Source of the DNA: Levilactobacillus zymae DSM 19395
GTDB taxonomy: Bacteria > Bacillota > Bacilli > Lactobacillales > Lactobacillaceae
Assembly (NCBI RefSeq): GCF_001434115.1
Contig: NZ_AZDW01000014.1
Location: 1 to 64,000, forward strand
DNA length: 64,000 bases
Direction of reading: 5' to 3'
Below the pieces are notes generated by a model, which did no database searches, was not told the origin of the DNA, and saw nothing but the letters and a program-made list of their open reading frames with translations. The translations under genes and the position numbers were made by a program. Numbering within the stretch: the first letter of the stretch is position 1; each line of letters begins with the position of its first letter. Shown piece after piece: positions 1 to 64,000 of this stretch.

Positions 1-35
1 AATCGAGAATTTCCTTCCTGTTTTCTTATAGAATT

Positions 36-65
36 CGAGTTATGTCCCAAACTCTTCATAACTCG
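36..65. terminator. Hairpin downstream of glmS
   Basis: Perfect 9-bp inverted repeat: CGAGTTATG at 36-44 and CATAACTCG at 57-65. It is followed by TTTTAATTT on the + strand and only a weak T-run on the minus strand. It may end transcription arriving from either side. The glmS stop codon lies 13 bases away. Confidence 0.5.
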
Positions 66-77
66 TTTTAATTTAGT

Positions 78-1892
78 TTATTCGACTGTGACACTCTTGG
101 CCAGGTTCCGTGGCTTATCGACGTCCAAGCCCTTGTTTAAGCTGGTGTAGTAAGCCAACAGTTGGGCTGGCACTACCGTCAATAACGGCATCAACATTTC
201 GTCGACGTCTGGTAAGACCAGCGTGTCGCCGTCGATAGCCAAGCCTTCGCGGACAATGGTCATGGTCTTCGCCCCCCGCGCCATAGTTTCTTGCAGGTTG
301 CTCCGAGTCAAACCGGCCGTCTTCGACTGGGTGATGAAGCCAATGACCGGCGTGTCCTTTTCAATCAAGGCAATCGTCCCGTGCTTCAATTCACCAGAAG
401 CAAAACCTTCAGCTTGCACGTAAGAGATTTCCTTTAACTTCAACGCCGCTTCCAACGAAACCGCGTGGTCGATTCCCCGACCGATGTAGAAGGCCCGGTT
501 AGACTTCATCAGGTAGTTGTTGGCGAGGTCTTCGATCTTGGCCTTTTCGTCGACGATGGCTTGCATCCCCGTAGCGACCAACCCTAATTGTTGGCGAATG
601 TTGAAGTTTTGGGCCACGATTTGACCGTTAACTTCACCCAACGCCTTCGCCAAGATGGCTTCCAGCGCGATTTGGGCGGTGTAGGCCTTGGTCGACGCCA
701 CGGCGATTTCTGGACCGGCGTGCAACAGCAACGTGTAACTGGCTTCACGGGATAACGTGGAGTTTTGCACGTTGGTGATGGTCAAGCTAGGGTAGCCCGC
801 GTCGTTGACGTTGACTAGCACTTCACGGCTATCGGCCGTTTCACCGGATTGCGTCAAGAAGATGAAGAACGGCTTGTCCGCTAACATCGGTTGTTCGTAG
901 GCAAATTCGGAGGACACGTGGACTTCCGTTGGAATGTGGGCCAAGCGTTCGAATAACCGCTTGCCGACCAAGCCGGCGTGGTAACTGGTCCCGGCCCCGA
1001 TGATGTAGAGCCGATCAGCGGCTTGCATGGCCTTGATCAACTTGTCATCGATTTGGGGTTCACCGTGTTCGGACAAGTAGGTTTGGGCCAACTTCCGCAT
1101 CACGTTGGGTTGTTCGTCGACTTCCTTAAGCATGTAGAACGGGTAAGTCCCCTTGTCGGTTTCGTCGGCGTTCATGTCCACGTGGTAGGTCTTACGTTCA
1201 ACGGGGTTCCCGTCGGCGTCTTGGATCTTCACGTCGTTAGGCGTTACCGTAACCACTTCGCCGTCCATGATTTCCAAGAAATCGTGGGTCTCACGTAACA
1301 TGGCCATGGCATCAGAGCAGACCACGTTAAAGCCGTCCGCAACCCCGACCAACAGTGGGCTCTTGTTCTTGGCAACGAATAACGTGTCGGGTTGTTCGCG
1401 GTCCATCAATAAGAAGGCGTACGACCCCTTCAAGAGGCTCAGGGCCTTTAAGAAGGCGGACTTGGCGTCCAAGTGGTCTTCAACGGCGAACTTATCGATC
1501 AATTGAACGACCACTTCGGTATCCGTTTGACTCCGGAAAGGCACGTCGCTTAAGTATTGCGCCTTGATTTCTTGGAAGTTGTCGATCACACCGTTGTGAA
1601 CCAGGTAGAACCGGTCGTCGTTGGAGAAATGTGGGTGCGCGTTATCCACGCTGACTACCCCGTGGGTCGCCCAACGGGTATGGCCGATCCCGGTCGACCC
1701 GTGAACGTCCGGCGTAATCTTTTCGCGTAATTGGGAGATTCGACCCTTAGTCTTCACCAGGTAGTCGTTGTCCTTCTGGTCGTTAACGTAGATACCGGCC
1801 GAGTCGTACCCCCGGTATTCCAACTTTTGTAGTCCTTCAACTAGGATTTTAACGGCATTATCGTTGCCCGTGACACCAACAATTCCACACAT
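78..1892 (-). CDS. glmS: Glutamine--fructose-6-phosphate aminotransferase (isomerizing)
   Basis: Makes glucosamine-6-phosphate from fructose-6-phosphate and glutamine, the entry step to UDP-GlcNAc and so to peptidoglycan. The 604-aa protein has an N-terminal glutaminase domain beginning MCGIVGV, whose Cys becomes the nucleophile after Met removal, and two SIS domains (GAGTSYHAG and IGRGIDHAVSLEAALKLKEI). It ends DKPRNLAKSVTVE, as GlmS does. An in-frame start 13 codons upstream was rejected because it would bury that Cys, and because the ATG at 1892 has a good ribosome binding site (AAAAGGAAG). It lies downstream of glmM but has its own promoter and is separated from glmM by a terminator. Confidence 0.97.
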   Translation of the reverse strand: MCGIVGVTGNDNAVKILVEGLQKLEYRGYDSAGIYVNDQKDNDYLVKTKGRISQLREKITPDVHGSTGIGHTRWATHGVVSVDNAHPHFSNDDRFYLVHNGVIDNFQEIKAQYLSDVPFRSQTDTEVVVQLIDKFAVEDHLDAKSAFLKALSLLKGSYAFLLMDREQPDTLFVAKNKSPLLVGVADGFNVVCSDAMAMLRETHDFLEIMDGEVVTVTPNDVKIQDADGNPVERKTYHVDMNADETDKGTYPFYMLKEVDEQPNVMRKLAQTYLSEHGEPQIDDKLIKAMQAADRLYIIGAGTSYHAGLVGKRLFERLAHIPTEVHVSSEFAYEQPMLADKPFFIFLTQSGETADSREVLVNVNDAGYPSLTITNVQNSTLSREASYTLLLHAGPEIAVASTKAYTAQIALEAILAKALGEVNGQIVAQNFNIRQQLGLVATGMQAIVDEKAKIEDLANNYLMKSNRAFYIGRGIDHAVSLEAALKLKEISYVQAEGFASGELKHGTIALIEKDTPVIGFITQSKTAGLTRSNLQETMARGAKTMTIVREGLAIDGDTLVLPDVDEMLMPLLTVVPAQLLAYYTSLNKGLDVDKPRNLAKSVTVE

Positions 1893-2022
1893 AAATAATC
1901 TTCCTTTTCTGGAGAGCGTTCTGAAAATCACGCCTCGATTAGTTTTAATGATGAAAATGAATGAGTTTTCTTGAAAATTGGTATAGACTGAAACAATTTG
2001 AAAACTATTCCTGAATGACTAT

Positions 2023-2051
2023 ACTTTACTGCCTTCTCGTGGGGTTGTCAA
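2023..2051 (-). promoter_or_regulatory. glmS promoter
   Basis: On the minus strand, TTGACA (2046-2051), a 17-base spacer and TAAAGT (2023-2028). This gives a 5' leader of about 125 bases before the glmS ATG. I found no glmS-ribozyme core motif in it. Confidence 0.65.
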
Positions 2052-2139
2052 TCTAAATAGTTCGAAATGGTCTATCGTTGTTTTAATATTTACTTAAGGT
2101 CGTACAGTCGCTGCATGGTTAAGCTGCTCAAGCGCTGAT

Positions 2140-2184
2140 TTCCCGGCATTTACGGGGAACCGACCTGTCACCCGTTGTCAGGTC
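2140..2184. other. Two adjacent hairpins between glmM and glmS
   Basis: TTCCCG...CGGGGAA at 2140-2159 and GACCTG...CAGGTC at 2162-2184 can each form a 6-bp stem. They sit between the glmM terminator and the glmS promoter, a stretch of about 130 bases with no gene. Role unknown. Confidence 0.4.
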
Positions 2185-2187
2185 AAT

Positions 2188-2219
2188 CAAAAAAGCCGCT
2201 GCCACCGGCAACGACTTTT
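2188..2219 (-). terminator. glmM terminator
   Basis: Minus-strand stem GTCGTTGCC / GGCAGCGGC (with G-U pairs) around a GGT loop, followed by TTTTTT. It lies just after the glmM stop codon and ends the cdaA-cdaR-glmM unit. Confidence 0.85.
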
Positions 2220-2233
2220 CCGTAAATTTCAAC

Positions 2234-3592
2234 TTATTCTTCGACGCCCACTTCGGCCCGAACCACGTCGGCGATTCGTTCCACGTAGGTGGCCACGGAT
2301 TCCTTGGTTGGCGCTTCCGCCATCACCCGCAGCAACGGTTCCGTCCCGGAAGGCCGAACCAGCACCCGACCGTCACCGTTCATTTCTTTTTCGACGGTGG
2401 CGATCATGGCCTTGACCTGCGGGTTATCCATTGCGGCCTGCTTGTCAGCAACCCGAATGTTGACTAACTTTTGTGGGTAAGTCGTGACATCGGCGGCCAA
2501 TTCGGACAACTTCTTGCCACTGGCCTTCAAGATGTGCAACAGTTGGAGGCTGGTCAACAGACCGTCCCCGGTGGTGTTAAAGTCCAAGAACACGATGTGA
2601 CCGGACTGTTCGCCCCCCAGGTTGTACCCGGACTTGAGCATTTCTTCCACCACGTAACGGTCCCCGACCTTGGTCTTGACGGACTTCAAGCCGTGCGCTT
2701 CCATGGCCTTGTACATCCCCAGGTTACTCATGACCGTGGTCACGATGGTGTCCTTCTTCAACCGACCGTGTTCGGCCATGTACTTCCCACAGATGTACAT
2801 GATCTTGTCGCCGTCCACGATGTCGCCGTTTTCGTCGACCGCGATGCACCGGTCGCCGTCACCGTCGAAGGCCAACCCGATTTGGGCGCCCTTTTCAACG
2901 ACAAACTTTTGCAGGTTTTCCGGATGGGTGGACCCAACTTGGTCATTGATGTTGATGCCGTTGGGCTTGGTGGCAATCGTGTCGAAATCCAGGTCGAAGT
3001 CGGCGTACAACCGGGAGACTAACCCACTGGTCGACCCGTTAGCGGCATCGACGGCGATGTGCAGGCCGGCCAAATCATCGGAAATAGTTTGTTCCAAAAA
3101 TTGGATGTACTTCTGGCTGCCTTCGGAGTAGTCTTCGACCGTGCCCAAGCCGTCCGTGGAAGGCCGCGGTTGGTCGTCGGTTGGCGAATCCAGTAAGGCT
3201 TCGATTTCTTCTTCCATGTCATCGGACAGTTTGTAGCCGTCGTTACCGAAGTACTTGATGCCGTTGTATTCGGCTGGGTTATGCGAGGCCGTGATCATGA
3301 CCCCGGCAGCGGCGCCCTGCGTCCGGACCAGGTAAGCCACGGCCGGCGTGGTGATGACGCCCAACCGTAAGACTTCGATGCCGACGGACAGTAAGCCGGC
3401 AACCAAGGCGTTTTCCAGCAATTGCCCGGAAATCCGCGTATCGCGCGCCACAAGGACTTGGGGATGCTTGTTTTCGCTATCGGCGTGTTGGGTCAAGACG
3501 TACCCGCCGTAACGGCCCACTTTAAACGCTAGTTCTGGCGTCAATTCTTGATTCGCAACGCCTCGTACACCATCAGTTCCAAAGTATTTCAT
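2234..3592 (-). CDS. glmM: Phosphoglucosamine mutase
   Basis: Converts glucosamine-6-phosphate to glucosamine-1-phosphate. The 452-aa protein starts [11 protein letters not shown], has the phosphoserine loop TASHNP near residue 100, the Mg-binding DGDGDR motif near 240 and the C-terminal phosphate-binding [12 protein letters not shown]. The start at 3592 is preferred over an in-frame ATG 5 codons upstream because GAGG lies 9 bases before it. It is the third gene of cdaA-cdaR-glmM, 38 bases after cdaR. In this conserved cluster GlmM is known from other Firmicutes to bind CdaA and restrain c-di-AMP synthesis. Confidence 0.97.
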
Positions 3593-3630
3593 GACAGAAT
3601 TCCTCATTTCTCAATTTTTTAAATGACAGT

Positions 3631-4593
3631 TTAATTAGCAGTCGCCTTGACCGTGACCCGAATCGTCGCCGGATCAAAGGCGGTCACTTCATTGTCGTTG
3701 GTGTCTAACGTCACGGTCTTAGTGGCCGTACTCTTGACGTCGCTCACATCGACATCGACCTGCGCCGTACTCAGCGCTTTCAGTTGGGCCGCACTTCCGA
3801 AGGCCTTCACCTTGGTCGTCGAACTGCTTAGTTTATACGTCGTCCCGGACGAGCCATTCTTGGCGTTCAGCTTGACGTTGACCGTCTTGCTGGCCCCCTT
3901 GGTGATGGGCAAATTGACCGTGGTAGTCGACGGCGTCAAGATCACGTTGACCGTCTTGCCCTGCTTATCCAGTGCCTCAATCACGGCCTGACTGTTGACG
4001 GTCTTCTTGGTGTTCTGCGGGACGGAAAGTTGGGCGATCACCTGGCTGACCCGGGAAATCTCGTTGGCCGCCCCGGTAGCCTTCACGTTAGTCACGTCGG
4101 TCGTGGGTTTACCCGCGGTATAACCTGACGCGATATTTTGCTGGTTGAACCGGACCTTCACGGGGAAGGAGACCGTTCGCCGCGGCTCGATGTCCACGGT
4201 AATCTTCGCTGGTGAGATCGACGATTCAATCTCGTGATTCAACCCCTCTTGGTGTAACGACACCTTGTGCTTGCCCGTCCCCAGGTCGCTCAACGAGGCA
4301 TAGACCTTGAAGTTCTGAGTGTTAGCCGTGGTGGTGACCAAAGCTAACGGGCCGCGCAAGGTCACCTTGACCTTCTCGGGATACCCCGTAACGAAGTACT
4401 TATTACTATTCACGTTTAATTGGAGGGGTACCGACACCGTCATGGTCTTGGTGGCCGTTAACGACGTCTTGCCGGAATTAGTGGTCTGCTGACTACTCGA
4501 GGACTGGGTACTGTTCACGTAAAAGAACAGTAAAATCGCCAGGATTAGCGCCAGAATGCGGTAGATCCACGCCGTATAGTGTTGATTTTTCAT
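3631..4593 (-). CDS. cdaR: YbbR-domain regulator of the diadenylate cyclase
   Basis: A 320-aa protein with one N-terminal membrane helix (about residues 10-27, IYRILALILAILLFFYV) and an extracytoplasmic part rich in beta strands and Thr/Val, made of about three YbbR repeats. In Firmicutes CdaR binds CdaA and modulates c-di-AMP production. The start codon overlaps the cdaA stop by one base (TAATG), which points to translational coupling. Identification rests on position and the YbbR-like pattern, since sequence conservation in this family is low. Confidence 0.92.
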   Translation of the reverse strand: MKNQHYTAWIYRILALILAILLFFYVNSTQSSSSQQTTNSGKTSLTATKTMTVSVPLQLNVNSNKYFVTGYPEKVKVTLRGPLALVTTTANTQNFKVYASLSDLGTGKHKVSLHQEGLNHEIESSISPAKITVDIEPRRTVSFPVKVRFNQQNIASGYTAGKPTTDVTNVKATGAANEISRVSQVIAQLSVPQNTKKTVNSQAVIEALDKQGKTVNVILTPSTTTVNLPITKGASKTVNVKLNAKNGSSGTTYKLSSSTTKVKAFGSAAQLKALSTAQVDVDVSDVKSTATKTVTLDTNDNEVTAFDPATIRVTVKATAN

Positions 4594-5441
4594 TAGCGGC
4601 GCCCCCTATGCAGGCGTTGGTCGATCCAATCCAACGCCGTTTCTAAGATATTGTGGTTCGTTGCGGCTTCTTCGTTGACCAGTTCGTGCTTCAAGAACTT
4701 TAAATAGTCCTCCTGGGTCAACCCGCGCAACAGTTCGTTGTTCTTGGTGATGGAGACTTCCCCGGTCTCTTCAGAAATCACGATAGTCAAGGCATCGGTG
4801 ACTTCGGAAATCCCAACGGCCGCCCGGTGTCGGGTCCCCAGTTCCTTAGGAATCAGGTTACTTTCCGACAACGGCAGGTAAGCCGCCGCGACTGCAATCC
4901 GGTTATTGCGAATGATCACGGCCCCGTCGTGTAACGGCGTGTTGGGGATGAAGATGTTGATTAACAATTCACCGGTCAATTCGGCATCTAATTTGATACC
5001 CGTTTCGATATAGTCTTCCAGCCCCGTGTCCTGCTGAATCGTCATTAAAGCCCCGATTCGTCGCTTAGACATGTACTGAATGGCTTTATCCAAACCCGCG
5101 ATCATCCGGTTAGCAGCTTCGTTTTCGTGCCGCATGCGCACAAATAACGAGCCGCGGCCCAGATGCTCCAACCCCCGGCGAATTTCGGGTTGGAAGATGA
5201 TGATGACCGCAATAACCCCCCAGTTGATCACTTGATCCATCAACCACGAAACCGTGTTGAGGCCAAAGTAACTACTAATTACTTTGACCACCAGAATCAA
5301 GATGACGCCCCGGAAAAGTTGAATGGCCTTCGTTCCCCGTAACATGACGATCAGTTCGTAGATCACGAACCAGACCACCAGGATATCCAAAACGTTGACC
5401 AAATTACCTAACGTTAGGAGATTTCCCCAGTTCAGGTTCAT
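4593..5441 (-). CDS. cdaA: Membrane diadenylate cyclase CdaA
   Basis: Condenses two ATP into c-di-AMP, the messenger that controls potassium and osmolyte balance. The 282-aa protein has about three N-terminal membrane helices (residues 15-85) and a DisA_N cyclase domain carrying both signature motifs, DGA (in PLHDGAVII) and RHR (in GTRHRAAVGIS). The start has GGAGGG upstream. It is the first gene of cdaA-cdaR-glmM. An extended -10 (TGATATAAT, minus strand, 5474-5482) leaves a short leader. Confidence 0.96.
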   Translation of the reverse strand: MNLNWGNLLTLGNLVNVLDILVVWFVIYELIVMLRGTKAIQLFRGVILILVVKVISSYFGLNTVSWLMDQVINWGVIAVIIIFQPEIRRGLEHLGRGSLFVRMRHENEAANRMIAGLDKAIQYMSKRRIGALMTIQQDTGLEDYIETGIKLDAELTGELLINIFIPNTPLHDGAVIIRNNRIAVAAAYLPLSESNLIPKELGTRHRAAVGISEVTDALTIVISEETGEVSITKNNELLRGLTQEDYLKFLKHELVNEEAATNHNILETALDWIDQRLHRGRR

Positions 5442-5473
5442 TTGACTTTCCCTCCAAATTGAATTCAGAATTC

Positions 5474-5482
5474 ATTATATCA
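5474..5482 (-). promoter_or_regulatory. Extended -10 of the cdaA operon
   Basis: Minus-strand TG-A-TATAAT with no clear -35, about 33 bases before the cdaA ATG. The 5442-5728 gap also holds a CCCGGAA / TTCCGGG inverted repeat (5519-5525 and 5547-5553) between the divergent genes. A possible extended -10 for the + strand gene (TG-G-TAAGAT) lies at 5643-5651. Confidence 0.6.
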
Positions 5483-5728
5483 CGCCCCTTGACCTTCCGC
5501 CGCAATTCCCCCCAATGTCCCGGAAAACTCGGTCAAATTTTAGACATTCCGGGCGGTTTCGCTTCCAAAAGTGCTTGTTCGGCCAATAAGTTTACAAAAT
5601 TTATTAAGGTCACCCGCAGTCTGTCAGTCCGCTTTTAATTTCTGGTAAGATAGAAAGCATATTGTACTTCGAACGGCATAATTCGCTGTAAAATAGGAGT
5701 AAAGATTGAAAGGGTTGGGTGATGGCTT

Positions 5729-6382
5729 ATGAATCGGCGTGCCAAGTGGGAAATTCGCGGCTTCTTTATCTTATGGCTGCTATTTCTTTTTTTCCGCGCT
5801 CACGACCCCTTCTCGTTTCTGGTGTTAAACACCTTTCTGGGGTACATCCCCATTGAAATCAGCTTTCACTTAGGGCGCAAGCGCTCGGCGTGGCTGTTCT
5901 GGCCAATGGTCATCATCTGGTTGCTCTTCTATCCAAACGCCCCGTACCTGTTGACCGACCTGTTCCACTTATCGCTACTTCAGCCGTACGCGGTCAGCGG
6001 GCTGTTGCGGGTCACGCCTCACATCTGGATCTACTTTACTTACCTGATTACCAGCGCCCTGTTCTGTGCGTTCCTGGGCTTCTGGAGTCTCAACTTTGTG
6101 AGTCAAAGCATCTCGGAGCGGCTGGCTCGTGGAAACAACATCGTCCGGTTATTCGTGGTTTTGACGTTGACCTTCCTATCGTCGGTCGGGGTCTACATCG
6201 GCCGCTTCCTCCGCATCCATACCATCTACCTGTTCTTAAATCCGGAACAATTCATCAGGCCCTTAATGAACATGTGGACGAATGATTTATGGATATTCGT
6301 GATTCTGATGACGTTCATCCAGCTCTTCTGTTATTGGATCTTACATCTGATTATGACCGCACAGAAACCCACCACCATTTAA
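5729..6382 (+). CDS. DUF1361 membrane protein
   Basis: A 217-aa, very hydrophobic protein with about six membrane helices. It has the DUF1361 hallmarks: FYPNAPYLLTDLFHL in the first half and GVYIGRFLRIHT in the second. The function of the family is not established. It is transcribed alone, divergently from cdaA, and ends in a strong terminator. The start is the ATG at 5729. A nearby ATG at 5722 is out of frame. AAAGGG lies about 14 bases upstream, a rather weak ribosome site. Confidence 0.88.
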   Translation: MNRRAKWEIRGFFILWLLFLFFRAHDPFSFLVLNTFLGYIPIEISFHLGRKRSAWLFWPMVIIWLLFYPNAPYLLTDLFHLSLLQPYAVSGLLRVTPHIWIYFTYLITSALFCAFLGFWSLNFVSQSISERLARGNNIVRLFVVLTLTFLSSVGVYIGRFLRIHTIYLFLNPEQFIRPLMNMWTNDLWIFVILMTFIQLFCYWILHLIMTAQKPTTI

Positions 6383-6392
6383 ATGACAAACG

Positions 6393-6434
6393 AAGAAGCC
6401 ACCAACGAATAATTTCGCTGATGGCTTCTTTTTT
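6393..6434 (+). terminator. Terminator after the DUF1361 gene
   Basis: Stem AAGAAGCCA...TGGCTTCTT extended by G-U pairs, followed by a T6 run. It lies 10 bases after the stop codon and right beside the CRISPR array. Confidence 0.85.
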
Positions 6435-6441
6435 GGTGCTA

Positions 6442-6838
6442 TTTTGATGCCCACAGGTGTGGGAAATACCAGTTAGCCAGATAGCATCTGGCGCCGAGCT
6501 GGGAATCATCCCCACACCGTGTGGGGAATACTTCTGAACGAGATAAGCCGGTGTCAGCTCCTCAGAATCACCCCCACACGTGTGGGGAATACTAGCAGGA
6601 GCGCCCGCGTCACCCAATACACGTTCGGAATCACCCCCACACGTGTGGGGAGTACCTGTCGCAACTAAGGGCGGACGCCTATCCCTGAGAATCACCCCCA
6701 CACGTGTGGGGAATACTATGTGGATCAGAACACTGGTCGATATGCACCGGAATCACCCCCACACGTGTGGGGAATACCATGATGCTGCGTGGTAAGGCAC
6801 TGGCCGGAAAGAATCACCCCCACACGTGTGGGGAATAC
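6442..6838 (-). CRISPR. Short type I-E-like CRISPR array, no cas genes nearby
   Basis: Seven 28-base repeats start at 6442, 6503, 6565, 6628, 6689, 6750 and 6811. Each carries the palindromic core CCCCACACGTGTGGGG between GAATCA and GAATAC ends. Read on the minus strand the repeat begins GTATTCCCC and ends GGTGATTC, the form known for lactobacillar I-E systems. Spacers are 33, 33, 35, 33, 33 and 33 bases. The leftmost repeat is badly degenerate and the next has an inserted base, as expected of the leader-distal end, so the leader should be to the right. The right flank (6839-6920) is not notably AT-rich, and no cas gene occurs in the window. Confidence 0.95.
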
Positions 6839-6839
6839 A

Positions 6840-6869
6840 CTAAACGAATCCCGGTTTAACAACGTTTAG
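6840..6869. other. Hairpin flanking the CRISPR array
   Basis: CTAAACG (6840-6846) and CGTTTAG (6863-6869) form a perfect 7-bp inverted repeat at the putative leader end. There is no T-run, so nothing obvious stops minus-strand readthrough from the antiporter gene into the array. Confidence 0.4.
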
Positions 6870-6920
6870 GATTGCACCAATCGCCGTTTTTTATTAACTT
6901 GCCGACGGTGGTTCAACCCG

Positions 6921-9053
6921 TTAATCGCCCTCGTCACTACTCAAGGACATGACCAACACATTTTCCGCATAGTTGACGTATTGCCGTAAGCGCGACGCCA
7001 TGGCCCAGGAAATGTTGCCCGCCTCAAGCAAGTTCTGAATTCCCGTCCGTTCGGCGCTCAACGCCCGGACCCGCAATTTATTGAATTGGTGTTGGTACTC
7101 CTCTTCGTGTGACGGTGCGGCGGCCGCCTTGGCCCGCTCGATCCGGTTACGGTAGTGGACAATCAGGTGATAAATCGCCTGGTTATCGAACTGCGTTTCG
7201 TCCACGTCCGTGCGTGACAGATACTGCGACAAGGTCTTAATGGCCGCCTTCGCCGTTTGCCGTTCAATCAGGTTACTCTCAGCGTGAAGCCGGTCCGTGT
7301 CTTCGGAATGCAACCAGTACGCGGCGTTTCGCCAAAGGTGCTTGAAGAACAGCAACCAGTAATGTAAGACGCTAGGCATGGACCGCCCACTGGCTTGGGT
7401 GACCCGGCTTTCCAGGCGTTCGATACGCCGTAAAGCACCCACGTAGCTGGTCTGGGTGATTTTAGCCCCCTGCCGCAACTCCTTGAGCTCCGCGCGTTCA
7501 CCCGCTAAGGCCACTTCGCGGAGTTTGAGTTCGTCGTTTAATACCTTTTGCATGGTGTCGTCCGCCCGGTAACTCATTTCTAAGCGCCGGATCACGAACT
7601 GGTAATCCAAAATCAAATCGTAAGCGGCCCGTTGATTATTCGGGCGCCGCATCTCTTCAATCTTGGAAATCGCCAGCCGCATGATGTAGGCGCGAGCCTC
7701 GTCCTCACTAATCTGCCGGACGGGTTCTTCGGGATATTCGTCTTCCTCGTCGTCCAGGTCCAAATCGTTGTCGATGTCGTCACTGACGCTGGCCCGGGTC
7801 TTTAACGGTTGGCCGTCCGTCGAAATCAGCGGCAACATGATGGTCGCTGCCACCAAACTGATGATAATCACCCCGGACGCCACGAACAGCATCAGCGCAC
7901 GGGTCGGAAAGCCGGCCCCACTGGCCACCGTTAACGGCACGGATAGGACCCCGGCCATGGTCACGGCCCCCCGGACCCCGGAAAGCCCCGATAAAACGGC
8001 CATCCGGAAACTAGGGTGTTCGGTCGTGGTCTTGCGAATCCGCTGGAAGAGGATGTAACCGTACGTCCAGACGGTTCGTAAGACCACGATGATGACCCAG
8101 GTGCCCAGCGCAAACAGCATGGCTTCGCCGGTGTTGAATTGACCGCCCTTGATGACCTGTGAGGTCGCCACGGGCAATTCAATTCCCAGGATCACGAACA
8201 CGATTCCGTTCAACGAATAGATGATGATGTCCCAGACCTTTTCGGTCACCAGCTTAAGTTCCGGTGAATCCTCCACAATCTGGCTTTCACGGGCGTGATA
8301 CAGTACCCCGGCCGTGACCACGGCGATCACACCGGACGCGTGAGCGATTTCTTCGGTCACCAGGTAGACCACGAACGGCGTGGCAATCTGCAGCACCGTG
8401 TTAAAGACCACGTCGTCGATGCCCTGCCGGCGCAAGACGTCCATCAGGAGTTGAATCCCGGTCATGATGATCAGACCGGCTAAGAAGCCGACGATACTGA
8501 TGTAAATAAAGTCGCTAGTCGCCGTTTTCAGGGAAAAGGCCCCGGTCACGGTCGCCGCAATGGCGTATTTAAAGGCAATCAGCCCACTGGCATCGTTGAT
8601 CAGGCTTTCGCCGCTGACCAGATGCATCAGGTTTTCGGGCAACTTGACCTGTTTCGAGATCGACTGCACGGCCACCGGGTCGGTGGGCGACAAGATGGCG
8701 GCCAAGGCAAAGGCCACGGTCAACGGCATCTTTGGGATCAACCAATAAATCAGAAAGCCACCCAGAATGGTGGTTAAAAAGACCAGCCAGATGGCGTTGG
8801 CAAAGATCGGTCCCCGCAGGCGCCAGAGTTCTCGCCGCGGGAAGCGCCGCCCATCGTTATACAGCAAGGGCGCGATGAAGAGTAGTAAAAACCAGTCGGT
8901 CTCCAGTTCAATCTGGAATTTCCAAATCAGGGCCACAACTAGGCCCAACGCGATTTGAATCAAACTGACAGGAATAAAGGTGAGGTAGTGACTAATGATG
9001 TTGGAAAGTAAAACTAACACAATGAGCAGAATCACTGCTTCAAGTATTGGCAA
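6921..9053 (-). CDS. CPA1-family monovalent cation/proton antiporter
   Basis: A 710-aa protein: about 12 membrane helices in residues 1-410, with CPA1 signatures (AAILSPTDPVAV near 120, SGESLINDASGLI near 150, GLSGVRGAVTMAG near 350), then an acidic linker (DLDDEEDEYPEEP) and a long cytoplasmic helical tail to residue 710. It exchanges Na+ or K+ for H+ across the membrane. The ion preference cannot be read from sequence. The start codon is TTG at 9053, placed after AGAAAGGGGG; there is no better ATG. It lies 15 bases downstream of murB and is probably co-transcribed. No terminator separates it from the CRISPR array. Confidence 0.92.
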   Translation of the reverse strand: MPILEAVILLIVLVLLSNIISHYLTFIPVSLIQIALGLVVALIWKFQIELETDWFLLLFIAPLLYNDGRRFPRRELWRLRGPIFANAIWLVFLTTILGGFLIYWLIPKMPLTVAFALAAILSPTDPVAVQSISKQVKLPENLMHLVSGESLINDASGLIAFKYAIAATVTGAFSLKTATSDFIYISIVGFLAGLIIMTGIQLLMDVLRRQGIDDVVFNTVLQIATPFVVYLVTEEIAHASGVIAVVTAGVLYHARESQIVEDSPELKLVTEKVWDIIIYSLNGIVFVILGIELPVATSQVIKGGQFNTGEAMLFALGTWVIIVVLRTVWTYGYILFQRIRKTTTEHPSFRMAVLSGLSGVRGAVTMAGVLSVPLTVASGAGFPTRALMLFVASGVIIISLVAATIMLPLISTDGQPLKTRASVSDDIDNDLDLDDEEDEYPEEPVRQISEDEARAYIMRLAISKIEEMRRPNNQRAAYDLILDYQFVIRRLEMSYRADDTMQKVLNDELKLREVALAGERAELKELRQGAKITQTSYVGALRRIERLESRVTQASGRSMPSVLHYWLLFFKHLWRNAAYWLHSEDTDRLHAESNLIERQTAKAAIKTLSQYLSRTDVDETQFDNQAIYHLIVHYRNRIERAKAAAAPSHEEEYQHQFNKLRVRALSAERTGIQNLLEAGNISWAMASRLRQYVNYAENVLVMSLSSDEGD

Positions 9054-9068
9054 AGAAGGTCCCCCTTT

Positions 9069-9977
9069 CTAAGCGTGTGGTTCTTCGCCGATAATCCGAA
9101 CTTCGGTCTCCAGGTGAACTTGATCGCGGTCCCAGATAACCGTTTGAATGTGGTGAATCAGTTCCAAGTAGTCGGTCGCCGTGGCGTGGTCGATATTGAC
9201 GATGAAACCCGCGTGCTTGGTCGAAACCTGCGCGCCACCCCACTTGAGGCCCTGCAGGCCCGCTTCTTGGATCAGCTGGCCCGTATAATGGCCCTCGGGG
9301 CGCTTAAAGACACTCCCGCAGGAAGGCAGGTCTAACGGCTGCTTGGCGGCTCGTTTGGCATTCAGGTCGTCCATTTGGGCCTGAATCGCGGTCCCGTCGC
9401 CCGGTTCGAGCGTAAAGGTCGCCGTCAACACGATGTCGTGGTAATCCTGAATCGAGCTGTGCCGGTAGCCAAAATCCAATTCGGTTTGCGTCAACGTGCG
9501 AATCTCACCATCCGGGGTTAAGACTTCCGCCGCCGTCGCGACCTTGGCAATCTCGCCACCGTAAGCCCCGGCGTTCATGAAGATGGCCCCACCGACACTA
9601 CCGGGAATCCCCGCCGCAAACTCCAAGCCACTGAGACTGTGAGCTTGGGCGACCTGGGTAGTCTTGATCAACGCGGCTCCGGCCGCGGCCGTCACCGTGT
9701 GGGCGGCGTCATCGACCGTGATCTGGTCCATCTTGGTCAGAATCATGACCAGGCCCCGAATCCCCCCGTCACGTACGATCAAGTTGCTGGCGTTGCCAAC
9801 CACCGTGATGGGTAACTTCAATTGGTTGGCGTAGGCCAATAACGACTTGGTCTCCTGAACGTTGGTCGGAAACGCCAAAAAGTCGGCGGGTCCGCCCGTC
9901 TTGGTGTGCGTGTAGTGGGCGAGTGGTTCGTGACGCAAAATTTCTACGGCTGGAAAGGCCGTTGCAATATCTTCCAT
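9069..9977 (-). CDS. murB: UDP-N-acetylenolpyruvoylglucosamine reductase
   Basis: Reduces UDP-GlcNAc-enolpyruvate to UDP-MurNAc with NADPH and FAD, the second committed step of peptidoglycan synthesis. The 302-aa protein has the FAD-binding PCMH domain ([31 protein letters not shown]) and the C-terminal catalytic segment [11 protein letters not shown], where the Ser donates a proton. The length and the lack of an extra loop fit type II MurB. The start has AAGGGAAA upstream. It heads a two-gene unit with the antiporter. Confidence 0.97.
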
Positions 9978-10158
9978 GATTTACGATTTCCCTTCATCTT
10001 GAAAAATTTCAAGCCGGTGCGCCGGAATTTTTGCTCACCCGGCGGCCAAGTCTCGTAGCCCGTCACCGTAGTGGTGCGCCCACCGACCGACATGCTGGCC
10101 TTCTCCGATCGTCGTGAGGTGACGAATTGCTCGGAAAAACCCAGTAAAGCATAAGAAT

Positions 10159-10167
10159 AGTTTAGCA
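10159..10167 (-). promoter_or_regulatory. Putative murB promoter (extended -10)
   Basis: Minus-strand TG-C-TAAACT with a weak upstream TTGTGA. It implies a leader of about 175 bases (9978-10150). That stretch contains no convincing ORF or known riboswitch. Confidence 0.4.
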
Positions 10168-10223
10168 TGGATTTTCACAAAACGACACGCGAAACGCCTG
10201 AAAACGGGCGAAAACTCATTTTC

Positions 10224-10232
10224 TGGTATACT
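10224..10232 (+). promoter_or_regulatory. exoA extended -10 promoter
   Basis: TG-G-TATACT sits 26 bases before the GTG start, with GGAGG at 10246-10250 between them. Confidence 0.65.
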
Positions 10233-10258
10233 AGACATATTCGTTGGAGGTGTTTTTC

Positions 10259-11023
10259 GTGAAATTTATTTCGTGGAACGTCAATGGTCTGCGGGCCATT
10301 GTCAAAAAGAACTTTATGGCAACGTTTCAAGACCTCGATGCCGACTTTTTCGGCATTCAAGAAACCAAACTACAAGCCGGGCAGATTGATTTAGACATCC
10401 CCGGATACTACCAATACTGGAACTACGCCGAGCGCAAGGGCTACTCCGGGACGGCGCTGTTCACCAAGCACAAGCCCTTGGCCGTCCATTATGGCATCGA
10501 TGCGCCGGACTTCGACCACGAGGGGCGGGCCATCACCCTGGAATACCCGGACTTCTACGTCATGACCTGTTACGTGCCGAACTCCGGGACGAAGTTGAAA
10601 CGCCTGGACTTTCGCATGGGCTGGGAAGACGCCTTTTTGACTTACATCAATCAACTCAACGCTAAGAAGCCGGTCATCTACTGCGGGGACCTCAATGTGG
10701 CCCACGAGGAGATCGACTTAAAGAATCCTAAGAGTAACCACCATAACGCCGGCTTTTCCGACGAGGAACGCGGTAAATTCTCCACGTTGCTGGCGGCTGG
10801 TTACCTCGACACGTTCCGCCACTTCTACCCGGACGCGACCGGCCGGTACTCCTGGTGGAGCTACCGGTTCCACGCCCGCGACAACAACGCCGGGTGGCGG
10901 ATCGACTATTTCGTGACCAGCCAACGCTTGCAAAATCAGCTGCAAGACGCTAAAATCTTAGACCAGGTCATGGGGTCCGACCACTGTCCGGTCGAACTCG
11001 ACGTGGCCGATCTCACCGTTTAA
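10259..11023 (+). CDS. exoA: Exodeoxyribonuclease III / AP endonuclease
   Basis: Cuts DNA at abasic sites and removes 3' blocks in base-excision repair. The 254-aa protein has the exonuclease-endonuclease-phosphatase fold with key residues visible: Asn7 in ISWNVNG, Glu35 in IQETK, the GDLNVAH motif and the terminal GSDHCPVEL with its Asp-His pair. The start is GTG at 10259, eight bases after GGAGG. An apparent TTG start further up lies over this ribosome site. A nuclease gene follows 21 bases downstream, so the two are probably one operon. Confidence 0.95.
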   Translation: MKFISWNVNGLRAIVKKNFMATFQDLDADFFGIQETKLQAGQIDLDIPGYYQYWNYAERKGYSGTALFTKHKPLAVHYGIDAPDFDHEGRAITLEYPDFYVMTCYVPNSGTKLKRLDFRMGWEDAFLTYINQLNAKKPVIYCGDLNVAHEEIDLKNPKSNHHNAGFSDEERGKFSTLLAAGYLDTFRHFYPDATGRYSWWSYRFHARDNNAGWRIDYFVTSQRLQNQLQDAKILDQVMGSDHCPVELDVADLTV

Positions 11024-11044
11024 TTTTGAAAGGAAGATGCCGTC

Positions 11045-11581
11045 GTGAACTTTGTCGCCATGGACTTTGAAACGGCCAACGGCAAGCGCTACAGTGCCTG
11101 TTCGTTGGCGTTGACCATCGTCCGTAATAGCCAAGTCGTCGATGAATTTTACTCACTGATCAAACCCGATACCGACTTTTTCTGGCGCAACGTCCAGATT
11201 CACGGGATCCACGAAGCCGACGTGGCAAACGCGCCCACCTTTCCCGAGGTCTGGGAGCACGTGGCGCCGTTCTTCCAACGCGACCGGTTGGTGATCGCCC
11301 ACAACGCCCCGTTCGATAACGGCGTGTTGCGCAGCAGTCTGGAACACTACCGCCTTCCCGCGGCCCGGTACCTGACCCTAGATACCGTCAAGACCAGTCG
11401 GAAGTTCTTCCCGGAATTTCCCAATCACAAATTGGATACGGTCTGTGAACAACTCAACATCGACTTGCACCATCACCACAATGCGTTAGACGACAGCTTG
11501 GCGTGCGCCAACATCCTGTTGTACGAAGCCAACCACTTCGGCACCCAGCCGCTCAAATCGTTTATTAAGGTGAATGCTTAG
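11045..11581 (+). CDS. DnaQ-like 3'-5' exonuclease (DEDDh)
   Basis: A 178-aa single-domain exonuclease of the DnaQ/epsilon type. Motif I is MDFETANG, motif II lies around HNAPFDNGVL, and motif III is HHNALDDSLACANILL with the DEDDh His. Such short free-standing proteins are common in lactobacilli and may act in DNA repair or RNA processing. The substrate is not known. The start is GTG with AAAGGAAG eight bases upstream. It shares an operon with exoA and is followed by a repeat element and a strong terminator. Confidence 0.88.
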   Translation: MNFVAMDFETANGKRYSACSLALTIVRNSQVVDEFYSLIKPDTDFFWRNVQIHGIHEADVANAPTFPEVWEHVAPFFQRDRLVIAHNAPFDNGVLRSSLEHYRLPAARYLTLDTVKTSRKFFPEFPNHKLDTVCEQLNIDLHHHHNALDDSLACANILLYEANHFGTQPLKSFIKVNA

Positions 11582-11590
11582 CCATTAAGA

Positions 11591-11670
11591 TTGGGGCAAA
11601 AGGCGATTTGCTGACTTACGGAGTTCAGCGGAGCCAGCTGCCTTTTGGCGCACGTTTCAACATCAAATGT
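11591..11670 (-). repeat. Shortened copy of the 3'-UTR hairpin repeat family
   Basis: Read on the minus strand, about 70 bases match the element at 15.47 kb closely, including GAAACGTGCGCCAAAAGG and GTAAGTCAG. Here the element lies 3' of the + strand exonuclease gene, so its orientation relative to the gene matches the other copies. CAAAAGGC near 11599 pairs with GCCTTTTG near 11640. An inner GCTGA/TCAGC stem replaces the long variable arm. Confidence 0.8.
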
Positions 11671-11680
11671 TCGAAGAAAT

Positions 11681-11715
11681 AAAGGAGCTTGGGATTTTTA
11701 TCCCAAGCTCCTTTA
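11681..11715. terminator. Bidirectional terminator
   Basis: Near-perfect stem AAAGGAGCTTGGGAT / ATCCCAAGCTCCTTT with a short T-rich loop. It ends the exoA unit, and could also end the tsaE-GNAT unit from the other strand. Confidence 0.85.
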
Positions 11716-11761
11716 TTAGTACTGTCATGAAATAGGCTCCGCAGTCACCGGGACCTCGCCG

Positions 11762-12295
11762 CTAATCTTCATCCGCCAAGCCCTGGTCGTTCAACGGGTA
11801 GACCATTTCCACGGCCGTGACCTGGTTACCGGCATCGTCCGTGACCGTTTCGGGCGGCGTTTTGGTCCGGGTGAAGCCCAACTTGGTATAGAGCTTCACG
11901 GCCGCCACGTTACGGGTCTGCACGATCAGGCCGACCGCGGCCAACGAACTGGCCGTTTCGGCCCAGTACAACGCCTCGTCAACCAGCGCGGTCCCGATGC
12001 CCTGGTGCCAATAGGCCTGCTCCACGGCCACGCCCAGTTCGCCCACGTTGCCTTCGTGCGTCGGCGAGACCGACAGGACCCCAATCAGCTGGTCTCCCAG
12101 ACTGGCCACCAACAGGAGATGCGCCGGGCTGCGTTTGATCTGCTCGATCTGTTCCCCCTCCTGGTCAACGCTGATGGGATCATCGGCATCGGCGAGGGTA
12201 AACGTATCGCTTTCTTGCTGCAGGCGCTCCAGTAGTGTCAGTAATTGAGCAGCATCTGCGGCGCCCGGTAAACGAATCGCCACGTCCTCACTCAT
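11762..12295 (-). CDS. GNAT family N-acetyltransferase
   Basis: A 177-aa protein with the acetyl-CoA-binding motif A (VEQAYWHQGIGTALVDEAL, about residues 90-110) and a C-terminal YTKLGF segment, typical of GNAT enzymes. The substrate is unknown. Its start overlaps the end of tsaE by 8 bases (ATGAGTGA), so it is translationally coupled to tsaE. That position is often taken by rimI-like ribosomal-protein acetyltransferases, but the sequence is not diagnostic of RimI. Confidence 0.88.
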   Translation of the reverse strand: MSEDVAIRLPGAADAAQLLTLLERLQQESDTFTLADADDPISVDQEGEQIEQIKRSPAHLLLVASLGDQLIGVLSVSPTHEGNVGELGVAVEQAYWHQGIGTALVDEALYWAETASSLAAVGLIVQTRNVAAVKLYTKLGFTRTKTPPETVTDDAGNQVTAVEMVYPLNDQGLADED

Positions 12296-12764
12296 GGTGG
12301 GTCGCCTCTAAATGCTCAACTAGGCGTTCGAAATGATCCCCGTGGGGTTCGAAGGTCAGGGTGCGCTGGGTCTCGCCCGCGTCGTCATCACGTTTGAACA
12401 CGATACGTAAGTAATGTTCCGGCAGTTCGTCAGCAATGAACTGGGACCATTCCACCACGTTCACCCCGTCACCGTTAAAGTATTCTTCTAAGCCTAGTTC
12501 GTCCCCGCTACCGTCTTCCAAACGGTAGACGTCCATGTGGTACAGTGGCAACCGGCCGCCCTGGTACTCGCGGATAATGGTGAACGTGGGACTCTTCACA
12601 TTGCGTTTGATGCCTAATCCGGCCGCTAAGCCCTTGGTAAACGTGGTCTTGCCGGCGCCCAAATCACCGTCGAGTAGGATTACGTCTGGGGCCTGCAACC
12701 CGGGCGCCAACTGCTTCCCGAGGGCCATCGTCATTTCCGGACTTGTGACTGTCAATTCTAACAT
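12288..12764 (-). CDS. tsaE: tRNA threonylcarbamoyladenosine biosynthesis ATPase
   Basis: Drives the TsaB-TsaD-TsaE complex that makes t6A37 on ANN-decoding tRNAs. The 158-aa protein has the Walker A GDLGAGKTTFTKGLA (about residues 35-50) and the conserved KSPTFTIIREY and HMDVYRLED motifs. The start at 12764 (MLELTVTS) has AAAGGAG eight bases before it. A longer ORF to 12848 was rejected because it has no ribosome site there. Confidence 0.94.
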   Translation of the reverse strand: MLELTVTSPEMTMALGKQLAPGLQAPDVILLDGDLGAGKTTFTKGLAAGLGIKRNVKSPTFTIIREYQGGRLPLYHMDVYRLEDGSGDELGLEEYFNGDGVNVVEWSQFIADELPEHYLRIVFKRDDDAGETQRTLTFEPHGDHFERLVEHLEATHHE

Positions 12765-12902
12765 TTCATTAACTCCTTTATGCCAACACTTATTTAACCG
12801 GCACCGCGCCTGATGATGAGCGCGGGAAGTTGCCTGGTACTCGTTCATTTCTTCATTTACAACGTCAGCCTAACTAGGCATGAATCGAATTCAATACAAA
12901 TA

Positions 12903-12936
12903 ATACCCGGATTGCCGTTAAAGCGCAATCCGGGTA
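12903..12936 (-). terminator. pta terminator
   Basis: Stem ATACCCGGATTGC / GCAATCCGGGTAT with one mismatch and a short T-rich tail (TATTATTTG). It lies between the pta stop and the tsaE start region. Confidence 0.75.
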
Positions 12937-12956
12937 TTCGATGACTTCGTGAATCG

Positions 12957-13934
12957 TTAGTTTAATGCTTGAGCGGCCGTAATGATAGCGACCTTGTAGA
13001 CGTCTTCTTCGTTGCAACCACGGGACAGGTCGGAAACCGGCTTGTTCAACCCTTGCAGGATTGGGCCAATGGCTTCAAAGCCCCCGAAGCGTTGCGCAAT
13101 CTTGTAACCGATGTTCCCGGATTGGAGTTCTGGGAAGACGAAGACGTTGGCGTGACCCGCCACGTCCGAACCCGGTGCCTTTTGTGCCGCAACCGTTGGG
13201 ACGAAGGCCGCGTCAAATTGGAGTTCACCATCGACAGCCAAGTCTGGGGCCGTTTCGTGGGCGATCTTCGTGGCTTCTTGCACCTTGGTGACCATGTCAC
13301 CCTTAGCCGAACCCTTCGTGGAGAAGCTTAACAGGGCCACCTTAGGGTCAATGTCGAAGACCTTGGCGGTGTGGGCACTTTCCACGGCAACTTCGGCCAT
13401 GCCGGCTGCGTCTAGCTCAATGTTAATCGCACAGTCCGCAAAGACGTAGCGTTGGTCGCCCTTTTGCATGATGAAGGCCCCACTGATCCGCCGAACGCCT
13501 TCCTTGGTCTTGATAATCTGTAAGGCCGGGCGAACGGTGTCGCCAGTGGCGTGAATCGCCCCGGAGACCATCCCGTCGGCTTGGTCCATATACACCATCA
13601 TGGTCCCGATGTAGTTGGGATCCTTCAACATCTCTGCGGCCTGTTCCGGCGTGTTTTTACCGTGCCGGCGTTCAACTAGAGCATCTAACATGGCCTTGTG
13701 TTGGTCGGCCGGGATGTTTTCGGGATCCAGTAACGTCAGTTGGCTCAAGTCGATATCGTTGGCCTTGGCCGTTGCATCGATTTCGGCTTGCTTACCCAAA
13801 ACGATGGCCTTGATCAGACCGTCGTGAGCTAAACGACTCGCAGCGCCTAAGACCCGCTTATCGGCCCCTTCTGGGAAAACGATGGTTTTATTTTTACCGT
13901 TGATTTTTTGCTTAAGACTATCAAAAAGTTCCAT
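12957..13934 (-). CDS. pta: Phosphate acetyltransferase
   Basis: Interconverts acetyl-CoA and acetyl-phosphate, linking pyruvate or phosphoketolase metabolism to acetate and ATP. The 325-aa length is that of the short Firmicute Pta, a single PTA_PTB domain. Family segments are visible: IVFPEGADKRVLGAA at the N-terminus, DGMVSGAIHATGDTVRPALQIIKT near 135 and KAPGSDVAGHANVFVFP near 250. The ung-pta order is common in lactobacilli: ung ends 47 bases upstream with no terminator between them. Confidence 0.96.
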   Translation of the reverse strand: MELFDSLKQKINGKNKTIVFPEGADKRVLGAASRLAHDGLIKAIVLGKQAEIDATAKANDIDLSQLTLLDPENIPADQHKAMLDALVERRHGKNTPEQAAEMLKDPNYIGTMMVYMDQADGMVSGAIHATGDTVRPALQIIKTKEGVRRISGAFIMQKGDQRYVFADCAINIELDAAGMAEVAVESAHTAKVFDIDPKVALLSFSTKGSAKGDMVTKVQEATKIAHETAPDLAVDGELQFDAAFVPTVAAQKAPGSDVAGHANVFVFPELQSGNIGYKIAQRFGGFEAIGPILQGLNKPVSDLSRGCNEEDVYKVAIITAAQALN

Positions 13935-13981
13935 AGGTGAAGACCTCCATAAAATGTCCTACGAATCAATTCTCTTTATGC

Positions 13982-14695
13982 TTACGCGTGGTTAGATTGT
14001 GAAGCGTCGTCGGCACTGACCGTTGCCGGGAGTTGCCAATCGATGGGCGTTTCACCTAATGATGTTAGTGCGATGTTGGTTTTTGAAAAGGGACGGGACC
14101 CGAAGAAGCCGCGGTTCGCCGATAACGGACTCGGGTGCGCTGACTTCAAGACGATATTGGTCTTGGTATCGATCAGCGCAATCTTGTCCTGAGCGGCACG
14201 ACCCCACAGGATGAAGACCACCGGCTCGGCTCGTTCGGAAAGTTTCCGAATGGCCGCATCGGTCAGTCGCTCCCACCCGTGACCCTTATGGGAGAAAGCC
14301 GCCCCGTCACGCACGGTCAACACCGAGTTCAGGAGTAAGACTCCCTGATCGGCCCACTTTTTCAAGTAGCCGTGATTGACCGGCGTACAGCCGACGTCCG
14401 TCTGGAGTTCCTTATAGATATTCAGTAACGACGGTGGAATCTTGGTCCCCGGCATCACGGAAAAACTACACCCGTGCGCTTGGCCCGGATTGTGATACGG
14501 ATCCTGACCCAAGATGACGACCTTGACCTGACTAAATGGCGTCCAATCGAACGCGGTAAAAATGTGATACATGTCCGGATCAATCCGGTAGTGCTGGTAC
14601 TCGTCGACCAGAAACTTGCGCAGGTTTTGGTAGTAGTCCTGCTCAAACTCCGGCTCTAGTACCGGCCACCAATCATTATGAATAAACGGTTTCAT
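13982..14695 (-). CDS. ung: Uracil-DNA glycosylase
   Basis: Removes uracil from DNA. The 237-aa family 1 enzyme has the catalytic [13 protein letters not shown] loop and the [18 protein letters not shown] leucine-intercalation loop. The ATG at 14695 ([10 protein letters not shown]) is eight bases after GAGG. A GTG three codons upstream overlaps that site and was rejected. AT-rich -10-like sequences (TATGAT, TAGAAT) lie just upstream, facing away from the divergent LURP-one gene. Confidence 0.96.
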
Positions 14696-14829
14696 TCCCA
14701 ACACCTCAGCTTTTATTCTATCATATTGCCTAGCGAAATGATATTCCCGAACGCCAAGTCTAAAACATGTTAAAATAAAGAAAACATCCGTGACGTTTCA
14801 CGCCATAAATTCGTTGTTGGAGGTGCCCC

Positions 14830-15396
14830 ATGCGTCAACTGTATCTCAACCAAGCCGCCCTATCGGCCCGTGCAACCACGGTGATTCGCGATGCTGACAA
14901 TCAATCGCGCTACCTCCTGGTCGGCAAATGGGGGCTGCGGGCCGACGTCTTAACCGTTTACTTAATCGATGGCTCACTGGAAGCCGAAGTCAAACAAGAA
15001 TCGTTGGGACTGTTGCCCCGCTTTCGGTTGCTGTACCACCGCCAACCCGTTGGTCACGTCAGCAAAACCTTTGGCGTGATTCGCGAAGTCCTCTTTGTCC
15101 GGGGGCTCAACTGGGTCATCATGGGTAACCTGAACAGCGGTCGCTTCCGCATCTTTCACGGGCGCGAATTGATTGCCAACATCGCGCCGGTCTCAGCGGA
15201 CGGTCAGACCATCTCGTTAGAAGTCGACCAGCCCGATCACGAGGCCCTGGTAGTCTGTCTGGCCGCCATCCTGGACCGCTGGGCCAAGCACCAGCAACGC
15301 GGCCTCAATCCCCTGAAAAATCGCGGGTGGACGCCCGGCTTATCGTCGGAGGTCACGCCCTTCATCACGCATCAACGGGGACCCAAAGGCGAATAA
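14830..15396 (+). CDS. LURP-one-related / YxjI-like protein
   Basis: A 188-aa soluble protein with the pattern of the LURP-one/tubby-like family: a beta-strand-rich run with LLVGKWGLRADVLTVYL, an E(V)KQESLGLLPRFRLL strand pair, and a hydrophobic C-terminal helix (ALVVCLAAILDRW, about 140-155). In Firmicutes the family's function is not established. The start ATG follows TTGGAGGTG. It is transcribed alone, divergent from ung, and ends at a strong bidirectional terminator. Confidence 0.8.
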   Translation: MRQLYLNQAALSARATTVIRDADNQSRYLLVGKWGLRADVLTVYLIDGSLEAEVKQESLGLLPRFRLLYHRQPVGHVSKTFGVIREVLFVRGLNWVIMGNLNSGRFRIFHGRELIANIAPVSADGQTISLEVDQPDHEALVVCLAAILDRWAKHQQRGLNPLKNRGWTPGLSSEVTPFITHQRGPKGE

Positions 15397-15415
15397 TTCA
15401 TTGTGCAGATAACCC

Positions 15416-15450
15416 AAAAAGGGTCTGGGACAAAAGTCTCAGGCCCTTTT
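15416..15450. terminator. Bidirectional terminator between the LURP-one gene and smpB
   Basis: Stem AAAAAGGGTCTGGGAC / GTCTCAGGCCCTTTT around AAAA. It serves the + strand gene directly, and smpB after the repeat element. Confidence 0.85.
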
Positions 15451-15468
15451 CCGTCTCCGAATATTTGG

Positions 15469-15589
15469 TGTCGAAACGTGCGCCAAAAGGCAGCTGGTTC
15501 CGCTTAACCCCGTAAGTCAGATAATCCAAGTTCGGGATTATCCGCCTTACGACGTTAATGCTCACCAGCTAACCGCCTTTCGTCCCACT
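15469..15589 (-). repeat. Full-length copy of the 3'-UTR hairpin repeat
   Basis: Lies between the smpB stop and the terminator. Helices on the + strand: AAAGGC 15486-15491 with GCCTTT 15575-15580; AGCTGGT 15492-15498 with ACCAGCT 15564-15570; TTAA 15504-15507 with TTAA 15555-15558; CGTAAG 15511-15516 with CTTACG 15546-15551; GATAATCC 15520-15527 with GGATTATC 15535-15542. Internal loops are symmetric (5x5, 3x3, 3x3). The copy near 35.3 kb has the same plan. Confidence 0.88.
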
Positions 15590-15604
15590 CTCTTTTTAGT
15601 GGTT

Positions 15605-16078
15605 TTAATAATGTTTCATGACCCGGGCAATCTGCCGGTCTTGTTCGCGGCGCTTCAGGGATTCACGCTTGTCGTACTCGCGTTTCCCGTGGGCAACCCC
15701 AATTAAGACCTTCGCAAACCCGTGCTTGAGATAGACCTTCAGGGGGATCAGGGTGACCCCTTTATCCTGCGTGGCCAAACCCAAGCGCTTGATTTCCTTC
15801 TTGTGGAGCAGTAATTTTCGATTTCGTAACGGATCGTGGTTGAACTGGTTGCCTTGCGCGTACTCACTGATGTGTACGTTCATCAACCAGGCTTCCCCGT
15901 TACGAATCTGGGCGAACCCATCTTGTAAGGTGATTCGCCGTTCCCGCATCGATTTGATTTCGGTCCCGGTCAACACCAAGCCCGCTTCGATCGTTTCGGT
16001 CACGGTATAATCATGCCGGGCCTTGCGGTTCTGGGCGAGTTGGTTATCCGGGGTCTTTTTCGGTTTCCGTTTAGCCAA
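15605..16078 (-). CDS. smpB: tmRNA-binding protein SmpB
   Basis: Delivers tmRNA to stalled ribosomes for trans-translation. The 157-aa protein has the family segments [27 protein letters not shown] and the basic C-terminal tail [16 protein letters not shown]. The start is TTG (codon for M in MAKRKPKK) preceded by GAGGTGG. It follows rnr by 15 bases, an association known from many Firmicutes, where RNase R degrades the released defective mRNA. No ssrA (tmRNA) gene is seen next to it. Confidence 0.97.
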
Positions 16079-16093
16079 AGGTGTCCACCTCGC

Positions 16094-18556
16094 TTAGTGT
16101 CGGTTCCCGTTTTGCGAGTTCCGGTGTTGCCCACCGCCATGGTTGCTGTTGCGGTGGTTATTCCCGGCGTTCCCGCGGTGGTCCGAGGACCGGTGCGTGT
16201 TATTGTTATTCGTGTTGCGGTGACCAGCGCCACCGTTGTTGCGGTTGCCGCCGTTGCCCCCATTACGGTGGTTACGGTTCCCGCCATTACCGCCGTTGTG
16301 ACCGCCATTCCCGTGTTGGTTGTTCCGGTTGCTGCCGAAGCGACCGCCGCCACGAGAGCGGTGTTCCCGGTGCGGCAAGAGGTCGCTGACCGGAGCGTCT
16401 TCAGGGTTCAACAGTTCAAAGTCGATTTCACTTTGTTCCTTGTCCACGTGAATGACCTTGACCCGAATAGCTTGACCGATTCGGTAAGTCCGCCGCGTAT
16501 TGCGACCAACCAAGGCCAGGTACTTTTCCACGTATTCGTAGTAGTCGTCTTGCATCCGGCTGATGTGAATCAGGCCTTCGATGGTGTTCGGTAATTCCAC
16601 GAACATCCCGAACTTCATCACGGAACTGACGACGGCGTCAAACTCTTCGCCGACGTGGTCCGCCATGTATTCGGCCATCTTCATGTCGTTCGTATCCCGT
16701 TCGGCATCGATTGCCCGCCGTTCCATTTCGGACGTGTGGACCCCGATTTCTTCCAGGACCGGTGCGAAGACTTGCTTCGACGCATCGTTGATTCCGTGAT
16801 CTTCGTAGTAATGAATCATCCGGTGCACCATGGTATCTGGGTACCGCCGAATTGGCGACGTGAAGTGGGTGTAGAATTCCGCCCCCAACCCAAAGTGTCC
16901 CAGGGATTGGTCACTGTACCGCGCTTGCTTTAAGCTCCGCAGCATCATGACCGAGACCATGGCTTCTTCCGGCTTACCAGCAACCTGCTTTAAGATGCCT
17001 TGCATCATCTTTGGCCGCAAGTGGTTCGGGTCACCCTTGACGTTGATCCCGAAGGCCGTCAAGAATTCGAAGAAACTGCGAACCCGGTCGCCATCTGGCG
17101 TTTCGTGGACCCGGTATAAGAACGGCACCTTGGCGCGGAAGTAGTGTTCCGCGACGGTTTCGTTCGCAGCCAGCATGAAGGATTCAATCATCCGTTCTGC
17201 CAGACCCCGCGTCCGTAACTTCACGTCGATTGCGTGGCCCTTGTCGTCCACGATGATTTCGGCTTCGCGGTCATCAAAATCAATGGCCCCCCGGTTCTTC
17301 CGGTGCTTGAGTAAGATTCGGTGTAAGTCGCCCATGTCTTCAAACATCGGGACTAATTCCTTGTAGCGGTCCATGGTCACCGCATCGTGGGCTTCCAGGA
17401 TTTGGTTAACGGCCGTGTAGGTCATCCGGGCCTTCGAGCGCATCACGGACGGGTGAATCCGGTGCTTGACCACGTTACCTTCTGGGTCGATTTCCATGTC
17501 ACAACTCATACATAACCGTAATTCGCCCTCATTCAGCGAGCAAATGCCGTTGGATAACCGCCGGGGTAACATCGGAATCACCCGGTCGGTCAGGTAAACG
17601 GACGTACCCCGCTTGTAGGCTTCCTTATCGATCAACGAGCCTGGCGTCACGTAATGCGACACATCGGCAATGTGAACCCCTAAGTGGTAGTTCCCGTTAG
17701 GTAGCTTCCAGACGGTCACGGCATCGTCCAAGTCTTTAGAAGACTCACCATCGATGGTTACCAAGTTTTGGTTGGTGACGTCTTCACGCCCCTGCATTTC
17801 TTCGGGCAGGACGTGATCCGGAATCTCGTCGGCCGCTTGCATCACGTCTTCCGGAAATTCGGCCGGAATGTTGTGTTGGTAAACGATCTGTAAGATGTCG
17901 ATTCCTGGGTCGTCGACGCTCCCGATGACCTGTTTGGCAATCCCCACCATGGCATCGGGATGCGCATCATTAGGGTATTCCGTGATTTCGGCCGTAACGA
18001 CTTCACCGGGCGTTGGCTTCAAGCCCACGGCGGTGATGTAGAACTTGTACTTGAGCAACTTCTTGTCCGTCAAGCGAACTTGGCCCACGTAACCGGCATC
18101 GTCGTCGGTCTGCATGAACTCGCCGACGACCTGTTCGTAATGCCGTTCGACGATTTCGGTAACCTTACCTTCGGGGCCTTTGCCCGTGCGGGGGTCGCCG
18201 GCCCGGACAATTTCAATCTTGACCGTGTCGCCGTTTAAGGCTCGCATGGTGTTGTCCGGCGCGATGTAGGCATCGGGTTCCACCTTGTTTTCGTCGTACG
18301 CCACGAACCCAAAGCCCTTGTCGTTACCGTGGAAAATCCCGGTTAAGACCTTTTGGCTGGGGTCCAGCTGAAAATGCCCGCGGTCGGTGACTTGAACTAA
18401 GCCATCCCGTTCGAGCTGCGCGAGTTCCTGGACAATCAGCTTAAACGCCGCTGATCCGTGATAATGGAGGGCATCCGAAATGTCCTCAACGGTATAGGTT
18501 TGATCCGCGTGTGCGCGGAAAAACGCTGTTAAATCTGCTTTTAAATTATCTTGCAC
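16094..18556 (-). CDS. rnr: Ribonuclease R
   Basis: A processive 3'-5' exoribonuclease that degrades structured RNA. In the 820-aa protein: N-terminal winged-helix domain (1-70), cold-shock/OB domains, the RNB catalytic domain with its Asp cluster (VTIDGESSKDLDDAV) near 270, and an S1 domain near 630-715. It ends in an unusual tail of about 90 residues made almost only of G, N, H, R and S. The start is GTG at 18556 after GAGGAA. An in-frame TTG eight codons upstream lies at the ribosome site. It belongs to secG-esterase-rnr-smpB. Confidence 0.95.
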   Translation of the reverse strand: MQDNLKADLTAFFRAHADQTYTVEDISDALHYHGSAAFKLIVQELAQLERDGLVQVTDRGHFQLDPSQKVLTGIFHGNDKGFGFVAYDENKVEPDAYIAPDNTMRALNGDTVKIEIVRAGDPRTGKGPEGKVTEIVERHYEQVVGEFMQTDDDAGYVGQVRLTDKKLLKYKFYITAVGLKPTPGEVVTAEITEYPNDAHPDAMVGIAKQVIGSVDDPGIDILQIVYQHNIPAEFPEDVMQAADEIPDHVLPEEMQGREDVTNQNLVTIDGESSKDLDDAVTVWKLPNGNYHLGVHIADVSHYVTPGSLIDKEAYKRGTSVYLTDRVIPMLPRRLSNGICSLNEGELRLCMSCDMEIDPEGNVVKHRIHPSVMRSKARMTYTAVNQILEAHDAVTMDRYKELVPMFEDMGDLHRILLKHRKNRGAIDFDDREAEIIVDDKGHAIDVKLRTRGLAERMIESFMLAANETVAEHYFRAKVPFLYRVHETPDGDRVRSFFEFLTAFGINVKGDPNHLRPKMMQGILKQVAGKPEEAMVSVMMLRSLKQARYSDQSLGHFGLGAEFYTHFTSPIRRYPDTMVHRMIHYYEDHGINDASKQVFAPVLEEIGVHTSEMERRAIDAERDTNDMKMAEYMADHVGEEFDAVVSSVMKFGMFVELPNTIEGLIHISRMQDDYYEYVEKYLALVGRNTRRTYRIGQAIRVKVIHVDKEQSEIDFELLNPEDAPVSDLLPHREHRSRGGGRFGSNRNNQHGNGGHNGGNGGNRNHRNGGNGGNRNNGGAGHRNTNNNNTHRSSDHRGNAGNNHRNSNHGGGQHRNSQNGNRH

Positions 18557-18566
18557 TATAAATTCC

Positions 18567-19319
18567 TCATTGTTTTTCAAAGATTGGGTGTAAAAACGCT
18601 AAAATATCCGCCTCGAGTGCGTGGTGGGCCGAATTAACGGTCAAAACGTGCCCGGCACCGGCGTAATTATGATAATCGATTTGGTCGGCGGGATAGGCCG
18701 CTGCCAGCCATTGGCCCGAGCGCGGGTCGATCATCTGATCGGCGTCGCCCTGCGCAATGAATACTGGTTGGTGGATGTCCCGTAAATGGGTGGCCGTGGT
18801 GTCTGCAAAGGCCTGAATCGCCGTTAACTGGGCGGTCAGGTGGTCTTGCAGCCATGCCACCTTGTGATCCTGTGCCGCGCCCACAATATTCTGGGTGCGG
18901 TACGTGGCGCGCGCCATCTCAATAAACGCGGTCGGAACGCGCGTCTGGCCCCGAAAGATCACGGGGGAGGCAATCGTTCCGCCCCCCACTAGTTGCGGGT
19001 CTTCTAGTAACGCCCGGGTGGCAAACAGGCCGCCCAGCGAGAGACCAAAGATGGCAATTTGTTGGTACCCACGTTCTCGTAAGAAAGCAATCGCGTCACG
19101 GGTGTCTTGCCACCACTGCTGCGGGGAGCCGTCCCGTAAAATATCGGCGGGATCCCCGGTCGCGTGCCCCGTAAAAATGGGTGCGAGAACCGTATACTGC
19201 TCGCTTTGCAATTTTCGTGCTAGCAAGCGCATGTCGTTAGAGCTACCCGAATAAGCGTGCAATAAAATTACTGCGTGAGGGCCCTGCTCAAAGAAGAGCG
19301 GGACTGGTTTTCGAATCAT
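18567..19319 (-). CDS. Alpha/beta-hydrolase, carboxylesterase type
   Basis: A 250-aa hydrolase with the nucleophile elbow GLSLGG (Ser near 95), an oxyanion HAYSGSS motif near residue 21, an Asp in GDADQMIDPRSG and the catalytic His in AGAGHVLT. It is the 'est' gene that lies between secG and rnr in many Gram-positives. It probably hydrolyses short-chain esters. Its natural substrate is unknown. It lies 10 bases before the rnr start. Confidence 0.92.
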   Translation of the reverse strand: MIRKPVPLFFEQGPHAVILLHAYSGSSNDMRLLARKLQSEQYTVLAPIFTGHATGDPADILRDGSPQQWWQDTRDAIAFLRERGYQQIAIFGLSLGGLFATRALLEDPQLVGGGTIASPVIFRGQTRVPTAFIEMARATYRTQNIVGAAQDHKVAWLQDHLTAQLTAIQAFADTTATHLRDIHQPVFIAQGDADQMIDPRSGQWLAAAYPADQIDYHNYAGAGHVLTVNSAHHALEADILAFLHPIFEKQ

Positions 19320-19401
19320 GTCAAACCACCGCTTTCCGCTATCGAAGATAGTCTGTACTGCGATTCTGCCGGAGTCATTTTCAGGCCCACGGCAGTTTTA
19401 A

Positions 19402-19438
19402 CTAAAAAGCCCCCTGCTAATAAAACGGACAGGAGGCT
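19402..19438 (-). terminator. secG terminator
   Basis: Minus-strand stem AGCCTCCTG...CAGGGGGCT followed by TTTTT, just after the secG stop. It probably reduces readthrough into the esterase gene. Confidence 0.75.
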
Positions 19439-19445
19439 GACATCT

Positions 19446-19682
19446 CTAATGTGAAGATAGATATACTAAAGCCATTGCCAGCGCAAAGAAGATGATGCCT
19501 AAGACGACGGTCACTTTTTGCATGAAGGCTTCGAACCCTCGCGGCTTTTGCTTTGCAAAGAGGTCGTCGGCACCACCGGACAGTGCTGACAACGCATCGT
19601 TCGTCTTAGCAGGCTGCATCATAACCGCAATGATAATTAAAACACTGACAATTAGAATACAGGTCATTAAAAAATTATACAC
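19446..19682 (-). CDS. secG: Preprotein translocase subunit SecG
   Basis: A small auxiliary subunit of the SecYEG channel. The 78-aa protein has two membrane helices (residues 4-22 and 55-74) joined by a polar loop with SGGADDLFAKQKPRG, characteristic of SecG. The start is GTG, preceded by AGGAGG. A TATAGT -10 lies about 33 bases upstream. Confidence 0.95.
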   Translation of the reverse strand: MYNFLMTCILIVSVLIIIAVMMQPAKTNDALSALSGGADDLFAKQKPRGFEAFMQKVTVVLGIIFFALAMALVYLSSH

Positions 19683-19778
19683 AAATTTGCCTCCTACCTA
19701 CCGAATAGGTCTAACTATACTCCCCTTAATCTATCATAATCGGCCGCTTTTTACCAGCCCCAGGCCCAAAAAGGCCCC

Positions 19779-21317
19779 TCAGGCGTCCAGTCGACGCATT
19801 TGTTGACGAACATAGGCCCGATTATGCTGATAGGTCAAAATAATCAAAATATCGCCGGCCCGCAGCAAAGTATCGCCGTGCGGAATCACCTGACGTTCCC
19901 CCCGTTGGACACCGACCAGCAAGGCCCCTTGCGGCCATTTAATGTCACGGACTTGGCGTTCGACCAGCGGGGAGTCGCCCCCCACGGGATATTCCACCCG
20001 GTCGGTCAACCCGTGGGCGTCGGGGTCCGCCGGCGTGACTAATTTTTCTAATAACGCCTCGTAAATTGGCGCTCCACCCAGCACGTCAACGGTGATGTAG
20101 GCCACGATGGCTACCACCGCCAACGGCAATAGGTGTTGCAAGCTGCCCACCATTTCGGTGATCAGCAAAATCGCGGTGAACGGCGCCTTCGAAATCCCGG
20201 CAAAGTAACCCGCCATGGCGTAAATCATGAAGTTAGCGATGAACGCCGCGGGTAACCACCCCAGGAGAACGAAGCTTCGCGCCCCCACGGCCCCCAATAA
20301 GGCTCCCAATGTCAGGATCGGTAAGAAGATCCCACCAGGCAACCCGGAACCGTAACTGATCATGGAAAAGACCAGCCGCAAAACAAAGTACCCAATTAAT
20401 GGAACCAGTAGTGGCGTGTGCTGGGCAAACGAAACAATCATTTGATTACCCCCACCCAGCGTTTCCGGCCAGAACAGGCCAATCGGAATCACCAATAGAA
20501 ACGGGATGATGCCGTTCAGGTGCGCCGGTAACCAAGTCAACTTGGCGTACAGTTTGCCGCCGTTAAGCGTCCCCCACTGATACACAACCCCCAGCAGGCC
20601 CAGCCCCACGCCTAAAATCAGGAGCAGACCGTAATACTTGAGGGGTAACGCGTGTTGGTAAGCGATATGTAAGACCGGCGTTAGCCCAAACACCTCACTG
20701 GAAATGAAGTCGGCCACCACCGCACTGGTCAGCGATGTGATCCAGACTAGCGTGGAAAAACTATGATACACCTCTTCTAGGATAAACAGCGTCGAGGCGA
20801 TTGGCGCGTTGAAGGCCGCGGACAATCCGGCCGCCGCACCACCGGCAATCAGTAGCCGACGTCGACGGCCATCAAAGTTGAACCGTTCGGCCATCCCCTG
20901 AGCGACGGTCCCGCCCAGCTGAATCGACGGGCCTTCCCGTCCCAGAAACAGGCCGGAGCCGATGCCTAAGATGCCGCCCACGAATTTCTTCCACAACACG
21001 GGCCACCAAGGATAATCCAATTCTCCGGCCAGTTGGCCCTCAATCTGGGGAATCCCGGACCCCTTGATCATGCTAGTGCGCTTGACCAGGTGCCCGATAA
21101 AAATCGCCACTAAAACCAATAAAATGGCCCAGGGCAACAACCACATTGGGTGTCCCCCGAGCCAACCATACATGGCTTGCATGAGTTTGAGGAGTTGTTC
21201 GATACTTAATCGAAACGCGCTGACCACGATTCCCGCTCCGATTCCAACCAATCCGCCGAAGCCGATTGCCTGGACTCGAGTAAAATCGTGACGCGTCGTT
21301 TGTCGTTGCTGTTGCAT
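19779..21317 (-). CDS. ClC-family chloride channel/antiporter with TrkA_C domain
   Basis: A 512-aa protein with the ClC transport domain (about residues 15-420) carrying the ion-selectivity motifs GSGIP, GREGPS (gating Glu) and GLPGGIFLP, followed by a C-terminal RCK/TrkA_C domain (about 430-510) of the kind that can bind small ligands. It probably acts as a Cl-/H+ antiporter in acid resistance, or as a fluoride exporter; the gating Glu and GREGPS favour the chloride type. The start has GGGGAGG upstream. It is monocistronic. Confidence 0.93.
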   Translation of the reverse strand: MQQQRQTTRHDFTRVQAIGFGGLVGIGAGIVVSAFRLSIEQLLKLMQAMYGWLGGHPMWLLPWAILLVLVAIFIGHLVKRTSMIKGSGIPQIEGQLAGELDYPWWPVLWKKFVGGILGIGSGLFLGREGPSIQLGGTVAQGMAERFNFDGRRRRLLIAGGAAAGLSAAFNAPIASTLFILEEVYHSFSTLVWITSLTSAVVADFISSEVFGLTPVLHIAYQHALPLKYYGLLLILGVGLGLLGVVYQWGTLNGGKLYAKLTWLPAHLNGIIPFLLVIPIGLFWPETLGGGNQMIVSFAQHTPLLVPLIGYFVLRLVFSMISYGSGLPGGIFLPILTLGALLGAVGARSFVLLGWLPAAFIANFMIYAMAGYFAGISKAPFTAILLITEMVGSLQHLLPLAVVAIVAYITVDVLGGAPIYEALLEKLVTPADPDAHGLTDRVEYPVGGDSPLVERQVRDIKWPQGALLVGVQRGERQVIPHGDTLLRAGDILIILTYQHNRAYVRQQMRRLDA

Positions 21318-21378
21318 GTTTCGTGTTCCTCCCCGTTTTTCTGTCTACGTTTTAGTGTAGCACAGAATTTCGGAAAGC

Positions 21379-23151
21379 TTAGTGCAAACGTCGATAAACC
21401 CACGGGCTAGTTAGTGTCGTTCCCAAAAGTAACCACCCTAGTCCGGCCCACCGATTCGGCTGCCCTGCCGTTTGGGGTAACCGTGAAGTACGGTGGGAAG
21501 CGGCAGTCTTAGCCTTAGTCGTTATTCGCACTTTAGTGACTGGCATATGGTGGCGCCGATGAGCGTGCGGGTGACGGTGCGCCGCGTGCCGGGACTTCGT
21601 GGGCGTCTGATTATCCGCATCGCCTAGTTCGGCCACGTGATTGAATTGGTCCGGCCGGGATTGGGGCCGGGAGTCCGTTTCCGCCACTAACGGCATTGCT
21701 AAGGTTTCCTGTAGCGCCGAATGGGGTTTGGTGACTGGGCGTCCCGGCGACAATACCGGGCGCTGCCCACTATCAGCGGTCACTGGTCCTACCGGTTGGG
21801 GTATCGCGGGGGCCGGATTTGCTGGGCCCCGGTGTGGCCGCCTTACCGGGGATGGCTGAACGGCGGGCGGCGTTACTAGCGTTGATGACGCATGACCCGA
21901 GCCGTTATGGTGCGGGCCCGCCGGTGCGGTAGCTCCCGGCCCAGTCGGCTTTTTCTGGGACTGCGGGGCTGGTTGACTTTGGTGCGGTGACTGATGTGAT
22001 TGCGGCGGTGTGAGTTGCGGCGTTTCCGGTCGCTGCGGGACTTGTGGTTGATCAGTCGTAGGCTCAACTGGTTGGATTGGATGGGTTGGCCTCTCTGGCA
22101 CTTCCCCTGGTTGGACCGGTCCCGCAGGCCGTTCCGTTGTGGGCTGTTTTCCTGGCTGACCCTGCGGTTGCGTGGGCGTTGGCCCGACCACGACTGGACC
22201 CGGTTGGGGTTGGGGCTGAGGCTTAGCCGGTTGCGGTGTTGCTGGCTGGGGATCCTTAGGCACTGGTAACGGCCGCTGTGTTGGCGATTGCGGGCCGTTA
22301 GAATTCGGCTTCCCTGCAGACGATTGCCCCGGGTGCGGCGCCTTATCGGCGGAACCATCGGGCATCGGTTTGGGGTTGATTGGCTGACCACCATCATGGG
22401 CACCGCCGGACTGTGATGGCCCGGGTTGGGGCCCCGGTAACGTTGGTGCTGGTGGGACCGGTTTTGTCGTGGTCGTGCCCGGTTGTTCGTTAACATGGGG
22501 AACTTCCACGGGCGGTTTAGAATTAGACGCTCCCTCCTGCGAGCTAGTTTCCGTTGACGGTGGCGTCACCACCGTCACGTGGTCTGAAGGCAGCTGTGGA
22601 ACTCGATGAGCGCCTAACTTATCAATCTTTCTGATTTTAATATGCCAAGCACTACTAGAATTCATTACCGGCCGATAGGCATCTTCCGGATTTACTAATT
22701 CATACCCATCCGGTAGCGGTAAAACCGGCCATCCCCCCGCCGCATCTTTAACCGCGAAGTAAAGAATTTCCGAGCCGACCTTCTCATGATCATCAACATC
22801 GACAAAGATAACCTTCTCATCAGCCATTTGTTTACTGGTATAAATGACGTCCGTAACCTCACCTTGAATCGTTTGGTGCGGATCATAATCAAAATTCTTA
22901 GAACCATCTATCAGTTCCGATAACTGGGGGACCGCCGTATCCTCATCCTGATGCGTCAACACCGTTTTATACAGCCTGGTCTTGTACCCGCCGCCCCCAA
23001 TGTCATTAGCCTTGATCCAATAATTGATGATCCGGGCATTTTCTAAATTATCCTGAGTCGGTCGTTGACTGGCGGCCCGGGCCACCGGTTGTCCCCAACT
23101 CCCACCGGCGACTAATACGCCGGCCAAACATAACCATCGTTTCCATGTCAT
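21379..23151 (-). CDS. Proline-rich surface protein with LPXTG-like anchor
   Basis: A 590-aa predicted cell-wall protein. It has a signal peptide (residues 1-27, MTWKRWLCLAGVLVAGG...ARA/AS), a folded N-terminal domain (about 28-190) that I do not recognise, then some 300 residues of Pro/Gln/Ser/Thr-rich linker, a His/Arg cluster (AAHRHPHAHRRHH) and a C-terminal sorting-like signal: LPQTAG, a hydrophobic segment and YRRLH. LPQTA departs from the usual LPQTG, so sortase anchoring is probable but not certain. The start at 23151 has GGGAGG. The longer ORF upstream has none. It lies after eno with no clear promoter of its own. Confidence 0.85.
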   Translation of the reverse strand: MTWKRWLCLAGVLVAGGSWGQPVARAASQRPTQDNLENARIINYWIKANDIGGGGYKTRLYKTVLTHQDEDTAVPQLSELIDGSKNFDYDPHQTIQGEVTDVIYTSKQMADEKVIFVDVDDHEKVGSEILYFAVKDAAGGWPVLPLPDGYELVNPEDAYRPVMNSSSAWHIKIRKIDKLGAHRVPQLPSDHVTVVTPPSTETSSQEGASNSKPPVEVPHVNEQPGTTTTKPVPPAPTLPGPQPGPSQSGGAHDGGQPINPKPMPDGSADKAPHPGQSSAGKPNSNGPQSPTQRPLPVPKDPQPATPQPAKPQPQPQPGPVVVGPTPTQPQGQPGKQPTTERPAGPVQPGEVPERPTHPIQPVEPTTDQPQVPQRPETPQLTPPQSHQSPHQSQPAPQSQKKPTGPGATAPAGPHHNGSGHASSTLVTPPAVQPSPVRRPHRGPANPAPAIPQPVGPVTADSGQRPVLSPGRPVTKPHSALQETLAMPLVAETDSRPQSRPDQFNHVAELGDADNQTPTKSRHAAHRHPHAHRRHHMPVTKVRITTKAKTAASHRTSRLPQTAGQPNRWAGLGWLLLGTTLTSPWVYRRLH

Positions 23152-23205
23152 TGTTCTAACGCCTCCCTTTGCCCTTACTTCCGCAAAGGAAGGTGTTTTT
23201 GTACG

Positions 23206-23246
23206 AAAAAAATGGCGTTCCCTCATCACAAGGAAACGCCATTTTT
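23206..23246 (-). terminator. eno terminator
   Basis: Stem AAATGGCGTTtCC / GGaAACGCCATTT followed by T7 on the minus strand, 20 bases after the eno stop. Confidence 0.88.
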
Positions 23247-23265
23247 AACATTTAATTAGATTGGA

Positions 23266-24597
<1,332 letters not shown>

Positions 24598-24644
24598 TTA
24601 TGAAAGTTTGACTTCACGGGAACAAAACGCCCATCCCACGTTAC

Positions 24645-24673
24645 ATTCTATAAGTTTAACATTGAACTTTCAA
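24645..24673 (-). promoter_or_regulatory. eno promoter
   Basis: Minus-strand TTGAAA (24668-24673), 17-base spacer, TAGAAT (24645-24650). It allows eno to be expressed apart from the upstream glycolytic genes. Confidence 0.7.
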
Positions 24674-24683
24674 TTATATTTTG

Positions 24684-25448
24684 TTAGTTTTCCAAATTTT
24701 GATAATTTGCGAGTTGAATAAACGAGTCTTCCGCCAGACTGGACCCACCGGCTAAGACACCGTCGACGTTGCCGCGGGCCATGAGCCCCGCGATGTTATC
24801 CGGTTTCACACTGCCCCCGTACAACACCCGAACGCCGTTGGCTAAATCATCCGAATAAATATCGGCCAAAGTTTGGCGAATCAAGTAACACCCTTCCTCG
24901 GCCTGGTCGGACGACGCGGACGTCCCGCTACCGATGGCCCAGCTGGGTTCGTAGGCCACCACGATGCGCGCAGCGTCCTCGGCGCTGACGCCCTTCAGCG
25001 CGGCGCTGACTTGATTGACCACCCAGTGAATCTTTTCACCAGATTCTCGCCGACCCATGGTTTCGTCACAGCAGACAATCGGCGTCATACCGTTACGAAA
25101 GACCGCCTGGACCTTCCGGTTGATCACGTCGTCCGTTTCGTTAAAGTACCGCCGGCGTTCCGAATGCCCACAGATGACATAGGGAATCGCCATCTGGTGG
25201 AGCGCCTTAGGGCTAATTTCTCCCGTATAGGCGCCCTCGTCTTCGTAGTAGCAGGTCTCCGCCGCTACGCGTAACACTTGGTCAACGTTGGCTTCGAGCA
25301 TGGTCTCCAAGAACAGTGCCGGTGCCGCAATCGCCGTTTCCACCTTATCGGGTGCCGGTAACTTTCCCTGCACCGCGGTGACAAACGCACGGGCTTCCGC
25401 AACCGACTTATTCATCTTCCAATTCCCTGCAATCAGTGGTATCCGCAA
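24684..25448 (-). CDS. tpiA: Triosephosphate isomerase
   Basis: Interconverts dihydroxyacetone phosphate and glyceraldehyde-3-phosphate. The 254-aa TIM barrel has AGNWKMN (catalytic Lys), ICGHSERR (His), [10 protein letters not shown] (Glu) and the phosphate-binding YGGSVKPDN. The start is taken as TTG at 25448 ([13 protein letters not shown]), which matches the usual family N-terminus and follows AGGGGCGG. An ATG seven codons upstream is possible but lacks a good ribosome site. It lies after a terminator that separates it from pgk. Confidence 0.95.
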
Positions 25449-25544
25449 CCTAATCCGCCCCTTTAACATAAAATTACTTACGCTTCATCATCTTACCGGA
25501 ATTCTCGGCAATCTACCAGTAAAAGCCCTTTCAGTCTGGCCTAA

Positions 25545-25577
25545 TCAAAAAGCCGTGATGCTGCCACCACGGCTTCT
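25545..25577 (-). terminator. pgk terminator/attenuator
   Basis: Minus-strand AAGCCGTG...CACGGCTTTTTG, just after pgk. Any tpiA transcription from pgk must read through it. Confidence 0.8.
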
Positions 25578-25589
25578 TGTGTCTTGCGT

Positions 25590-26792
25590 TTACTTGTCAG
25601 AAATAGCCGCAATCCCTGGTAACGTCTTACCTTCGAGGTATTCGAGGGAAGCCCCACCACCAGTGGAAATGTGGGATAACTTGTCAGCCACACCGAGTTG
25701 TTGAACGGCGGCAGTGGAATCCCCACCACCAACGATGGTCTTGGCATCACTTAACGTGCCCAAGAACTTACCGATTTCCAACGTTCCTTCGGCGTAGTTA
25801 CTCATTTCGAAGACACCCATTGGGCCGTTCCAAACAACGGTCTTGGCCGTCTTCAGAACGTCTTCGAATTCTTTGATGGACTTTGGTCCGATATCTAAGG
25901 CCATGTAGCCATCAGGAATATCGCCATCGACCGTCTTGTGCGCAGCGTCGTTGTCGAACTTTTCGGCAACCACGGAGTCAACGGGCAGTACCAGCTTGTC
26001 GCCGGCCTTGTCCAGGATTTCCTTGGCCAAGTCGATCTTGTCCTTTTCAACTAAGGAGTTCCCAATCTTCATACCCTTAGCAGCGTAGAAGGTGTAGGTC
26101 ATCCCTCCACCGATCAAGACCTTGTCAGCCTTGGACAGTAAGTTGTCGATCACGCCGATCTTATCAGAAACCTTGGCACCACCTAAGATGGCGACGAATG
26201 GGTGTTCTGGATTGTCGACGGCGCCACCGATGAACTTGATTTCCTTTTCCATTAAGAAACCAGCAGCGGTTTGGGCCATGTTGGACGCAATGCCGACGTT
26301 TGAGGCGTGAGAACGGTGGGCCGTCCCGAACGCATCGTTAACGAAGACGTCACCCAGTGAAGCCCAGTACTTGCCCAATTCAGGGTCGTTGCCGGATTCA
26401 CGCTTAACGTATTCGCCGTTCTTCACGTCTTCGTAACGGGTGTTTTCCATGACTAAGACGTCGCCATCGCTTAAGCCGTTAATGGCGTCTTCCAGTTGTT
26501 GACCTTCCGTGGTTGGGACGAAAGTGACTGGCTTGTTTAACAAGTTAGACAACCGTTCTGCGACTGGCCGCATGGACAGACCTGGCTTGTCGTCTTCCTT
26601 CTTAACCCGACCCAAGTGGGACAGTAAGATGGCCTTACCACCGTGTTCGATGACGTACTTGATTGTTGGCAATGCTGCCACGATCCGGTTATCGTTACCG
26701 ATCACACCGTCTTTGATGGGGACGTTAAAGTCGACACGCATGAGGACTTTTTTGCCCTTTAAGTCTAAATCAGAAACCGTTAATTTCGCCAA
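25590..26792 (-). CDS. pgk: Phosphoglycerate kinase
   Basis: Transfers phosphate from 1,3-bisphosphoglycerate to ADP. The 400-aa protein shows [11 protein letters not shown] near the N-terminus, the LLSHLGR loop, the [12 protein letters not shown] segment, [11 protein letters not shown] in the hinge and the ATP-site [13 protein letters not shown]. The start is preceded by GAAGGAGG. A strong promoter lies upstream, separate from gap. Confidence 0.98.
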
Positions 26793-26838
26793 TTTAGAAA
26801 ATCCTCCTTCAATTGATAACCAAAATGATTACTTTCAC

Positions 26839-26867
26839 AATATACAGCACTTACCGGCGAATTTCAA
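26839..26867 (-). promoter_or_regulatory. pgk promoter
   Basis: Minus-strand TTGAAA (26862-26867), 17-base spacer, TATATT (26839-26844). The leader is about 40 bases. Confidence 0.78.
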
Positions 26868-26896
26868 AGGACTTCTCTTAAATTCACCGTGGCAAA

Positions 26897-26932
26897 CAAA
26901 AACGCGTCGAGGAAGACCCTCCCCCGCCGCGT
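26897..26932 (-). terminator. gap terminator
   Basis: Minus-strand stem AACGCG...CGCGTT with an inner GAGG/CCTC pairing, followed by TTTTTG. It lies between gap and the pgk promoter. Confidence 0.7.
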
Positions 26933-26980
26933 TCGTGCGTAACTTTTTATGACGCGCTTAATCACGCGGCAACGCTTTGA

Positions 26981-27991
26981 TTAAAGAGTTGCGAACCGTA
27001 ATAAAGTACGAACCATGTTGCAAGTGAAGCCCCATTCGTTATCGTACCAAGCAACGGTCTTAACCAATTGAGTGTCACCGGCAGTCGTAACTTCCGTTTG
27101 AGTTGGGTCAAAGACGGAACCATGAGGGTCGTCGATGATATCAGTGGAAACAATTTCGTCAGCGTTGTAACCGAAGGCGTCGTTGTTTTCAGTGTGCTTC
27201 TTGATAGCGTCGTTGATTTCGTCAGCAGTGACCTTCTTGTCAAGGACAGTGACTAATTCAGTCAAGGAACCATCAACGACACCGACACGTTGGGCATGGC
27301 CTTGTAACTTACCTTGTAAGTCAGGGATAACCAAACCGATAGCCTTAGCGGCACCAGTGGAGTGAGGAATCGTGTTGACGGAAGCCGTCCGGTTGTTCCG
27401 CATCTTCTTGCCACGAGGGCCATCCAAAATCATTTGGGTAGAAGTGAAGGCGTGGATCGTGGTCATCGTTCCGGCCTTGATACCGAATTCTTCGTTTAAG
27501 AAGTAAGCCATTGGTGCCAAGCAGTTCGTGGTGCAAGAACCGGCAGAAACAATGACATCGTCCTTAGTCAAGACGTCCAAGTTAACACCAGGAACAACGG
27601 TCGTGATAGGACCAGCTGGTGCGGAGATCAGAACCCGCTTAACACCGGCATCGATGTGAGCGTGAGCCTTTTCTTCGGAAGTGTAGAAACCGGTACATTC
27701 GAGAACGAAGTCAACCCCATCGTTCTTAACCCAAGGAATGTTTTGAGCCTTTGGTTCAGCGTAAACAGGGTATTCCTTACCGTCAACCACAATGCCCTTG
27801 TCCGTGGATGAAACTTCGCCAGGGAAACGGCCATGAGTTGAGTCGTACTTCAGTAAGTAAGCTAACATGGAAGGCGTCGTTAAATCGTTGATAGCGACAA
27901 CTTCGATGTCATCAGAGTGAAGTTCGTGAATCCGCTTGAAAGCCAAACGACCGATACGGCCGAAACCATTAATACCAATCTTTACAGTCAT
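26981..27991 (-). CDS. gap: Glyceraldehyde-3-phosphate dehydrogenase
   Basis: NAD-dependent oxidation of glyceraldehyde-3-phosphate. The 336-aa protein has the Rossmann motif [14 protein letters not shown], the catalytic Cys in [12 protein letters not shown] and the C-terminal [13 protein letters not shown]. The ATG at 27991 ([11 protein letters not shown]) is nine bases after AAGGAGG. A start nine codons further up was rejected. It follows cggR by 67 bases without a terminator and is probably co-transcribed with it under CggR control. Confidence 0.98.
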
Positions 27992-28058
27992 ACTGTGATT
28001 TCCTCCTTCAGGAAGCAAAACAAAGATATTTTTTAAAAAGCAGTACAGTTAAAGTGTA

Positions 28059-29087
28059 TCACTTTTTTAAAACAAAGTCAGCAGCTCCTTGATCCGTAAT
28101 CAACCAAGTTTGAGCTGGCGCTAAATGCATGTACGCCTGAATCGCGGTCCCCTTTTCGGAGCCCCCCGCCACGGCGATCACCAAGGACTTGGTGGCCAAA
28201 TCGGCGATACCTAGACCAATCCGGGGTAACTCGCTGACCACGTGGCCTTGCGCATCGAAGAAGACCCCAAAGGCCTCCCCCACCGCATGAGCAGCGTTCA
28301 GGTTGGCAATCACGTCCGGCGCGATATTGCGCCGTTGGGCCATCGCCAACGCCTGACCGATGCCGTGAACCACCACGGTGCTCTGTTCAATCAACTGGAG
28401 CACCGCGTGAATGGCGGGTTCTGCAAATAACGACTTGTAAGTTTGGACGTTGAGTTGCTCAGGGACGTACAACGACCGGAATTGACCGTTAGTCCGTTGG
28501 GCCATCTGCGCGCTCACGGCGTTAGCCTGAATCTCCGGTGCTTCGCCGATACCCCCGCGGGCGGGAACGAACAGCAACTGCCGTTGATTACTCAACGACG
28601 GCGTGAGGCTCGCCGCCACGGTGGCCATGGTGTGGCCGCCCATCACGGCGACCGTACTGGCCCCCGTGGGGAGTTGATCGGCCAAGACACCCTTAGCGCC
28701 CTGAGCCAGGGCACTTAACGACCCATTGGGCTGCGAACTGTCCCCCGCCACAATCGTGCAGTGGGCGATGCCTAACCGCTGGGCTAGCTCGCGTTCCTGT
28801 TGTTGCCGCCCAGCGAGCGTCGCCATCACGGGCGTCAGTCCCGTCAGGAGTCGCTGCCCGTCCGGCGTGATCTGCATTCCCCGGACCGTCATCTGAATGA
28901 AGCCCAGGGTCGCTAACGCATCAGTAGTAGTCCGCACAGTCCGCTCGGTGCAGGCGAGTTGGGTGGCCAGCGTTCGCCGACCAACCGGTTGGAGCTGAGC
29001 AATCCCTCGTAACACCCGAAAGCGCGTGGTCAGCTTACTGACCATCTGGGGCACGATTGCTTCGACCCATTGCCATTCGTCTTGCAT
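28059..29087 (-). CDS. cggR: Central glycolytic genes regulator
   Basis: A SorC/DeoR-type repressor of gap and linked genes, relieved by fructose-1,6-bisphosphate in the Bacillus paradigm. The 342-aa protein has an N-terminal helix-turn-helix (about 35-60, GRRTLATQLACTERTVRTTTDALATLGF) and a C-terminal sugar-phosphate-binding domain (VMGGHTMATVA, GGSEKGTAIQAYM). The start follows GGAGG by eight bases. A palindrome over this site is a candidate operator. Confidence 0.95.
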   Translation of the reverse strand: MQDEWQWVEAIVPQMVSKLTTRFRVLRGIAQLQPVGRRTLATQLACTERTVRTTTDALATLGFIQMTVRGMQITPDGQRLLTGLTPVMATLAGRQQQERELAQRLGIAHCTIVAGDSSQPNGSLSALAQGAKGVLADQLPTGASTVAVMGGHTMATVAASLTPSLSNQRQLLFVPARGGIGEAPEIQANAVSAQMAQRTNGQFRSLYVPEQLNVQTYKSLFAEPAIHAVLQLIEQSTVVVHGIGQALAMAQRRNIAPDVIANLNAAHAVGEAFGVFFDAQGHVVSELPRIGLGIADLATKSLVIAVAGGSEKGTAIQAYMHLAPAQTWLITDQGAADFVLKK

Positions 29088-29099
29088 CCAACTTACCTC

Positions 29100-29114
29100 C
29101 TAGTGGGACACTAG
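29100..29114. promoter_or_regulatory. Candidate CggR operator over the cggR ribosome site
   Basis: CTAGTG-GGA-CACTAG, a perfect 6-bp palindrome that abuts the GGAGG of cggR and contains GGGAC, the core triplet-plus seen in known CggR sites. Only one site is seen, while the Bacillus operator is a tandem pair. The assignment is by inference. Confidence 0.4.
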
Positions 29115-29193
29115 TCGACCAGGGTGGCAAGAATCCGCCCACCTAAGCCAAAAAAATATCGGTCAACGTCTCGCTAACCTAACTTACTGTGCC

Positions 29194-29223
29194 ATTATAA
29201 GCCCCGACCTGACGAAATAGCAA
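29194..29223 (-). promoter_or_regulatory. cggR-gap promoter
   Basis: Minus-strand TTGCTA (29218-29223), 18-base spacer, TATAAT (29194-29199). The leader of about 100 bases contains the palindrome at 29100. Confidence 0.65.
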
Positions 29224-29310
29224 GTCTTTCCCCTCGAGAAGTTGGGTGGTGTTTCTAACGGCACGTAGCCTTGGCTAACCAACTACCGTCACCGGGTTAA
29301 GTCAACCAAC

Positions 29311-29339
29311 AAAAAAGGCCGGAACCTTCGTCCCGACCG
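29311..29339 (-). terminator. Terminator of the first tRNA-Arg
   Basis: GGTCGGGA / TTCCGGCC stem (with G-U pairs) followed by T6, 17 bases after the tRNA. Confidence 0.8.
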
Positions 29340-29356
29340 CCGAGTAATTGCTGTGA

Positions 29357-29428
29357 TGCGCCCGGAGGGAATCGAACCCCCATTTCAAGAACCGGAATCT
29401 TACGTGCGATCCATTACACTACGGGCGC
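29357..29428 (-). tRNA. tRNA-Arg (anticodon CCG), copy 1
   Basis: 72 bases. Acceptor stem GCGCCCG/CGGGCGC, D arm GTGT/GCAC, anticodon arm with loop TTCCGGT (anticodon CCG, reads CGG), T loop TTCGATT. The 3' CCA is not encoded (ATCA follows). It is identical to the copy at 30919. A promoter TTGTAT-17-TATAGT lies at 29458-29486. Confidence 0.95.
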
Positions 29429-29457
29429 ATAGTTGCTGTGCTCAACAACACTTAACT

Positions 29458-29486
29458 ACTATAACCGATTTTGCATAAAAATACAA
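29458..29486 (-). promoter_or_regulatory. Promoter of tRNA-Arg copy 1
   Basis: Minus-strand TTGTAT (29481-29486), 17-base spacer, TATAGT (29458-29463). Confidence 0.7.
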
Positions 29487-29568
29487 GGTCCTTTTTAAAT
29501 TATCCGGTTTGACCCGCTTCCTTTTCCCCAGTTTGCCGCCCGTTTTTTCCATAAAACATGCTATAATA

Positions 29569-29577
29569 ACCTCGCGC
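29569..29577 (+). promoter_or_regulatory. Promoter of the ECF S-component gene
   Basis: Extended -10 TG-C-TATAAT. The predicted leader of about 90 bases contains the stem CTACGGG (29601-29607) / CCCGTAG (29624-29630). Confidence 0.65.
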
Positions 29578-29673
29578 AGTGTTAAGCGAAGCGGTCCCCA
29601 CTACGGGTCTGCCACTAGCACTACCCGTAGCAGCAAGCACCACCATTACTTTATGTTGGGAGTCTACCGGACC

Positions 29674-30294
29674 ATGACGCACGAAAAAACGTTTCGCCTG
29701 GTGATCGATGCACTACTTATCGCCATCGTATTACTACAGAATATTCTACCATTTTTAGGCTACATTCCCTTCGGCCCATTCAGTATGACCTTGATTGGGT
29801 TGACCGTGATCGTCGCGGGGGTCGCCTTGGGTCCCGGTGATGGCGCCCTGATTGGGGGGGCCTGGGGATTAATGACCTTTATTCGGGCCTTCGCATGGCC
29901 GACTAGTCCCGTGGCGCCACTAGTGTTCACGAATCCGCTGGTCTCGATTCTTCCCCGCCTATTAATGGGGATTGCCGCCGGCTACCTCTACCGGTGGGCC
30001 CGCCATCGACGTCACTGGGGCATGCACCGCTCGATGCGCTTAGCTGCCGCCTGCGCCGCTCTGGTCAACAGCCTGCTGGTCCTCGGTCTGGTCTATTTCT
30101 TCTATCAAACTCCGGCCGTGGCTCACGCCTTCGGGGCGACGGGCAATCAAACGTTAGGCTACGTGCTGATGATCTCCCTTCTAACCAACGCCGTGCCCGA
30201 ACTGATTTTGGACGTCCTGGTCGCACCCGTCATTGCGGTACCCCTCCGACAACATTGGGACCGCATTCGACCTAAAGCTAAAACTAAAGCTTAA
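29674..30294 (+). CDS. ECF transporter S component (PanT-like)
   Basis: The substrate-binding membrane subunit of an energy-coupling-factor vitamin importer that would share the EcfAA'T module encoded elsewhere. The 206-aa protein has about six helices and the family pattern LLQNILPFLGYIPFGPFSMTL followed by FTNPLVSILPRLLMGIAAGYLYRW. It most resembles the PanT/COG4684-type group in my memory, but the ligand is not assigned. The ATG at 29674 was chosen because GGGAG precedes it. The open frame continues upstream through the promoter. Confidence 0.85.
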   Translation: MTHEKTFRLVIDALLIAIVLLQNILPFLGYIPFGPFSMTLIGLTVIVAGVALGPGDGALIGGAWGLMTFIRAFAWPTSPVAPLVFTNPLVSILPRLLMGIAAGYLYRWARHRRHWGMHRSMRLAAACAALVNSLLVLGLVYFFYQTPAVAHAFGATGNQTLGYVLMISLLTNAVPELILDVLVAPVIAVPLRQHWDRIRPKAKTKA

Positions 30295-30300
30295 TTTTCA

Positions 30301-30327
30301 GCCACCGGCTCTGCCGGTGGCTTTTTT
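30301..30327 (+). terminator. Terminator after the ECF S-component gene
   Basis: Perfect stem GCCACCGGC / GCCGGTGGC with a TCT loop, followed by T6. Confidence 0.92.
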
Positions 30328-30370
30328 AAGTTGTTTCACCATGAGCTTTCCCGTATAGAAGACCACCAGT

Positions 30371-30401
30371 GGTTAAATTTCTTCCCGGTTTGGTTAAATT
30401 T
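30371..30401 (+). promoter_or_regulatory. Direct repeat upstream of the 118-aa gene
   Basis: GGTTAAATTT occurs at 30371-30380 and 30392-30401, 21 bases apart (two helical turns), about 57 bases before the start codon. It is a plausible activator site. The half-site does not fit the LytTR consensus as I know it. Confidence 0.4.
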
Positions 30402-30457
30402 AGCCCTAGCCGGTGACGACTTATGTCTTCATACTTAATCCATTAAGGAAGTGAACC

Positions 30458-30814
30458 ATGATGTCTCGCACCAATTCTCAACAATTAGCCGCTATTCTCC
30501 TGGCCTTAGACCACTTTTACGATCTCTGGCACGACTCCGCTTCGGCCCTGCACTTACGCGAGTACACAACGCTACAAGCCGTCACACCGCGCCACCACAT
30601 CGTGCAGTGTCGCGTTTGGGCCCAAACCGACGGCTCCCAGACCGTAAACCTTCCCGTCGTGCGTTTCGATGACGGCGAAGACGTGGTCATCCTGCACTAT
30701 CCCGCCGCCACGCTAGCGCAGTTGCCCTCGGTGATCACCACGGCGAATGCGACCTACGTGGTCACGTTGGTCAACGAGCTCATCCGGCTAGTCGATCTGG
30801 ATACCCAGCTTTAG
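30458..30814 (+). CDS. Uncharacterised 118-aa protein
   Basis: I do not recognise this protein. It is soluble with no signal peptide or membrane helix. It has a helical N-terminus (QQLAAILLALDHFYDLWHDS), a central beta-like stretch (HHIVQCRVWAQTDG, VNLPVVRFDDGEDVVILHY) and a hydrophobic C-terminal helix (YVVTLVNELIRLVDL). The ATG follows AAGGAAG at a good distance and codon use matches neighbouring genes, so it is probably real. It stands alone between two tRNA-Arg genes. Confidence 0.75.
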   Translation: MMSRTNSQQLAAILLALDHFYDLWHDSASALHLREYTTLQAVTPRHHIVQCRVWAQTDGSQTVNLPVVRFDDGEDVVILHYPAATLAQLPSVITTANATYVVTLVNELIRLVDLDTQL

Positions 30815-30878
30815 CCATTAACTTGACCAGCGAACGAAACGCTGGCAATTGCCAACCTAAAAGTTGATTCTGAAAGCT

Positions 30879-30914
30879 AAAAAAAGCCGCCACTCAATTG
30901 AGTGACGACTTTTT
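30879..30914 (-). terminator. Terminator of the second tRNA-Arg
   Basis: GTCGtCACTCAATTGAGTGgCGGC hairpin followed by T7 on the minus strand, adjoining the tRNA 3' end. Confidence 0.85.
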
Positions 30915-30918
30915 GTGA

Positions 30919-30990
30919 TGCGCCCGGAGGGAATCGAACCCCCATTTCAAGAACCGGAATCTTACGTGCGATCCATTACACTACGGGCGC
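30919..30990 (-). tRNA. tRNA-Arg (anticodon CCG), copy 2
   Basis: Identical over all 72 bases to the copy at 29357. The identity extends a few bases on each side, giving an 80-base direct repeat (29353-29432 and 30915-30994). The promoters and terminators are of the same type but differ in sequence. Confidence 0.95.
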
Positions 30991-31022
30991 ATAGCGCTGA
31001 TGTCCTTAACAGAACATTAACC

Positions 31023-31051
31023 ACTATACCCGACTCACGTTTGAAATTCAA
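31023..31051 (-). promoter_or_regulatory. Promoter of tRNA-Arg copy 2
   Basis: Minus-strand TTGAAT (31046-31051), 17-base spacer, TATAGT (31023-31028). Confidence 0.7.
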
Positions 31052-31066
31052 GGGGTAATTTTAGAT

Positions 31067-31789
31067 TTAAACGTAGATTACGGTCAGTCCCGATAACGAC
31101 AGTCGGCCCTGGATCACGACCGTGGGCCCGTCGCCGGGGGTGTGACTGCCCTTCTCCTCGACGCCACCCAGGCTTGAATCGACCGCAATCTTCACCGGCC
31201 AAGTCCGGGGAAGGTACAGCTCCGCGCCGCCCAACGATACGTCGAGATTAATCACCGCGCCGTTGGGATTCAGCCGGACATCATCGCAGTACAGCTTGGC
31301 GTCGCCCATCCGGACCCACACATCGGCGCGTTGAAAATCCTGCGACTGTAAGTACCGGATGCTACTGCCCATGTTCACACTGACCCGCGTCTGAGCCTCG
31401 TCCGTGGTCATCCGTTCCGTGGTTTGCCGCCCGTGATGCCAATTATTTTGCTGATGATACTGATAATGGTAATTAAAGTAATGGTGCGGATTCAAAATTA
31501 ACGACAACCCAATGGTCACCAGTAAAGCCACGCCCAAGATGGTCCACGGCCCCAGCGCCGTGATGCCTAACGGCTTGGCAAATAAAATCGCTAACGCCGC
31601 CAGGCCAAAAACCGTCCCGGTGATTCCCCGGTGGGCCAGGCTAAAGACCACAATGGCCACCATGAAAATGCCAAATAAGATTCGCCAAAACCCGAACTGA
31701 TACGGCAGGAGGCCCAGCTGACTTAAGACCAGCACCACGGCCCCCACAATAAAGAAACTCCCCCAAAACCAACGTCGACCCGTATTCAT
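31067..31789 (-). CDS. LiaF-like membrane protein
   Basis: A 240-aa protein with four hydrophobic helices in residues 8-105, a His/Gln-rich loop, and a C-terminal beta-helix-like domain (about 135-240) with repeated SLGG motifs (LDVSLGGAELYLP, DSSLGGVEEKG), characteristic of the LiaF C-terminal/DUF2154 family. LiaF proteins damp cell-envelope stress systems. Here the partner is a LytTR regulator, overlapping by 4 bases (ATGA), not a LiaRS pair. The exact role is inferred. Confidence 0.87.
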   Translation of the reverse strand: MNTGRRWFWGSFFIVGAVVLVLSQLGLLPYQFGFWRILFGIFMVAIVVFSLAHRGITGTVFGLAALAILFAKPLGITALGPWTILGVALLVTIGLSLILNPHHYFNYHYQYHQQNNWHHGRQTTERMTTDEAQTRVSVNMGSSIRYLQSQDFQRADVWVRMGDAKLYCDDVRLNPNGAVINLDVSLGGAELYLPRTWPVKIAVDSSLGGVEEKGSHTPGDGPTVVIQGRLSLSGLTVIYV

Positions 31790-32241
31790 CCTAATTGCCC
31801 CTTTCGTTCTAATGCCCGTTTAACGTCACCGTAATAGCGACGGGACACGTATAATTGCTTATGTGACTGCTGAAATTTGACCAAGTTCCCCGTTAGCGAC
31901 CTGGTCAGTGACGCCACCTGATTACGGTTCAAAATGGCGGATTTGGATGCCCGGATAAATTGATCGGGTAATCGTTCGGCCAACTGATACAACGGTTCAC
32001 GGGTGGTATAAAGTTGGTCAGCCGTGTGGACCGTGACCTGGTGGCCCGCCGCCTCACAGAATAGGATGGTCGCGATGGCAACGCGAACCTGCCGCCCCCG
32101 GTGACTGAGCGTCAGCTGTTGGGGTGTCACGGCCGCTTGAAGCGCGGCCACCAGTTCCGCCGTCCCCGCCGTTTGGGGTGGCACCCGCAGGACCACTTCC
32201 GGCGTGGTTAATTTTTCGTCTTGTTCGATGCGGACCCGCAC
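31786..32241 (-). CDS. LytTR-domain transcriptional regulator
   Basis: A 151-aa regulator with no receiver domain. An N-terminal segment of about 45 residues precedes a LytTR DNA-binding domain (about 50-145: ILFCEAAGHQVTVHTADQLY, FIRASKSAILNRNQVASL, VSRRYYGDVKRAL). The start is GTG at 32241, seven bases after GGAGG. The ATG two codons upstream is only one base from GGAGG, and a longer frame would run across the promoter. It probably responds to the LiaF-like protein encoded immediately downstream. Confidence 0.88.
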   Translation of the reverse strand: MRVRIEQDEKLTTPEVVLRVPPQTAGTAELVAALQAAVTPQQLTLSHRGRQVRVAIATILFCEAAGHQVTVHTADQLYTTREPLYQLAERLPDQFIRASKSAILNRNQVASLTRSLTGNLVKFQQSHKQLYVSRRYYGDVKRALERKGQLG

Positions 32242-32265
32242 GGCCATCCCTCCTTTAATATCTCT

Positions 32266-32294
32266 AGTACACCATAGCCGCTCTGCCTTGTAAA
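32266..32294 (-). promoter_or_regulatory. Promoter of the LytTR-LiaF operon
   Basis: Minus-strand TTTACA (32289-32294), 17-base spacer, TGTACT (32266-32271), just before AAAGGAGG. Confidence 0.72.
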
Positions 32295-32425
32295 CACGCC
32301 GCGCACAACGGGGTTCGTTCGCGACCCAACCGGTCATTTTGCGGTGATAGAATACGTGACGTTTAGCCATTTTCTGTTATGATGGGGCTAGTTAAATGGT
32401 TCTGGGTCATCAGTAAGTCATTTCG

Positions 32426-32455
32426 TTTGACCTATTCTGACCATAGCGGTACACT
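32426..32455 (+). promoter_or_regulatory. clpP promoter with overlapping CtsR box
   Basis: The CtsR-type heptad repeat TTTGACC-TAT-TCTGACC (32426-32442, one mismatch from consensus) contains the -35 TTGACC. After a 17-base spacer comes TACACT (32450-32455). CtsR binding would block RNA polymerase, giving class III heat-shock control of clpP. Confidence 0.9.
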
Positions 32456-32514
32456 GACAACATGTTAGCAAACTGCTAGCCATTCTATGTAAATTCAAAG
32501 GAGGCTATCTTGTC

Positions 32515-33111
32515 ATGAATTTAGTACCAACGGTTATCGAACAATCATCCCGTGGCGAACGGGCTTATGATATTTATTCACGACTTTTAAAAGACCGGAT
32601 CATCATGTTATCCGGCCCCATCGAAGATGACATGGCCAACGCCATCATCGCGCAATTGCTCTTCTTGGATGCCCAAGATTCCACTAAGGACATTTCCTTG
32701 TACATCAATTCCCCTGGTGGTGTCGTTTCTTCCGGGTTAGCCATTTACGATACCATGAACTTCATCCAATCCGACGTGCAAACGATCACGTTAGGGATGG
32801 CAGCTTCCATGGCGAGTGTCTTGGCTTCCTCCGGGACCAAGGGCAAGCGGTTTGCCTTACCACACGCCCAAGTCATGATTCACCAACCTTCTGGTGGTGC
32901 TCAAGGTCAACAAACCGAAATCGAAATTGCGGCGCGTGAAATCTTGAAGACCCGGAAGTTGATCAACCAAATCTTGGCAGACAACTCCGGTCAACCAATC
33001 GAACGCATCAACAAAGACACCGAACGGGACAACTACTTAAGTGCCCAGGATGCCGTTGATTACGGTCTGATCGACCACATCATGACCAACAGTTCCGAAC
33101 AAAAGAAGTAA
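32515..33111 (+). CDS. clpP: ATP-dependent Clp protease proteolytic subunit
   Basis: The serine protease chamber that works with ClpC, ClpE and ClpX. The 198-aa protein has the catalytic triad in its usual settings: Ser in [10 protein letters not shown] (about 98), His in MIHQPSGG (about 123) and Asp in DTERDNY (about 172). AAAGGAGG precedes the ATG. It is monocistronic with a bidirectional terminator, and the CtsR box indicates stress induction. Confidence 0.98.
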
Positions 33112-33137
33112 TCTTCGCGAACTCCTTGCGATTAAAA

Positions 33138-33170
33138 AAACGTTCTCGTCAATCGACGGGAACGTTTTTT
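33138..33170. terminator. Bidirectional terminator between clpP and the UPF0210 gene
   Basis: AACGTTCTCGTC / GACGGGAACGTT stem with A- and T-runs on both sides. Confidence 0.9.
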
Positions 33171-33196
33171 GTTGTTCACAACTGCGCTCAGTTAGT

Positions 33197-34540
33197 TTAG
33201 TTTTTAAACGAATGAATCGGTGCCGGGATGTGACCCCCCCGCGCGATGAAGGCTTGGGGTTGGCTGGCGTTAATTGGCATTACCGGGGCTCGCCCGAACA
33301 AGCCCCCAAACTCGACCTCGTCGCCCACACCCTTACCCGGTGCCGGGATCACCCGCACGGCGGTAGTCTTGTTATTGATCATCCCAATCGCCGCTTCGTC
33401 GGCAATCATGCCGCTAATGCTGGCCGCGCTGGTGTCACCGGGGATGGCAATCATGTCCAGGCCCACGGAGCAGACCGCCGTCATGGCCTCGAGTTTCTCG
33501 ATGCCCAAACGCCCGGCCCGCACGGCGCGAATCATTTCGGCATCTTCGGAAACCGGGATGAACGCCCCGGATAAGCCGCCCACGTGTTCGCAGGCCATCA
33601 CGCCACCCTTTTTAACGGCATCGTTGAGGAGGGCCAAGGCCGCCGTGGTTCCCGGCGCACCCACGCTTTCCAGACCGATTTCTTCCAGGATCTCGGCGAC
33701 GGAATCCCCTTCATTTGGCGTTGGGGCCAACGATAAGTCGACAATCCCAAACGGCACACCCAGGCGCTCGGACGCGATACTGCCCACGAACTGCCCCATT
33801 CGGGTGACCTTGAAGGCTGTCTTCTTGATTTGTTCGGAAACCACGTCGATGCGTTGGCCGCGCACCTGTTCTAAGGCTCGTTTGACCACGCCGGGACCGC
33901 TAATACCGACGTTGATGATGCGATCGGCCTCCCCGACGCCGTGGAAGGCCCCCGCCATGAAGGGATTATCCTCCACGGCGTTGGCAAAGACCACCAGGCT
34001 CATGCAATTGACCGGGTCGATGGCCGCGGTCTGCTTAATGATGCGGCCCAGTTCGCCCACCGCGTCCAGATTGATGCCGGCCCGCGTCGAGCCAATGTTG
34101 ACCGAACTGCAGACCCGACTGGTTTCGGCTAAGGCTTGCGGAATCGAGGCAATCAGCTTGCGGTCCCCACTTTGATAGCCCTTCTGGACCAGCGCGGAGA
34201 AGCCCCCAATCAGGTCGACCCCGATGGCTTCGGCCGCCCGTTCCATGGTTTGTGCGTAGGCCACGTAATCCGCATCACTACTTGCGGCCGCCACCAACGC
34301 GATCGGCGTCACGGCAATCCGCTTGTTGATGATGGGAATCCCGTATTCCGTTTGAATCTGACCAGCCACCTTGACCAGGTCCTTGGCGCTGGTGGTAATT
34401 TTATCGTAAATCTTCTGGCGGGCCTTAGCCCCATCGCTATCGATACAATCCAACAGGGAAATCCCCATGGTAATCGTGCGAATATCCAGATTTTCTTCAT
34501 CAATCATTTGAATCGTTTCGAGAATTGACCGACTCTCCAT
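33197..34540 (-). CDS. PFL family protein (UPF0210/DUF711)
   Basis: A 447-aa protein of the DUF711 family, related in fold to pyruvate formate-lyase-type proteins. Family segments include [13 protein letters not shown] near the N-terminus, [18 protein letters not shown] near 190 and the C-terminal [27 protein letters not shown]. Its reaction is not known. It lies 11 bases after an ACT-domain protein (UPF0237), a pairing widely conserved in Firmicutes, which suggests an amino-acid or metabolite sensor acting with it. Confidence 0.93.
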
Positions 34541-34551
34541 CTGCCCGCCCC

Positions 34552-34821
34552 CTATAACTTTTGGATGGCGTCAAAAACCGCCTGCCGCTGAATGCGAATC
34601 GTGAGGTCGTTGGCCTGACCCAGTTGTTCCAACAATTGCTTGGCTGCCACAAAGCTTAAATTAGCCTCGTCCCACTCACTTAGTAACATCATGGTGAAAT
34701 TCTGGTCCATGATAGTTTGCGAAATATCGACAATGTTCATGTCGTGCTGGGACAGTTCGTTAGCGACCGCCGCCACGATGCCCACGTGGTCGTGCCCGAT
34801 CACCGTAATAATTGCTCGCAT
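34552..34821 (-). CDS. ACT domain protein (UPF0237)
   Basis: An 89-aa protein consisting of a single ACT domain ([38 protein letters not shown]), which usually binds an amino acid. The ATG at 34821 is nine bases after TTGGAGG. It forms an operon with the UPF0210 gene. Confidence 0.93.
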
Positions 34822-34910
34822 TAGTTGTACCTCCAACTCAATATTTGTTAGCTATTATGATAGCACGGCTGAATTGAAAGCGCACTCACTCTTTTGCCAC
34901 GCTTGTCGCT

Positions 34911-34957
34911 AAAAAGGCCGTTTCTCGGGGATTGATTCCCGAGAAACGGCCTTTTGG
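34911..34957. terminator. Terminator of the rapZ-yvcK-whiA operon
   Basis: AAAAAGGCCGTTTCTCGGG / CCCGAGAAACGGCCTTTT, a 17-bp stem, bidirectional. It lies about 410 bases after whiA, with the repeat array in between. Confidence 0.9.
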
Positions 34958-34990
34958 TTTTAGTCATAATTTGGTCCCAACGCTGGGATT

Positions 34991-35284
34991 TCGCCCGTAG
35001 GCTGGCGCCATCTGCGGCCGCTGAAACGTGCTTTTAGGGGACAGCCAGTTCCGCTTAACCCCATTTCGGCGATTAGCCAAGCCCATTCAATCATTGGTAT
35101 CTCGCCCGTAGACTAGCGTCATCTGCGGCTTCTGAAACGTGCGACTGACGGGCAGCTGGTTCCGCTTAACCCCGTTTCGACAACTAGCCAAACTCATTCA
35201 ATCATTGGTATCTCGCCCGTAGACTAGCGCTATCTGCGGCTTCTGAAACGTGCTTATCAGGGGCAACGGGTTCCGCTTAACCCC
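34991..35284 (-). repeat. Tandem 111-bp repeats (two units and a partial third)
   Basis: Units begin TCGCCCGTAG at 34991, 35102 and 35213, exactly 111 bases apart. Each contains GAAACGTGC, a variable block of 16 bases, then GTTCCGCTTAACCCC, the left half of the hairpin family. Units 1 and 2 continue into a shared CATTCAATCATTGGTATC. The third leaves the tandem register after AACCCC and enters the full hairpin. Confidence 0.9.
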
Positions 35285-35365
35285 ACTAACGGAATCATCC
35301 CCCAAAATCGGGGATAATCCCGTTAGTGGCCTTAATGCTCGCCCGCTGACCGCCCCTGAACGCAC
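35250..35365 (-). repeat. Full-length copy of the 3'-UTR hairpin repeat, after whiA
   Basis: GTGC 35250-35253 pairs with GCAC 35362-35365; CAGGGGC 35258-35264 with GCCCCTG 35352-35358; CGGG 35267-35270 with CCCG 35342-35345; TTAA 35277-35280 with TTAA 35332-35335; CCACTAACGG 35283-35292 with CCGTTAGTGG 35320-35329; ATCCCC 35297-35302 with GGGGAT 35310-35315. It begins one base after the whiA stop. Confidence 0.88.
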
Positions 35366-35366
35366 T

Positions 35367-36296
35367 CTACGCCTCACGCAACTGCTTGGCGTAATCGTTG
35401 ATCTTTCGTAATCGGTGGTTGATCCCGGACTTCGAGATTGGCCCACCCGGTACCAGGTCGCCCAATTCCTTGAGACTGACCTCCCGGTGCGCCAGACGCG
35501 TTTCCGCTACCTCGCGTAACTTGGTCGGCAGTTGTCCCAACCCCACCGTTGCCTCAATGTATTGAATATTATCAATTTGACGCGTCGAGGCGTTAGCCAC
35601 CTTGTCCAGATTGGCGTTTTCGCAGTTGACCAGTCGGTTGACCGAATTGCGCATATCACGCATGATACGGACGTCCTCAAACTTCAACATCGCCGTGGTG
35701 GCCCCGATCAACGACAAAAAGTCGGCAATCTTTTCGGCCCCCTTGAGGTAGGTAATGTAGCCACTGCGCCGTTCAATGGACCGGGCGTTGAGGTTGTACT
35801 GGTTCATCATCTTGGCAATCATCTGGTTATGCTCCTCGTACAAGGAGTAGATTTCCAGATGGTAGCGACTGGTTTCGGGATTGTTGACCGACCCGCCGGC
35901 CAAAAAAGCCCCCCGTAAGTACGACCGCATCTGCAGGTCGGACTTGAGGATGCTTTCCGGGACGGATTCGGAGAGTTGGACGCCGTCGAAGATGCCGAGA
36001 TCCGACAAGACTTCGGTCACGCCCGTTTTGACCCGCACGATGTACAGGTTATTTTTCTTGAGCTTCATTTTTCGCCGCACCAGTAATTCGCTCTCCAGGT
36101 CGTAGAACTGCTTGAGCAGTTGGTACATCCGGCGCGCGATGGCGGGATTTTCCGTTTGGACGTTCAGGACAAAGTGGTGGTTCGCCAAGCCCAGGGCCCC
36201 GTTCATCCGAATCAGGGCCACCAGTTCGGCCTTGGCATTGTCCCGGTGAACTTCCAACGTGGTCAGCTCTTTTTTGACTTCGCTGGCATAAGACAT
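35367..36296 (-). CDS. whiA: WhiA-family DNA-binding regulator
   Basis: A 309-aa protein with an N-terminal LAGLIDADG-like fold ([26 protein letters not shown] near 135) and a C-terminal helix-turn-helix ([26 protein letters not shown]). In Firmicutes WhiA affects cell division and chromosome segregation. The start [12 protein letters not shown] at 36296 fits the family N-terminus. An upstream ATG lies inside yvcK. It is the last gene of rapZ-yvcK-whiA and starts 4 bases after the yvcK stop. Confidence 0.96.
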
Positions 36297-36300
36297 GTGG

Positions 36301-37314
36301 TTAAGACCCCCGATCGATACGGTAACGCGGTTGGCCAATCAGGTTCAGCAGTTCGCTGACCACCTCTTGACCGTTATGAAACGCCCCGTTATCGCGTAAT
36401 TGTAAGAAGTCCGTCGAAATCACCCGACAACCTTGGTCGCGGAGACCTTGGAAGTCGTGACGGACCGGCTGAGACATTTCGTCCCACCGTTGATAGTCGA
36501 TGTATTGGTCGGGCACCTTGCGGGTGTTGACCAATACCGTGTCAATAAAGTTCGTGTTTAAATGCTGGTTCAAGACCCGCACGTGATCGGCGTCGGTAAA
36601 GTTTTCGGTCTCACCTTTTTGCGTCATGATATTACAGATGTAGACCACCTCGGCCGGGCTTTCCCGGACCGCGTTGCCGACGCTTTCGATCATCAGGTTC
36701 GGTAGGATACTGGTAAATAAACTCCCCGGTCCCAGGACGATTTGATCGGCGTTCATGATGGCGTCGATCACGGGCTGGACCGCGTGGGGTTGCTGGTGGT
36801 GGTCACTGGTTTCGACCCACACCCGTTTGATCAGTTTGTGCGCCGCCGTGATCTCCGATTCCCCACTCAAAGTACTGCCATCGGCAAACTGGGCGTGCAA
36901 TTCCAGCGGTTCGTTGGCCGCCGGGTAGATGTGGCCGTTGACCCGCATCAGTTGGGACAACTCCTGCACCGCATCGAAAATACCGCCCTTCATCTCGGAC
37001 AGCGCCGCGATAATCAGGTTGCCGATCGCGTGACCGGCAAAGAAGTCGTCGGTGGTTTCGAAACGGTATTGAAATAGGTCTTTATAAATGTCGGGCACCT
37101 CGGCTAAGGCCACCATCACGTTACGAATGTCACCAGGTGGCACCACGTTGACGTAATGGCGAATGATACCTGAGGACCCGCCGTCATCGGCCACGGTCAC
37201 GACCGCGGTGATGTCGACGTTTTGGTCCCGCAGGTTCCGTAAAATGACGGGTAACCCGGTTCCCCCACCGATCACGACAATCTTCGGCCGGTGGGTATGC
37301 ATAGGATCTCTCAT
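36301..37314 (-). CDS. yvcK: YvcK-family gluconeogenesis/morphology factor
   Basis: A 337-aa protein of the CofD-like family with a Rossmann N-terminus ([18 protein letters not shown]), VADDGGSSG and [13 protein letters not shown] motifs. YvcK is needed for growth on gluconeogenic carbon and for cell shape in Bacillus, and binds UDP-sugars. The start overlaps the rapZ stop (ATGA). A second ATG four codons in is also possible. Confidence 0.95.
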
Positions 37315-38195
37315 GAGCGGTTAGCGGACTCCTTTCTCTTCTCGATGTCGCGGTGGGTCACGTGGACGGGGTACTGGTCCCCGAGCGCTTGCCCGATGCG
37401 TTGGGCCAAGGCGACCGAGCGGTGTTGCCCGCCGGTACACCCAATGGCGATGGTGAGGTTAGCCTTACCTTCTTTTTTATAACCCGGCATGATGGATTGC
37501 AGCAGACCCAGGAAGCGCTGATAAAAAGCCTCGGTCTGGGGCTGCTTCATCACGTAATCGTAGACCGGTTGGTCCAAGCCCGTCTGGTCCCGTAACTCTG
37601 GTAAATAGTACGGGTTAGGCAGGAACCGCACGTCCATCACGATGTCGGCGTCGATGGGCAAGCCGTACTTGAACCCGAAGGACATGACCTCGATGTGGAA
37701 CGTCTGGGTAGTTTCGGTTTCGTAGTTGTGGAAAATCTCTTCGCGGAGTTTGCGCGGCGTAATCTTGGTGGTGTCGATCACCAACTGGGCCGCCTGCCGA
37801 ATCGGGGCTAATAGCCGCCGCTCGCGTTGAATCCCCTCCATGACCCGGCCGTTACGGGCCAACGGGTGGGAGCGCCGGGTCTCCTTGTAACGGGAGACCA
37901 GTTCTTCGTCGGAGGCGTCGAGGAACAGCACCTGAGCCTGCATGGTCCCGTGGATCGCCACGTCGTTTAGCATCCGCACGATTTCGTCGTAAAACGCCCG
38001 CGACCGTAAGTCGATCACCAGGGCAATCTTGTTGAGCTTACCGGATTCACGCACCAAGTCCCAGAACTTGGGCAGTAACGATGGCGGTAAATTATCAATG
38101 CAGAAGTAGCCTAAGTCTTCAAAACTTTGCATGGCCACGGTTTTACCGGCCCCACTCATCCCGGTAATGATTACCAAATGTACCTGTTCAGTCAT
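37311..38195 (-). CDS. rapZ: RNase adapter / nucleotide-binding protein RapZ (YvcJ)
   Basis: A 294-aa protein with the Walker [13 protein letters not shown] at its N-terminus, [10 protein letters not shown], and the C-terminal [14 protein letters not shown] and HRDIEK motifs of the RapZ domain. In Bacillus YvcJ is a GTPase/ATPase linked to competence, while in E. coli RapZ guides decay of GlmZ; the Firmicute RNA role is unproven. The ATG at 38195 is eight bases after AGAGGG. A GTG three codons upstream was not chosen. Confidence 0.95.
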
Positions 38196-38310
38196 GTGTG
38201 TCACCCTCTCTACCGAAAAATCGTCTTTCTGCAGTATAGCACACCGGGCGTGTCTTTCCTAATATTTGCCAGAATCCGCCGAATTCAACGTTCAAACTGG
38301 CCGGATAGCC

Positions 38311-38336
38311 ACCAAAAAAGGCCCGACCCATCGGCC
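38311..38336 (-). terminator. Terminator of the HdeD-like gene
   Basis: A GC-rich bulged stem (GGCCGA / TCGGGCC) followed by T6, 19 bases after the stop codon. Confidence 0.65.
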
Positions 38337-38354
38337 CGACCTTCATTTACAAAC

Positions 38355-38900
38355 TTATTGGCGACTCCGCGCGATGGCGATCCAAATCGCGTTCACCCCG
38401 AAGACCGCGAAGAACACCGCAATCAACGTGTTGAGCGATAGGGCCGCGACCACCGGGTTAATAAATAACATGATCCCGATAATCAACGTCAAGACGTCTA
38501 AAATCATCGATACCCAGAAGAAGCCCCCACCAAAACTCCGCAGGTGACTCCCCACGATGAGCCGTTCGATCGAATCAAAGATAAACCACAGGGCAAACAA
38601 GTAGCCCAGCGTGACAATGGCACTGTTCATATCGAAGAAGAACACCACCGCAATCAAGATATCCAAGATGCCGAAGACCAGCGCGAAGTTCGCGCGAATC
38701 CCCGTGACTTCGTGTAATTTACGGTAGCCCGCAATCGTGGTCAACCCACTCAAGAGCGCCATGACCGCAAAGATAATGGCTAAGCCCGTCAACCCAATCT
38801 TAGGTGAGCGGAACAGACCATACGCGGCAACGATGAACAAAATGCCGAGAATGAATTCGCCCCAATCAAAGCCCCACCGGGTCCGGTTCATATTAAACAT
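38355..38900 (-). CDS. HdeD family acid-resistance/membrane protein (DUF308)
   Basis: A 181-aa protein with six hydrophobic helices in three similar pairs, the DUF308/HdeD pattern (GILFIVAAYGLF, GILDILIAVVFFFD, GIMLFINP). The E. coli relative acts in acid resistance. Here the function is inferred only. The ATG at 38900 has AGGAAG nine bases before it. It is monocistronic. Confidence 0.88.
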   Translation of the reverse strand: MFNMNRTRWGFDWGEFILGILFIVAAYGLFRSPKIGLTGLAIIFAVMALLSGLTTIAGYRKLHEVTGIRANFALVFGILDILIAVVFFFDMNSAIVTLGYLFALWFIFDSIERLIVGSHLRSFGGGFFWVSMILDVLTLIIGIMLFINPVVAALSLNTLIAVFFAVFGVNAIWIAIARSRQ

Positions 38901-38995
38901 GCTGTGACACTTCCTCTCACAAGTTCAGTCGTGTGTGACTGGTTTTATCCATTGTACTGGTTTTCCAAATTTCCTACAAGTTAAGGGGCAACGCT

Positions 38996-39036
38996 AAAGG
39001 CGCTCACCCCTAATCACACTAGGAATGAGCGCCTTT
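38996..39036. terminator. Terminator downstream of the uvrA 3' element
   Basis: Perfect AAAGGCGCTCA / TGAGCGCCTTT stem with a 19-base loop. It is the only terminator-like structure between uvrA and the HdeD-like gene. Confidence 0.7.
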
Positions 39037-39089
39037 CTAACAATTTCATAACATGGGACTAACCTAGAGAATCCAACAATTCCGGCGCA

Positions 39090-39213
39090 GTCAGAAACGG
39101 GCGGGCACGGATTCAAGCCCCACACACACCGGATCTTGAAGGCCGACCTTTGTCTAGGCCAGCACAACAACACACTGGCCAAGACAAATTTCGCCCCTGA
39201 GCCCATTTCTGAC
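39090..39213 (-). repeat. Three-way-junction-like element after uvrA
   Basis: Closing stem GTCAGAAAcGGGC (39090-39102) with GCCCaTTTCTGAC (39201-39213). Inside it are two hairpins: TTCAAG 39112-39117 with CTTGAA 39135-39140, and TTTGTCTaGGCCAG 39149-39162 with CTGGCCaAGACAAA 39175-39188. A 70-codon minus-strand frame across it is probably not a gene. The remaining uvrA downstream DNA to 39326 shows nothing else. Confidence 0.75.
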
Positions 39214-39326
39214 TACCCCTCCAGCTCACACTAGTCATCAAAACCATTCAAACAGATTTTCTTCAACTAGTCACAATCATTTTGATCAGTACGCTAATTT
39301 TAGACTAACCTGCTGCCAAGTTTCCC

Positions 39327-42191
39327 TTACTGCTTCGCCGTTGGCTGGTCTTCTTCGGTCCGTTTCCGGTCGCGTTCTAGGACGGGCTTGAGGTACTGAC
39401 CCGTGTAGCTGTTGGCGACCTCGGCCAGTTCTTCCGGCGTTCCCGTGGCGACCACGTTTCCGCCGGCTTCCCCACCCTCGGGACCTAAGTCGATCAGGTG
39501 ATCCGCCGTCTTGATAACGTCCAGGTTATGTTCAATGACCAGCACCGTGTTGCCCTTGTCGACCAAGCGGTGCAGGACCTCCAGCAGCCGTTTGATGTCG
39601 TCGGTGTGTAGCCCGGTCGTGGGTTCGTCCAAGATGTAAAAGTTTTTCCCGTTCTGCTGCTTGTGCAGTTCGGAAGCCAGCTTCATCCGTTGTGCTTCCC
39701 CACCGGACAGGGTCGTGGCGGGTTGCCCCAACTTGACGTACCCCAAACCAACGTCCTGGATGGTTTGCAGTTTGCGGGTAATCTTGGGGATAGCGTCGAA
39801 GAACTTCAGGGCTTCGCTGACCGTCATGTCCAAGACGTCGGCGATGTTCTTCCCCTTGTATTCGACTTCCAAGGTTTCGGAATTGTACCGCGTCCCGTGG
39901 CAGACTTCACACGGCACGTAGACGTCGGGTAAGAAGTTCATTTCGATCTTCAAAATCCCGTCGCCGTGGCAGGCCTCACAACGGCCGCCCTTGGTGTTGA
40001 AACTAAAGCGGCCCTTCTGGTAGCCCCGCAACTTCGCGTCGTTGGTCTGCGCAAACAGACTTCGAATATCATCGAAGACCCCGGTATAGGTAGCTGGGTT
40101 ACTCCGTGGCGTCCGGCCGATTGGACTCTGGTCGATGTCGACCAGCCGCTCGATGTTCTTCACGCCCGCGATACTCTTGTATTTCCCGGGTTTTTCGGAG
40201 TTATGGTTCAGTTTCTGGGCCAAGGCCCGTTTCAAAATCGTGTTGACCAACGTAGACTTCCCGGAACCCGAAACCCCGGTCACCACCACGAACTCGCCTA
40301 ACGGAAAGTCGACGGTGATGTCCTTCAGGTTGTTTTCCGCGGCGCCGGTCAGCCGAATCGACTTGCCGTTACCGGTCCGCCGTTCGAGCGGTACGGGAAT
40401 GTACTTCTTGCCGGAGAGGTATTGGCCGGTCAAGGACTTCCGTGACCGCATCACCTGCTTCGGCGTTCCGGCGGCCATCACCTGGCCCCCGTTTTCCCCG
40501 GCCCCCGGGCCAATGTCGACAATGTAGTCGGCGGCGCGCATGGTGTCCTCGTCGTGTTCAACCACGATCAGGGTGTTGCCCAAGTCACGCATCTGTTTGA
40601 GTGAGGCAATCAACCGGTCGTTATCCCGCTGGTGTAACCCGATCGACGGTTCATCCAGGATGTACAGCACCCCGGACAGGTTCGAGCCAATCTGCGTGGC
40701 CAGCCGAATCCGCTGAGCTTCCCCACCGGACAGGGTCCGCGCCGAACGACTCAACGTCAGGTAATCCAAGCCCACGTTGCGCAGGAAGGTCAGCCGGTCC
40801 CGGATTTCCTTTAAAATCGGTTGGGCGATGACGGCATCCTGTTCACCAAAGCTCAGGTCCATGAAGAAGTGCAGTTCCTTGTCAACGGGTAAATCGGAGA
40901 CCTGCCCGATGTGCTGCCCGTTAATTTTGACACTCAGAGCCTTCTCGTTCAGCCGGTAACCGTGACAGGTGTGGCAGGTCAGTTCGGTCATGTACTTGCG
41001 CATCACGTCGCGGGTAAAGTCACTATTGGTTTCGTGGTAACGCCGGTTGATGTTCGGCACGACCCCTTCAAAGGCCACGTCCACGTCCCGCACGCCACCG
41101 AAATCATTTTCGTAGTGGAAATGGAACTCTTTACCTTGTGAGCCGTACAGTACCAAGGCCTGGTCCGTCTTTGACAGGTCCTTGAACGGCGTATCCATGT
41201 CCACGCCAAAGGCCGCGCAGGCTTGTTCCAGCAAGGCCGGATAGTACTGCGAGCTGATCGGGTTCCAGGGCTCTAGGGCCCCTTCTTTTAACGTCTTAGT
41301 CTTGTCGGGCACCACCAGGTCGAGGTCAACTTCTAACTTGACCCCCAACCCATCACAGTCGGGGCAGGCCCCGAACGGTGCGTTAAAGGAGAACAACCGC
41401 GGTTCGAGTTCCCCGACCGTAAAGCCACAGACCGGGCAGGCGTAGTGTTCCGAGAACACCATGGGATCACCGTCGATCAAGTCGGCGATGGCGTACCCGC
41501 CACTCAACCGTAAGGCGGCCTCAAACGAGTCAAACAGCCGGGAGCGAATCCCCTTCTTGACCACGATTCGGTCGATCACGATGGCAATGTTGTGCCGCTG
41601 GTTTTTGTTTAATTCCGGCACGTCGTCGAGGTCTTGGGTCTCCCCGTCGACCCGAACGCGCACGAAGCCTTCGCGCCGAATCTTTTCAAAAATTTGTTTG
41701 TGTTGGCCCTTCTTGTCCCGCACGATGGGCGACAGGACCTGTAACTTGGTCCGTTCGGGCAGTGCTAGGACCTGATCGACCATCTGTTCCACACTCTGGC
41801 TGGTGATCTTGGTGCCGTCGTTAGGACAAATTGGCGTCCCCACCCGGGCCCACAGCAGGCGCAGGTAGTCGTTGATTTCGGTCACGGTTCCCACGGTCGA
41901 CCGTGGGTTCTTCGAGGTGGTCTTCTGGTCGATGGAAATTGCCGGACTTAACCCGTCGATCGAGTCAACGTCGGGCTTATCCATCTGGCCCAGAAATTGC
42001 CGGGCGTAGGACGAGAGACTTTCGACGTACCGCCGTTGACCTTCCGCGTACAGCGTATCGAAGGCCAACGAACTCTTCCCGGAACCGGAGAGGCCACTAA
42101 TGACCACCAGCTTGTTCTTGGGAATCGTCACGTCAATGTTTTTTAAGTTATGGGCGCGTGCGCCGTGAATCACAATTTTATCGTTGTTCAA
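39327..42191 (-). CDS. uvrA: UvrABC excinuclease subunit A
   Basis: Damage-recognition ATPase of nucleotide-excision repair. The 954-aa protein has two ABC ATPase modules ([16 protein letters not shown] near 35, [15 protein letters not shown] near 640, with signature LSGGEAQR twice), and zinc-finger Cys pairs (CPVCGF...CPDCDG and CEACHGDG...CEVCHG). The start codon is TTG at 42191 after GGAG. It follows uvrB by 20 bases, forming the uvrBA operon. Confidence 0.98.
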
Positions 42192-42211
42192 ATTCGCCTA
42201 ACTCCTTATCA

Positions 42212-44218
42212 CTAGTCGCCAATCTCCGTCTTCATATCCATGATGGTATCCCGTAATGACGCCGCTTGCTCGAAGTCCAATTTCTTGGCCGCCGCGCGCA
42301 TCTCGTCTTCCAGGCGGGCAATCAGCTTTTCTTGATCGTCCTTATCCATGTCCTCGAAGTCGTTGGCCACAAAGTCATCGCTTTCCCCGCTGTCGTCACT
42401 CTTCTTGGTGACGGCGATTAGGTCCCGAATTGGCTTAATAATCGTCTTGGGCGTAATACCGTGCTTTTCGTTATAAGCCATCTGAATCTTCCGCCGCCGC
42501 GCCGTCTCGTCAATGGCGGCCTGCATGGATTCGGTGACACTGTCGGCGTACATGATGACCGCCCCGTGCGAGTTTCGCGCCGCCCGACCGATGGTTTGAA
42601 TCAACGACCGTTCGTTACGCAGGAAGCCTTCCTTGTCGGCATCCAAAATGGCGACCAACGAGACTTCGGGAATGTCGATTCCTTCCCGCAACAGGTTGAT
42701 GCCGACCAACACGTCGTACTTGCCCAAACGCAGGTCCCGCATGATCTGGGTCCGCTCCAACGTCTTGATGTCGGAGTGCAAGTAGGCCACCTTGATGCCC
42801 AAGTCCTTGAGATAATCGGTCAAGTCTTCGGCCATCTTCTTGGTCAACGTGGTAATAAACGTCCGTTCGTTGGCGTCGATGCGTTTGTTGATTTCGCCCA
42901 CCAAATCATCCATTTGCCCCATGATGGGCCGGACTTCAATGGTCGGGTCGAGTAAGCCGGTCGGCCGAATGATCTGTTGAACCACGTGGTTGGTCTGGGC
43001 CTCTTCGTAGGGTCCTGGCGTGGCCGACATGTAGATCACTTGGTTAACGTGCTGTTCAAATTCACTGAGTTTTAGCGGCCGGTTATCCAGCGCACTGGGC
43101 AGCCGGAAGCCGTAGTCCACTAATTGTTGCTTGCGGGCCTGGTCCCCGTTGTACATCCCCCGGACCTGCGGCATGGTAACGTGTGATTCGTCGACCACCA
43201 GCAAGAAGTCCTTGGGGAAGAAGTCCAGTAACGTGTACGGCGGTTCGCCGGCCTTACGACCATCCATCCAGCGCGAATAGTTTTCGATCCCGCTGGTGTA
43301 GCCCATTTCCCGCATCATTTCGACGTCATAGGTGGTCCGTTGCTTCAAGCGTTGGGCCTCCAGCAACTTACCTTGGCCCTCTAGCTCGGCTAAGCGGTCT
43401 TTTAACTCGCCCTCGATACCGGCCGTGGCCGTCGCCATGATGTCGTCGTTGGTCATAAAGTGGGTCGCCGGGAAGATGGCAACGTGTTCTCTGTCGCCCA
43501 CGATTTCACCGGTCAACGCGTCGACTTCCCGAATCCGGTCGATCTCGTCGCCGAAGAATTCAACCCGTAAGGCCCGTTCATCCCGAGAAGCCGGGAAGAT
43601 TTCGACTACGTCACCGTGGACCCGGAAGCGGCCCCGTTGAAAATCGTAGTCGTTGCGTTCAAATTGAATGTTGACTAATTTCCGGAGTAACGCGTCCCGT
43701 TCGATCTCCTGACCGACCCGTAACGAGACCACGTGGTTCTTGTATTCCGTGGGATCCCCTAATCCAAAGATGGAGGACACGGAGGCCACCACGATCACGT
43801 CGTTACGTTCCAGCAACGAACTCGTGGCCGAATGCCGTAACTTATCGATCTCGTCGTTAATCGAGGAGTCCTTTTCGATGTAGGTGTCACTAGACGGCAC
43901 GTAGGCTTCGGGTTGGTAATAATCATAGTAACTCACAAAATATTCGACCGCGTTGTGGGGGAAGAACTGCTTGAATTCCCCGTACAGTTGGCCCGCTAAC
44001 GTCTTGTTATGCGATAAGACCAACGTCGGTTTATTCACGTTCTTAATCACGTTCGAGATGGTGAAGGTCTTCCCCGTCCCGGTGGCCCCCAGTAAAATCT
44101 GGGCCTTTTCGTGGTCGTTTAAACCCTGGGTCAGCGCCTTGATGGCTTGGGGTTGGTCCCCCGTTGGTTGATAATCCGAAACCAGATCAAACTTCCGATC
44201 AGTCTGTCGATCGATCAT
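42212..44218 (-). CDS. uvrB: UvrABC excinuclease subunit B
   Basis: Helicase-like subunit that loads UvrC. The 668-aa protein has Walker [11 protein letters not shown], the beta-hairpin region ([21 protein letters not shown]), helicase motifs VDESHV and IGRAARN, and the C-terminal UVR domain ([28 protein letters not shown]). The start is the second ATG of ACCATGCCATG after AGGAGG; the first is followed at once by a stop. I do not see a clear LexA/DinR box upstream. Confidence 0.98.
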
Positions 44219-44259
44219 GGCATGGTCCCTCCTTACCCGTTAAAAAATAGTTTTCAGCG

Positions 44260-44287
44260 AAAAAAATGGGAAACCTTCGCTTCCCAT
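44260..44287 (-). terminator. Terminator of the GNAT/HD-domain unit
   Basis: Minus-strand ATGGGAA / TTCCCAT stem followed by T7, between the GNAT stop and uvrB. Confidence 0.82.
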
Positions 44288-44324
44288 CACGTTCAAATAT
44301 TCTACCACACCGAACATACTTTCG

Positions 44325-44861
44325 CTAGTTTGCCGCTTGGTCAAACTTGTGCTGATAAATGGTCACGTTGGCCGCCCGTTCGCCCCGCACCACCGTGGTG
44401 GTCTGCACCTTAGTCAGTCCTTGTTCCGCCCAGAAGGCCGGGGCTTGCCGATCCCCCATGAAGACGCTCAATTGAAGCTGCACGGCATCGGCGGCCCGCA
44501 GGGTTTGTACCAGACTCTGGTACAGCTCCCCTCGCCGTTGCGCACTCAGGGACTTGTCCGGTAACCATAACCCCAACCACACTAAGCTTGGTAGGGGGTA
44601 GTCGACGATCAGGTCAACGATCAGCACCAATTGGTCCTGTTCAAACACCCCGAGATAGGTTTTCTGGTCACGCGTGGCGTTCACCGGTACGTCGTCCACG
44701 TCCTGGATGGCTTCCTGACGGGTCACCGGGTGATCCTGGAAGTGACCGAAGTAGTCCGGGTGTTGTGCCTGAAACTGATAAATCAGGTCATCGTCGGCGT
44801 GGGTCAGTTCCCGCACCGTGGCGTCGGTCAATCGTTGGTTCCAAACCGTTGCTAATTCCAT
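44325..44861 (-). CDS. GNAT-like acetyltransferase
   Basis: A 178-aa protein with a GNAT-like arrangement: a central strand LVLIVDLIVDYPLPSLVWLGLWL, a helix RRGELYQSLVQTLRAADAVQLQLSV and a late FWAEQGLTKVQ segment typical of the acetyl-CoA fold. The motif A glycines are weak, so the substrate and even activity are uncertain. It starts after GGAGG and lies 4 bases after the HD-domain gene, so the two are co-expressed. Confidence 0.75.
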   Translation of the reverse strand: MELATVWNQRLTDATVRELTHADDDLIYQFQAQHPDYFGHFQDHPVTRQEAIQDVDDVPVNATRDQKTYLGVFEQDQLVLIVDLIVDYPLPSLVWLGLWLPDKSLSAQRRGELYQSLVQTLRAADAVQLQLSVFMGDRQAPAFWAEQGLTKVQTTTVVRGERAANVTIYQHKFDQAAN

Positions 44862-44865
44862 ATTT

Positions 44866-45507
44866 TTAGTCCTCCGCTTGCGTTAATAGGTCGTTGGTCA
44901 GCGTTTCGAGCTTCTGTCGGTCGCTAAAGTCCGCCGACAAAAGTTCGGGCAAGACTTCCTTTAAGAAATACTGGACGCAGGCCAGCTGCTTGAATTTCAG
45001 AATCGTGGCCAGGCTTTCGCGGTAAATGTCGGTGTAGACCGGCTCCGGGTTCCCCTTTTGAATCTCACCGAAGGATTCGTACAGCAGGTCGACCTTATCG
45101 GCCACGGAGAGAATTTGCCCCTCTAGGGTGTCGTCCTTGCCTTCGCCCAAACGCCGGGCATAGGCGGCCTGAAATTGCTTGGGAATTTCGTTATGAATGA
45201 AGTTCGCGGTCAATGACTCCTCCACGTCAGCTAACATTCGCCGCAGTTCGGGCGTGGCGTACTTGACCGGCGTCTTGATATCGCCGATAAACCGCTCCGT
45301 ATAGTCGTGATTCAACGCCTTTTCGTACAGCGAACGCCAATTGATTGCGTGACCGGCCTGTTCTTCGACGTCGCCCAAGAACTGCGCCACTTCGGCCACC
45401 TTGAACGAATGTGCCGCCACGGAATGTTGCTCAAACTTGAAGTAGCCCGGTGCCCGGTTGATGGTTTCCAGATCACTGAGACTCTGTAAAAATTGATTCA
45501 TGCCCAT
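44866..45507 (-). CDS. HD-domain hydrolase (YfbR-like)
   Basis: A 213-aa HD-superfamily phosphohydrolase. Metal ligands are visible as His in HSVAAHSFKVAEVAQFLG, the HD-type pair in ALNHDYTE, and a later Asp in LSVADKVDLLYES. The relative YfbR is a 5'-deoxynucleotidase. The substrate here is not proven. The ATG at 45507 is nine bases after AAAGGAG. A second ATG two codons on is possible. Confidence 0.87.
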   Translation of the reverse strand: MGMNQFLQSLSDLETINRAPGYFKFEQHSVAAHSFKVAEVAQFLGDVEEQAGHAINWRSLYEKALNHDYTERFIGDIKTPVKYATPELRRMLADVEESLTANFIHNEIPKQFQAAYARRLGEGKDDTLEGQILSVADKVDLLYESFGEIQKGNPEPVYTDIYRESLATILKFKQLACVQYFLKEVLPELLSADFSDRQKLETLTNDLLTQAED

Positions 45508-45636
45508 TGCACTCAACTCCTTTGGGGCGGGGAATGCCCCCACCCAACATCTTAATTCTATCCTAGGCGATGTCCGCCGGGATTGCAAAAGTTCGGTGAG
45601 TTAAATTTTAAAAATCAGTCGGTGCCCTGGTCAGCC

Positions 45637-45673
45637 AAAAAAACGGAGGCGCCGTCTTGGCCGTCTCCGTTTC
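45637..45673 (-). terminator. trxB terminator
   Basis: Minus-strand AAACGGAG...CTCCGTTTTTTT with an inner GACGGC/GCCGTC-like stem, 14 bases after the trxB stop. Confidence 0.88.
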
Positions 45674-45687
45674 GTGGGTTGCTTAAA

Positions 45688-46629
45688 TTAATCTTGCGTT
45701 GCCGCTTGGGACTTGAGCGTTTCCAGGTAGGCGAACGCGGCTTGTCCCGCCGTGCCGCCTTCCCCGACCGCCGTGGTGATCTGCCGCAAATCCTTTTGCC
45801 GCACATCCCCAATGGCGAACACGCCCGGAACGGCCGTGGCCATGTGATCATCGGTCTTGATCCAGCCCGCGTCATCGGTAATCCCTAAGCCCTTGAAGGC
45901 GTCGGTCATCGGTAAGGTCCCCACGTAAATGAAGACCCCACTCGCGTCGAGATGACCCTCTTCACCGGTCTGGTTATTATGCGTTGCCACTCCGGTGACC
46001 TTCATCTTGTCGCCTTGGATTTCCGTGACGTTGGTGTTCCAAACGAATTCGATCTTCTCGTTCGCAAACGCCCGGTCCTGCAAAATCTTTTGGGCCCGGA
46101 GTTGGTCGCGCCGCACGACAATGGTGACCTTAGACGCGATACCGGCCAAGTAAAGGCCTTCTTCTACGGCTGAGTCGCCACCACCGACAACCACGACTTC
46201 ACGGTTCTTGAAGAACGCGCCATCGCAGACCGCGCAGTACGAAACCCCACGGCCACCGTATTCATCTTCACCCGGCACGCCGAGCTTCTTGTACTCGGAG
46301 CCGGTCGCAATCAACACGGCCTTGGCAGCGTAGTCCCCATCATCGGTCTTGACGACCTTGTGATCACCGTGATCTTCAATACGCTCAACGCTCCCGTAGG
46401 CGAATTCTGCGCCAAACTGGGTCGCGCCATCGTACATGTCCTTGGCCAAGTCGGGACCTAAGACGGACTTAAAGCCGGGATAGTTTTCAATCGCAGCGGT
46501 GTTGTTCATCTGCCCACCGTAGATTCCTCGGTCGAGCATCAGTACGGATAGGTTGGCCCGTGACGCGTAGAGCGCTCCAGTCATCCCACCGGGTCCGGCA
46601 CCGATGACAATTACATCGTAAGTCTTCAA
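45688..46629 (-). CDS. trxB: Thioredoxin reductase
   Basis: NADPH-dependent reduction of thioredoxin. The 313-aa flavoprotein has the FAD motif GAGPGGMTGALYA, the redox Cys pair CAVCDGAFF (about 135-138), the NADPH-site GGGDSAVEEG and the C-terminal GVFAIGDVRQKDLRQ. It is the last gene of the hprK-lgt-gpsA-galU-trxB run. Confidence 0.97.
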   Translation of the reverse strand: MKTYDVIVIGAGPGGMTGALYASRANLSVLMLDRGIYGGQMNNTAAIENYPGFKSVLGPDLAKDMYDGATQFGAEFAYGSVERIEDHGDHKVVKTDDGDYAAKAVLIATGSEYKKLGVPGEDEYGGRGVSYCAVCDGAFFKNREVVVVGGGDSAVEEGLYLAGIASKVTIVVRRDQLRAQKILQDRAFANEKIEFVWNTNVTEIQGDKMKVTGVATHNNQTGEEGHLDASGVFIYVGTLPMTDAFKGLGITDDAGWIKTDDHMATAVPGVFAIGDVRQKDLRQITTAVGEGGTAGQAAFAYLETLKSQAATQD

Positions 46630-46696
46630 GTTAACAACTCCCCTTCATCCTGATTTGCTTGACCATTACTTTACTAGGAAAAAGTAAGTTTGTCAC

Positions 46697-47596
46697 CTAT
46701 TTTGACTTCGGTTGGTCTTCAGCATCGAGCCGCTTGCCCAGTTCCTTGATGTATTGGCGTAGTTGCGCCTTGGTTTCGGGGTGTTGCAAGCCGTATTCAA
46801 TGTTGGTTTGCAGCCAACCGAACTTGTTGCCGACATCGTAACGTTTGCCCGTGTATTCGTGGGCGAAGACGCGTTGGGTCTTGTTCAGGTTGTCGATGGC
46901 GTCGGTCAATTGCAGTTCGTTACCCAGGCCGATCGGCGTATTTTCTAAGGCTTCGAAGATTTCCGGCGTGAAGAGGTAACGACCAATGATGGCCAGGTCA
47001 CTCGGCGCCTCGTCCGGTTGTGGCTTTTCCACGAAGTTCGTGACGTTGTACAAGCCCGGCATGGTTTCTTCGGAAGGGTTGATGACCCCGTACTTGGCGG
47101 TGTCCTTGTGAGGGACCCGCATGACGGCCAACGTTGAGGCACCCGTCTGGTTGTACCGGTCGATCAGTTGCTTGGTCAACGGCACCTTGCTGTCCGTCAT
47201 GTCGTCGCCCAACATGACCACGAAGGGTTCGTCGCCGATAAAGGCCTTGGCCGTTAAGACGGCGTCGCCCAGTCCCCGTGGGTAAGGTTGCCGGATGAAG
47301 TACAGGTTCATACCCGTGGTCTCTTGGACCTGCTTGAGCATCTTTTCCTTGTGCTTGGCTTCCAAGTTGGCTTCCAGTTCGGGGTTGGAGTCGAAATGGT
47401 CTTCGATGGACCGCTTGGACTTGCCGTCCACGACCACGATGTCTTCGATTCCGGAACGCCGGGCTTCCTCGACGATGAACTGGATCGTTGGCTTATCAAC
47501 GATCGGTAACATTTCCTTGGCTAACGCCTTGGTGGCTGGTAAGAAACGGGTCCCGAGACCCGCCGCCGGGATAATAGCTTTTCTAACTTTTCTCAT
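46697..47596 (-). CDS. galU: UTP--glucose-1-phosphate uridylyltransferase
   Basis: Makes UDP-glucose for exopolysaccharide, teichoic acid glucosylation and galactose use. The 299-aa nucleotidyltransferase has [28 protein letters not shown] at its N-terminus, VMLGDDM (metal ligand) and [12 protein letters not shown]. The start has GGAGGG about 11 bases upstream. Confidence 0.97.
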
Positions 47597-47635
47597 AAGA
47601 GCTTAAACCCTCCTCAAATTTTGACACACAACATT

Positions 47636-48649
47636 TTAAAACTCGGACCGACCCTCACGTTGCATCAGGTCGGAAATGGCCGTCTTGATGTCCTTGCCTT
47701 CGTAGAGCACCTGGTAAATGGCCTCCGTGATGGGCATCGAAACGCCCCGTTTTTGCGACAACTCGTAGGCGGCCTTAGTCGTGGCGAGTCCCTCGATCAC
47801 CATCCCCATATGGCTGATCACGTCGTCCAACTTTTCACCGCGGCCGAGTTCGTCACCGGCCCGCCAGTTCCGCGAATTGGTACTGGTGGCCGTAACGATC
47901 ACGTCGCCGACCCCGGACAGCCCAATGAAGGTCATCGGGTCCGCCCCGAAGGACGTCCCTAACCGGGAAATTTCGGCCAAGCCCCGGGTCATCAGCGCCG
48001 CCTTAGCGTTGTCGCCGTAACCTAACCCGTGTAATGCCCCGGCTCCTAAAGCGATGATGTTCTTTAAGGCCGCACCAATTTCCACCCCAATCACGTCGGA
48101 GTTGGTGTAGACCCGGAAATACGGCGTCATGAACCGCTTTTGCGTGTGCTTAGCGGCTTCCGGATTAGCACTGGCCGCCGTAATCAGTGTAATGTCGTGG
48201 CGTGCCACGTCCTCGGCGTGACTCGGCCCGGACAAGACCGTGACGGACTTGCGGTTAGCGGCCGGAATCTCTTCTTCCAAGATCTGCGAAATCCGCTTGT
48301 AAGTCTTCTGTTCGATCCCTTTGCTGGCGTGGATCAATTCCGGCTGTAAGTGCTTAGCGGCTAAAATACCGGCCACTTCATGGGCCACGGACCGCACGGC
48401 CTTAGTCGGTACTACGAACAAGATGGCGTCCACCCCGTCGAGGGCGCTCGCCATATCGGCGTAAGCCACCAGGGACTTGGAGAACGTAAAGTTCTTGATG
48501 TAATGACTGTTGGTGTGCTGGGTGTTTAATTCTTCAACCTGCTTGGGGTTGTAGGACCACAACCGCACATCGTGCCCATTTTCGTCTAAGACGCTGGCCA
48601 AGATGGACCCCCAAGAACCGGCACCCAGAACGGCAATTTTCTCTGACAT
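47636..48649 (-). CDS. gpsA: Glycerol-3-phosphate dehydrogenase [NAD(P)+]
   Basis: Makes sn-glycerol-3-phosphate for phospholipids and teichoic acids. The 337-aa protein has the Rossmann motif [15 protein letters not shown], the catalytic Lys in [15 protein letters not shown] and the C-terminal substrate domain ([20 protein letters not shown]). AAGGAGA is nine bases upstream. It starts 14 bases after lgt. Confidence 0.97.
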
Positions 48650-48663
48650 AGTCTAGATTCTCC

Positions 48664-49521
48664 TTAATTAGAAAGTTTGGTTCGTTCACGGAACGGGTTA
48701 CCGGCTAAGTAATCCGTTGGTGGCGTATTCTGACGTCGCCGGTAAACCCAAATAATGGCGGCGCCCACAAACAAAATCACGGATAAGAGTTGGGACACGC
48801 GAATCACGTTGCCCAACATTAAACTATCGGTCCGCATCCCTTCAATAAAGAAACGGCCCAACGAGTACCACATCACGTACCCCAGGAAGACCTCGCCCTG
48901 CTTGAAGAGTTGGGGATAGTGCCGCAAGCTCATCAGGACCACGAAGCCCAGTAGATCCCAGGTCGACTCGTACAAAAAGGTCGGCTGGCGGTAAGCCCCG
49001 TTGATGAACATCTGCTCCACGATAAAGTGCGGCAGGTGTAAGCCCTGCAAGAACGACAGGCTGGTGATACGCCCGAAGGCTTCCTGATTCATGAAGTTAC
49101 CCCACCGCCCGATGGCTTGGCCCAAGATCACGGTCGGTGCGGCCACGTCAAGCATCAGCCACACGGGAATGAATCGTGAACGACAGAAGAAATACACCAC
49201 CAGTCCGGCCCCAATCAGCGAGCCGTAGATGGCGATCCCCCCGTCCCAAATGGCGATGATCTCGCCGGGATGTTGACTGTAATACGGCCACTGAAAGGCC
49301 ACGTAGTACAACCGTGCGGCAATGAGCGCCGCCGGTAGGGCCCATAAAATCATATCATAAATATCGTCGGGATTGATGCCCCGGCGCCGACCTTCCCGCA
49401 CGGCCAGTAATACCGCCAGGATGACGCCGGAGGCAATGATCACCCCGTACCAGTGGACCTGAATGGGCCCTAAATGCATCGCAATCGGATTTAGGGCGGC
49501 TAAAAATGGTGTTACCGTCAT
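48664..49521 (-). CDS. lgt: Prolipoprotein diacylglyceryl transferase
   Basis: Attaches diacylglycerol to the Cys of lipoprotein precursors. The 285-aa protein has about seven membrane helices, the essential HWYG motif near residue 24 and the Lgt signature [17 protein letters not shown]. Its start overlaps the hprK end by 4 bases, an arrangement conserved in Firmicutes. Confidence 0.97.
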
Positions 49522-50465
49522 TGCGTCCCTCCATCCTTTTGGGAATTTTGTTTGATCAAGCGGTTCAAGTTATCGTCAAAGACCTTGGTGGCGTCGTAGC
49601 CCATTGAACGGGCCCGGAAGTTCATGGCCGCCGCTTCGATAATGATGGCGAGATTCCGCCCGGTCTTGACCGGAATGGTAATCTTCGGCACCTCAACGTC
49701 AAAGAACTTCTGACTTTCGGTGTTGTTACCCAAGCGGTCGAAGTGGTTATCGTCGTGCCAGAGTTCCAGGTGAACGATCAGGTCAATGTCGGTCTCGCTC
49801 CGCACGGCCCCGGCACCGAAGAGGTTCATGACGTCGATGATTCCGATGCCCCGGATTTCCAACAAATGGCTCAGGATGGCCGGCGCGGCCCCGACTAGGG
49901 TCTGTTCGTCTTGTTGGTAAACTTCCACGCGGTCGTCGGCAATCAGCCGGTGGCCCCGTTTGACCAGTTCCAAAGCGGTTTCACTTTTGCCGACCCCGGA
50001 ATCACCGGTAATCATGACCCCGACCCCGTAGATGTCGACCAGGACGCCGTGAACGGACTGCCGTTCGGCGAGCTTGCCTTCCAAGAAGTTGGTCATGTTA
50101 CTCAGGACCCGCGACGTGGTCAGCTTGGTCCCCAGGATGGGAATCTGGGCTTCTTCGGCGGCCTGTTTTAATTCCTCCGGTGGGTCGAGCTGGGTCGACA
50201 CCACGAACGCGGGGGTTTCGGGCTGACACATCTTTTGCATCACGTCTAATAACTGTTCGTGACTCATTCCCTTGGCGAACGAGGTTTCCGTGATTCCCAA
50301 GAGTTGAATTCGTTTGGCCGGGTAATAATTAAAGTACCCCGTCAATTCCAATCCGGGACGCGAAATATCGCTGGTCGTAATTTGCCGATTAAGGTCATCC
50401 TGACCGGAATAGACGTCTAATCGATTAGCCTTGACCAGGTCGGCGACTGTAACGCTTTCTGGCAT
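49518..50465 (-). CDS. hprK: HPr kinase/phosphorylase
   Basis: Phosphorylates HPr at Ser46 in response to glycolytic intermediates, setting carbon catabolite repression through CcpA. The 315-aa protein has the Walker [20 protein letters not shown] near residue 155 and the HPrK signature [20 protein letters not shown] lies eight bases before the ATG. Confidence 0.98.
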
Positions 50466-50618
50466 GCGTGTTTCCTCCTAACTACATCATCTCATAAAAC
50501 ATACCCTAATTTTAGCACTTTAATGGGGCTTCTCCTATCAAATTCAATTCGTTACCGCGGCCGCTTTAAGAATCGTTGACCGGCTTAAGATAGCGCTTAC
50601 TTAATGGTTCAGCCCTTA

Positions 50619-50645
50619 CCCGGGGCTAGACACCCTACCCCCGGG
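50619..50645 (-). terminator. Hairpin at the end of the YvlD-like gene
   Basis: CCCGGGG (50619-50625) pairs with CCCCGGG (50639-50645). The stem overlaps the stop codon and lacks a T-run, so termination is doubtful. The stretch 50466-50618 shows nothing else. Confidence 0.4.
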
Positions 50646-51006
50646 CAAAGTGGTCACTGATAATGGCGTTGAACAGGGACATCACGATGGCGACAATCAG
50701 CGTCACGCCAAACGACGCAAAAGCGAAGTTACTCCCCACGAACCACGCGGTCAGTTCCAACATGATGGCGTTAAGCACCACACTGAACAGGCCCAGCGTC
50801 AAGATGGTAATCGGTAGCGACAACACGAACAAAATCGGTTTGACCACCGCGTTTAAAATCGCGAGCACCAAGCTGGCTAGTAGCGCAATTCCCACGCTCG
50901 ACACGTAAAACGCGTGCTGGTAGCTCCCCGCCAGCGAACTCTGGAAGAAGCCGGCTAACGCCAGAAAGATCAGCGCATTTACTAAGATTCGGGTCCAAAA
51001 CCGCAT
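50635..51006 (-). CDS. YvlD/phage-holin-family membrane protein
   Basis: A 123-aa protein with four membrane helices, of the DUF360/YvlD ('phage holin family') type, including the segment LVLAILNAVVKPILFVLSLPITILTLGLFSVVLNAIML. Despite the name it is not phage-derived. In Bacillus the gene sits with yvlC (PspC) in an envelope-stress operon, as here. It starts directly after the pspC-like stop (TAAATG). Confidence 0.9.
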   Translation of the reverse strand: MRFWTRILVNALIFLALAGFFQSSLAGSYQHAFYVSSVGIALLASLVLAILNAVVKPILFVLSLPITILTLGLFSVVLNAIMLELTAWFVGSNFAFASFGVTLIVAIVMSLFNAIISDHFARG

Positions 51007-51345
51007 TTACTCACCGTCCTTATGGTGCACGTCGTGTTCGGTGACATCGTGAATCACTTTACGGTCGGCTTTAGGGTTGGTTTGTTGGCCGCCACGCCCG
51101 AAACCGAAGAGGTCACCGAAACTGGTACCGGTTGGTTGCGCGTCATCCAAGGGAATAAACGTCATTAAAATCACGTAGACCAATAGGCCCAATACCACGT
51201 GCATGAACGGAATGGAGATGGTCACGATTACGTAGATCAATCGCAATAGGTTGGCATTCCAACCGAAGTAATCGGCGATTCCCCCCAAGACCCCGCCGAC
51301 TAACCGGTTGGTCCGGGAACGCACGAGTTTTTTCTTTGCTGCCAT
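51007..51345 (-). CDS. PspC-domain membrane protein
   Basis: A 112-aa protein with the PspC core (VRSRTNRLVGGVLGGIADYFGWNANLLRLIYVIVTI), two helices and a His/Asp-rich tail. It is probably an envelope-stress sensor or effector working with the YvlD-like partner. The ATG at 51345 is eight bases after GGAGG. An ATG two codons upstream is too close to that site. Confidence 0.92.
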   Translation of the reverse strand: MAAKKKLVRSRTNRLVGGVLGGIADYFGWNANLLRLIYVIVTISIPFMHVVLGLLVYVILMTFIPLDDAQPTGTSFGDLFGFGRGGQQTNPKADRKVIHDVTEHDVHHKDGE

Positions 51346-51401
51346 TGTCATGGCCTCCTTTAAGTCTGATTAAACTTGTCCTATTGGGAAAAGAATAACG
51401 A

Positions 51402-51437
51402 AAGCGGCCACTGAAAGCAAGTTTTCAGTGACCGCTG
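51402..51437 (-). terminator. pst-phoU terminator
   Basis: AGCGGtCACTGAAA / TTTCAGTGgCCGCT stem followed by TTTC on the minus strand, 44 bases after the phoU stop. Confidence 0.78.
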
Positions 51438-51480
51438 GTTTAAATCTTCAAATTTCGGTAAGAATTACGGACGGTGCTTC

Positions 51481-52158
51481 CTAGTTTTCCGTACCTTCAC
51501 TGGCCGAGTTCAGTTCCACAATCTTACCGGAACGCAGGTAAATGATCCATTCACACACGTTGGTCACGTAATCGCCAATGCGGCTCAGGTCCTGCGCCAC
51601 GTTTAAGTAAATCGACGCCCCCGTTTCAAAAGTCGCGTCCTGGCTCATCGCCCGGTAGCTCAAGTTCCGAACCTGGTGATTCAGGTGATCGAGTTGCCGG
51701 TCCACGTCAGCCAACGACCGGGCTTCGTGGTCGTCCTTATTCACGTAGGCCGCCAGCACGTCTTGCACCATCTTGGTGGTCATCTGGCCCATCTCAGCCA
51801 TCAGCTGCTCCAGTTCCGGCACCTTTTGCTTTTCGCCCATCTTAATGGTCGAGTGGGCAATGTTGCGGGCGTGGTCCCCGGCGCGTTCCAAATCGGAAAC
51901 GGCCTTTAAAATCGTCACGATTTCTCGTAAATCCGTGGTCACGGGCTGATACAGGGCAATCATTTCGAACGTCTTCTTCTCTAACGCAATTTCTCGTTCG
52001 TTGATGTCGTGGTCGTGGTCGATGATCGATTGAGCCGTGGTGGCGTCGCGTTCGATAAACGCGTTCACCGACTTCTGGATCACCTCGCTGACCAGCATCC
52101 CCATTTCCGTAAAGTCTGCATCCAATTCTGCTAATTCGTCATCAAATAACCGGCGCAT
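51481..52158 (-). CDS. phoU: Phosphate uptake regulator PhoU
   Basis: A 225-aa all-helical protein with two PhoU three-helix repeats and the metal-binding-type E/D-x-x-x-D motifs (AVSDLERAGDHARNIAH near 85, DLSRIGDYVTNVCEW near 190). It links the Pst transporter to PhoR signalling and restrains phosphate uptake. It is the last gene of the pst operon, 14 bases after pstB2. Confidence 0.96.
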   Translation of the reverse strand: MRRLFDDELAELDADFTEMGMLVSEVIQKSVNAFIERDATTAQSIIDHDHDINEREIALEKKTFEMIALYQPVTTDLREIVTILKAVSDLERAGDHARNIAHSTIKMGEKQKVPELEQLMAEMGQMTTKMVQDVLAAYVNKDDHEARSLADVDRQLDHLNHQVRNLSYRAMSQDATFETGASIYLNVAQDLSRIGDYVTNVCEWIIYLRSGKIVELNSASEGTEN

Positions 52159-52172
52159 CGGTCTACCTCCTA

Positions 52173-52931
52173 TTATCCGAACCGACCACTAATGTAGTCT
52201 TCCGTTTGCTTCTTGGCTGGGTTCATGAAAATATTTTTCGTCTGATCCACTTCCACCAGTTCGCCGTTCATGAAGAAGGCCGTTCGATCGGCAATCCGCG
52301 AGGCCTGCTGGAGGTTGTGGGTTACTGTAATAATCGTATAATCGTGGCGTAAATTCAAGAGGGTCGCTTCAATTTGACTACTGGAGACCGGGTCCAAGGC
52401 ACTGGTCGGTTCGTCCAGCAGAATAATCTCCGGTGACACGGCCAGGACCCGCGCGATGCAGACCCGTTGTTGTTGCCCCCCGGACAGAGCCAGGGCGCTT
52501 TCGTGCAAGTGGTCCTTGACTTCGTCCCACACGGCGGCCTGCCGCAAGGACTTCTCGACCACGGCGTCCAACTTTTCCTTATCGCGTTCCCCCGCGATGC
52601 GCAACCCGTAGATCACGTTATCGTAGATGGAGAACGGAAACGGGTTAGGTTGTTGGAACACCATGCCGATTTCCTTACGAATCTGAACCGTGTCGGCGTT
52701 GGGCGCGTACAGGTCTTCCCCTTTGAACTGTACGGTCCCCGTGATGGTGACCCCCGGAATCAAATCGTTCATCCGGTTCAACGTCCGCAGGTAGGTCGAC
52801 TTCCCACAGCCGGACGGGCCAATCAACGCCGTAATCCCCTTTTCGTCAAAATTCAAATTAATTCCCTTCAGGGCTTCCTTACTCCCGTAATACAGGTGTA
52901 AGTCCTGGGTCGTTAAAATTTCCTTACTCAT
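52173..52931 (-). CDS. pstB2: Phosphate ABC transporter ATP-binding protein, second copy
   Basis: A 252-aa ABC ATPase with Walker [20 protein letters not shown], signature [16 protein letters not shown] and Walker [13 protein letters not shown]. The ATG at 52931 (MSKEILTT) follows AGGAG by nine bases. A longer frame runs back into pstB1 and has no ribosome site. Two adjacent, divergent pstB genes are usual in lactobacilli. Confidence 0.95.
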
Positions 52932-52947
52932 TCTTCCTCGCTCCTCG

Positions 52948-53772
52948 CTAACCAAAGTTCCCCGAAACATAGTCACTGGTGACCTGAACCTGCGGATTGG
53001 TGAAAATTTGGCTGGTAGTGTCGTATTCCAACACTCGTCCTTGATTAAAGAACGCCGTATATTCACTGATCCGCGCGGCCTGTTGCATGTTGTGCGTCAC
53101 GATAATGATCGTGTAGTGCTGCTTTAGCTTTAACAACGTGTCTTCCAGTTGACTAGTCGACACGGGGTCCAGCGCACTGGCGGGTTCGTCCAACAGCAAC
53201 ACGTCGGGTTTTACGGCGATGGCTCGGGCGATACACAGCCGCTGCGCTTGACCCCCGGACAAGGCTAAAGCACTCTTGTCCAGTTCGTCTTTGACCTGGT
53301 CCCACAACGCGGCTTGGCGCAGCGAGGTTTCCACGATCTCGTCTAACTTATTTTTAGCGGTGATCCCCCGCAGACGCAAGGCAAACGCAATATTATCGTA
53401 AATCGATTTGGCAAACGGATTCGGCCGTTGAAACACCATGCCGATGCGACGGCGCATCTCGTAGACGTCGATGTCGGGTTGGTTGATGTCCACGCCCCGG
53501 TACATGATCCGCCCCTTGACCGTGGCGATGCGGTCGTTCATCCGGTTCAGTGACCGTAAAAACGTCGACTTGCCGGACCCGGACGCCCCGATCAACGCGG
53601 TGATCTGGTTGCGCGCAAACTTAAGGTCGCCTTCGGACAAGGCCTCCTTGTCGCCGTAAAAAACGTGGAGGTCTTCCGTCGACAACACAATGGGATGCTG
53701 GGCATCGCCGGGTTGAACGATGTGTCGTTCCGGCGTGGTGCCCGGCGTGGCAATATCACTACTCATAAACAT
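52948..53772 (-). CDS. pstB1: Phosphate ABC transporter ATP-binding protein, first copy
   Basis: A 274-aa ABC ATPase with Walker [20 protein letters not shown], signature [16 protein letters not shown] and Walker [13 protein letters not shown]. It has about 28 extra N-terminal residues compared with pstB2. The ATG at 53772 is seven bases after GGAGG. It lies between pstA and pstB2. Confidence 0.95.
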
Positions 53773-53784
53773 ACGCGTTCCTCC

Positions 53785-54669
53785 TTAGGCCGACGTTAGC
53801 CGTTTGTACAGCCGCTTTCCCAGGTACCGGGCGGCCAAGTTGAAGAGCAGAATGGCGATCACTAAGACCGCGGATGAGCCGGACGAAATCGCCTTGGCGT
53901 CCGGCATGATGCCTTCCGAGTTGATCTTCCAGATGTGGACCGCCAGCGTTTCGGCGGGGCGCATCGGGTTCAACGGACTGGAGATGTTGAAGGGATTCCA
54001 GTCCATGAAGTTTAACGCGGGGGCACTTTGGCCGGCCGTGTAAATCAACGCAGCGGCTTCCCCGAAGACCCGCCCGGCACTTAAGATCACGCCGGTCAGG
54101 ATACTGGGGACCGCGGCGGGGAGAATCACCCGGGTGACGGTCTCCCACCGCGACAGGCCTAAGGCGAGGCCCCCCTCCCGTTGCTTATCATCAATGGTGT
54201 GCAGTGAATCCTCGATACTCCGAGTCAACAACGGTAAGTTGAAGAAGGTCAGCGCAAAGGCCCCGGATAGAATCGAGAAACCTAACCGTAACTTCACCAC
54301 GAAGAACAGGAACCCGAACAGCCCAACTACTACGGAAGGCAGCGAACTGAGGATTTCGATCGCCGTGCGGACCAGGTTGGTCACCCAGTTGTCCTTGGCG
54401 TATTCGTACAGGTAAATCGCCGCCCCCAACGCGATGGGAAACGAGATCAACATGGCTAAAATCAAAAGGTAAAACGAGTTAAAGAGTTGGATGCCAATCC
54501 CGCCCCCCTTTAAGAAGGCTTTGGCGGGCGTGGTCAGAAAGTGCCAGCTGACTTTGGGCAGGCCGCTGACCAGGATGTACCCCACCAGGGCCAGTAAAAT
54601 CAGGACCACGAGTCCGGCGATGCCGTACAGCACGCCGATGGCAATTTTATTTTGCACTTTAGAATTCAT
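53785..54669 (-). CDS. pstA: Phosphate ABC transporter permease PstA
   Basis: A 294-aa inner permease with about six helices and the EAA-type loop (LALGLSRWETVTRVILPAAVPSILTG). It pairs with PstC to form the phosphate channel. The ATG at 54669 lies one base after the pstC stop. A start nine codons upstream would overlap pstC more and was not chosen. Confidence 0.95.
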   Translation of the reverse strand: MNSKVQNKIAIGVLYGIAGLVVLILLALVGYILVSGLPKVSWHFLTTPAKAFLKGGGIGIQLFNSFYLLILAMLISFPIALGAAIYLYEYAKDNWVTNLVRTAIEILSSLPSVVVGLFGFLFFVVKLRLGFSILSGAFALTFFNLPLLTRSIEDSLHTIDDKQREGGLALGLSRWETVTRVILPAAVPSILTGVILSAGRVFGEAAALIYTAGQSAPALNFMDWNPFNISSPLNPMRPAETLAVHIWKINSEGIMPDAKAISSGSSAVLVIAILLFNLAARYLGKRLYKRLTSA

Positions 54670-54670
54670 A

Positions 54671-55603
54671 TTATTGGAGACGCCCCTTTCGACCAATCAA
54701 CCGGATGATCAGGTTGAAGACCAACGACATCAGCAGTAAGACCAGGGCGAGCGACCACAGGGCGTTGTTTTGTAACGAGCCCATCACGGTGTTCCCAATC
54801 CCGGTGGTCAAGACCGACGTCAACGTCGCGGCCGGGTCGACCAAGGACTGCGGCATCAGCGCCGCGTTCCCGATGACCATCTGGACCGCCAACGCTTCAC
54901 CGAAGGCCCGGGCCATCCCGAAGACCACCGCCGTCATCAGTCCCGGCGTGGCCGCACGCAAGACCACCTTATAGATGGTCTGCCATTGCGTGGCACCCAA
55001 CGCCAGCGACGCTTCGCGGTAGTACCGCGGTACGGCGCGCAAGGCATCGGCACTCATCGACGTGACCGTGGGTAAGATCATCACGAACAGCACGCAGGTC
55101 CCGGACAAGATCCCGAACCCACTACCGCCGAAGACCGAGCGGGTGAACGGTACGACCACGCTTAACCCGATGAACCCGTAAACGACGGAAGGAATCCCCA
55201 CCAGCAGTTCGGTCACGGGTTGTAAGATCTTAGCGCCCCGGTTCGGCGAGATTTCGTTCATGAAGACCGCCGTCCCGATGGCAAACGGCGTTGCCACAAT
55301 GGCCGACAGCACCGTGATCAGAAACGAGCCGACGATCATCGACAGCGCCCCGACTTCGGGTTTGCCGTGCGCGTCCGTTAAGCTGGGATTCCAATTCTTG
55401 CCACTGAGGAAGTCCCAGAGATTGACGTGATTAGTGGTAAACGTGGCGAGCCCCTTGGAGGCCACGAACCCGATGATGGCGACCACGACGGCCACGATGA
55501 GGATCAGGGCGGAAAAACTCACGACCCGACCCCAGATTTCTAGCTTGGCCGCCTTGGAGCGGCGCTTTAATTCTTGTTCTAATTGTTCGGGTGATTTGGT
55601 CAT
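54671..55603 (-). CDS. pstC: Phosphate ABC transporter permease PstC
   Basis: A 310-aa permease with six predicted helices, the EAA-type loop SLALGATQWQTIYKVVLRAATPGLMTA and the family segment ELLVGIPSVVYGFIGL. Its start overlaps the pstS stop by 4 bases (ATGA). Confidence 0.96.
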   Translation of the reverse strand: MTKSPEQLEQELKRRSKAAKLEIWGRVVSFSALILIVAVVVAIIGFVASKGLATFTTNHVNLWDFLSGKNWNPSLTDAHGKPEVGALSMIVGSFLITVLSAIVATPFAIGTAVFMNEISPNRGAKILQPVTELLVGIPSVVYGFIGLSVVVPFTRSVFGGSGFGILSGTCVLFVMILPTVTSMSADALRAVPRYYREASLALGATQWQTIYKVVLRAATPGLMTAVVFGMARAFGEALAVQMVIGNAALMPQSLVDPAATLTSVLTTGIGNTVMGSLQNNALWSLALVLLLMSLVFNLIIRLIGRKGRLQ

Positions 55604-56487
55604 GAGTGGGTCCCTCCAATCGGCGTAACCTGACCGTTAACGTCCCGCGTCACGTGCATCTGACTGGGTGACAGGTAGCCTAATTGGCGCACCAGCGTCT
55701 TTTGAATGGTCGGGGATTGCACGTAAGCGATAAAGTCCTTGGTCAGTCCCGTGGGTTGCCCCTTGGTGTACAGATGTTCGTAGGACCAGATTTTCCAGTG
55801 GTTATCAAGCACGTTGGCCTCGGTCGGCGCCACGCCGTTGAGACTCACGGCCTGGACCGCCTTGGTCACGTAGGAGAACGCCACGTAACTAATGGCGCCC
55901 GGCGTGGTCTGGACGATTTGCCGGACCATCCCCGAGGAATCCTGTTCCTGGGCGGTCTTCGCCTGGTGCCCGGCGATGCCGAATTGCTCGAAGGTCGCCC
56001 GGGTCCCACTACCTTGGGCCCGGTTGATCAGCACGATGGGCAGGTTTTTACCACCGACCTGTTTCCAGTTGGTGACCTGACCGGTAAAGACGGCCGTCAA
56101 TTGCTTGGTGGTCAAGTGCGTGATGCCGTTCTTGCGGTTGACGATGGGCGTGATCCCGACCACCGCGACCCGGTGATCGACCAGACCCTTGGCCCGGATG
56201 CCCTTTTGTTCGGCCGCAAACAGATCGGAATCCCCAATCTGGACGGCGCCCTCCTGAATCTGACTCAACCCGGTCCCGGTTCCCCCACCCTGCACGTTGA
56301 TAAACGTGCCCAGGTGGTCGGCCGTGTATTGTTCGCCAGCCGCTTCAACTAGGGGCTGTAGGGCCGTGGAGCCCACCGCCGTAATCGATCCGCCGGCCTG
56401 ACTGACCTGGCGGGTCTGGTACGCAAAGATTCCCAGGGCTACTAAAATTGTGAGGAGTAAGCCCTGTAACCATCGTCGTTTTGTCAT
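55600..56487 (-). CDS. pstS: Phosphate-binding protein PstS
   Basis: A 295-aa extracellular phosphate receptor with an N-terminal membrane segment (residues 5-23), the phosphate-binding GSTALQPLVEA and QGGGTGTGLSQI, and the RAQGSGTRATFEQFG loop. No Cys follows the hydrophobic segment, so there is no lipobox. It may stay tethered by an uncleaved signal anchor, or be secreted. GGAGGG precedes the ATG. It is the first gene of the pst operon, under a Pho box. Confidence 0.95.
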   Translation of the reverse strand: MTKRRWLQGLLLTILVALGIFAYQTRQVSQAGGSITAVGSTALQPLVEAAGEQYTADHLGTFINVQGGGTGTGLSQIQEGAVQIGDSDLFAAEQKGIRAKGLVDHRVAVVGITPIVNRKNGITHLTTKQLTAVFTGQVTNWKQVGGKNLPIVLINRAQGSGTRATFEQFGIAGHQAKTAQEQDSSGMVRQIVQTTPGAISYVAFSYVTKAVQAVSLNGVAPTEANVLDNHWKIWSYEHLYTKGQPTGLTKDFIAYVQSPTIQKTLVRQLGYLSPSQMHVTRDVNGQVTPIGGTHS

Positions 56488-56542
56488 CCCGTTGTCCCTC
56501 CTATACCGACCGGTGTGGCCACCGCCGGTTCTCTCAATTGTC

Positions 56543-56596
56543 AGTATAGCGGGTCTTTGTAAATGTCATGTAGACGTATTGTAAAGGTTATGTAAA
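56543..56596 (-). promoter_or_regulatory. Pho box and promoter of the pst operon
   Basis: Minus-strand hexamers TTTACA (56591-56596), TTTACA (56580-56585), TCTACA (56569-56574) and TTTACA (56558-56563), each separated by exactly 5 bases (11-bp period), then TATACT (56543-56548). This matches the known PhoP-binding pattern TT(A/C/T)ACA repeated with 5-bp gaps. The last repeat takes the place of a -35. Confidence 0.92.
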
Positions 56597-56620
56597 TGTC
56601 CCTCAAAACGCCGATAACGC

Positions 56621-56649
56621 AAAAAAGCCGACCCGTCACGTCGACTTTA
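56621..56649 (-). terminator. phoR terminator
   Basis: GTCGAC...GTCGGC stem with a G-U pair, followed by T6 on the minus strand, 33 bases after the phoR stop and upstream of the pst promoter. Confidence 0.82.
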
Positions 56650-56681
56650 CCTGCCTGTTCAATTAATGACGTTGGTGGCCG

Positions 56682-58058
56682 TTAGCCCGTAGCCTCGGGC
56701 GTTGTCGCCGGTGTGGTCCGCGGAAAGGTCAACGTCACGGTGGTCCCGACACCCAGTTCACTTTGCAAATCCAGCTTACCATTCAAGGCCTTCACCAGTT
56801 CACGCACGATGGCTAGCCCTAAGCCGCTACCGCTCACCCGTTGATTCGAGTGGGAGACGTCGGCGCGGTAAAAGCGTTCGAAAACGCGCAGCTGGTCCTG
56901 CTGTGAGATGCCGATCCCGGTATCGGCAATGGTCAACGTCCAACTGGTCGCCGTGGTGGCCACGCGCAACGTGACACTCCCCTGGGGGCGGTTGTACTTG
57001 ATGGCGTTACTCAAAATATTTTTCACGATCTGGTCTAATTTACGCTGATCGGTCGCCGCGACAAAGTCTGCCGGAATCTGGTTATGGAGGGTGACCTGGT
57101 TGACCGCCGCTAAGGGTTCCAGTAGGTGAACCTGGGCGGCGAGTTGCTGGCCGACCGGTACCTGGTTGATTTCCACGGCGTTGCCCGATTCGATGTGCGA
57201 AATCGTCAGCACGTCGTTGATCAACTCCACTAGCCGGTCACTTTGCTGGTCGATAATCTTTAAGAACTCGACCAACTTTTCCGGATCGTCCTTGGCCCCC
57301 GCCAATAGCGTCTTGGCAAATCCGGCGATCGCCGTCACCGGCGTCTTGAGTTCGTGCGAGGCGTTGGACACGAAGTCCAGTTGCATCTGTTCGACCGCGT
57401 AGACCTCGGTCACGTCGTAGAGCAGGACCAGGACCTGGAAGAAGTCTTGTGAGGTAGCCGTGTAGACCACCTGCACGTCGACGGTCCGCTCGTTAGGCGT
57501 ACCCGGTAACTTCATCACCCGGTGTTGAGTCTGCCGCTCGCTTAAGGCTGTGTTAATCAGGCTCGCTAATTCGAACTGCTGCACGTCCTGGGTGAACGGG
57601 TGCCGGCGCGGTGAAATCTGTTGTTGTAAGAATTGCTCCATCGCCGGGTTGGCCAGTTCGACCTTGCGGTACCGGTCGATCACCATGACGCCGATGGGCA
57701 AATAGTCCAAGAGGGTCGCAAATTCTTGGTTTTGCCCGGCCATCTTCCGGCGGAGCTTGCGCTGGTGCGTTTGTAAATAGTTAATCTGCAACGCCAACTG
57801 GTAAAACGGATCGTGCGGCGACAACAGGACGTGAGCCGGGGCCTCGGCGTGGCGCATCTTTTCGACCTTGCGGGTCAGAATGGTGATGCGTTGTTGGGCC
57901 CACCGTTGATACCACAGCAGTCCCCCCCATTCAATCAGGGCAAACGACCACCCAATGATGAGGGCCACCCCAAAGCTATCCGGGCGCAGACACCAGACCA
58001 ACAACGTGTTGATCAGTAGGAACACCACCCCGCTGACGCCCAGCATCTGCTTACTCAT
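56682..58058 (-). CDS. phoR: Phosphate-sensing histidine kinase PhoR (PnpS)
   Basis: A 458-aa sensor: two N-terminal membrane helices (about 5-45), a short linker, a PAS domain (about 100-200, LLDYLPIGVMVIDRYRKVELANPAMEQF), the HisKA box SNASHELKTPVTAIAGF and the HATPase motifs KNILSNAIKYN, IADTGIGI and GSGLGLAIV. The ATG at 58058 overlaps the phoP stop by 8 bases and follows GAGG. There is no large extracellular domain, fitting sensing through PstSCAB-PhoU. Confidence 0.95.
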   Translation of the reverse strand: MSKQMLGVSGVVFLLINTLLVWCLRPDSFGVALIIGWSFALIEWGGLLWYQRWAQQRITILTRKVEKMRHAEAPAHVLLSPHDPFYQLALQINYLQTHQRKLRRKMAGQNQEFATLLDYLPIGVMVIDRYRKVELANPAMEQFLQQQISPRRHPFTQDVQQFELASLINTALSERQTQHRVMKLPGTPNERTVDVQVVYTATSQDFFQVLVLLYDVTEVYAVEQMQLDFVSNASHELKTPVTAIAGFAKTLLAGAKDDPEKLVEFLKIIDQQSDRLVELINDVLTISHIESGNAVEINQVPVGQQLAAQVHLLEPLAAVNQVTLHNQIPADFVAATDQRKLDQIVKNILSNAIKYNRPQGSVTLRVATTATSWTLTIADTGIGISQQDQLRVFERFYRADVSHSNQRVSGSGLGLAIVRELVKALNGKLDLQSELGVGTTVTLTFPRTTPATTPEATG

Positions 58059-58758
58059 GGGGCGCCTCGAACGTGTACCCAAAGCCCCGTACCGTCTTTA
58101 GGAGTTGCGGGTGCTTGGGATCCGGTTCGATCTTTTCGCGTAAATGGGAGACGTGGATGTCGACCATCCGCGTCTGCCCACTATAGTCAAAGCCCCAGAC
58201 GCCTTCCAGCAACTGCTCGCGGCTCCAGACCTTGCCGGGACGCTTGGCAAAGAAGAGCAGCAATTCAAATTCCTTGGGCGTGAGATCGATGGCCTGCTGG
58301 CCGCGTTTGACCTGAAACTTGTCCTGATCGATGCTCAGACCAGCGATGTGGATCACGTGCCCGTTGTCCACGGGGGCTTTCGGCGCCGCATCGTCGTGAT
58401 ACCGCCGCATGACGGCCTTCATCCGGGCCAACACCTCGCGCGGACTGAACGGCTTGGTAATGTAATCGTCGGCACCGAGTTCCAGGCCGACCACGGTATC
58501 GAACTCACTGGTCTTGGCCGTGATCATGATGATCGGCGTCTTGATTTTTTCCTGCCGCAACCGCTTGGTGACCTCGACCCCGTCTAGCTTCGGTAACATC
58601 AAATCTAACAAAATCACATCAAATTGTTCGTGTTCCGCCAGCTTTAAGGCCTGTTCCCCATCAATGGCCGTGACCACCTGATAATCCGCTTGTTCCAGAT
58701 TATATTGTAATAGCGTCACAATCGCTGGCTCGTCATCCACGACTAGCACTCTACTCAT
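58051..58758 (-). CDS. phoP: Phosphate response regulator PhoP (PnpR)
   Basis: A 235-aa OmpR/PhoB-type regulator: receiver domain with acidic pocket VVDDEP and phospho-Asp in VILLDLMLP, Lys in ITAKTS, and a C-terminal winged helix (LTPKEFELLLFFAKRPGKVWSREQLLEGVWGFDY). It probably binds the Pho box before pstS. The start has GGAGGGG. It lies 3 bases after the PDZ-protein gene. Confidence 0.96.
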   Translation of the reverse strand: MSRVLVVDDEPAIVTLLQYNLEQADYQVVTAIDGEQALKLAEHEQFDVILLDLMLPKLDGVEVTKRLRQEKIKTPIIMITAKTSEFDTVVGLELGADDYITKPFSPREVLARMKAVMRRYHDDAAPKAPVDNGHVIHIAGLSIDQDKFQVKRGQQAIDLTPKEFELLLFFAKRPGKVWSREQLLEGVWGFDYSGQTRMVDIHVSHLREKIEPDPKHPQLLKTVRGFGYTFEAPHE

Positions 58759-58761
58759 GAT

Positions 58762-59916
58762 TTACCCCTCCTGATCTCTGAATAGAACTATTCCGATTTC
58801 GTGTGGTGCCCCGGAATAAATGGCCGTTTCCGTTACTTTTAAGTCGCCTGCCATGTTACGGACCCGTAAATGGCAGTAGGTTGGATTGATTAACAACGCC
58901 TCGTAAAAGGCGGTTTCACTGTTAACCGCACGGTGGTTACATTCCAGAATAATGTCTCCCGCCGCTAGATCCAGCTTCATTGCGGGCGTGCCCGGTCGAA
59001 TCGCTAAGACCCGCACCCCATCGTCTACTTGAGAATACCAAAAGGATTGCCGTTGGTCATAACGTTTTGCTCGCCATAAACAACCCCCGTAACAAACCAG
59101 CAGGATGACTAAGACCGCTGGTAAGTCTTGGGGCCGCCAGAACAGCCAGCCCATGGCTAACAACGCCAGACCGGCCAGACCCACCAGATGATGCGCTAGG
59201 CGTTGGTAGACCACCTTAGGCTGTTCCCGAAAGACCGTGAACCGCACCCCCAACAGCAAGGGTAAGATCATCACGGCAAAGGAATGGCCATGAAGCGTCA
59301 GCATCGGCCAGAAACGCCAGGTGCTACTGAACCAGTCGCCCGGAACCAGCGTGACTAACGGGACCACCAAGAGTTCGCGCCAGGGATAACCAGCAATCCG
59401 CTTGCCCCGTTGTTTGGCGTAAATCCGAGGACTGGCAAACCGACCACCGTAATGGACGATCCAGTGCCCCAAGGCTAAGAAGACCAGCACCAACAGCCAA
59501 GCAAAGCTGCCAGCTGGCACGGCGCCCCAACTGAGGCCCAGAGGTTTCAGGTCGATCGCCGGGATGAGCTGGGGTCCCAGATAGGTGGTCACTAAGGTAC
59601 TGACCACTAAGAGGGTGACCGGTAACAGCGTGGTCGGTAGGGTGATCAACGACACGAAGGCCAAAGCCTCGTAGACCAAGACCCAGACCAACGGTAAACT
59701 GACCCCCACGATCAGGTTGACTACCGATAAGCCCACGCCCAACACCAGGCCCTGCGTCAACATGTGCCGCAACTCATAATGGTCGCTATAGACCGCGCTA
59801 CTAAAGTCATGTCGTTCGCGCTTGATGCGCGCACGACTGGTCAACCACGAGCGCAGAATGGCTAACCACAAGAGGGGCTGTAAGAAGAAACTGCCCAAGA
59901 CGAACAATGTCCGCAT
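58762..59916 (-). CDS. Multi-span membrane protein with C-terminal PDZ domain (MinJ-like)
   Basis: A 384-aa protein with an N-terminal helix, about seven more membrane helices to residue 295, and a PDZ domain (about 300-380, VRVLAIRPGTPAMKLDLAAGDIILECN). The layout resembles Bacillus MinJ, a cell-division topology factor, whose gene also lies near prfB and secA. Orthology is inferred. The ATG at 59916 follows AAAGGTG. Three bases separate it from phoP, so it leads a PDZ-phoP-phoR unit. Confidence 0.82.
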   Translation of the reverse strand: MRTLFVLGSFFLQPLLWLAILRSWLTSRARIKRERHDFSSAVYSDHYELRHMLTQGLVLGVGLSVVNLIVGVSLPLVWVLVYEALAFVSLITLPTTLLPVTLLVVSTLVTTYLGPQLIPAIDLKPLGLSWGAVPAGSFAWLLVLVFLALGHWIVHYGGRFASPRIYAKQRGKRIAGYPWRELLVVPLVTLVPGDWFSSTWRFWPMLTLHGHSFAVMILPLLLGVRFTVFREQPKVVYQRLAHHLVGLAGLALLAMGWLFWRPQDLPAVLVILLVCYGGCLWRAKRYDQRQSFWYSQVDDGVRVLAIRPGTPAMKLDLAAGDIILECNHRAVNSETAFYEALLINPTYCHLRVRNMAGDLKVTETAIYSGAPHEIGIVLFRDQEG

Positions 59917-59950
59917 GAAATCGACACCTTTCCAAAAAATAGCTGATTTC

Positions 59951-59959
59951 AGTATAGCA
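59951..59959 (-). promoter_or_regulatory. Promoter of the PDZ-phoP-phoR operon
   Basis: Minus-strand extended -10 TG-C-TATACT directly after the prfB terminator. No Pho-type hexamer repeat is seen here. Confidence 0.6.
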
Positions 59960-59964
59960 TTAAA

Positions 59965-60000
59965 CAAAAACGGGTAACACGTCATTCGCGTTACCCGTTC
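59965..60000 (-). terminator. prfB terminator
   Basis: AACGGGTAAC / GTTACCCGTT stem with TTTTTG on the minus strand, 48 bases after the prfB stop. Confidence 0.88.
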
Positions 60001-60047
60001 AATCATTATATTTATACTGACCCGTCACTCACTCATCGGTTCAGCCG

Positions 60048-61164
60048 TTAATCCGGATTCTTTTGACTCAATTGCCACTGCAGGTAAGCGTCGATAAACG
60101 GATCGAGGTCCCCGTCCATCACCGCTTGCCCCTGCGAAGTTTCGTAATTGGTCCGGTGATCCTTGACCATGGTGTAGGGATGGAAAACGTACGAGCGAAT
60201 CTGGGAACCCCAACCAATGTCTAGCTGCACGCCTTCCAGCGCCGCCTTTTCCTTGGCCTTCTTCTCTTCTTCTAACTCGTATAATTTTGCCCGTAACATC
60301 GCCAGTGCCGTTTGCCGGTTTTGCAGTTGTGACCGTTGGGCCTGACTCTGCGTCACGATGCCCGTCGGCAAGTGGGTGATCCGCACGGCCGACGAGGTCT
60401 TGTTGACGTGTTGGCCCCCGGCACCGGACGCCCGGTAGACGTCGACCTTTAAATCGGCCGGGTTGATCTCTACGTCCACCGAGTCGTCGAGTTCGGGCAA
60501 GACGTCCACGGACGCAAACGACGTGTGCCGCCGTCCCGCTGAATCAAACGGTGAGATGCGGACTAACCGGTGCACCCCTTTTTCGGAGCGCAGGTACCCG
60601 TAAGCGTTGTGCCCGGTAATCAGTAACGTGGCGCTGCTCAGGCCCGCGACTTCACCGGCCTGGTAGTCCAACACCGTCACCTTAAAGTGGTGCTGCTCGC
60701 CCCAGCGGGTGTACATCCGCATCAGCATCGAGCCCCAGTCTTGGGATTCGGTGCCCCCCGCGCCGGGATGGATTTCCAAAATGGCGTTGTTGTGGTCGTA
60801 CTTCTGGTTCAACAGCAGGTTCAACCGGTATTGCCGCAAGGCGTCTTGGACCTGCGCAAAGTTCTGCTCGAAATCGGCCTGCATGTCCGGGTCGGGTTCC
60901 TCGCTCAACAGTTCCACGGCCACGTCCAAATCATCGACCTGGTCGGACAGGTGCTGGAACTCCTCGACCTTTTTCTTCATCTCATTGGTTTCATCAATTA
61001 ATTTTTGGGCTTTCTGGGGATCGTCCCAGAAACCTGGTTCGGCCATCTGGCCCTCGTTGACACTGATGCTTTCGTTTAGGGCATCAAAGTCAAAGCGACC
61101 CCCTAAAGCCGGTCAGTTGTTCGTGCATGGTTTGAATGGCGTGTTTGGCATCCGTTAATTCCAT
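60048..61164 (-). CDS. prfB: Peptide chain release factor 2 (programmed +1 frameshift)
   Basis: Terminates translation at UGA and UAA. The gene is in two frames: a 24-codon first part from ATG 61164 ([20 protein letters not shown]...) ends at an in-frame TGA (61090-61092), and a +1 shift at CTT-TGA-C joins it to the long frame, giving about 371 aa. The stimulatory AGGGGG (61099-61104) sits three bases before CTT, as in E. coli prfB. RF2 motifs are present: SPF in [15 protein letters not shown] and GGQ in [18 protein letters not shown] precedes the ATG. Confidence 0.97.
61089..61104 (-). promoter_or_regulatory. RF2 autoregulatory frameshift site
   Basis: Minus-strand AGGGGG-TCG-CTT-TGA-C. When RF2 is scarce the ribosome pauses at TGA and slips +1 on CTT, restoring RF2 synthesis. 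Confidence 0.95.
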
Positions 61165-61205
61165 CGTATGGGCTCCTTTTAAGTTATTTTAAATTCTCTC
61201 AACTC

Positions 61206-61214
61206 AGTGTACCA
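61206..61214 (-). promoter_or_regulatory. prfB extended -10 promoter
   Basis: Minus-strand TG-G-TACACT, about 42 bases before the prfB ATG and just after the secA terminator. Confidence 0.55.
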
Positions 61215-61234
61215 TCAATTTCCCGAGACATAAC

Positions 61235-61268
61235 AAAACGAGGTTGGAAAATTTCCAGCCCCGTTTCG
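61235..61268 (-). terminator. secA terminator
   Basis: Minus-strand AAACGGGGCTGGAAA / TTTCCAACCTCGTTTT stem (two mismatches or G-U pairs), 14 bases after the secA stop. Confidence 0.85.
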
Positions 61269-61282
61269 GCGGTCATTCAAAC

Positions 61283-63646
61283 TTACCGCGTGATATTTTG
61301 ACGAATTTCAGACTTCATGAACAACCGGGTAGCGTCGTATTCGATGTCGGAGATCATTTCTTCGAACATCCGGAACCCGTCTTGTTGGTATTCAACCAAC
61401 GGGTTCAACTGACCGTAACCCCGCAACCCAATGGACTGCCGTAATTGATCCATGGTGTCGATGTGGTCCGTCCAGTGGGAGTCAACCACCCGCAGGATAA
61501 CCACCTTTTCGAATTCCAGCATCTGGGCTGGATCGTAAAGTTGCTTGGACTTTTCGTCGTAGACCTTATTTGCCAGATCCATGAAGTAGTCCACGATTTC
61601 GTCGGCGGTCTTGTCCTTCAAGTCAGCCAAGCTGATTTGGTCGGGCGAAACCATAGCCGAAATCCCGAAGTCTAGTAAGGTATCCAAGTCCCAATCGGCC
61701 TGGTCGCCCTGGGTGTGTAAACTAACCACCCGGCTGACCGTCCGCTTGATCATTGGCATCAAGACCCACTTCAAGGACTTGTCTTCCTGGATGATCTGGT
61801 TCCGTTCACCGTAGATGACGTCCCGTTGTTGCCGCATCACATCATCGTATTGCAAGACGTTCTTCCGGGAATCGTAGTTATTCCCTTCGACCCGCTTTTG
61901 AGCAGATTCGACTTGCTTGGTGATCATCCGACTCCGAATCACGGCGTCTTCACCGTCCACGTTCATCCGTTGCAAGAAATCCTTGACCCGGTCGGAACCA
62001 AACCGCCGCATCAAATCATCTTCCAAGGACAGGTAGAATTGCGTCATACCAGGGTCACCTTGCCGGCCCGAACGGCCCCGCAGCTGGTTATCGATCCGCC
62101 GCGATTCGTGACGTTCGGTCCCAATCACGGCTAACCCACCAAGTTCAACCACGCCGGGGCCGAGTTTGATATCGGTCCCCCGCCCGGCCATGTTGGTGGC
62201 AATCGTCACGGCGCCCCGTTGACCCGCGTTTTGAATAATGTCGGCTTCCTTGGCGTGGTTCTTGGCGTTCAAGACCACGTGCGGGATGTTTTCGTTATCC
62301 AAACGTTGGGACAGGTATTCGGACGTTTCCACGGCCACGGTCCCAATTAACATCGGTTGACCCTTTTCGTGGAGGTCCTTGATTTCCCGGACAACGGCGT
62401 CAAACTTCGACTCCAACGTCGGGTACAACACATCGGGATGGTCGATCCGAACGACCGGTTTGTTGGTCGGCACGGAAATAACTTCCATGTTGTAGATTTC
62501 CCGGAATTCTTCGGCTTCGGTCTTGGCCGTCCCCGTCATCCCGGCTAACTTAGCGTACATCCGGAACAAGTTTTGGTACGTGATGTTGGCCATGGTCTTG
62601 GTTTCTTCTTGAATCTCGACGCCTTCCTTGGCTTCAATGGCTTGGTGCAACCCGTCAGAGTAACGCCGGCCTTCCATGACCCGCCCAGTAAAGGAATCAA
62701 CGATCAAGACTTCACCGTCCTGGACCACGTAGTCCTTATCCCGCAGCATGATGAAGTTCGCCCGTAAGGCTTGATCCATATGGTGGGTTAGCGCCGTGTT
62801 GTCCGTGTCGTATAAGTTCTTCAAATTGAAGTACTTTTCGGCCTTTTCAATCCCCGTATCGGTCAACGAGACCGTCTTGGATTCTAGGTCGATCTTAAAG
62901 TCTTCTTTTTCGTGTAAGGTCTTCGCAAACCGGTCCACTCGCTTGTAGAGTTGACTCGTGCCCTCGGATTGACCAGAAATAATCAACGGCGTCCGGGCTT
63001 CATCAATTAAGATGGAGTCCACTTCGTCGACAATGGCGAAGTTTAATGGCCGTTGGACCATATCTTCTTTGTAAACCACCATGTTATCCCGCAGGTAATC
63101 GAACCCGATTTCCCCGTTGGTGGAGTAAGTGATATCGGCATTGTAGGCTTCACGTTTTTCATCCGGTGACTTTTCGGCGGAGTTCAATCCGACCGATAGG
63201 CCCATCCAGTTGTACAATTCACCCATTTCGGTGGCATCCCGGGCGGACAGGTATTCGTTAACCGTGACCACGTGGACCCCTTTACCGGCAAGGGCGTTTA
63301 AGTAAACGGGCATGGTCGCGGTCAAGGTCTTCCCTTCACCGGTCTTCATTTCCGCAATGTTCCCTTCGTGAAGCACGATTCCCCCCATGATTTGAACATG
63401 GAATGGGTACAAGCCTAAGACCCGGCGTGCCCCTTCACGACAAGCCGCGAAAGCTTCGGGCAGTAAATCGTCCAAGGTTTCGCCGTCTTGATAGCGCTTC
63501 TTAAATTCAGGCGTTTTAGCCTTCAGATCTTCGTCTGAGAGCTTTGAATATTCATCAGCGTAAGCGCCAACCTTATCCGCTAATTTACTGAGGCGTCGCA
63601 AAGTTCGTCGATCGCTTTCGACCCATTTCTTTAAAATGTTTGCCAT
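61283..63646 (-). CDS. secA: Preprotein translocase ATPase SecA
   Basis: Motor that pushes preproteins through SecYEG. The 787-aa protein has Walker [14 protein letters not shown] near 100, the DEAD-like [16 protein letters not shown], and [12 protein letters not shown] near 480. It ends at RQNITR without the C-terminal Cys-rich zinc tail, as in other lactobacillar SecA proteins. GAAGGGAA precedes the ATG. A weak promoter (TTGATT-17-TAACTT) may lie near 63690-63720. Confidence 0.98.
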
Positions 63647-63865
63647 GTGAGAATTCCCTTCAGTACTTCGTTTAATTAATCTATTTTAAGTTACCCATTC
63701 TTTTGCAATAAATCAACCTACATTTTAACACTAACATCGGCAAGATGAAACTCTTCTACCCAGTTAACGAAAGCTAAACCGTTTTCAATTGCCAATCCAC
63801 CATAAAAATTGCAATAATACCGAACATTGGCGACCTTACCAACCGCGACCCGCCGACTTAACCAC

Positions 63866-63896
63866 AGAAAAAAGCCCAGGACCACCGTCCCAGGCT
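63866..63896 (-). terminator. hpf terminator
   Basis: AAAGCCTGGGAC / GTCCTGGGCTTT stem followed by T6 on the minus strand, 19 bases after the hpf stop. The rest of 63647-63865 is AT-rich and holds only the secA upstream region. Confidence 0.88.
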
Positions 63897-63915
63897 TTCA
63901 CGTGTTCAATTAAAA

Positions 63916-64000
63916 TTAGTCTTCGTCGTTGGCTTCGATCAGCCCGTAACGGCCATCGTTGCGCCGGTACACGATGCTGGTCCCATTGGTTTCAGCATCT
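63916..64000 (-). CDS. hpf: Ribosome hibernation promoting factor, 3' end (partial)
   Basis: Only the last 27 codons are in the window. The frame reads ...ETNGTSIVYRRNDGRYGLIEANDED then a stop, which matches the C-terminal dimerisation domain of the long-form HPF (YvyD) that joins 70S ribosomes into inactive 100S dimers. The gene lies directly before secA, its usual place in Firmicutes. The 5' part is cut by the window edge. Confidence 0.88.
   Translation of the reverse strand, partial: DAETNGTSIVYRRNDGRYGLIEANDED

What the first reader, a model, noticed from the sequence alone, without database searches (positions are those of the whole stretch)
35250..35365. Second full copy after whiA keeps the loops but changes most helix sequences, with pairing preserved
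Compared with the 15.5-kb copy, AAAGGC/GCCTTT becomes CAGGGGC/GCCCCTG, and CGTAAG...GATAATCC becomes CCACTAACGG...ATCCCC, each with a matching change on the opposite arm. The unpaired TCCGC and TGCTC and the TTAA/TTAA pair stay the same. Compensatory change in two paralogous copies is strong evidence that the structure itself matters.
Basis: seen in the sequence. Interest (0 to 1): 0.75.

Follow-up and report, generated by a model that had tools for sequence, protein, structure and literature searches.

The report
Folded repeat just after stop codons
The hairpin after the whiA gene is one of about thirty copies of an apparently unnamed, folded, apparently mobile repeat that sits just behind the ends of genes in many lactic acid bacteria and their relatives.

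Summary
The window's own genome holds 33 full copies. Relatives occur in 107 of 251 sampled genomes of the family and 74 of 295 of the order, but in no other genome of a 299-genome phylum sample. No Rfam family fits at threshold. Covariation is strong: in 91 model matches 91.9% of cells pair and 38 of 41 pairs change on both sides. G.U outnumbers A.C 265:60 on the minus strand, the sense strand of whiA and smpB. Copies start right after stop codons in sense orientation: 70 of 89 sense, 59 of those 70 within 20 nt. In a sister genome, of 21 comparable sites 9 are empty, 10 occupied, 2 not readable; at 5 of the 10 the apical hairpin is swapped whole. The element behaves as mobile, yet the genome has no Y1, reverse-transcriptase or IS110 match. 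Best reading: a non-autonomous mobile element whose folded single strand is recognised by an unidentified enzyme. A host 3'-UTR function remains open.

The parts
35245..35367 (-). full copy of the element (123 nt), RNA-sense strand minus, beginning at the whiA stop codon
   Evidence: R1 match 118.1 bits, E 1.1e-27; fold z -9.51
35283..35329 (-). apical hairpin P4: arms 35310-35329 and 35283-35302, 20 bp, 7-nt loop
   Evidence: fold of the minus strand; differs wholly from the copy at the same site in sister genome G273
35277..35280 (-). TTAA arm of helix P3; partner TTAA at 35332-35335
35250..35253 (-). 3' arm of basal helix P1 (GCAC); partner 35362-35365
35134..35194 (-). 3'-half unit (apical-hairpin 3' strand to GCACGTTTC) without its 5' half; right edge approximate
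   Evidence: 111-nt direct repeat; sequences
35023..35083 (-). second 3'-half unit; its apical strand matches that of the single full copy at the whiA site of G273; right edge approximate
34912..34955 (-). terminator-like hairpin (21-nt inverted repeat, 95% complementary, then a T-run) after the whiA array
35367..36338 (-). whiA, the gene that carries the array behind its stop codon
   Evidence: NCBIfam TIGR00647, E 1.8e-119
15473..15590 (-). full copy (type A), 14 nt after smpB; followed by a terminator-like hairpin at 15421-15446
   Evidence: R1 127.2 bits; distance; sequence; site empty in G273
15605..16078 (-). smpB, the gene before the 15.5-kb copy
   Evidence: ORF; NCBIfam NF003843, E 4.7e-64
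11589..11658 (+). relic copy with internal deletion of most of P3/P4, 7 nt after a DnaQ-like exonuclease ORF (11045-11581)
   Evidence: R1 32.5 bits, E 1.1e-4; sequence; ORF; exonuclease hits

Best explanation
It is a copy of a family of about 118-125-nt non-autonomous mobile repeats of Lactobacillales. Copies mostly lie in sense orientation right after a gene's stop codon, often before its terminator, so they are expected to be transcribed as 3' UTR. The sense strand folds into one long rod: P1, P2, a constant internal loop (UGA opposite nnAA, next to a G-C, C-G, bulged-A, UUAA/UUAA stem), and a hypervariable apical hairpin. Shown here: multi-copy family, fold, one-strand polarity, placement, and presence/absence differences at matching sites. 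Inferred: that the folded single strand, RNA or the equivalent ssDNA, is what a trans-acting enzyme recognises and spreads; that new copies land in A-rich DNA before terminators; and that half-unit arrays arise by repeated insertion or recombination followed by loss of 5' halves.
For: 33 full copies in the own genome; 38, 40 and 70 matches in three congeners and none in G084 (matches may include opposite-strand ones). Covariation. G.U:A.C is 31:7 (23 copies) and 265:60 (105 copies) against 1.65 and 1.40 in within-pair shuffles. Of 21 matched sites in G273, 9 are empty there; at six of these (gltX, smpB, C41, C49:20527, C16:150145, C21:39669) the A-rich tract after the gene end is recognisable, and at C21:39669 a 19-nt sequence flanks the inserted stretch on both sides with one imperfect counterpart in G273. 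The whiA site carries one full copy in G273, two in G251 (both 99% WhiA identity) and one full copy plus two half units in the own genome. Neighbouring copies in arrays are 39-84% alike, yet in some arrays the short A-rich linkers equal the upstream flank (L219, L248, L216); flanking repeats of 5 nt or more: 19 of 212 copies, shuffle mean 6.3, maximum 13 in 300 shuffles. A relative lies on three Pediococcus damnosus plasmid records; in the one opened, the match starts 16 nt past a CDS.
Against: No mobiliser found: Y1_Tnp, RVT_1 and IS110 give no match in the own genome or in the copy-rich G049, G082 and G044. No terminal inverted repeats were seen. The direct-repeat signal comes mostly from arrays, where tandem duplication or an A-rich element end could mimic it. 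At several sites the terminator differs too, and C24, C26 and C1:44039 show no clear A-tract, so insertion, deletion and replacement are not separated. G.U:A.C in structures slid by 1-3 columns ranges up to 3.06 (23 copies) and 2.39 (105 copies). Order-wide persistence and constant loops would also suit a host function. No transcript data.
Confidence: 0.5

Rival explanations
1. Host 3'-UTR element: the structured RNA next to the stop codon is bound by a conserved protein or protects the mRNA 3' end, and copies are kept because they help the host.
For: Sense orientation, start within 20 nt of the stop in 59 of 70 sense cases; one-strand polarity; four loop residues 97-100% constant over 105 copies; found in 31 of 74 genera of the order sample.
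Against: Carrier genes are diverse; sites differ in presence between close species; at C1:31500 the two orthologues differ by 3 broken and 1 kept pair, though C31:35273 keeps 11 and breaks 4; 15 of 15 genomes without matches stay without them under laxer filters; internally deleted relics occur.
Confidence: 0.3
2. Mutational artefact: template switching between the arms of a DNA palindrome makes the arms match, so covariation arises without selection.
For: The apical hairpin changes as a block (5 of 10 shared sites).
Against: Template switching copies the exact complement and should give no G.U over A.C excess, yet the excess is 4.4:1 against 1.4-1.65 in within-pair shuffles; the mismatched internal loop and bulge are constant; outer helices covary too.
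Confidence: 0.06
3. Member of a known structured mobile class: REP/RAYT, integron attC, IS110 bridge RNA, or a group II intron remnant.
For: Multi-copy, folded, intergenic, at gene ends.
Against: Y1 transposase, reverse transcriptase and IS110 transposase give no match in the own genome; an integron integrase was not searched for. No Rfam family other than tRNA reaches its gathering score in the window; in 20 loci only two sub-threshold microRNA-precursor models fall on the element (mir-4477, E 0.0088; mir-2765, E 0.056), and in the window a sub-threshold Plastid-psbJ-5 match falls on its hairpin (E 0.081). I read these as chance matches to a long hairpin.
Confidence: 0.05
4. Copies spread only by homologous recombination between similar terminator hairpins and existing copies, without any transposition enzyme.
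For: Terminators near several type-A copies share a GACTTTTGTC loop and differ from those at the matching G273 sites; whole-P4 swaps look like recombination.
Against: Newly occupied sites in the own genome show little shared sequence beyond an A-tract; arrays join units only 39-84% alike.
Confidence: 0.09

Closest known systems
bcr1-bcr18 repeats of the Bacillus cereus group (PMC3446304, passages read; the bcr1 paper itself not read)
   Same: Intergenic multi-copy repeats; often part of UTRs; the passages call bcr1-bcr3 MITE-like and bcr10 and bcr18 conserved in secondary structure.
   Different: Sequence and fold were not compared here. Ours was found in Lactobacillales only in the samples searched and lies sense, next to the stop codon.
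Efa-1 of Enterococcus faecalis (PMC2267715, passages read)
   Same: Intergenic structured repeat, 163 bp, 65 copies, from the same order.
   Different: Described as a pair of adjacent stem-loops; its sequence is not in the passages, so identity could not be tested. It may be a relative.
REP/BIME elements with RAYT (Y1) transposases (recalled)
   Same: Dispersed palindromes, often at 3' ends of genes.
   Different: Ours is 118-125 nt with a constant internal loop, and the own genome has no Y1 transposase match.
L17 downstream element, RF01708 (PMC2864571, table passage)
   Same: A Lactobacillales and Listeria structured element whose name places it downstream of a gene.
   Different: No match to the window or to 20 element loci.

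Membership tests
REP/RAYT | Y1 transposase (PF01797) in the genome | tested here: not met
   0 matches in G000, G049, G082, G044, all with many copies; 16 of the 30 genomes searched have one, copy-rich and copy-free alike
Retro-element or group II intron derivative | reverse transcriptase (PF00078) in the genome | tested here: not met
   0 matches in G000, G003, G049, G082, G044, G038; 12 of 30 genomes have one
IS110 bridge-RNA system | IS110 DEDD transposase (PF01548) | tested here: not met
   0 matches in G000, G003, G049, G082, G030, G044; 9 of 30 genomes have one
MITE (DDE-type) | terminal inverted repeats | tested here: inconclusive
   ends GAGTG and CACGTTT pair over 3-4 bp only (P1); no longer repeat seen in the alignment
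MITE (DDE-type) | fixed-length target-site duplication | tested here: inconclusive
   19 of 212 copies with flanking repeats of 5 nt or more, shuffle mean 6.3; mostly in arrays; lengths vary
Rfam release 15 families | match above gathering score | tested here: not met
   window: two tRNAs only; 20 loci at E <= 0.5: two matches on the element, mir-4477 33.9 bits against 74 and mir-2765 29.1 against 58, both below gathering score
bcr/Efa-type dispersed structured repeats (as a kind) | many intergenic copies with a conserved fold and presence/absence differences between species | tested here: met
integron attC | integron integrase and attC R-boxes | not tested
   no search for an integron integrase was made

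The most novel reading that the evidence does not exclude
A new class of mobile element in Lactobacillales whose transposition substrate is a folded mRNA 3' UTR strand (or the matching ssDNA). It would be inserted beside stop codons and terminators by an enzyme outside the known Y1/HUH, reverse-transcriptase and IS110 systems, with an apical hairpin that is exchanged as a cassette between copies.
Probability: 0.25. Interest if true: 0.88.

Novelty: new variant of a known kind. Interest (0 to 1): 0.66.

Why it matters
Some Lactobacillaceae carry tens of copies of a structured element that often starts within a few nucleotides of a stop codon and has no Rfam model. If mobile, it points to an unidentified mobilising enzyme and gives a naturally replicated test of how a structure next to a stop codon affects termination, mRNA decay and release. 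If functional, it is a large undescribed class of 3'-UTR RNA.

Tried and rejected
Considered and set aside: plus-strand function (weaker fold; A.C instead of G.U); a whiA-specific element; Rfam classes; REP/RAYT, reverse-transcriptase and IS110 routes; phage origin (no match for the whiA array); plasmid origin (no match for the whiA array or for a G038 copy; three Pediococcus damnosus plasmid records for the smpB copy). An internal-loop match to kink-turn or loop-E motifs was weighed from memory and did not fit. A count of orphan 3' against 5' halves in the named loci gave 2 and 2, but the motifs found only 60 and 50 of 148 known copies, so it says nothing; the half-unit asymmetry rests on reading individual arrays. 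An orthologue-level test of in-place constraint gave mixed results: 6 of the 8 pairs given were readable; C31:35273 kept 11 changed pairs and broke 4, C1:31500 kept 1 and broke 3, C34:4734 kept 1 and broke 1; whiA (10 kept, 3 broken), C49:16680 (9, 2) and C49:75225 (18, 2) have swapped hairpins. Paper searches on repeats, RNA motifs, MITEs, small RNAs and the motif letters gave listings (top rows only) with no description that I recognised; passages of five papers were read. The library holds open-licence papers only, so absence from print is not shown.

Full report
1. Observation. The copy is 35245-35367. The core motif occurs 5 times in the window against a shuffle mean of 0.81, and at 42 places in the own genome with up to 2 mismatches, against 6 for the reversed control pattern.

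2. Strand. Folded as RNA, the minus strand gives -73.0 kcal/mol (z -9.51) and the plus strand -58.6 (z -7.64); the smpB copy gives -59.8 against -42.8. With pairs that are mostly G.U left out, G.U to A.C counts are 31:7 in 23 own copies and 265:60 in 105 copies. Dealing partners anew within each pair gives ratios of 1.65 and 1.40; sliding partners by 1-3 columns gives 0.65-3.06 and 0.93-2.39. Both C-to-U and A-to-G kinds occur, so C deamination alone does not explain it. The minus strand is the sense strand of whiA and smpB.

3. Structure. A2 holds 23 copies chosen by regular expression from 30 loci: 93.3% of cells pair, and 20 of 44 pairs change on both sides (shuffle mean 12.9). A3, 91 model matches from 60 loci of 19 genomes of the same family, gives 91.9%, 38 of 41 pairs (shuffle mean 34.2) and 1188 double-change cells (shuffle mean 362.5); sliding partners by 1-3 columns drops pairing to 36.8-41.6%. 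A3 was fitted to the model, so its counts lean towards the structure, and it includes one opposite-strand and one cut-off match. In 105 copies the most constant unpaired residues are those of the internal loop (G 1.00, A 1.00, bulged A 0.97, A 0.99), an A in the bulge (0.96) and GTTT at the 3' end (0.86-0.95). The scheme in RNA sense is GAGUG - P1/P1b - bulge with UA - P2 - UGA - GC - A - UUAA - apical hairpin P4 - UUAA - GC - nnAA - P2' - UG - P1b'/P1' - CACGUUU.

4. Copies and range. Own genome: 33 places of 79 bits or more among 54 matches at E <= 0.1, the rest weaker or opposite-strand. Family sample: 107 of 251 genomes, 19 of 40 genera. Order sample: 74 of 295 genomes, 31 of 74 genera; 54 of the 74 lie outside the window's family, in families f2, f3, f5, f7, f8 and f9. 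Phylum sample: 1 of 299, the own genome. These three searches used stricter filters that lose some weak matches. Three congeners have 38, 40 and 70 matches at E <= 1e-5, while G084 and 14 other genomes, chosen because they had none before, have none with laxer filters.

5. Placement. Own genome: 28 of 33 copies have an upstream ORF in sense, 16 of those 28 within 20 nt. Relatives: 49 of 65 sense, 39 of those 49 within 30 nt (70 first-in-array copies, 5 without an upstream neighbour). Named sample: of 91 first-in-array copies, 70 of the 89 with an upstream neighbour are sense, 59 of those 70 within 20 nt; in co-directional spacers 30 are sense and 9 antisense; 6 overlap a called ORF (11 more near locus ends were skipped). 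ORFs were called mechanically. The preceding genes, named by my reading of the sequences except WhiA and SmpB, are diverse. Some copies instead follow a T-run, as after a terminator.

6. Turnover. In 30 of 35 congeneric whiA loci read by eye over 420 nt past the stop, seven show a copy or remnant: L141, L142, L143, L161, L163, L164 and L168. G273 has one full copy, G251 two tandem full copies, and the own genome one full copy plus two 3'-half units; the half unit farthest from whiA has the same apical 3' strand as the G273 copy. For 33 own copies, both flanks could be placed in 2.0 Mb of G273 for 21. Reading them: 9 empty (gltX, smpB, C24, C26, C41, C1:44039, C16:150145, C49:20527, C21:39669; C26 has flanks only 66-68% alike), 10 occupied (two in one prs array, of which the second is a half unit in G273; C56 is internally deleted there), and 2 with gaps over 2 kb that were not resolved (C23, C16:197542). 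At gltX, smpB, C41, C49:20527, C16:150145 and C21:39669 the A-rich tract after the gene end is recognisable, while the terminator often differs. At 5 of the 10 occupied sites (whiA, prs, C49:16680, C34:30008, C49:75225) P4 differs wholly; at the first four the outer arms are near-identical.

7. Arrays. In 78 named loci, 148 matches form 71 single sites, 18 pairs, 12 triples and one array of five. Adjacent units are 39-84% alike (the lowest value involves a truncated match); in some arrays the short A-rich linkers equal the upstream flank, such as AAATCA before each unit of L219, in others not. Direct repeats of 5 nt or more flank 19 of 212 copies (shuffle mean 6.3, maximum 13 in 300 shuffles), mostly in arrays.

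8. Mobiliser. PF01797, PF00078 and PF01548 give no match in the own genome or in G049, G082 and G044; elsewhere each occurs in copy-rich and copy-free genomes alike. Contig breaks could hide a gene, but completeness is given as 99.98%. The enzyme, if any, is not identified.

9. Mechanism. Most likely is a non-autonomous mobile element whose folded single strand is recognised for spread, hitch-hiking in 3' UTRs (0.5). The main rival is a host-useful 3'-UTR RNA (0.3). The orthologue test of in-place constraint is too small and mixed to decide.

10. Known or new. No Rfam family reaches its threshold on the element, and the listings and passages seen in the paper library describe nothing that I could identify with it. 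Efa-1 of E. faecalis (PMC2267715, passages) could be a relative and was not testable. I file it as a new variant of the known kind of dispersed structured repeats.

Noticed in passing
window 11589-11658 (+): Relic copy of the element with most of P3/P4 deleted, 7 nt after the stop of a DnaQ-like exonuclease ORF.
   Followed up: partly
window 29355-29429 and 30917-30991 (-): Two tRNA-Arg (ccg) genes with the same Rfam score, 1.56 kb apart; the two ORFs between or over them that were scanned have no NCBIfam match.
   Followed up: no
L409 (Pediococcus damnosus plasmid pL21532-2), 1501-1612 (+): A relative of the smpB copy on a plasmid; the match starts 16 nt past an ABC ATP-binding CDS.
   Followed up: partly
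own-genome type-A copies, e.g. window 15421-15446: Terminators after several type-A copies share a GACTTTTGTC core and differ from those at the matching G273 sites.
   Followed up: partly
L198 and L251: Two short contigs titled Chryseobacterium gleum MAG match the pattern; perhaps mis-binned Lactobacillales DNA.
   Followed up: no
L099, 1411-1758 and 4131-4478: A pair of facing copies occurs twice, 2.7 kb apart, each right after a T-box-like terminator sequence (my reading) in G002.
   Followed up: no
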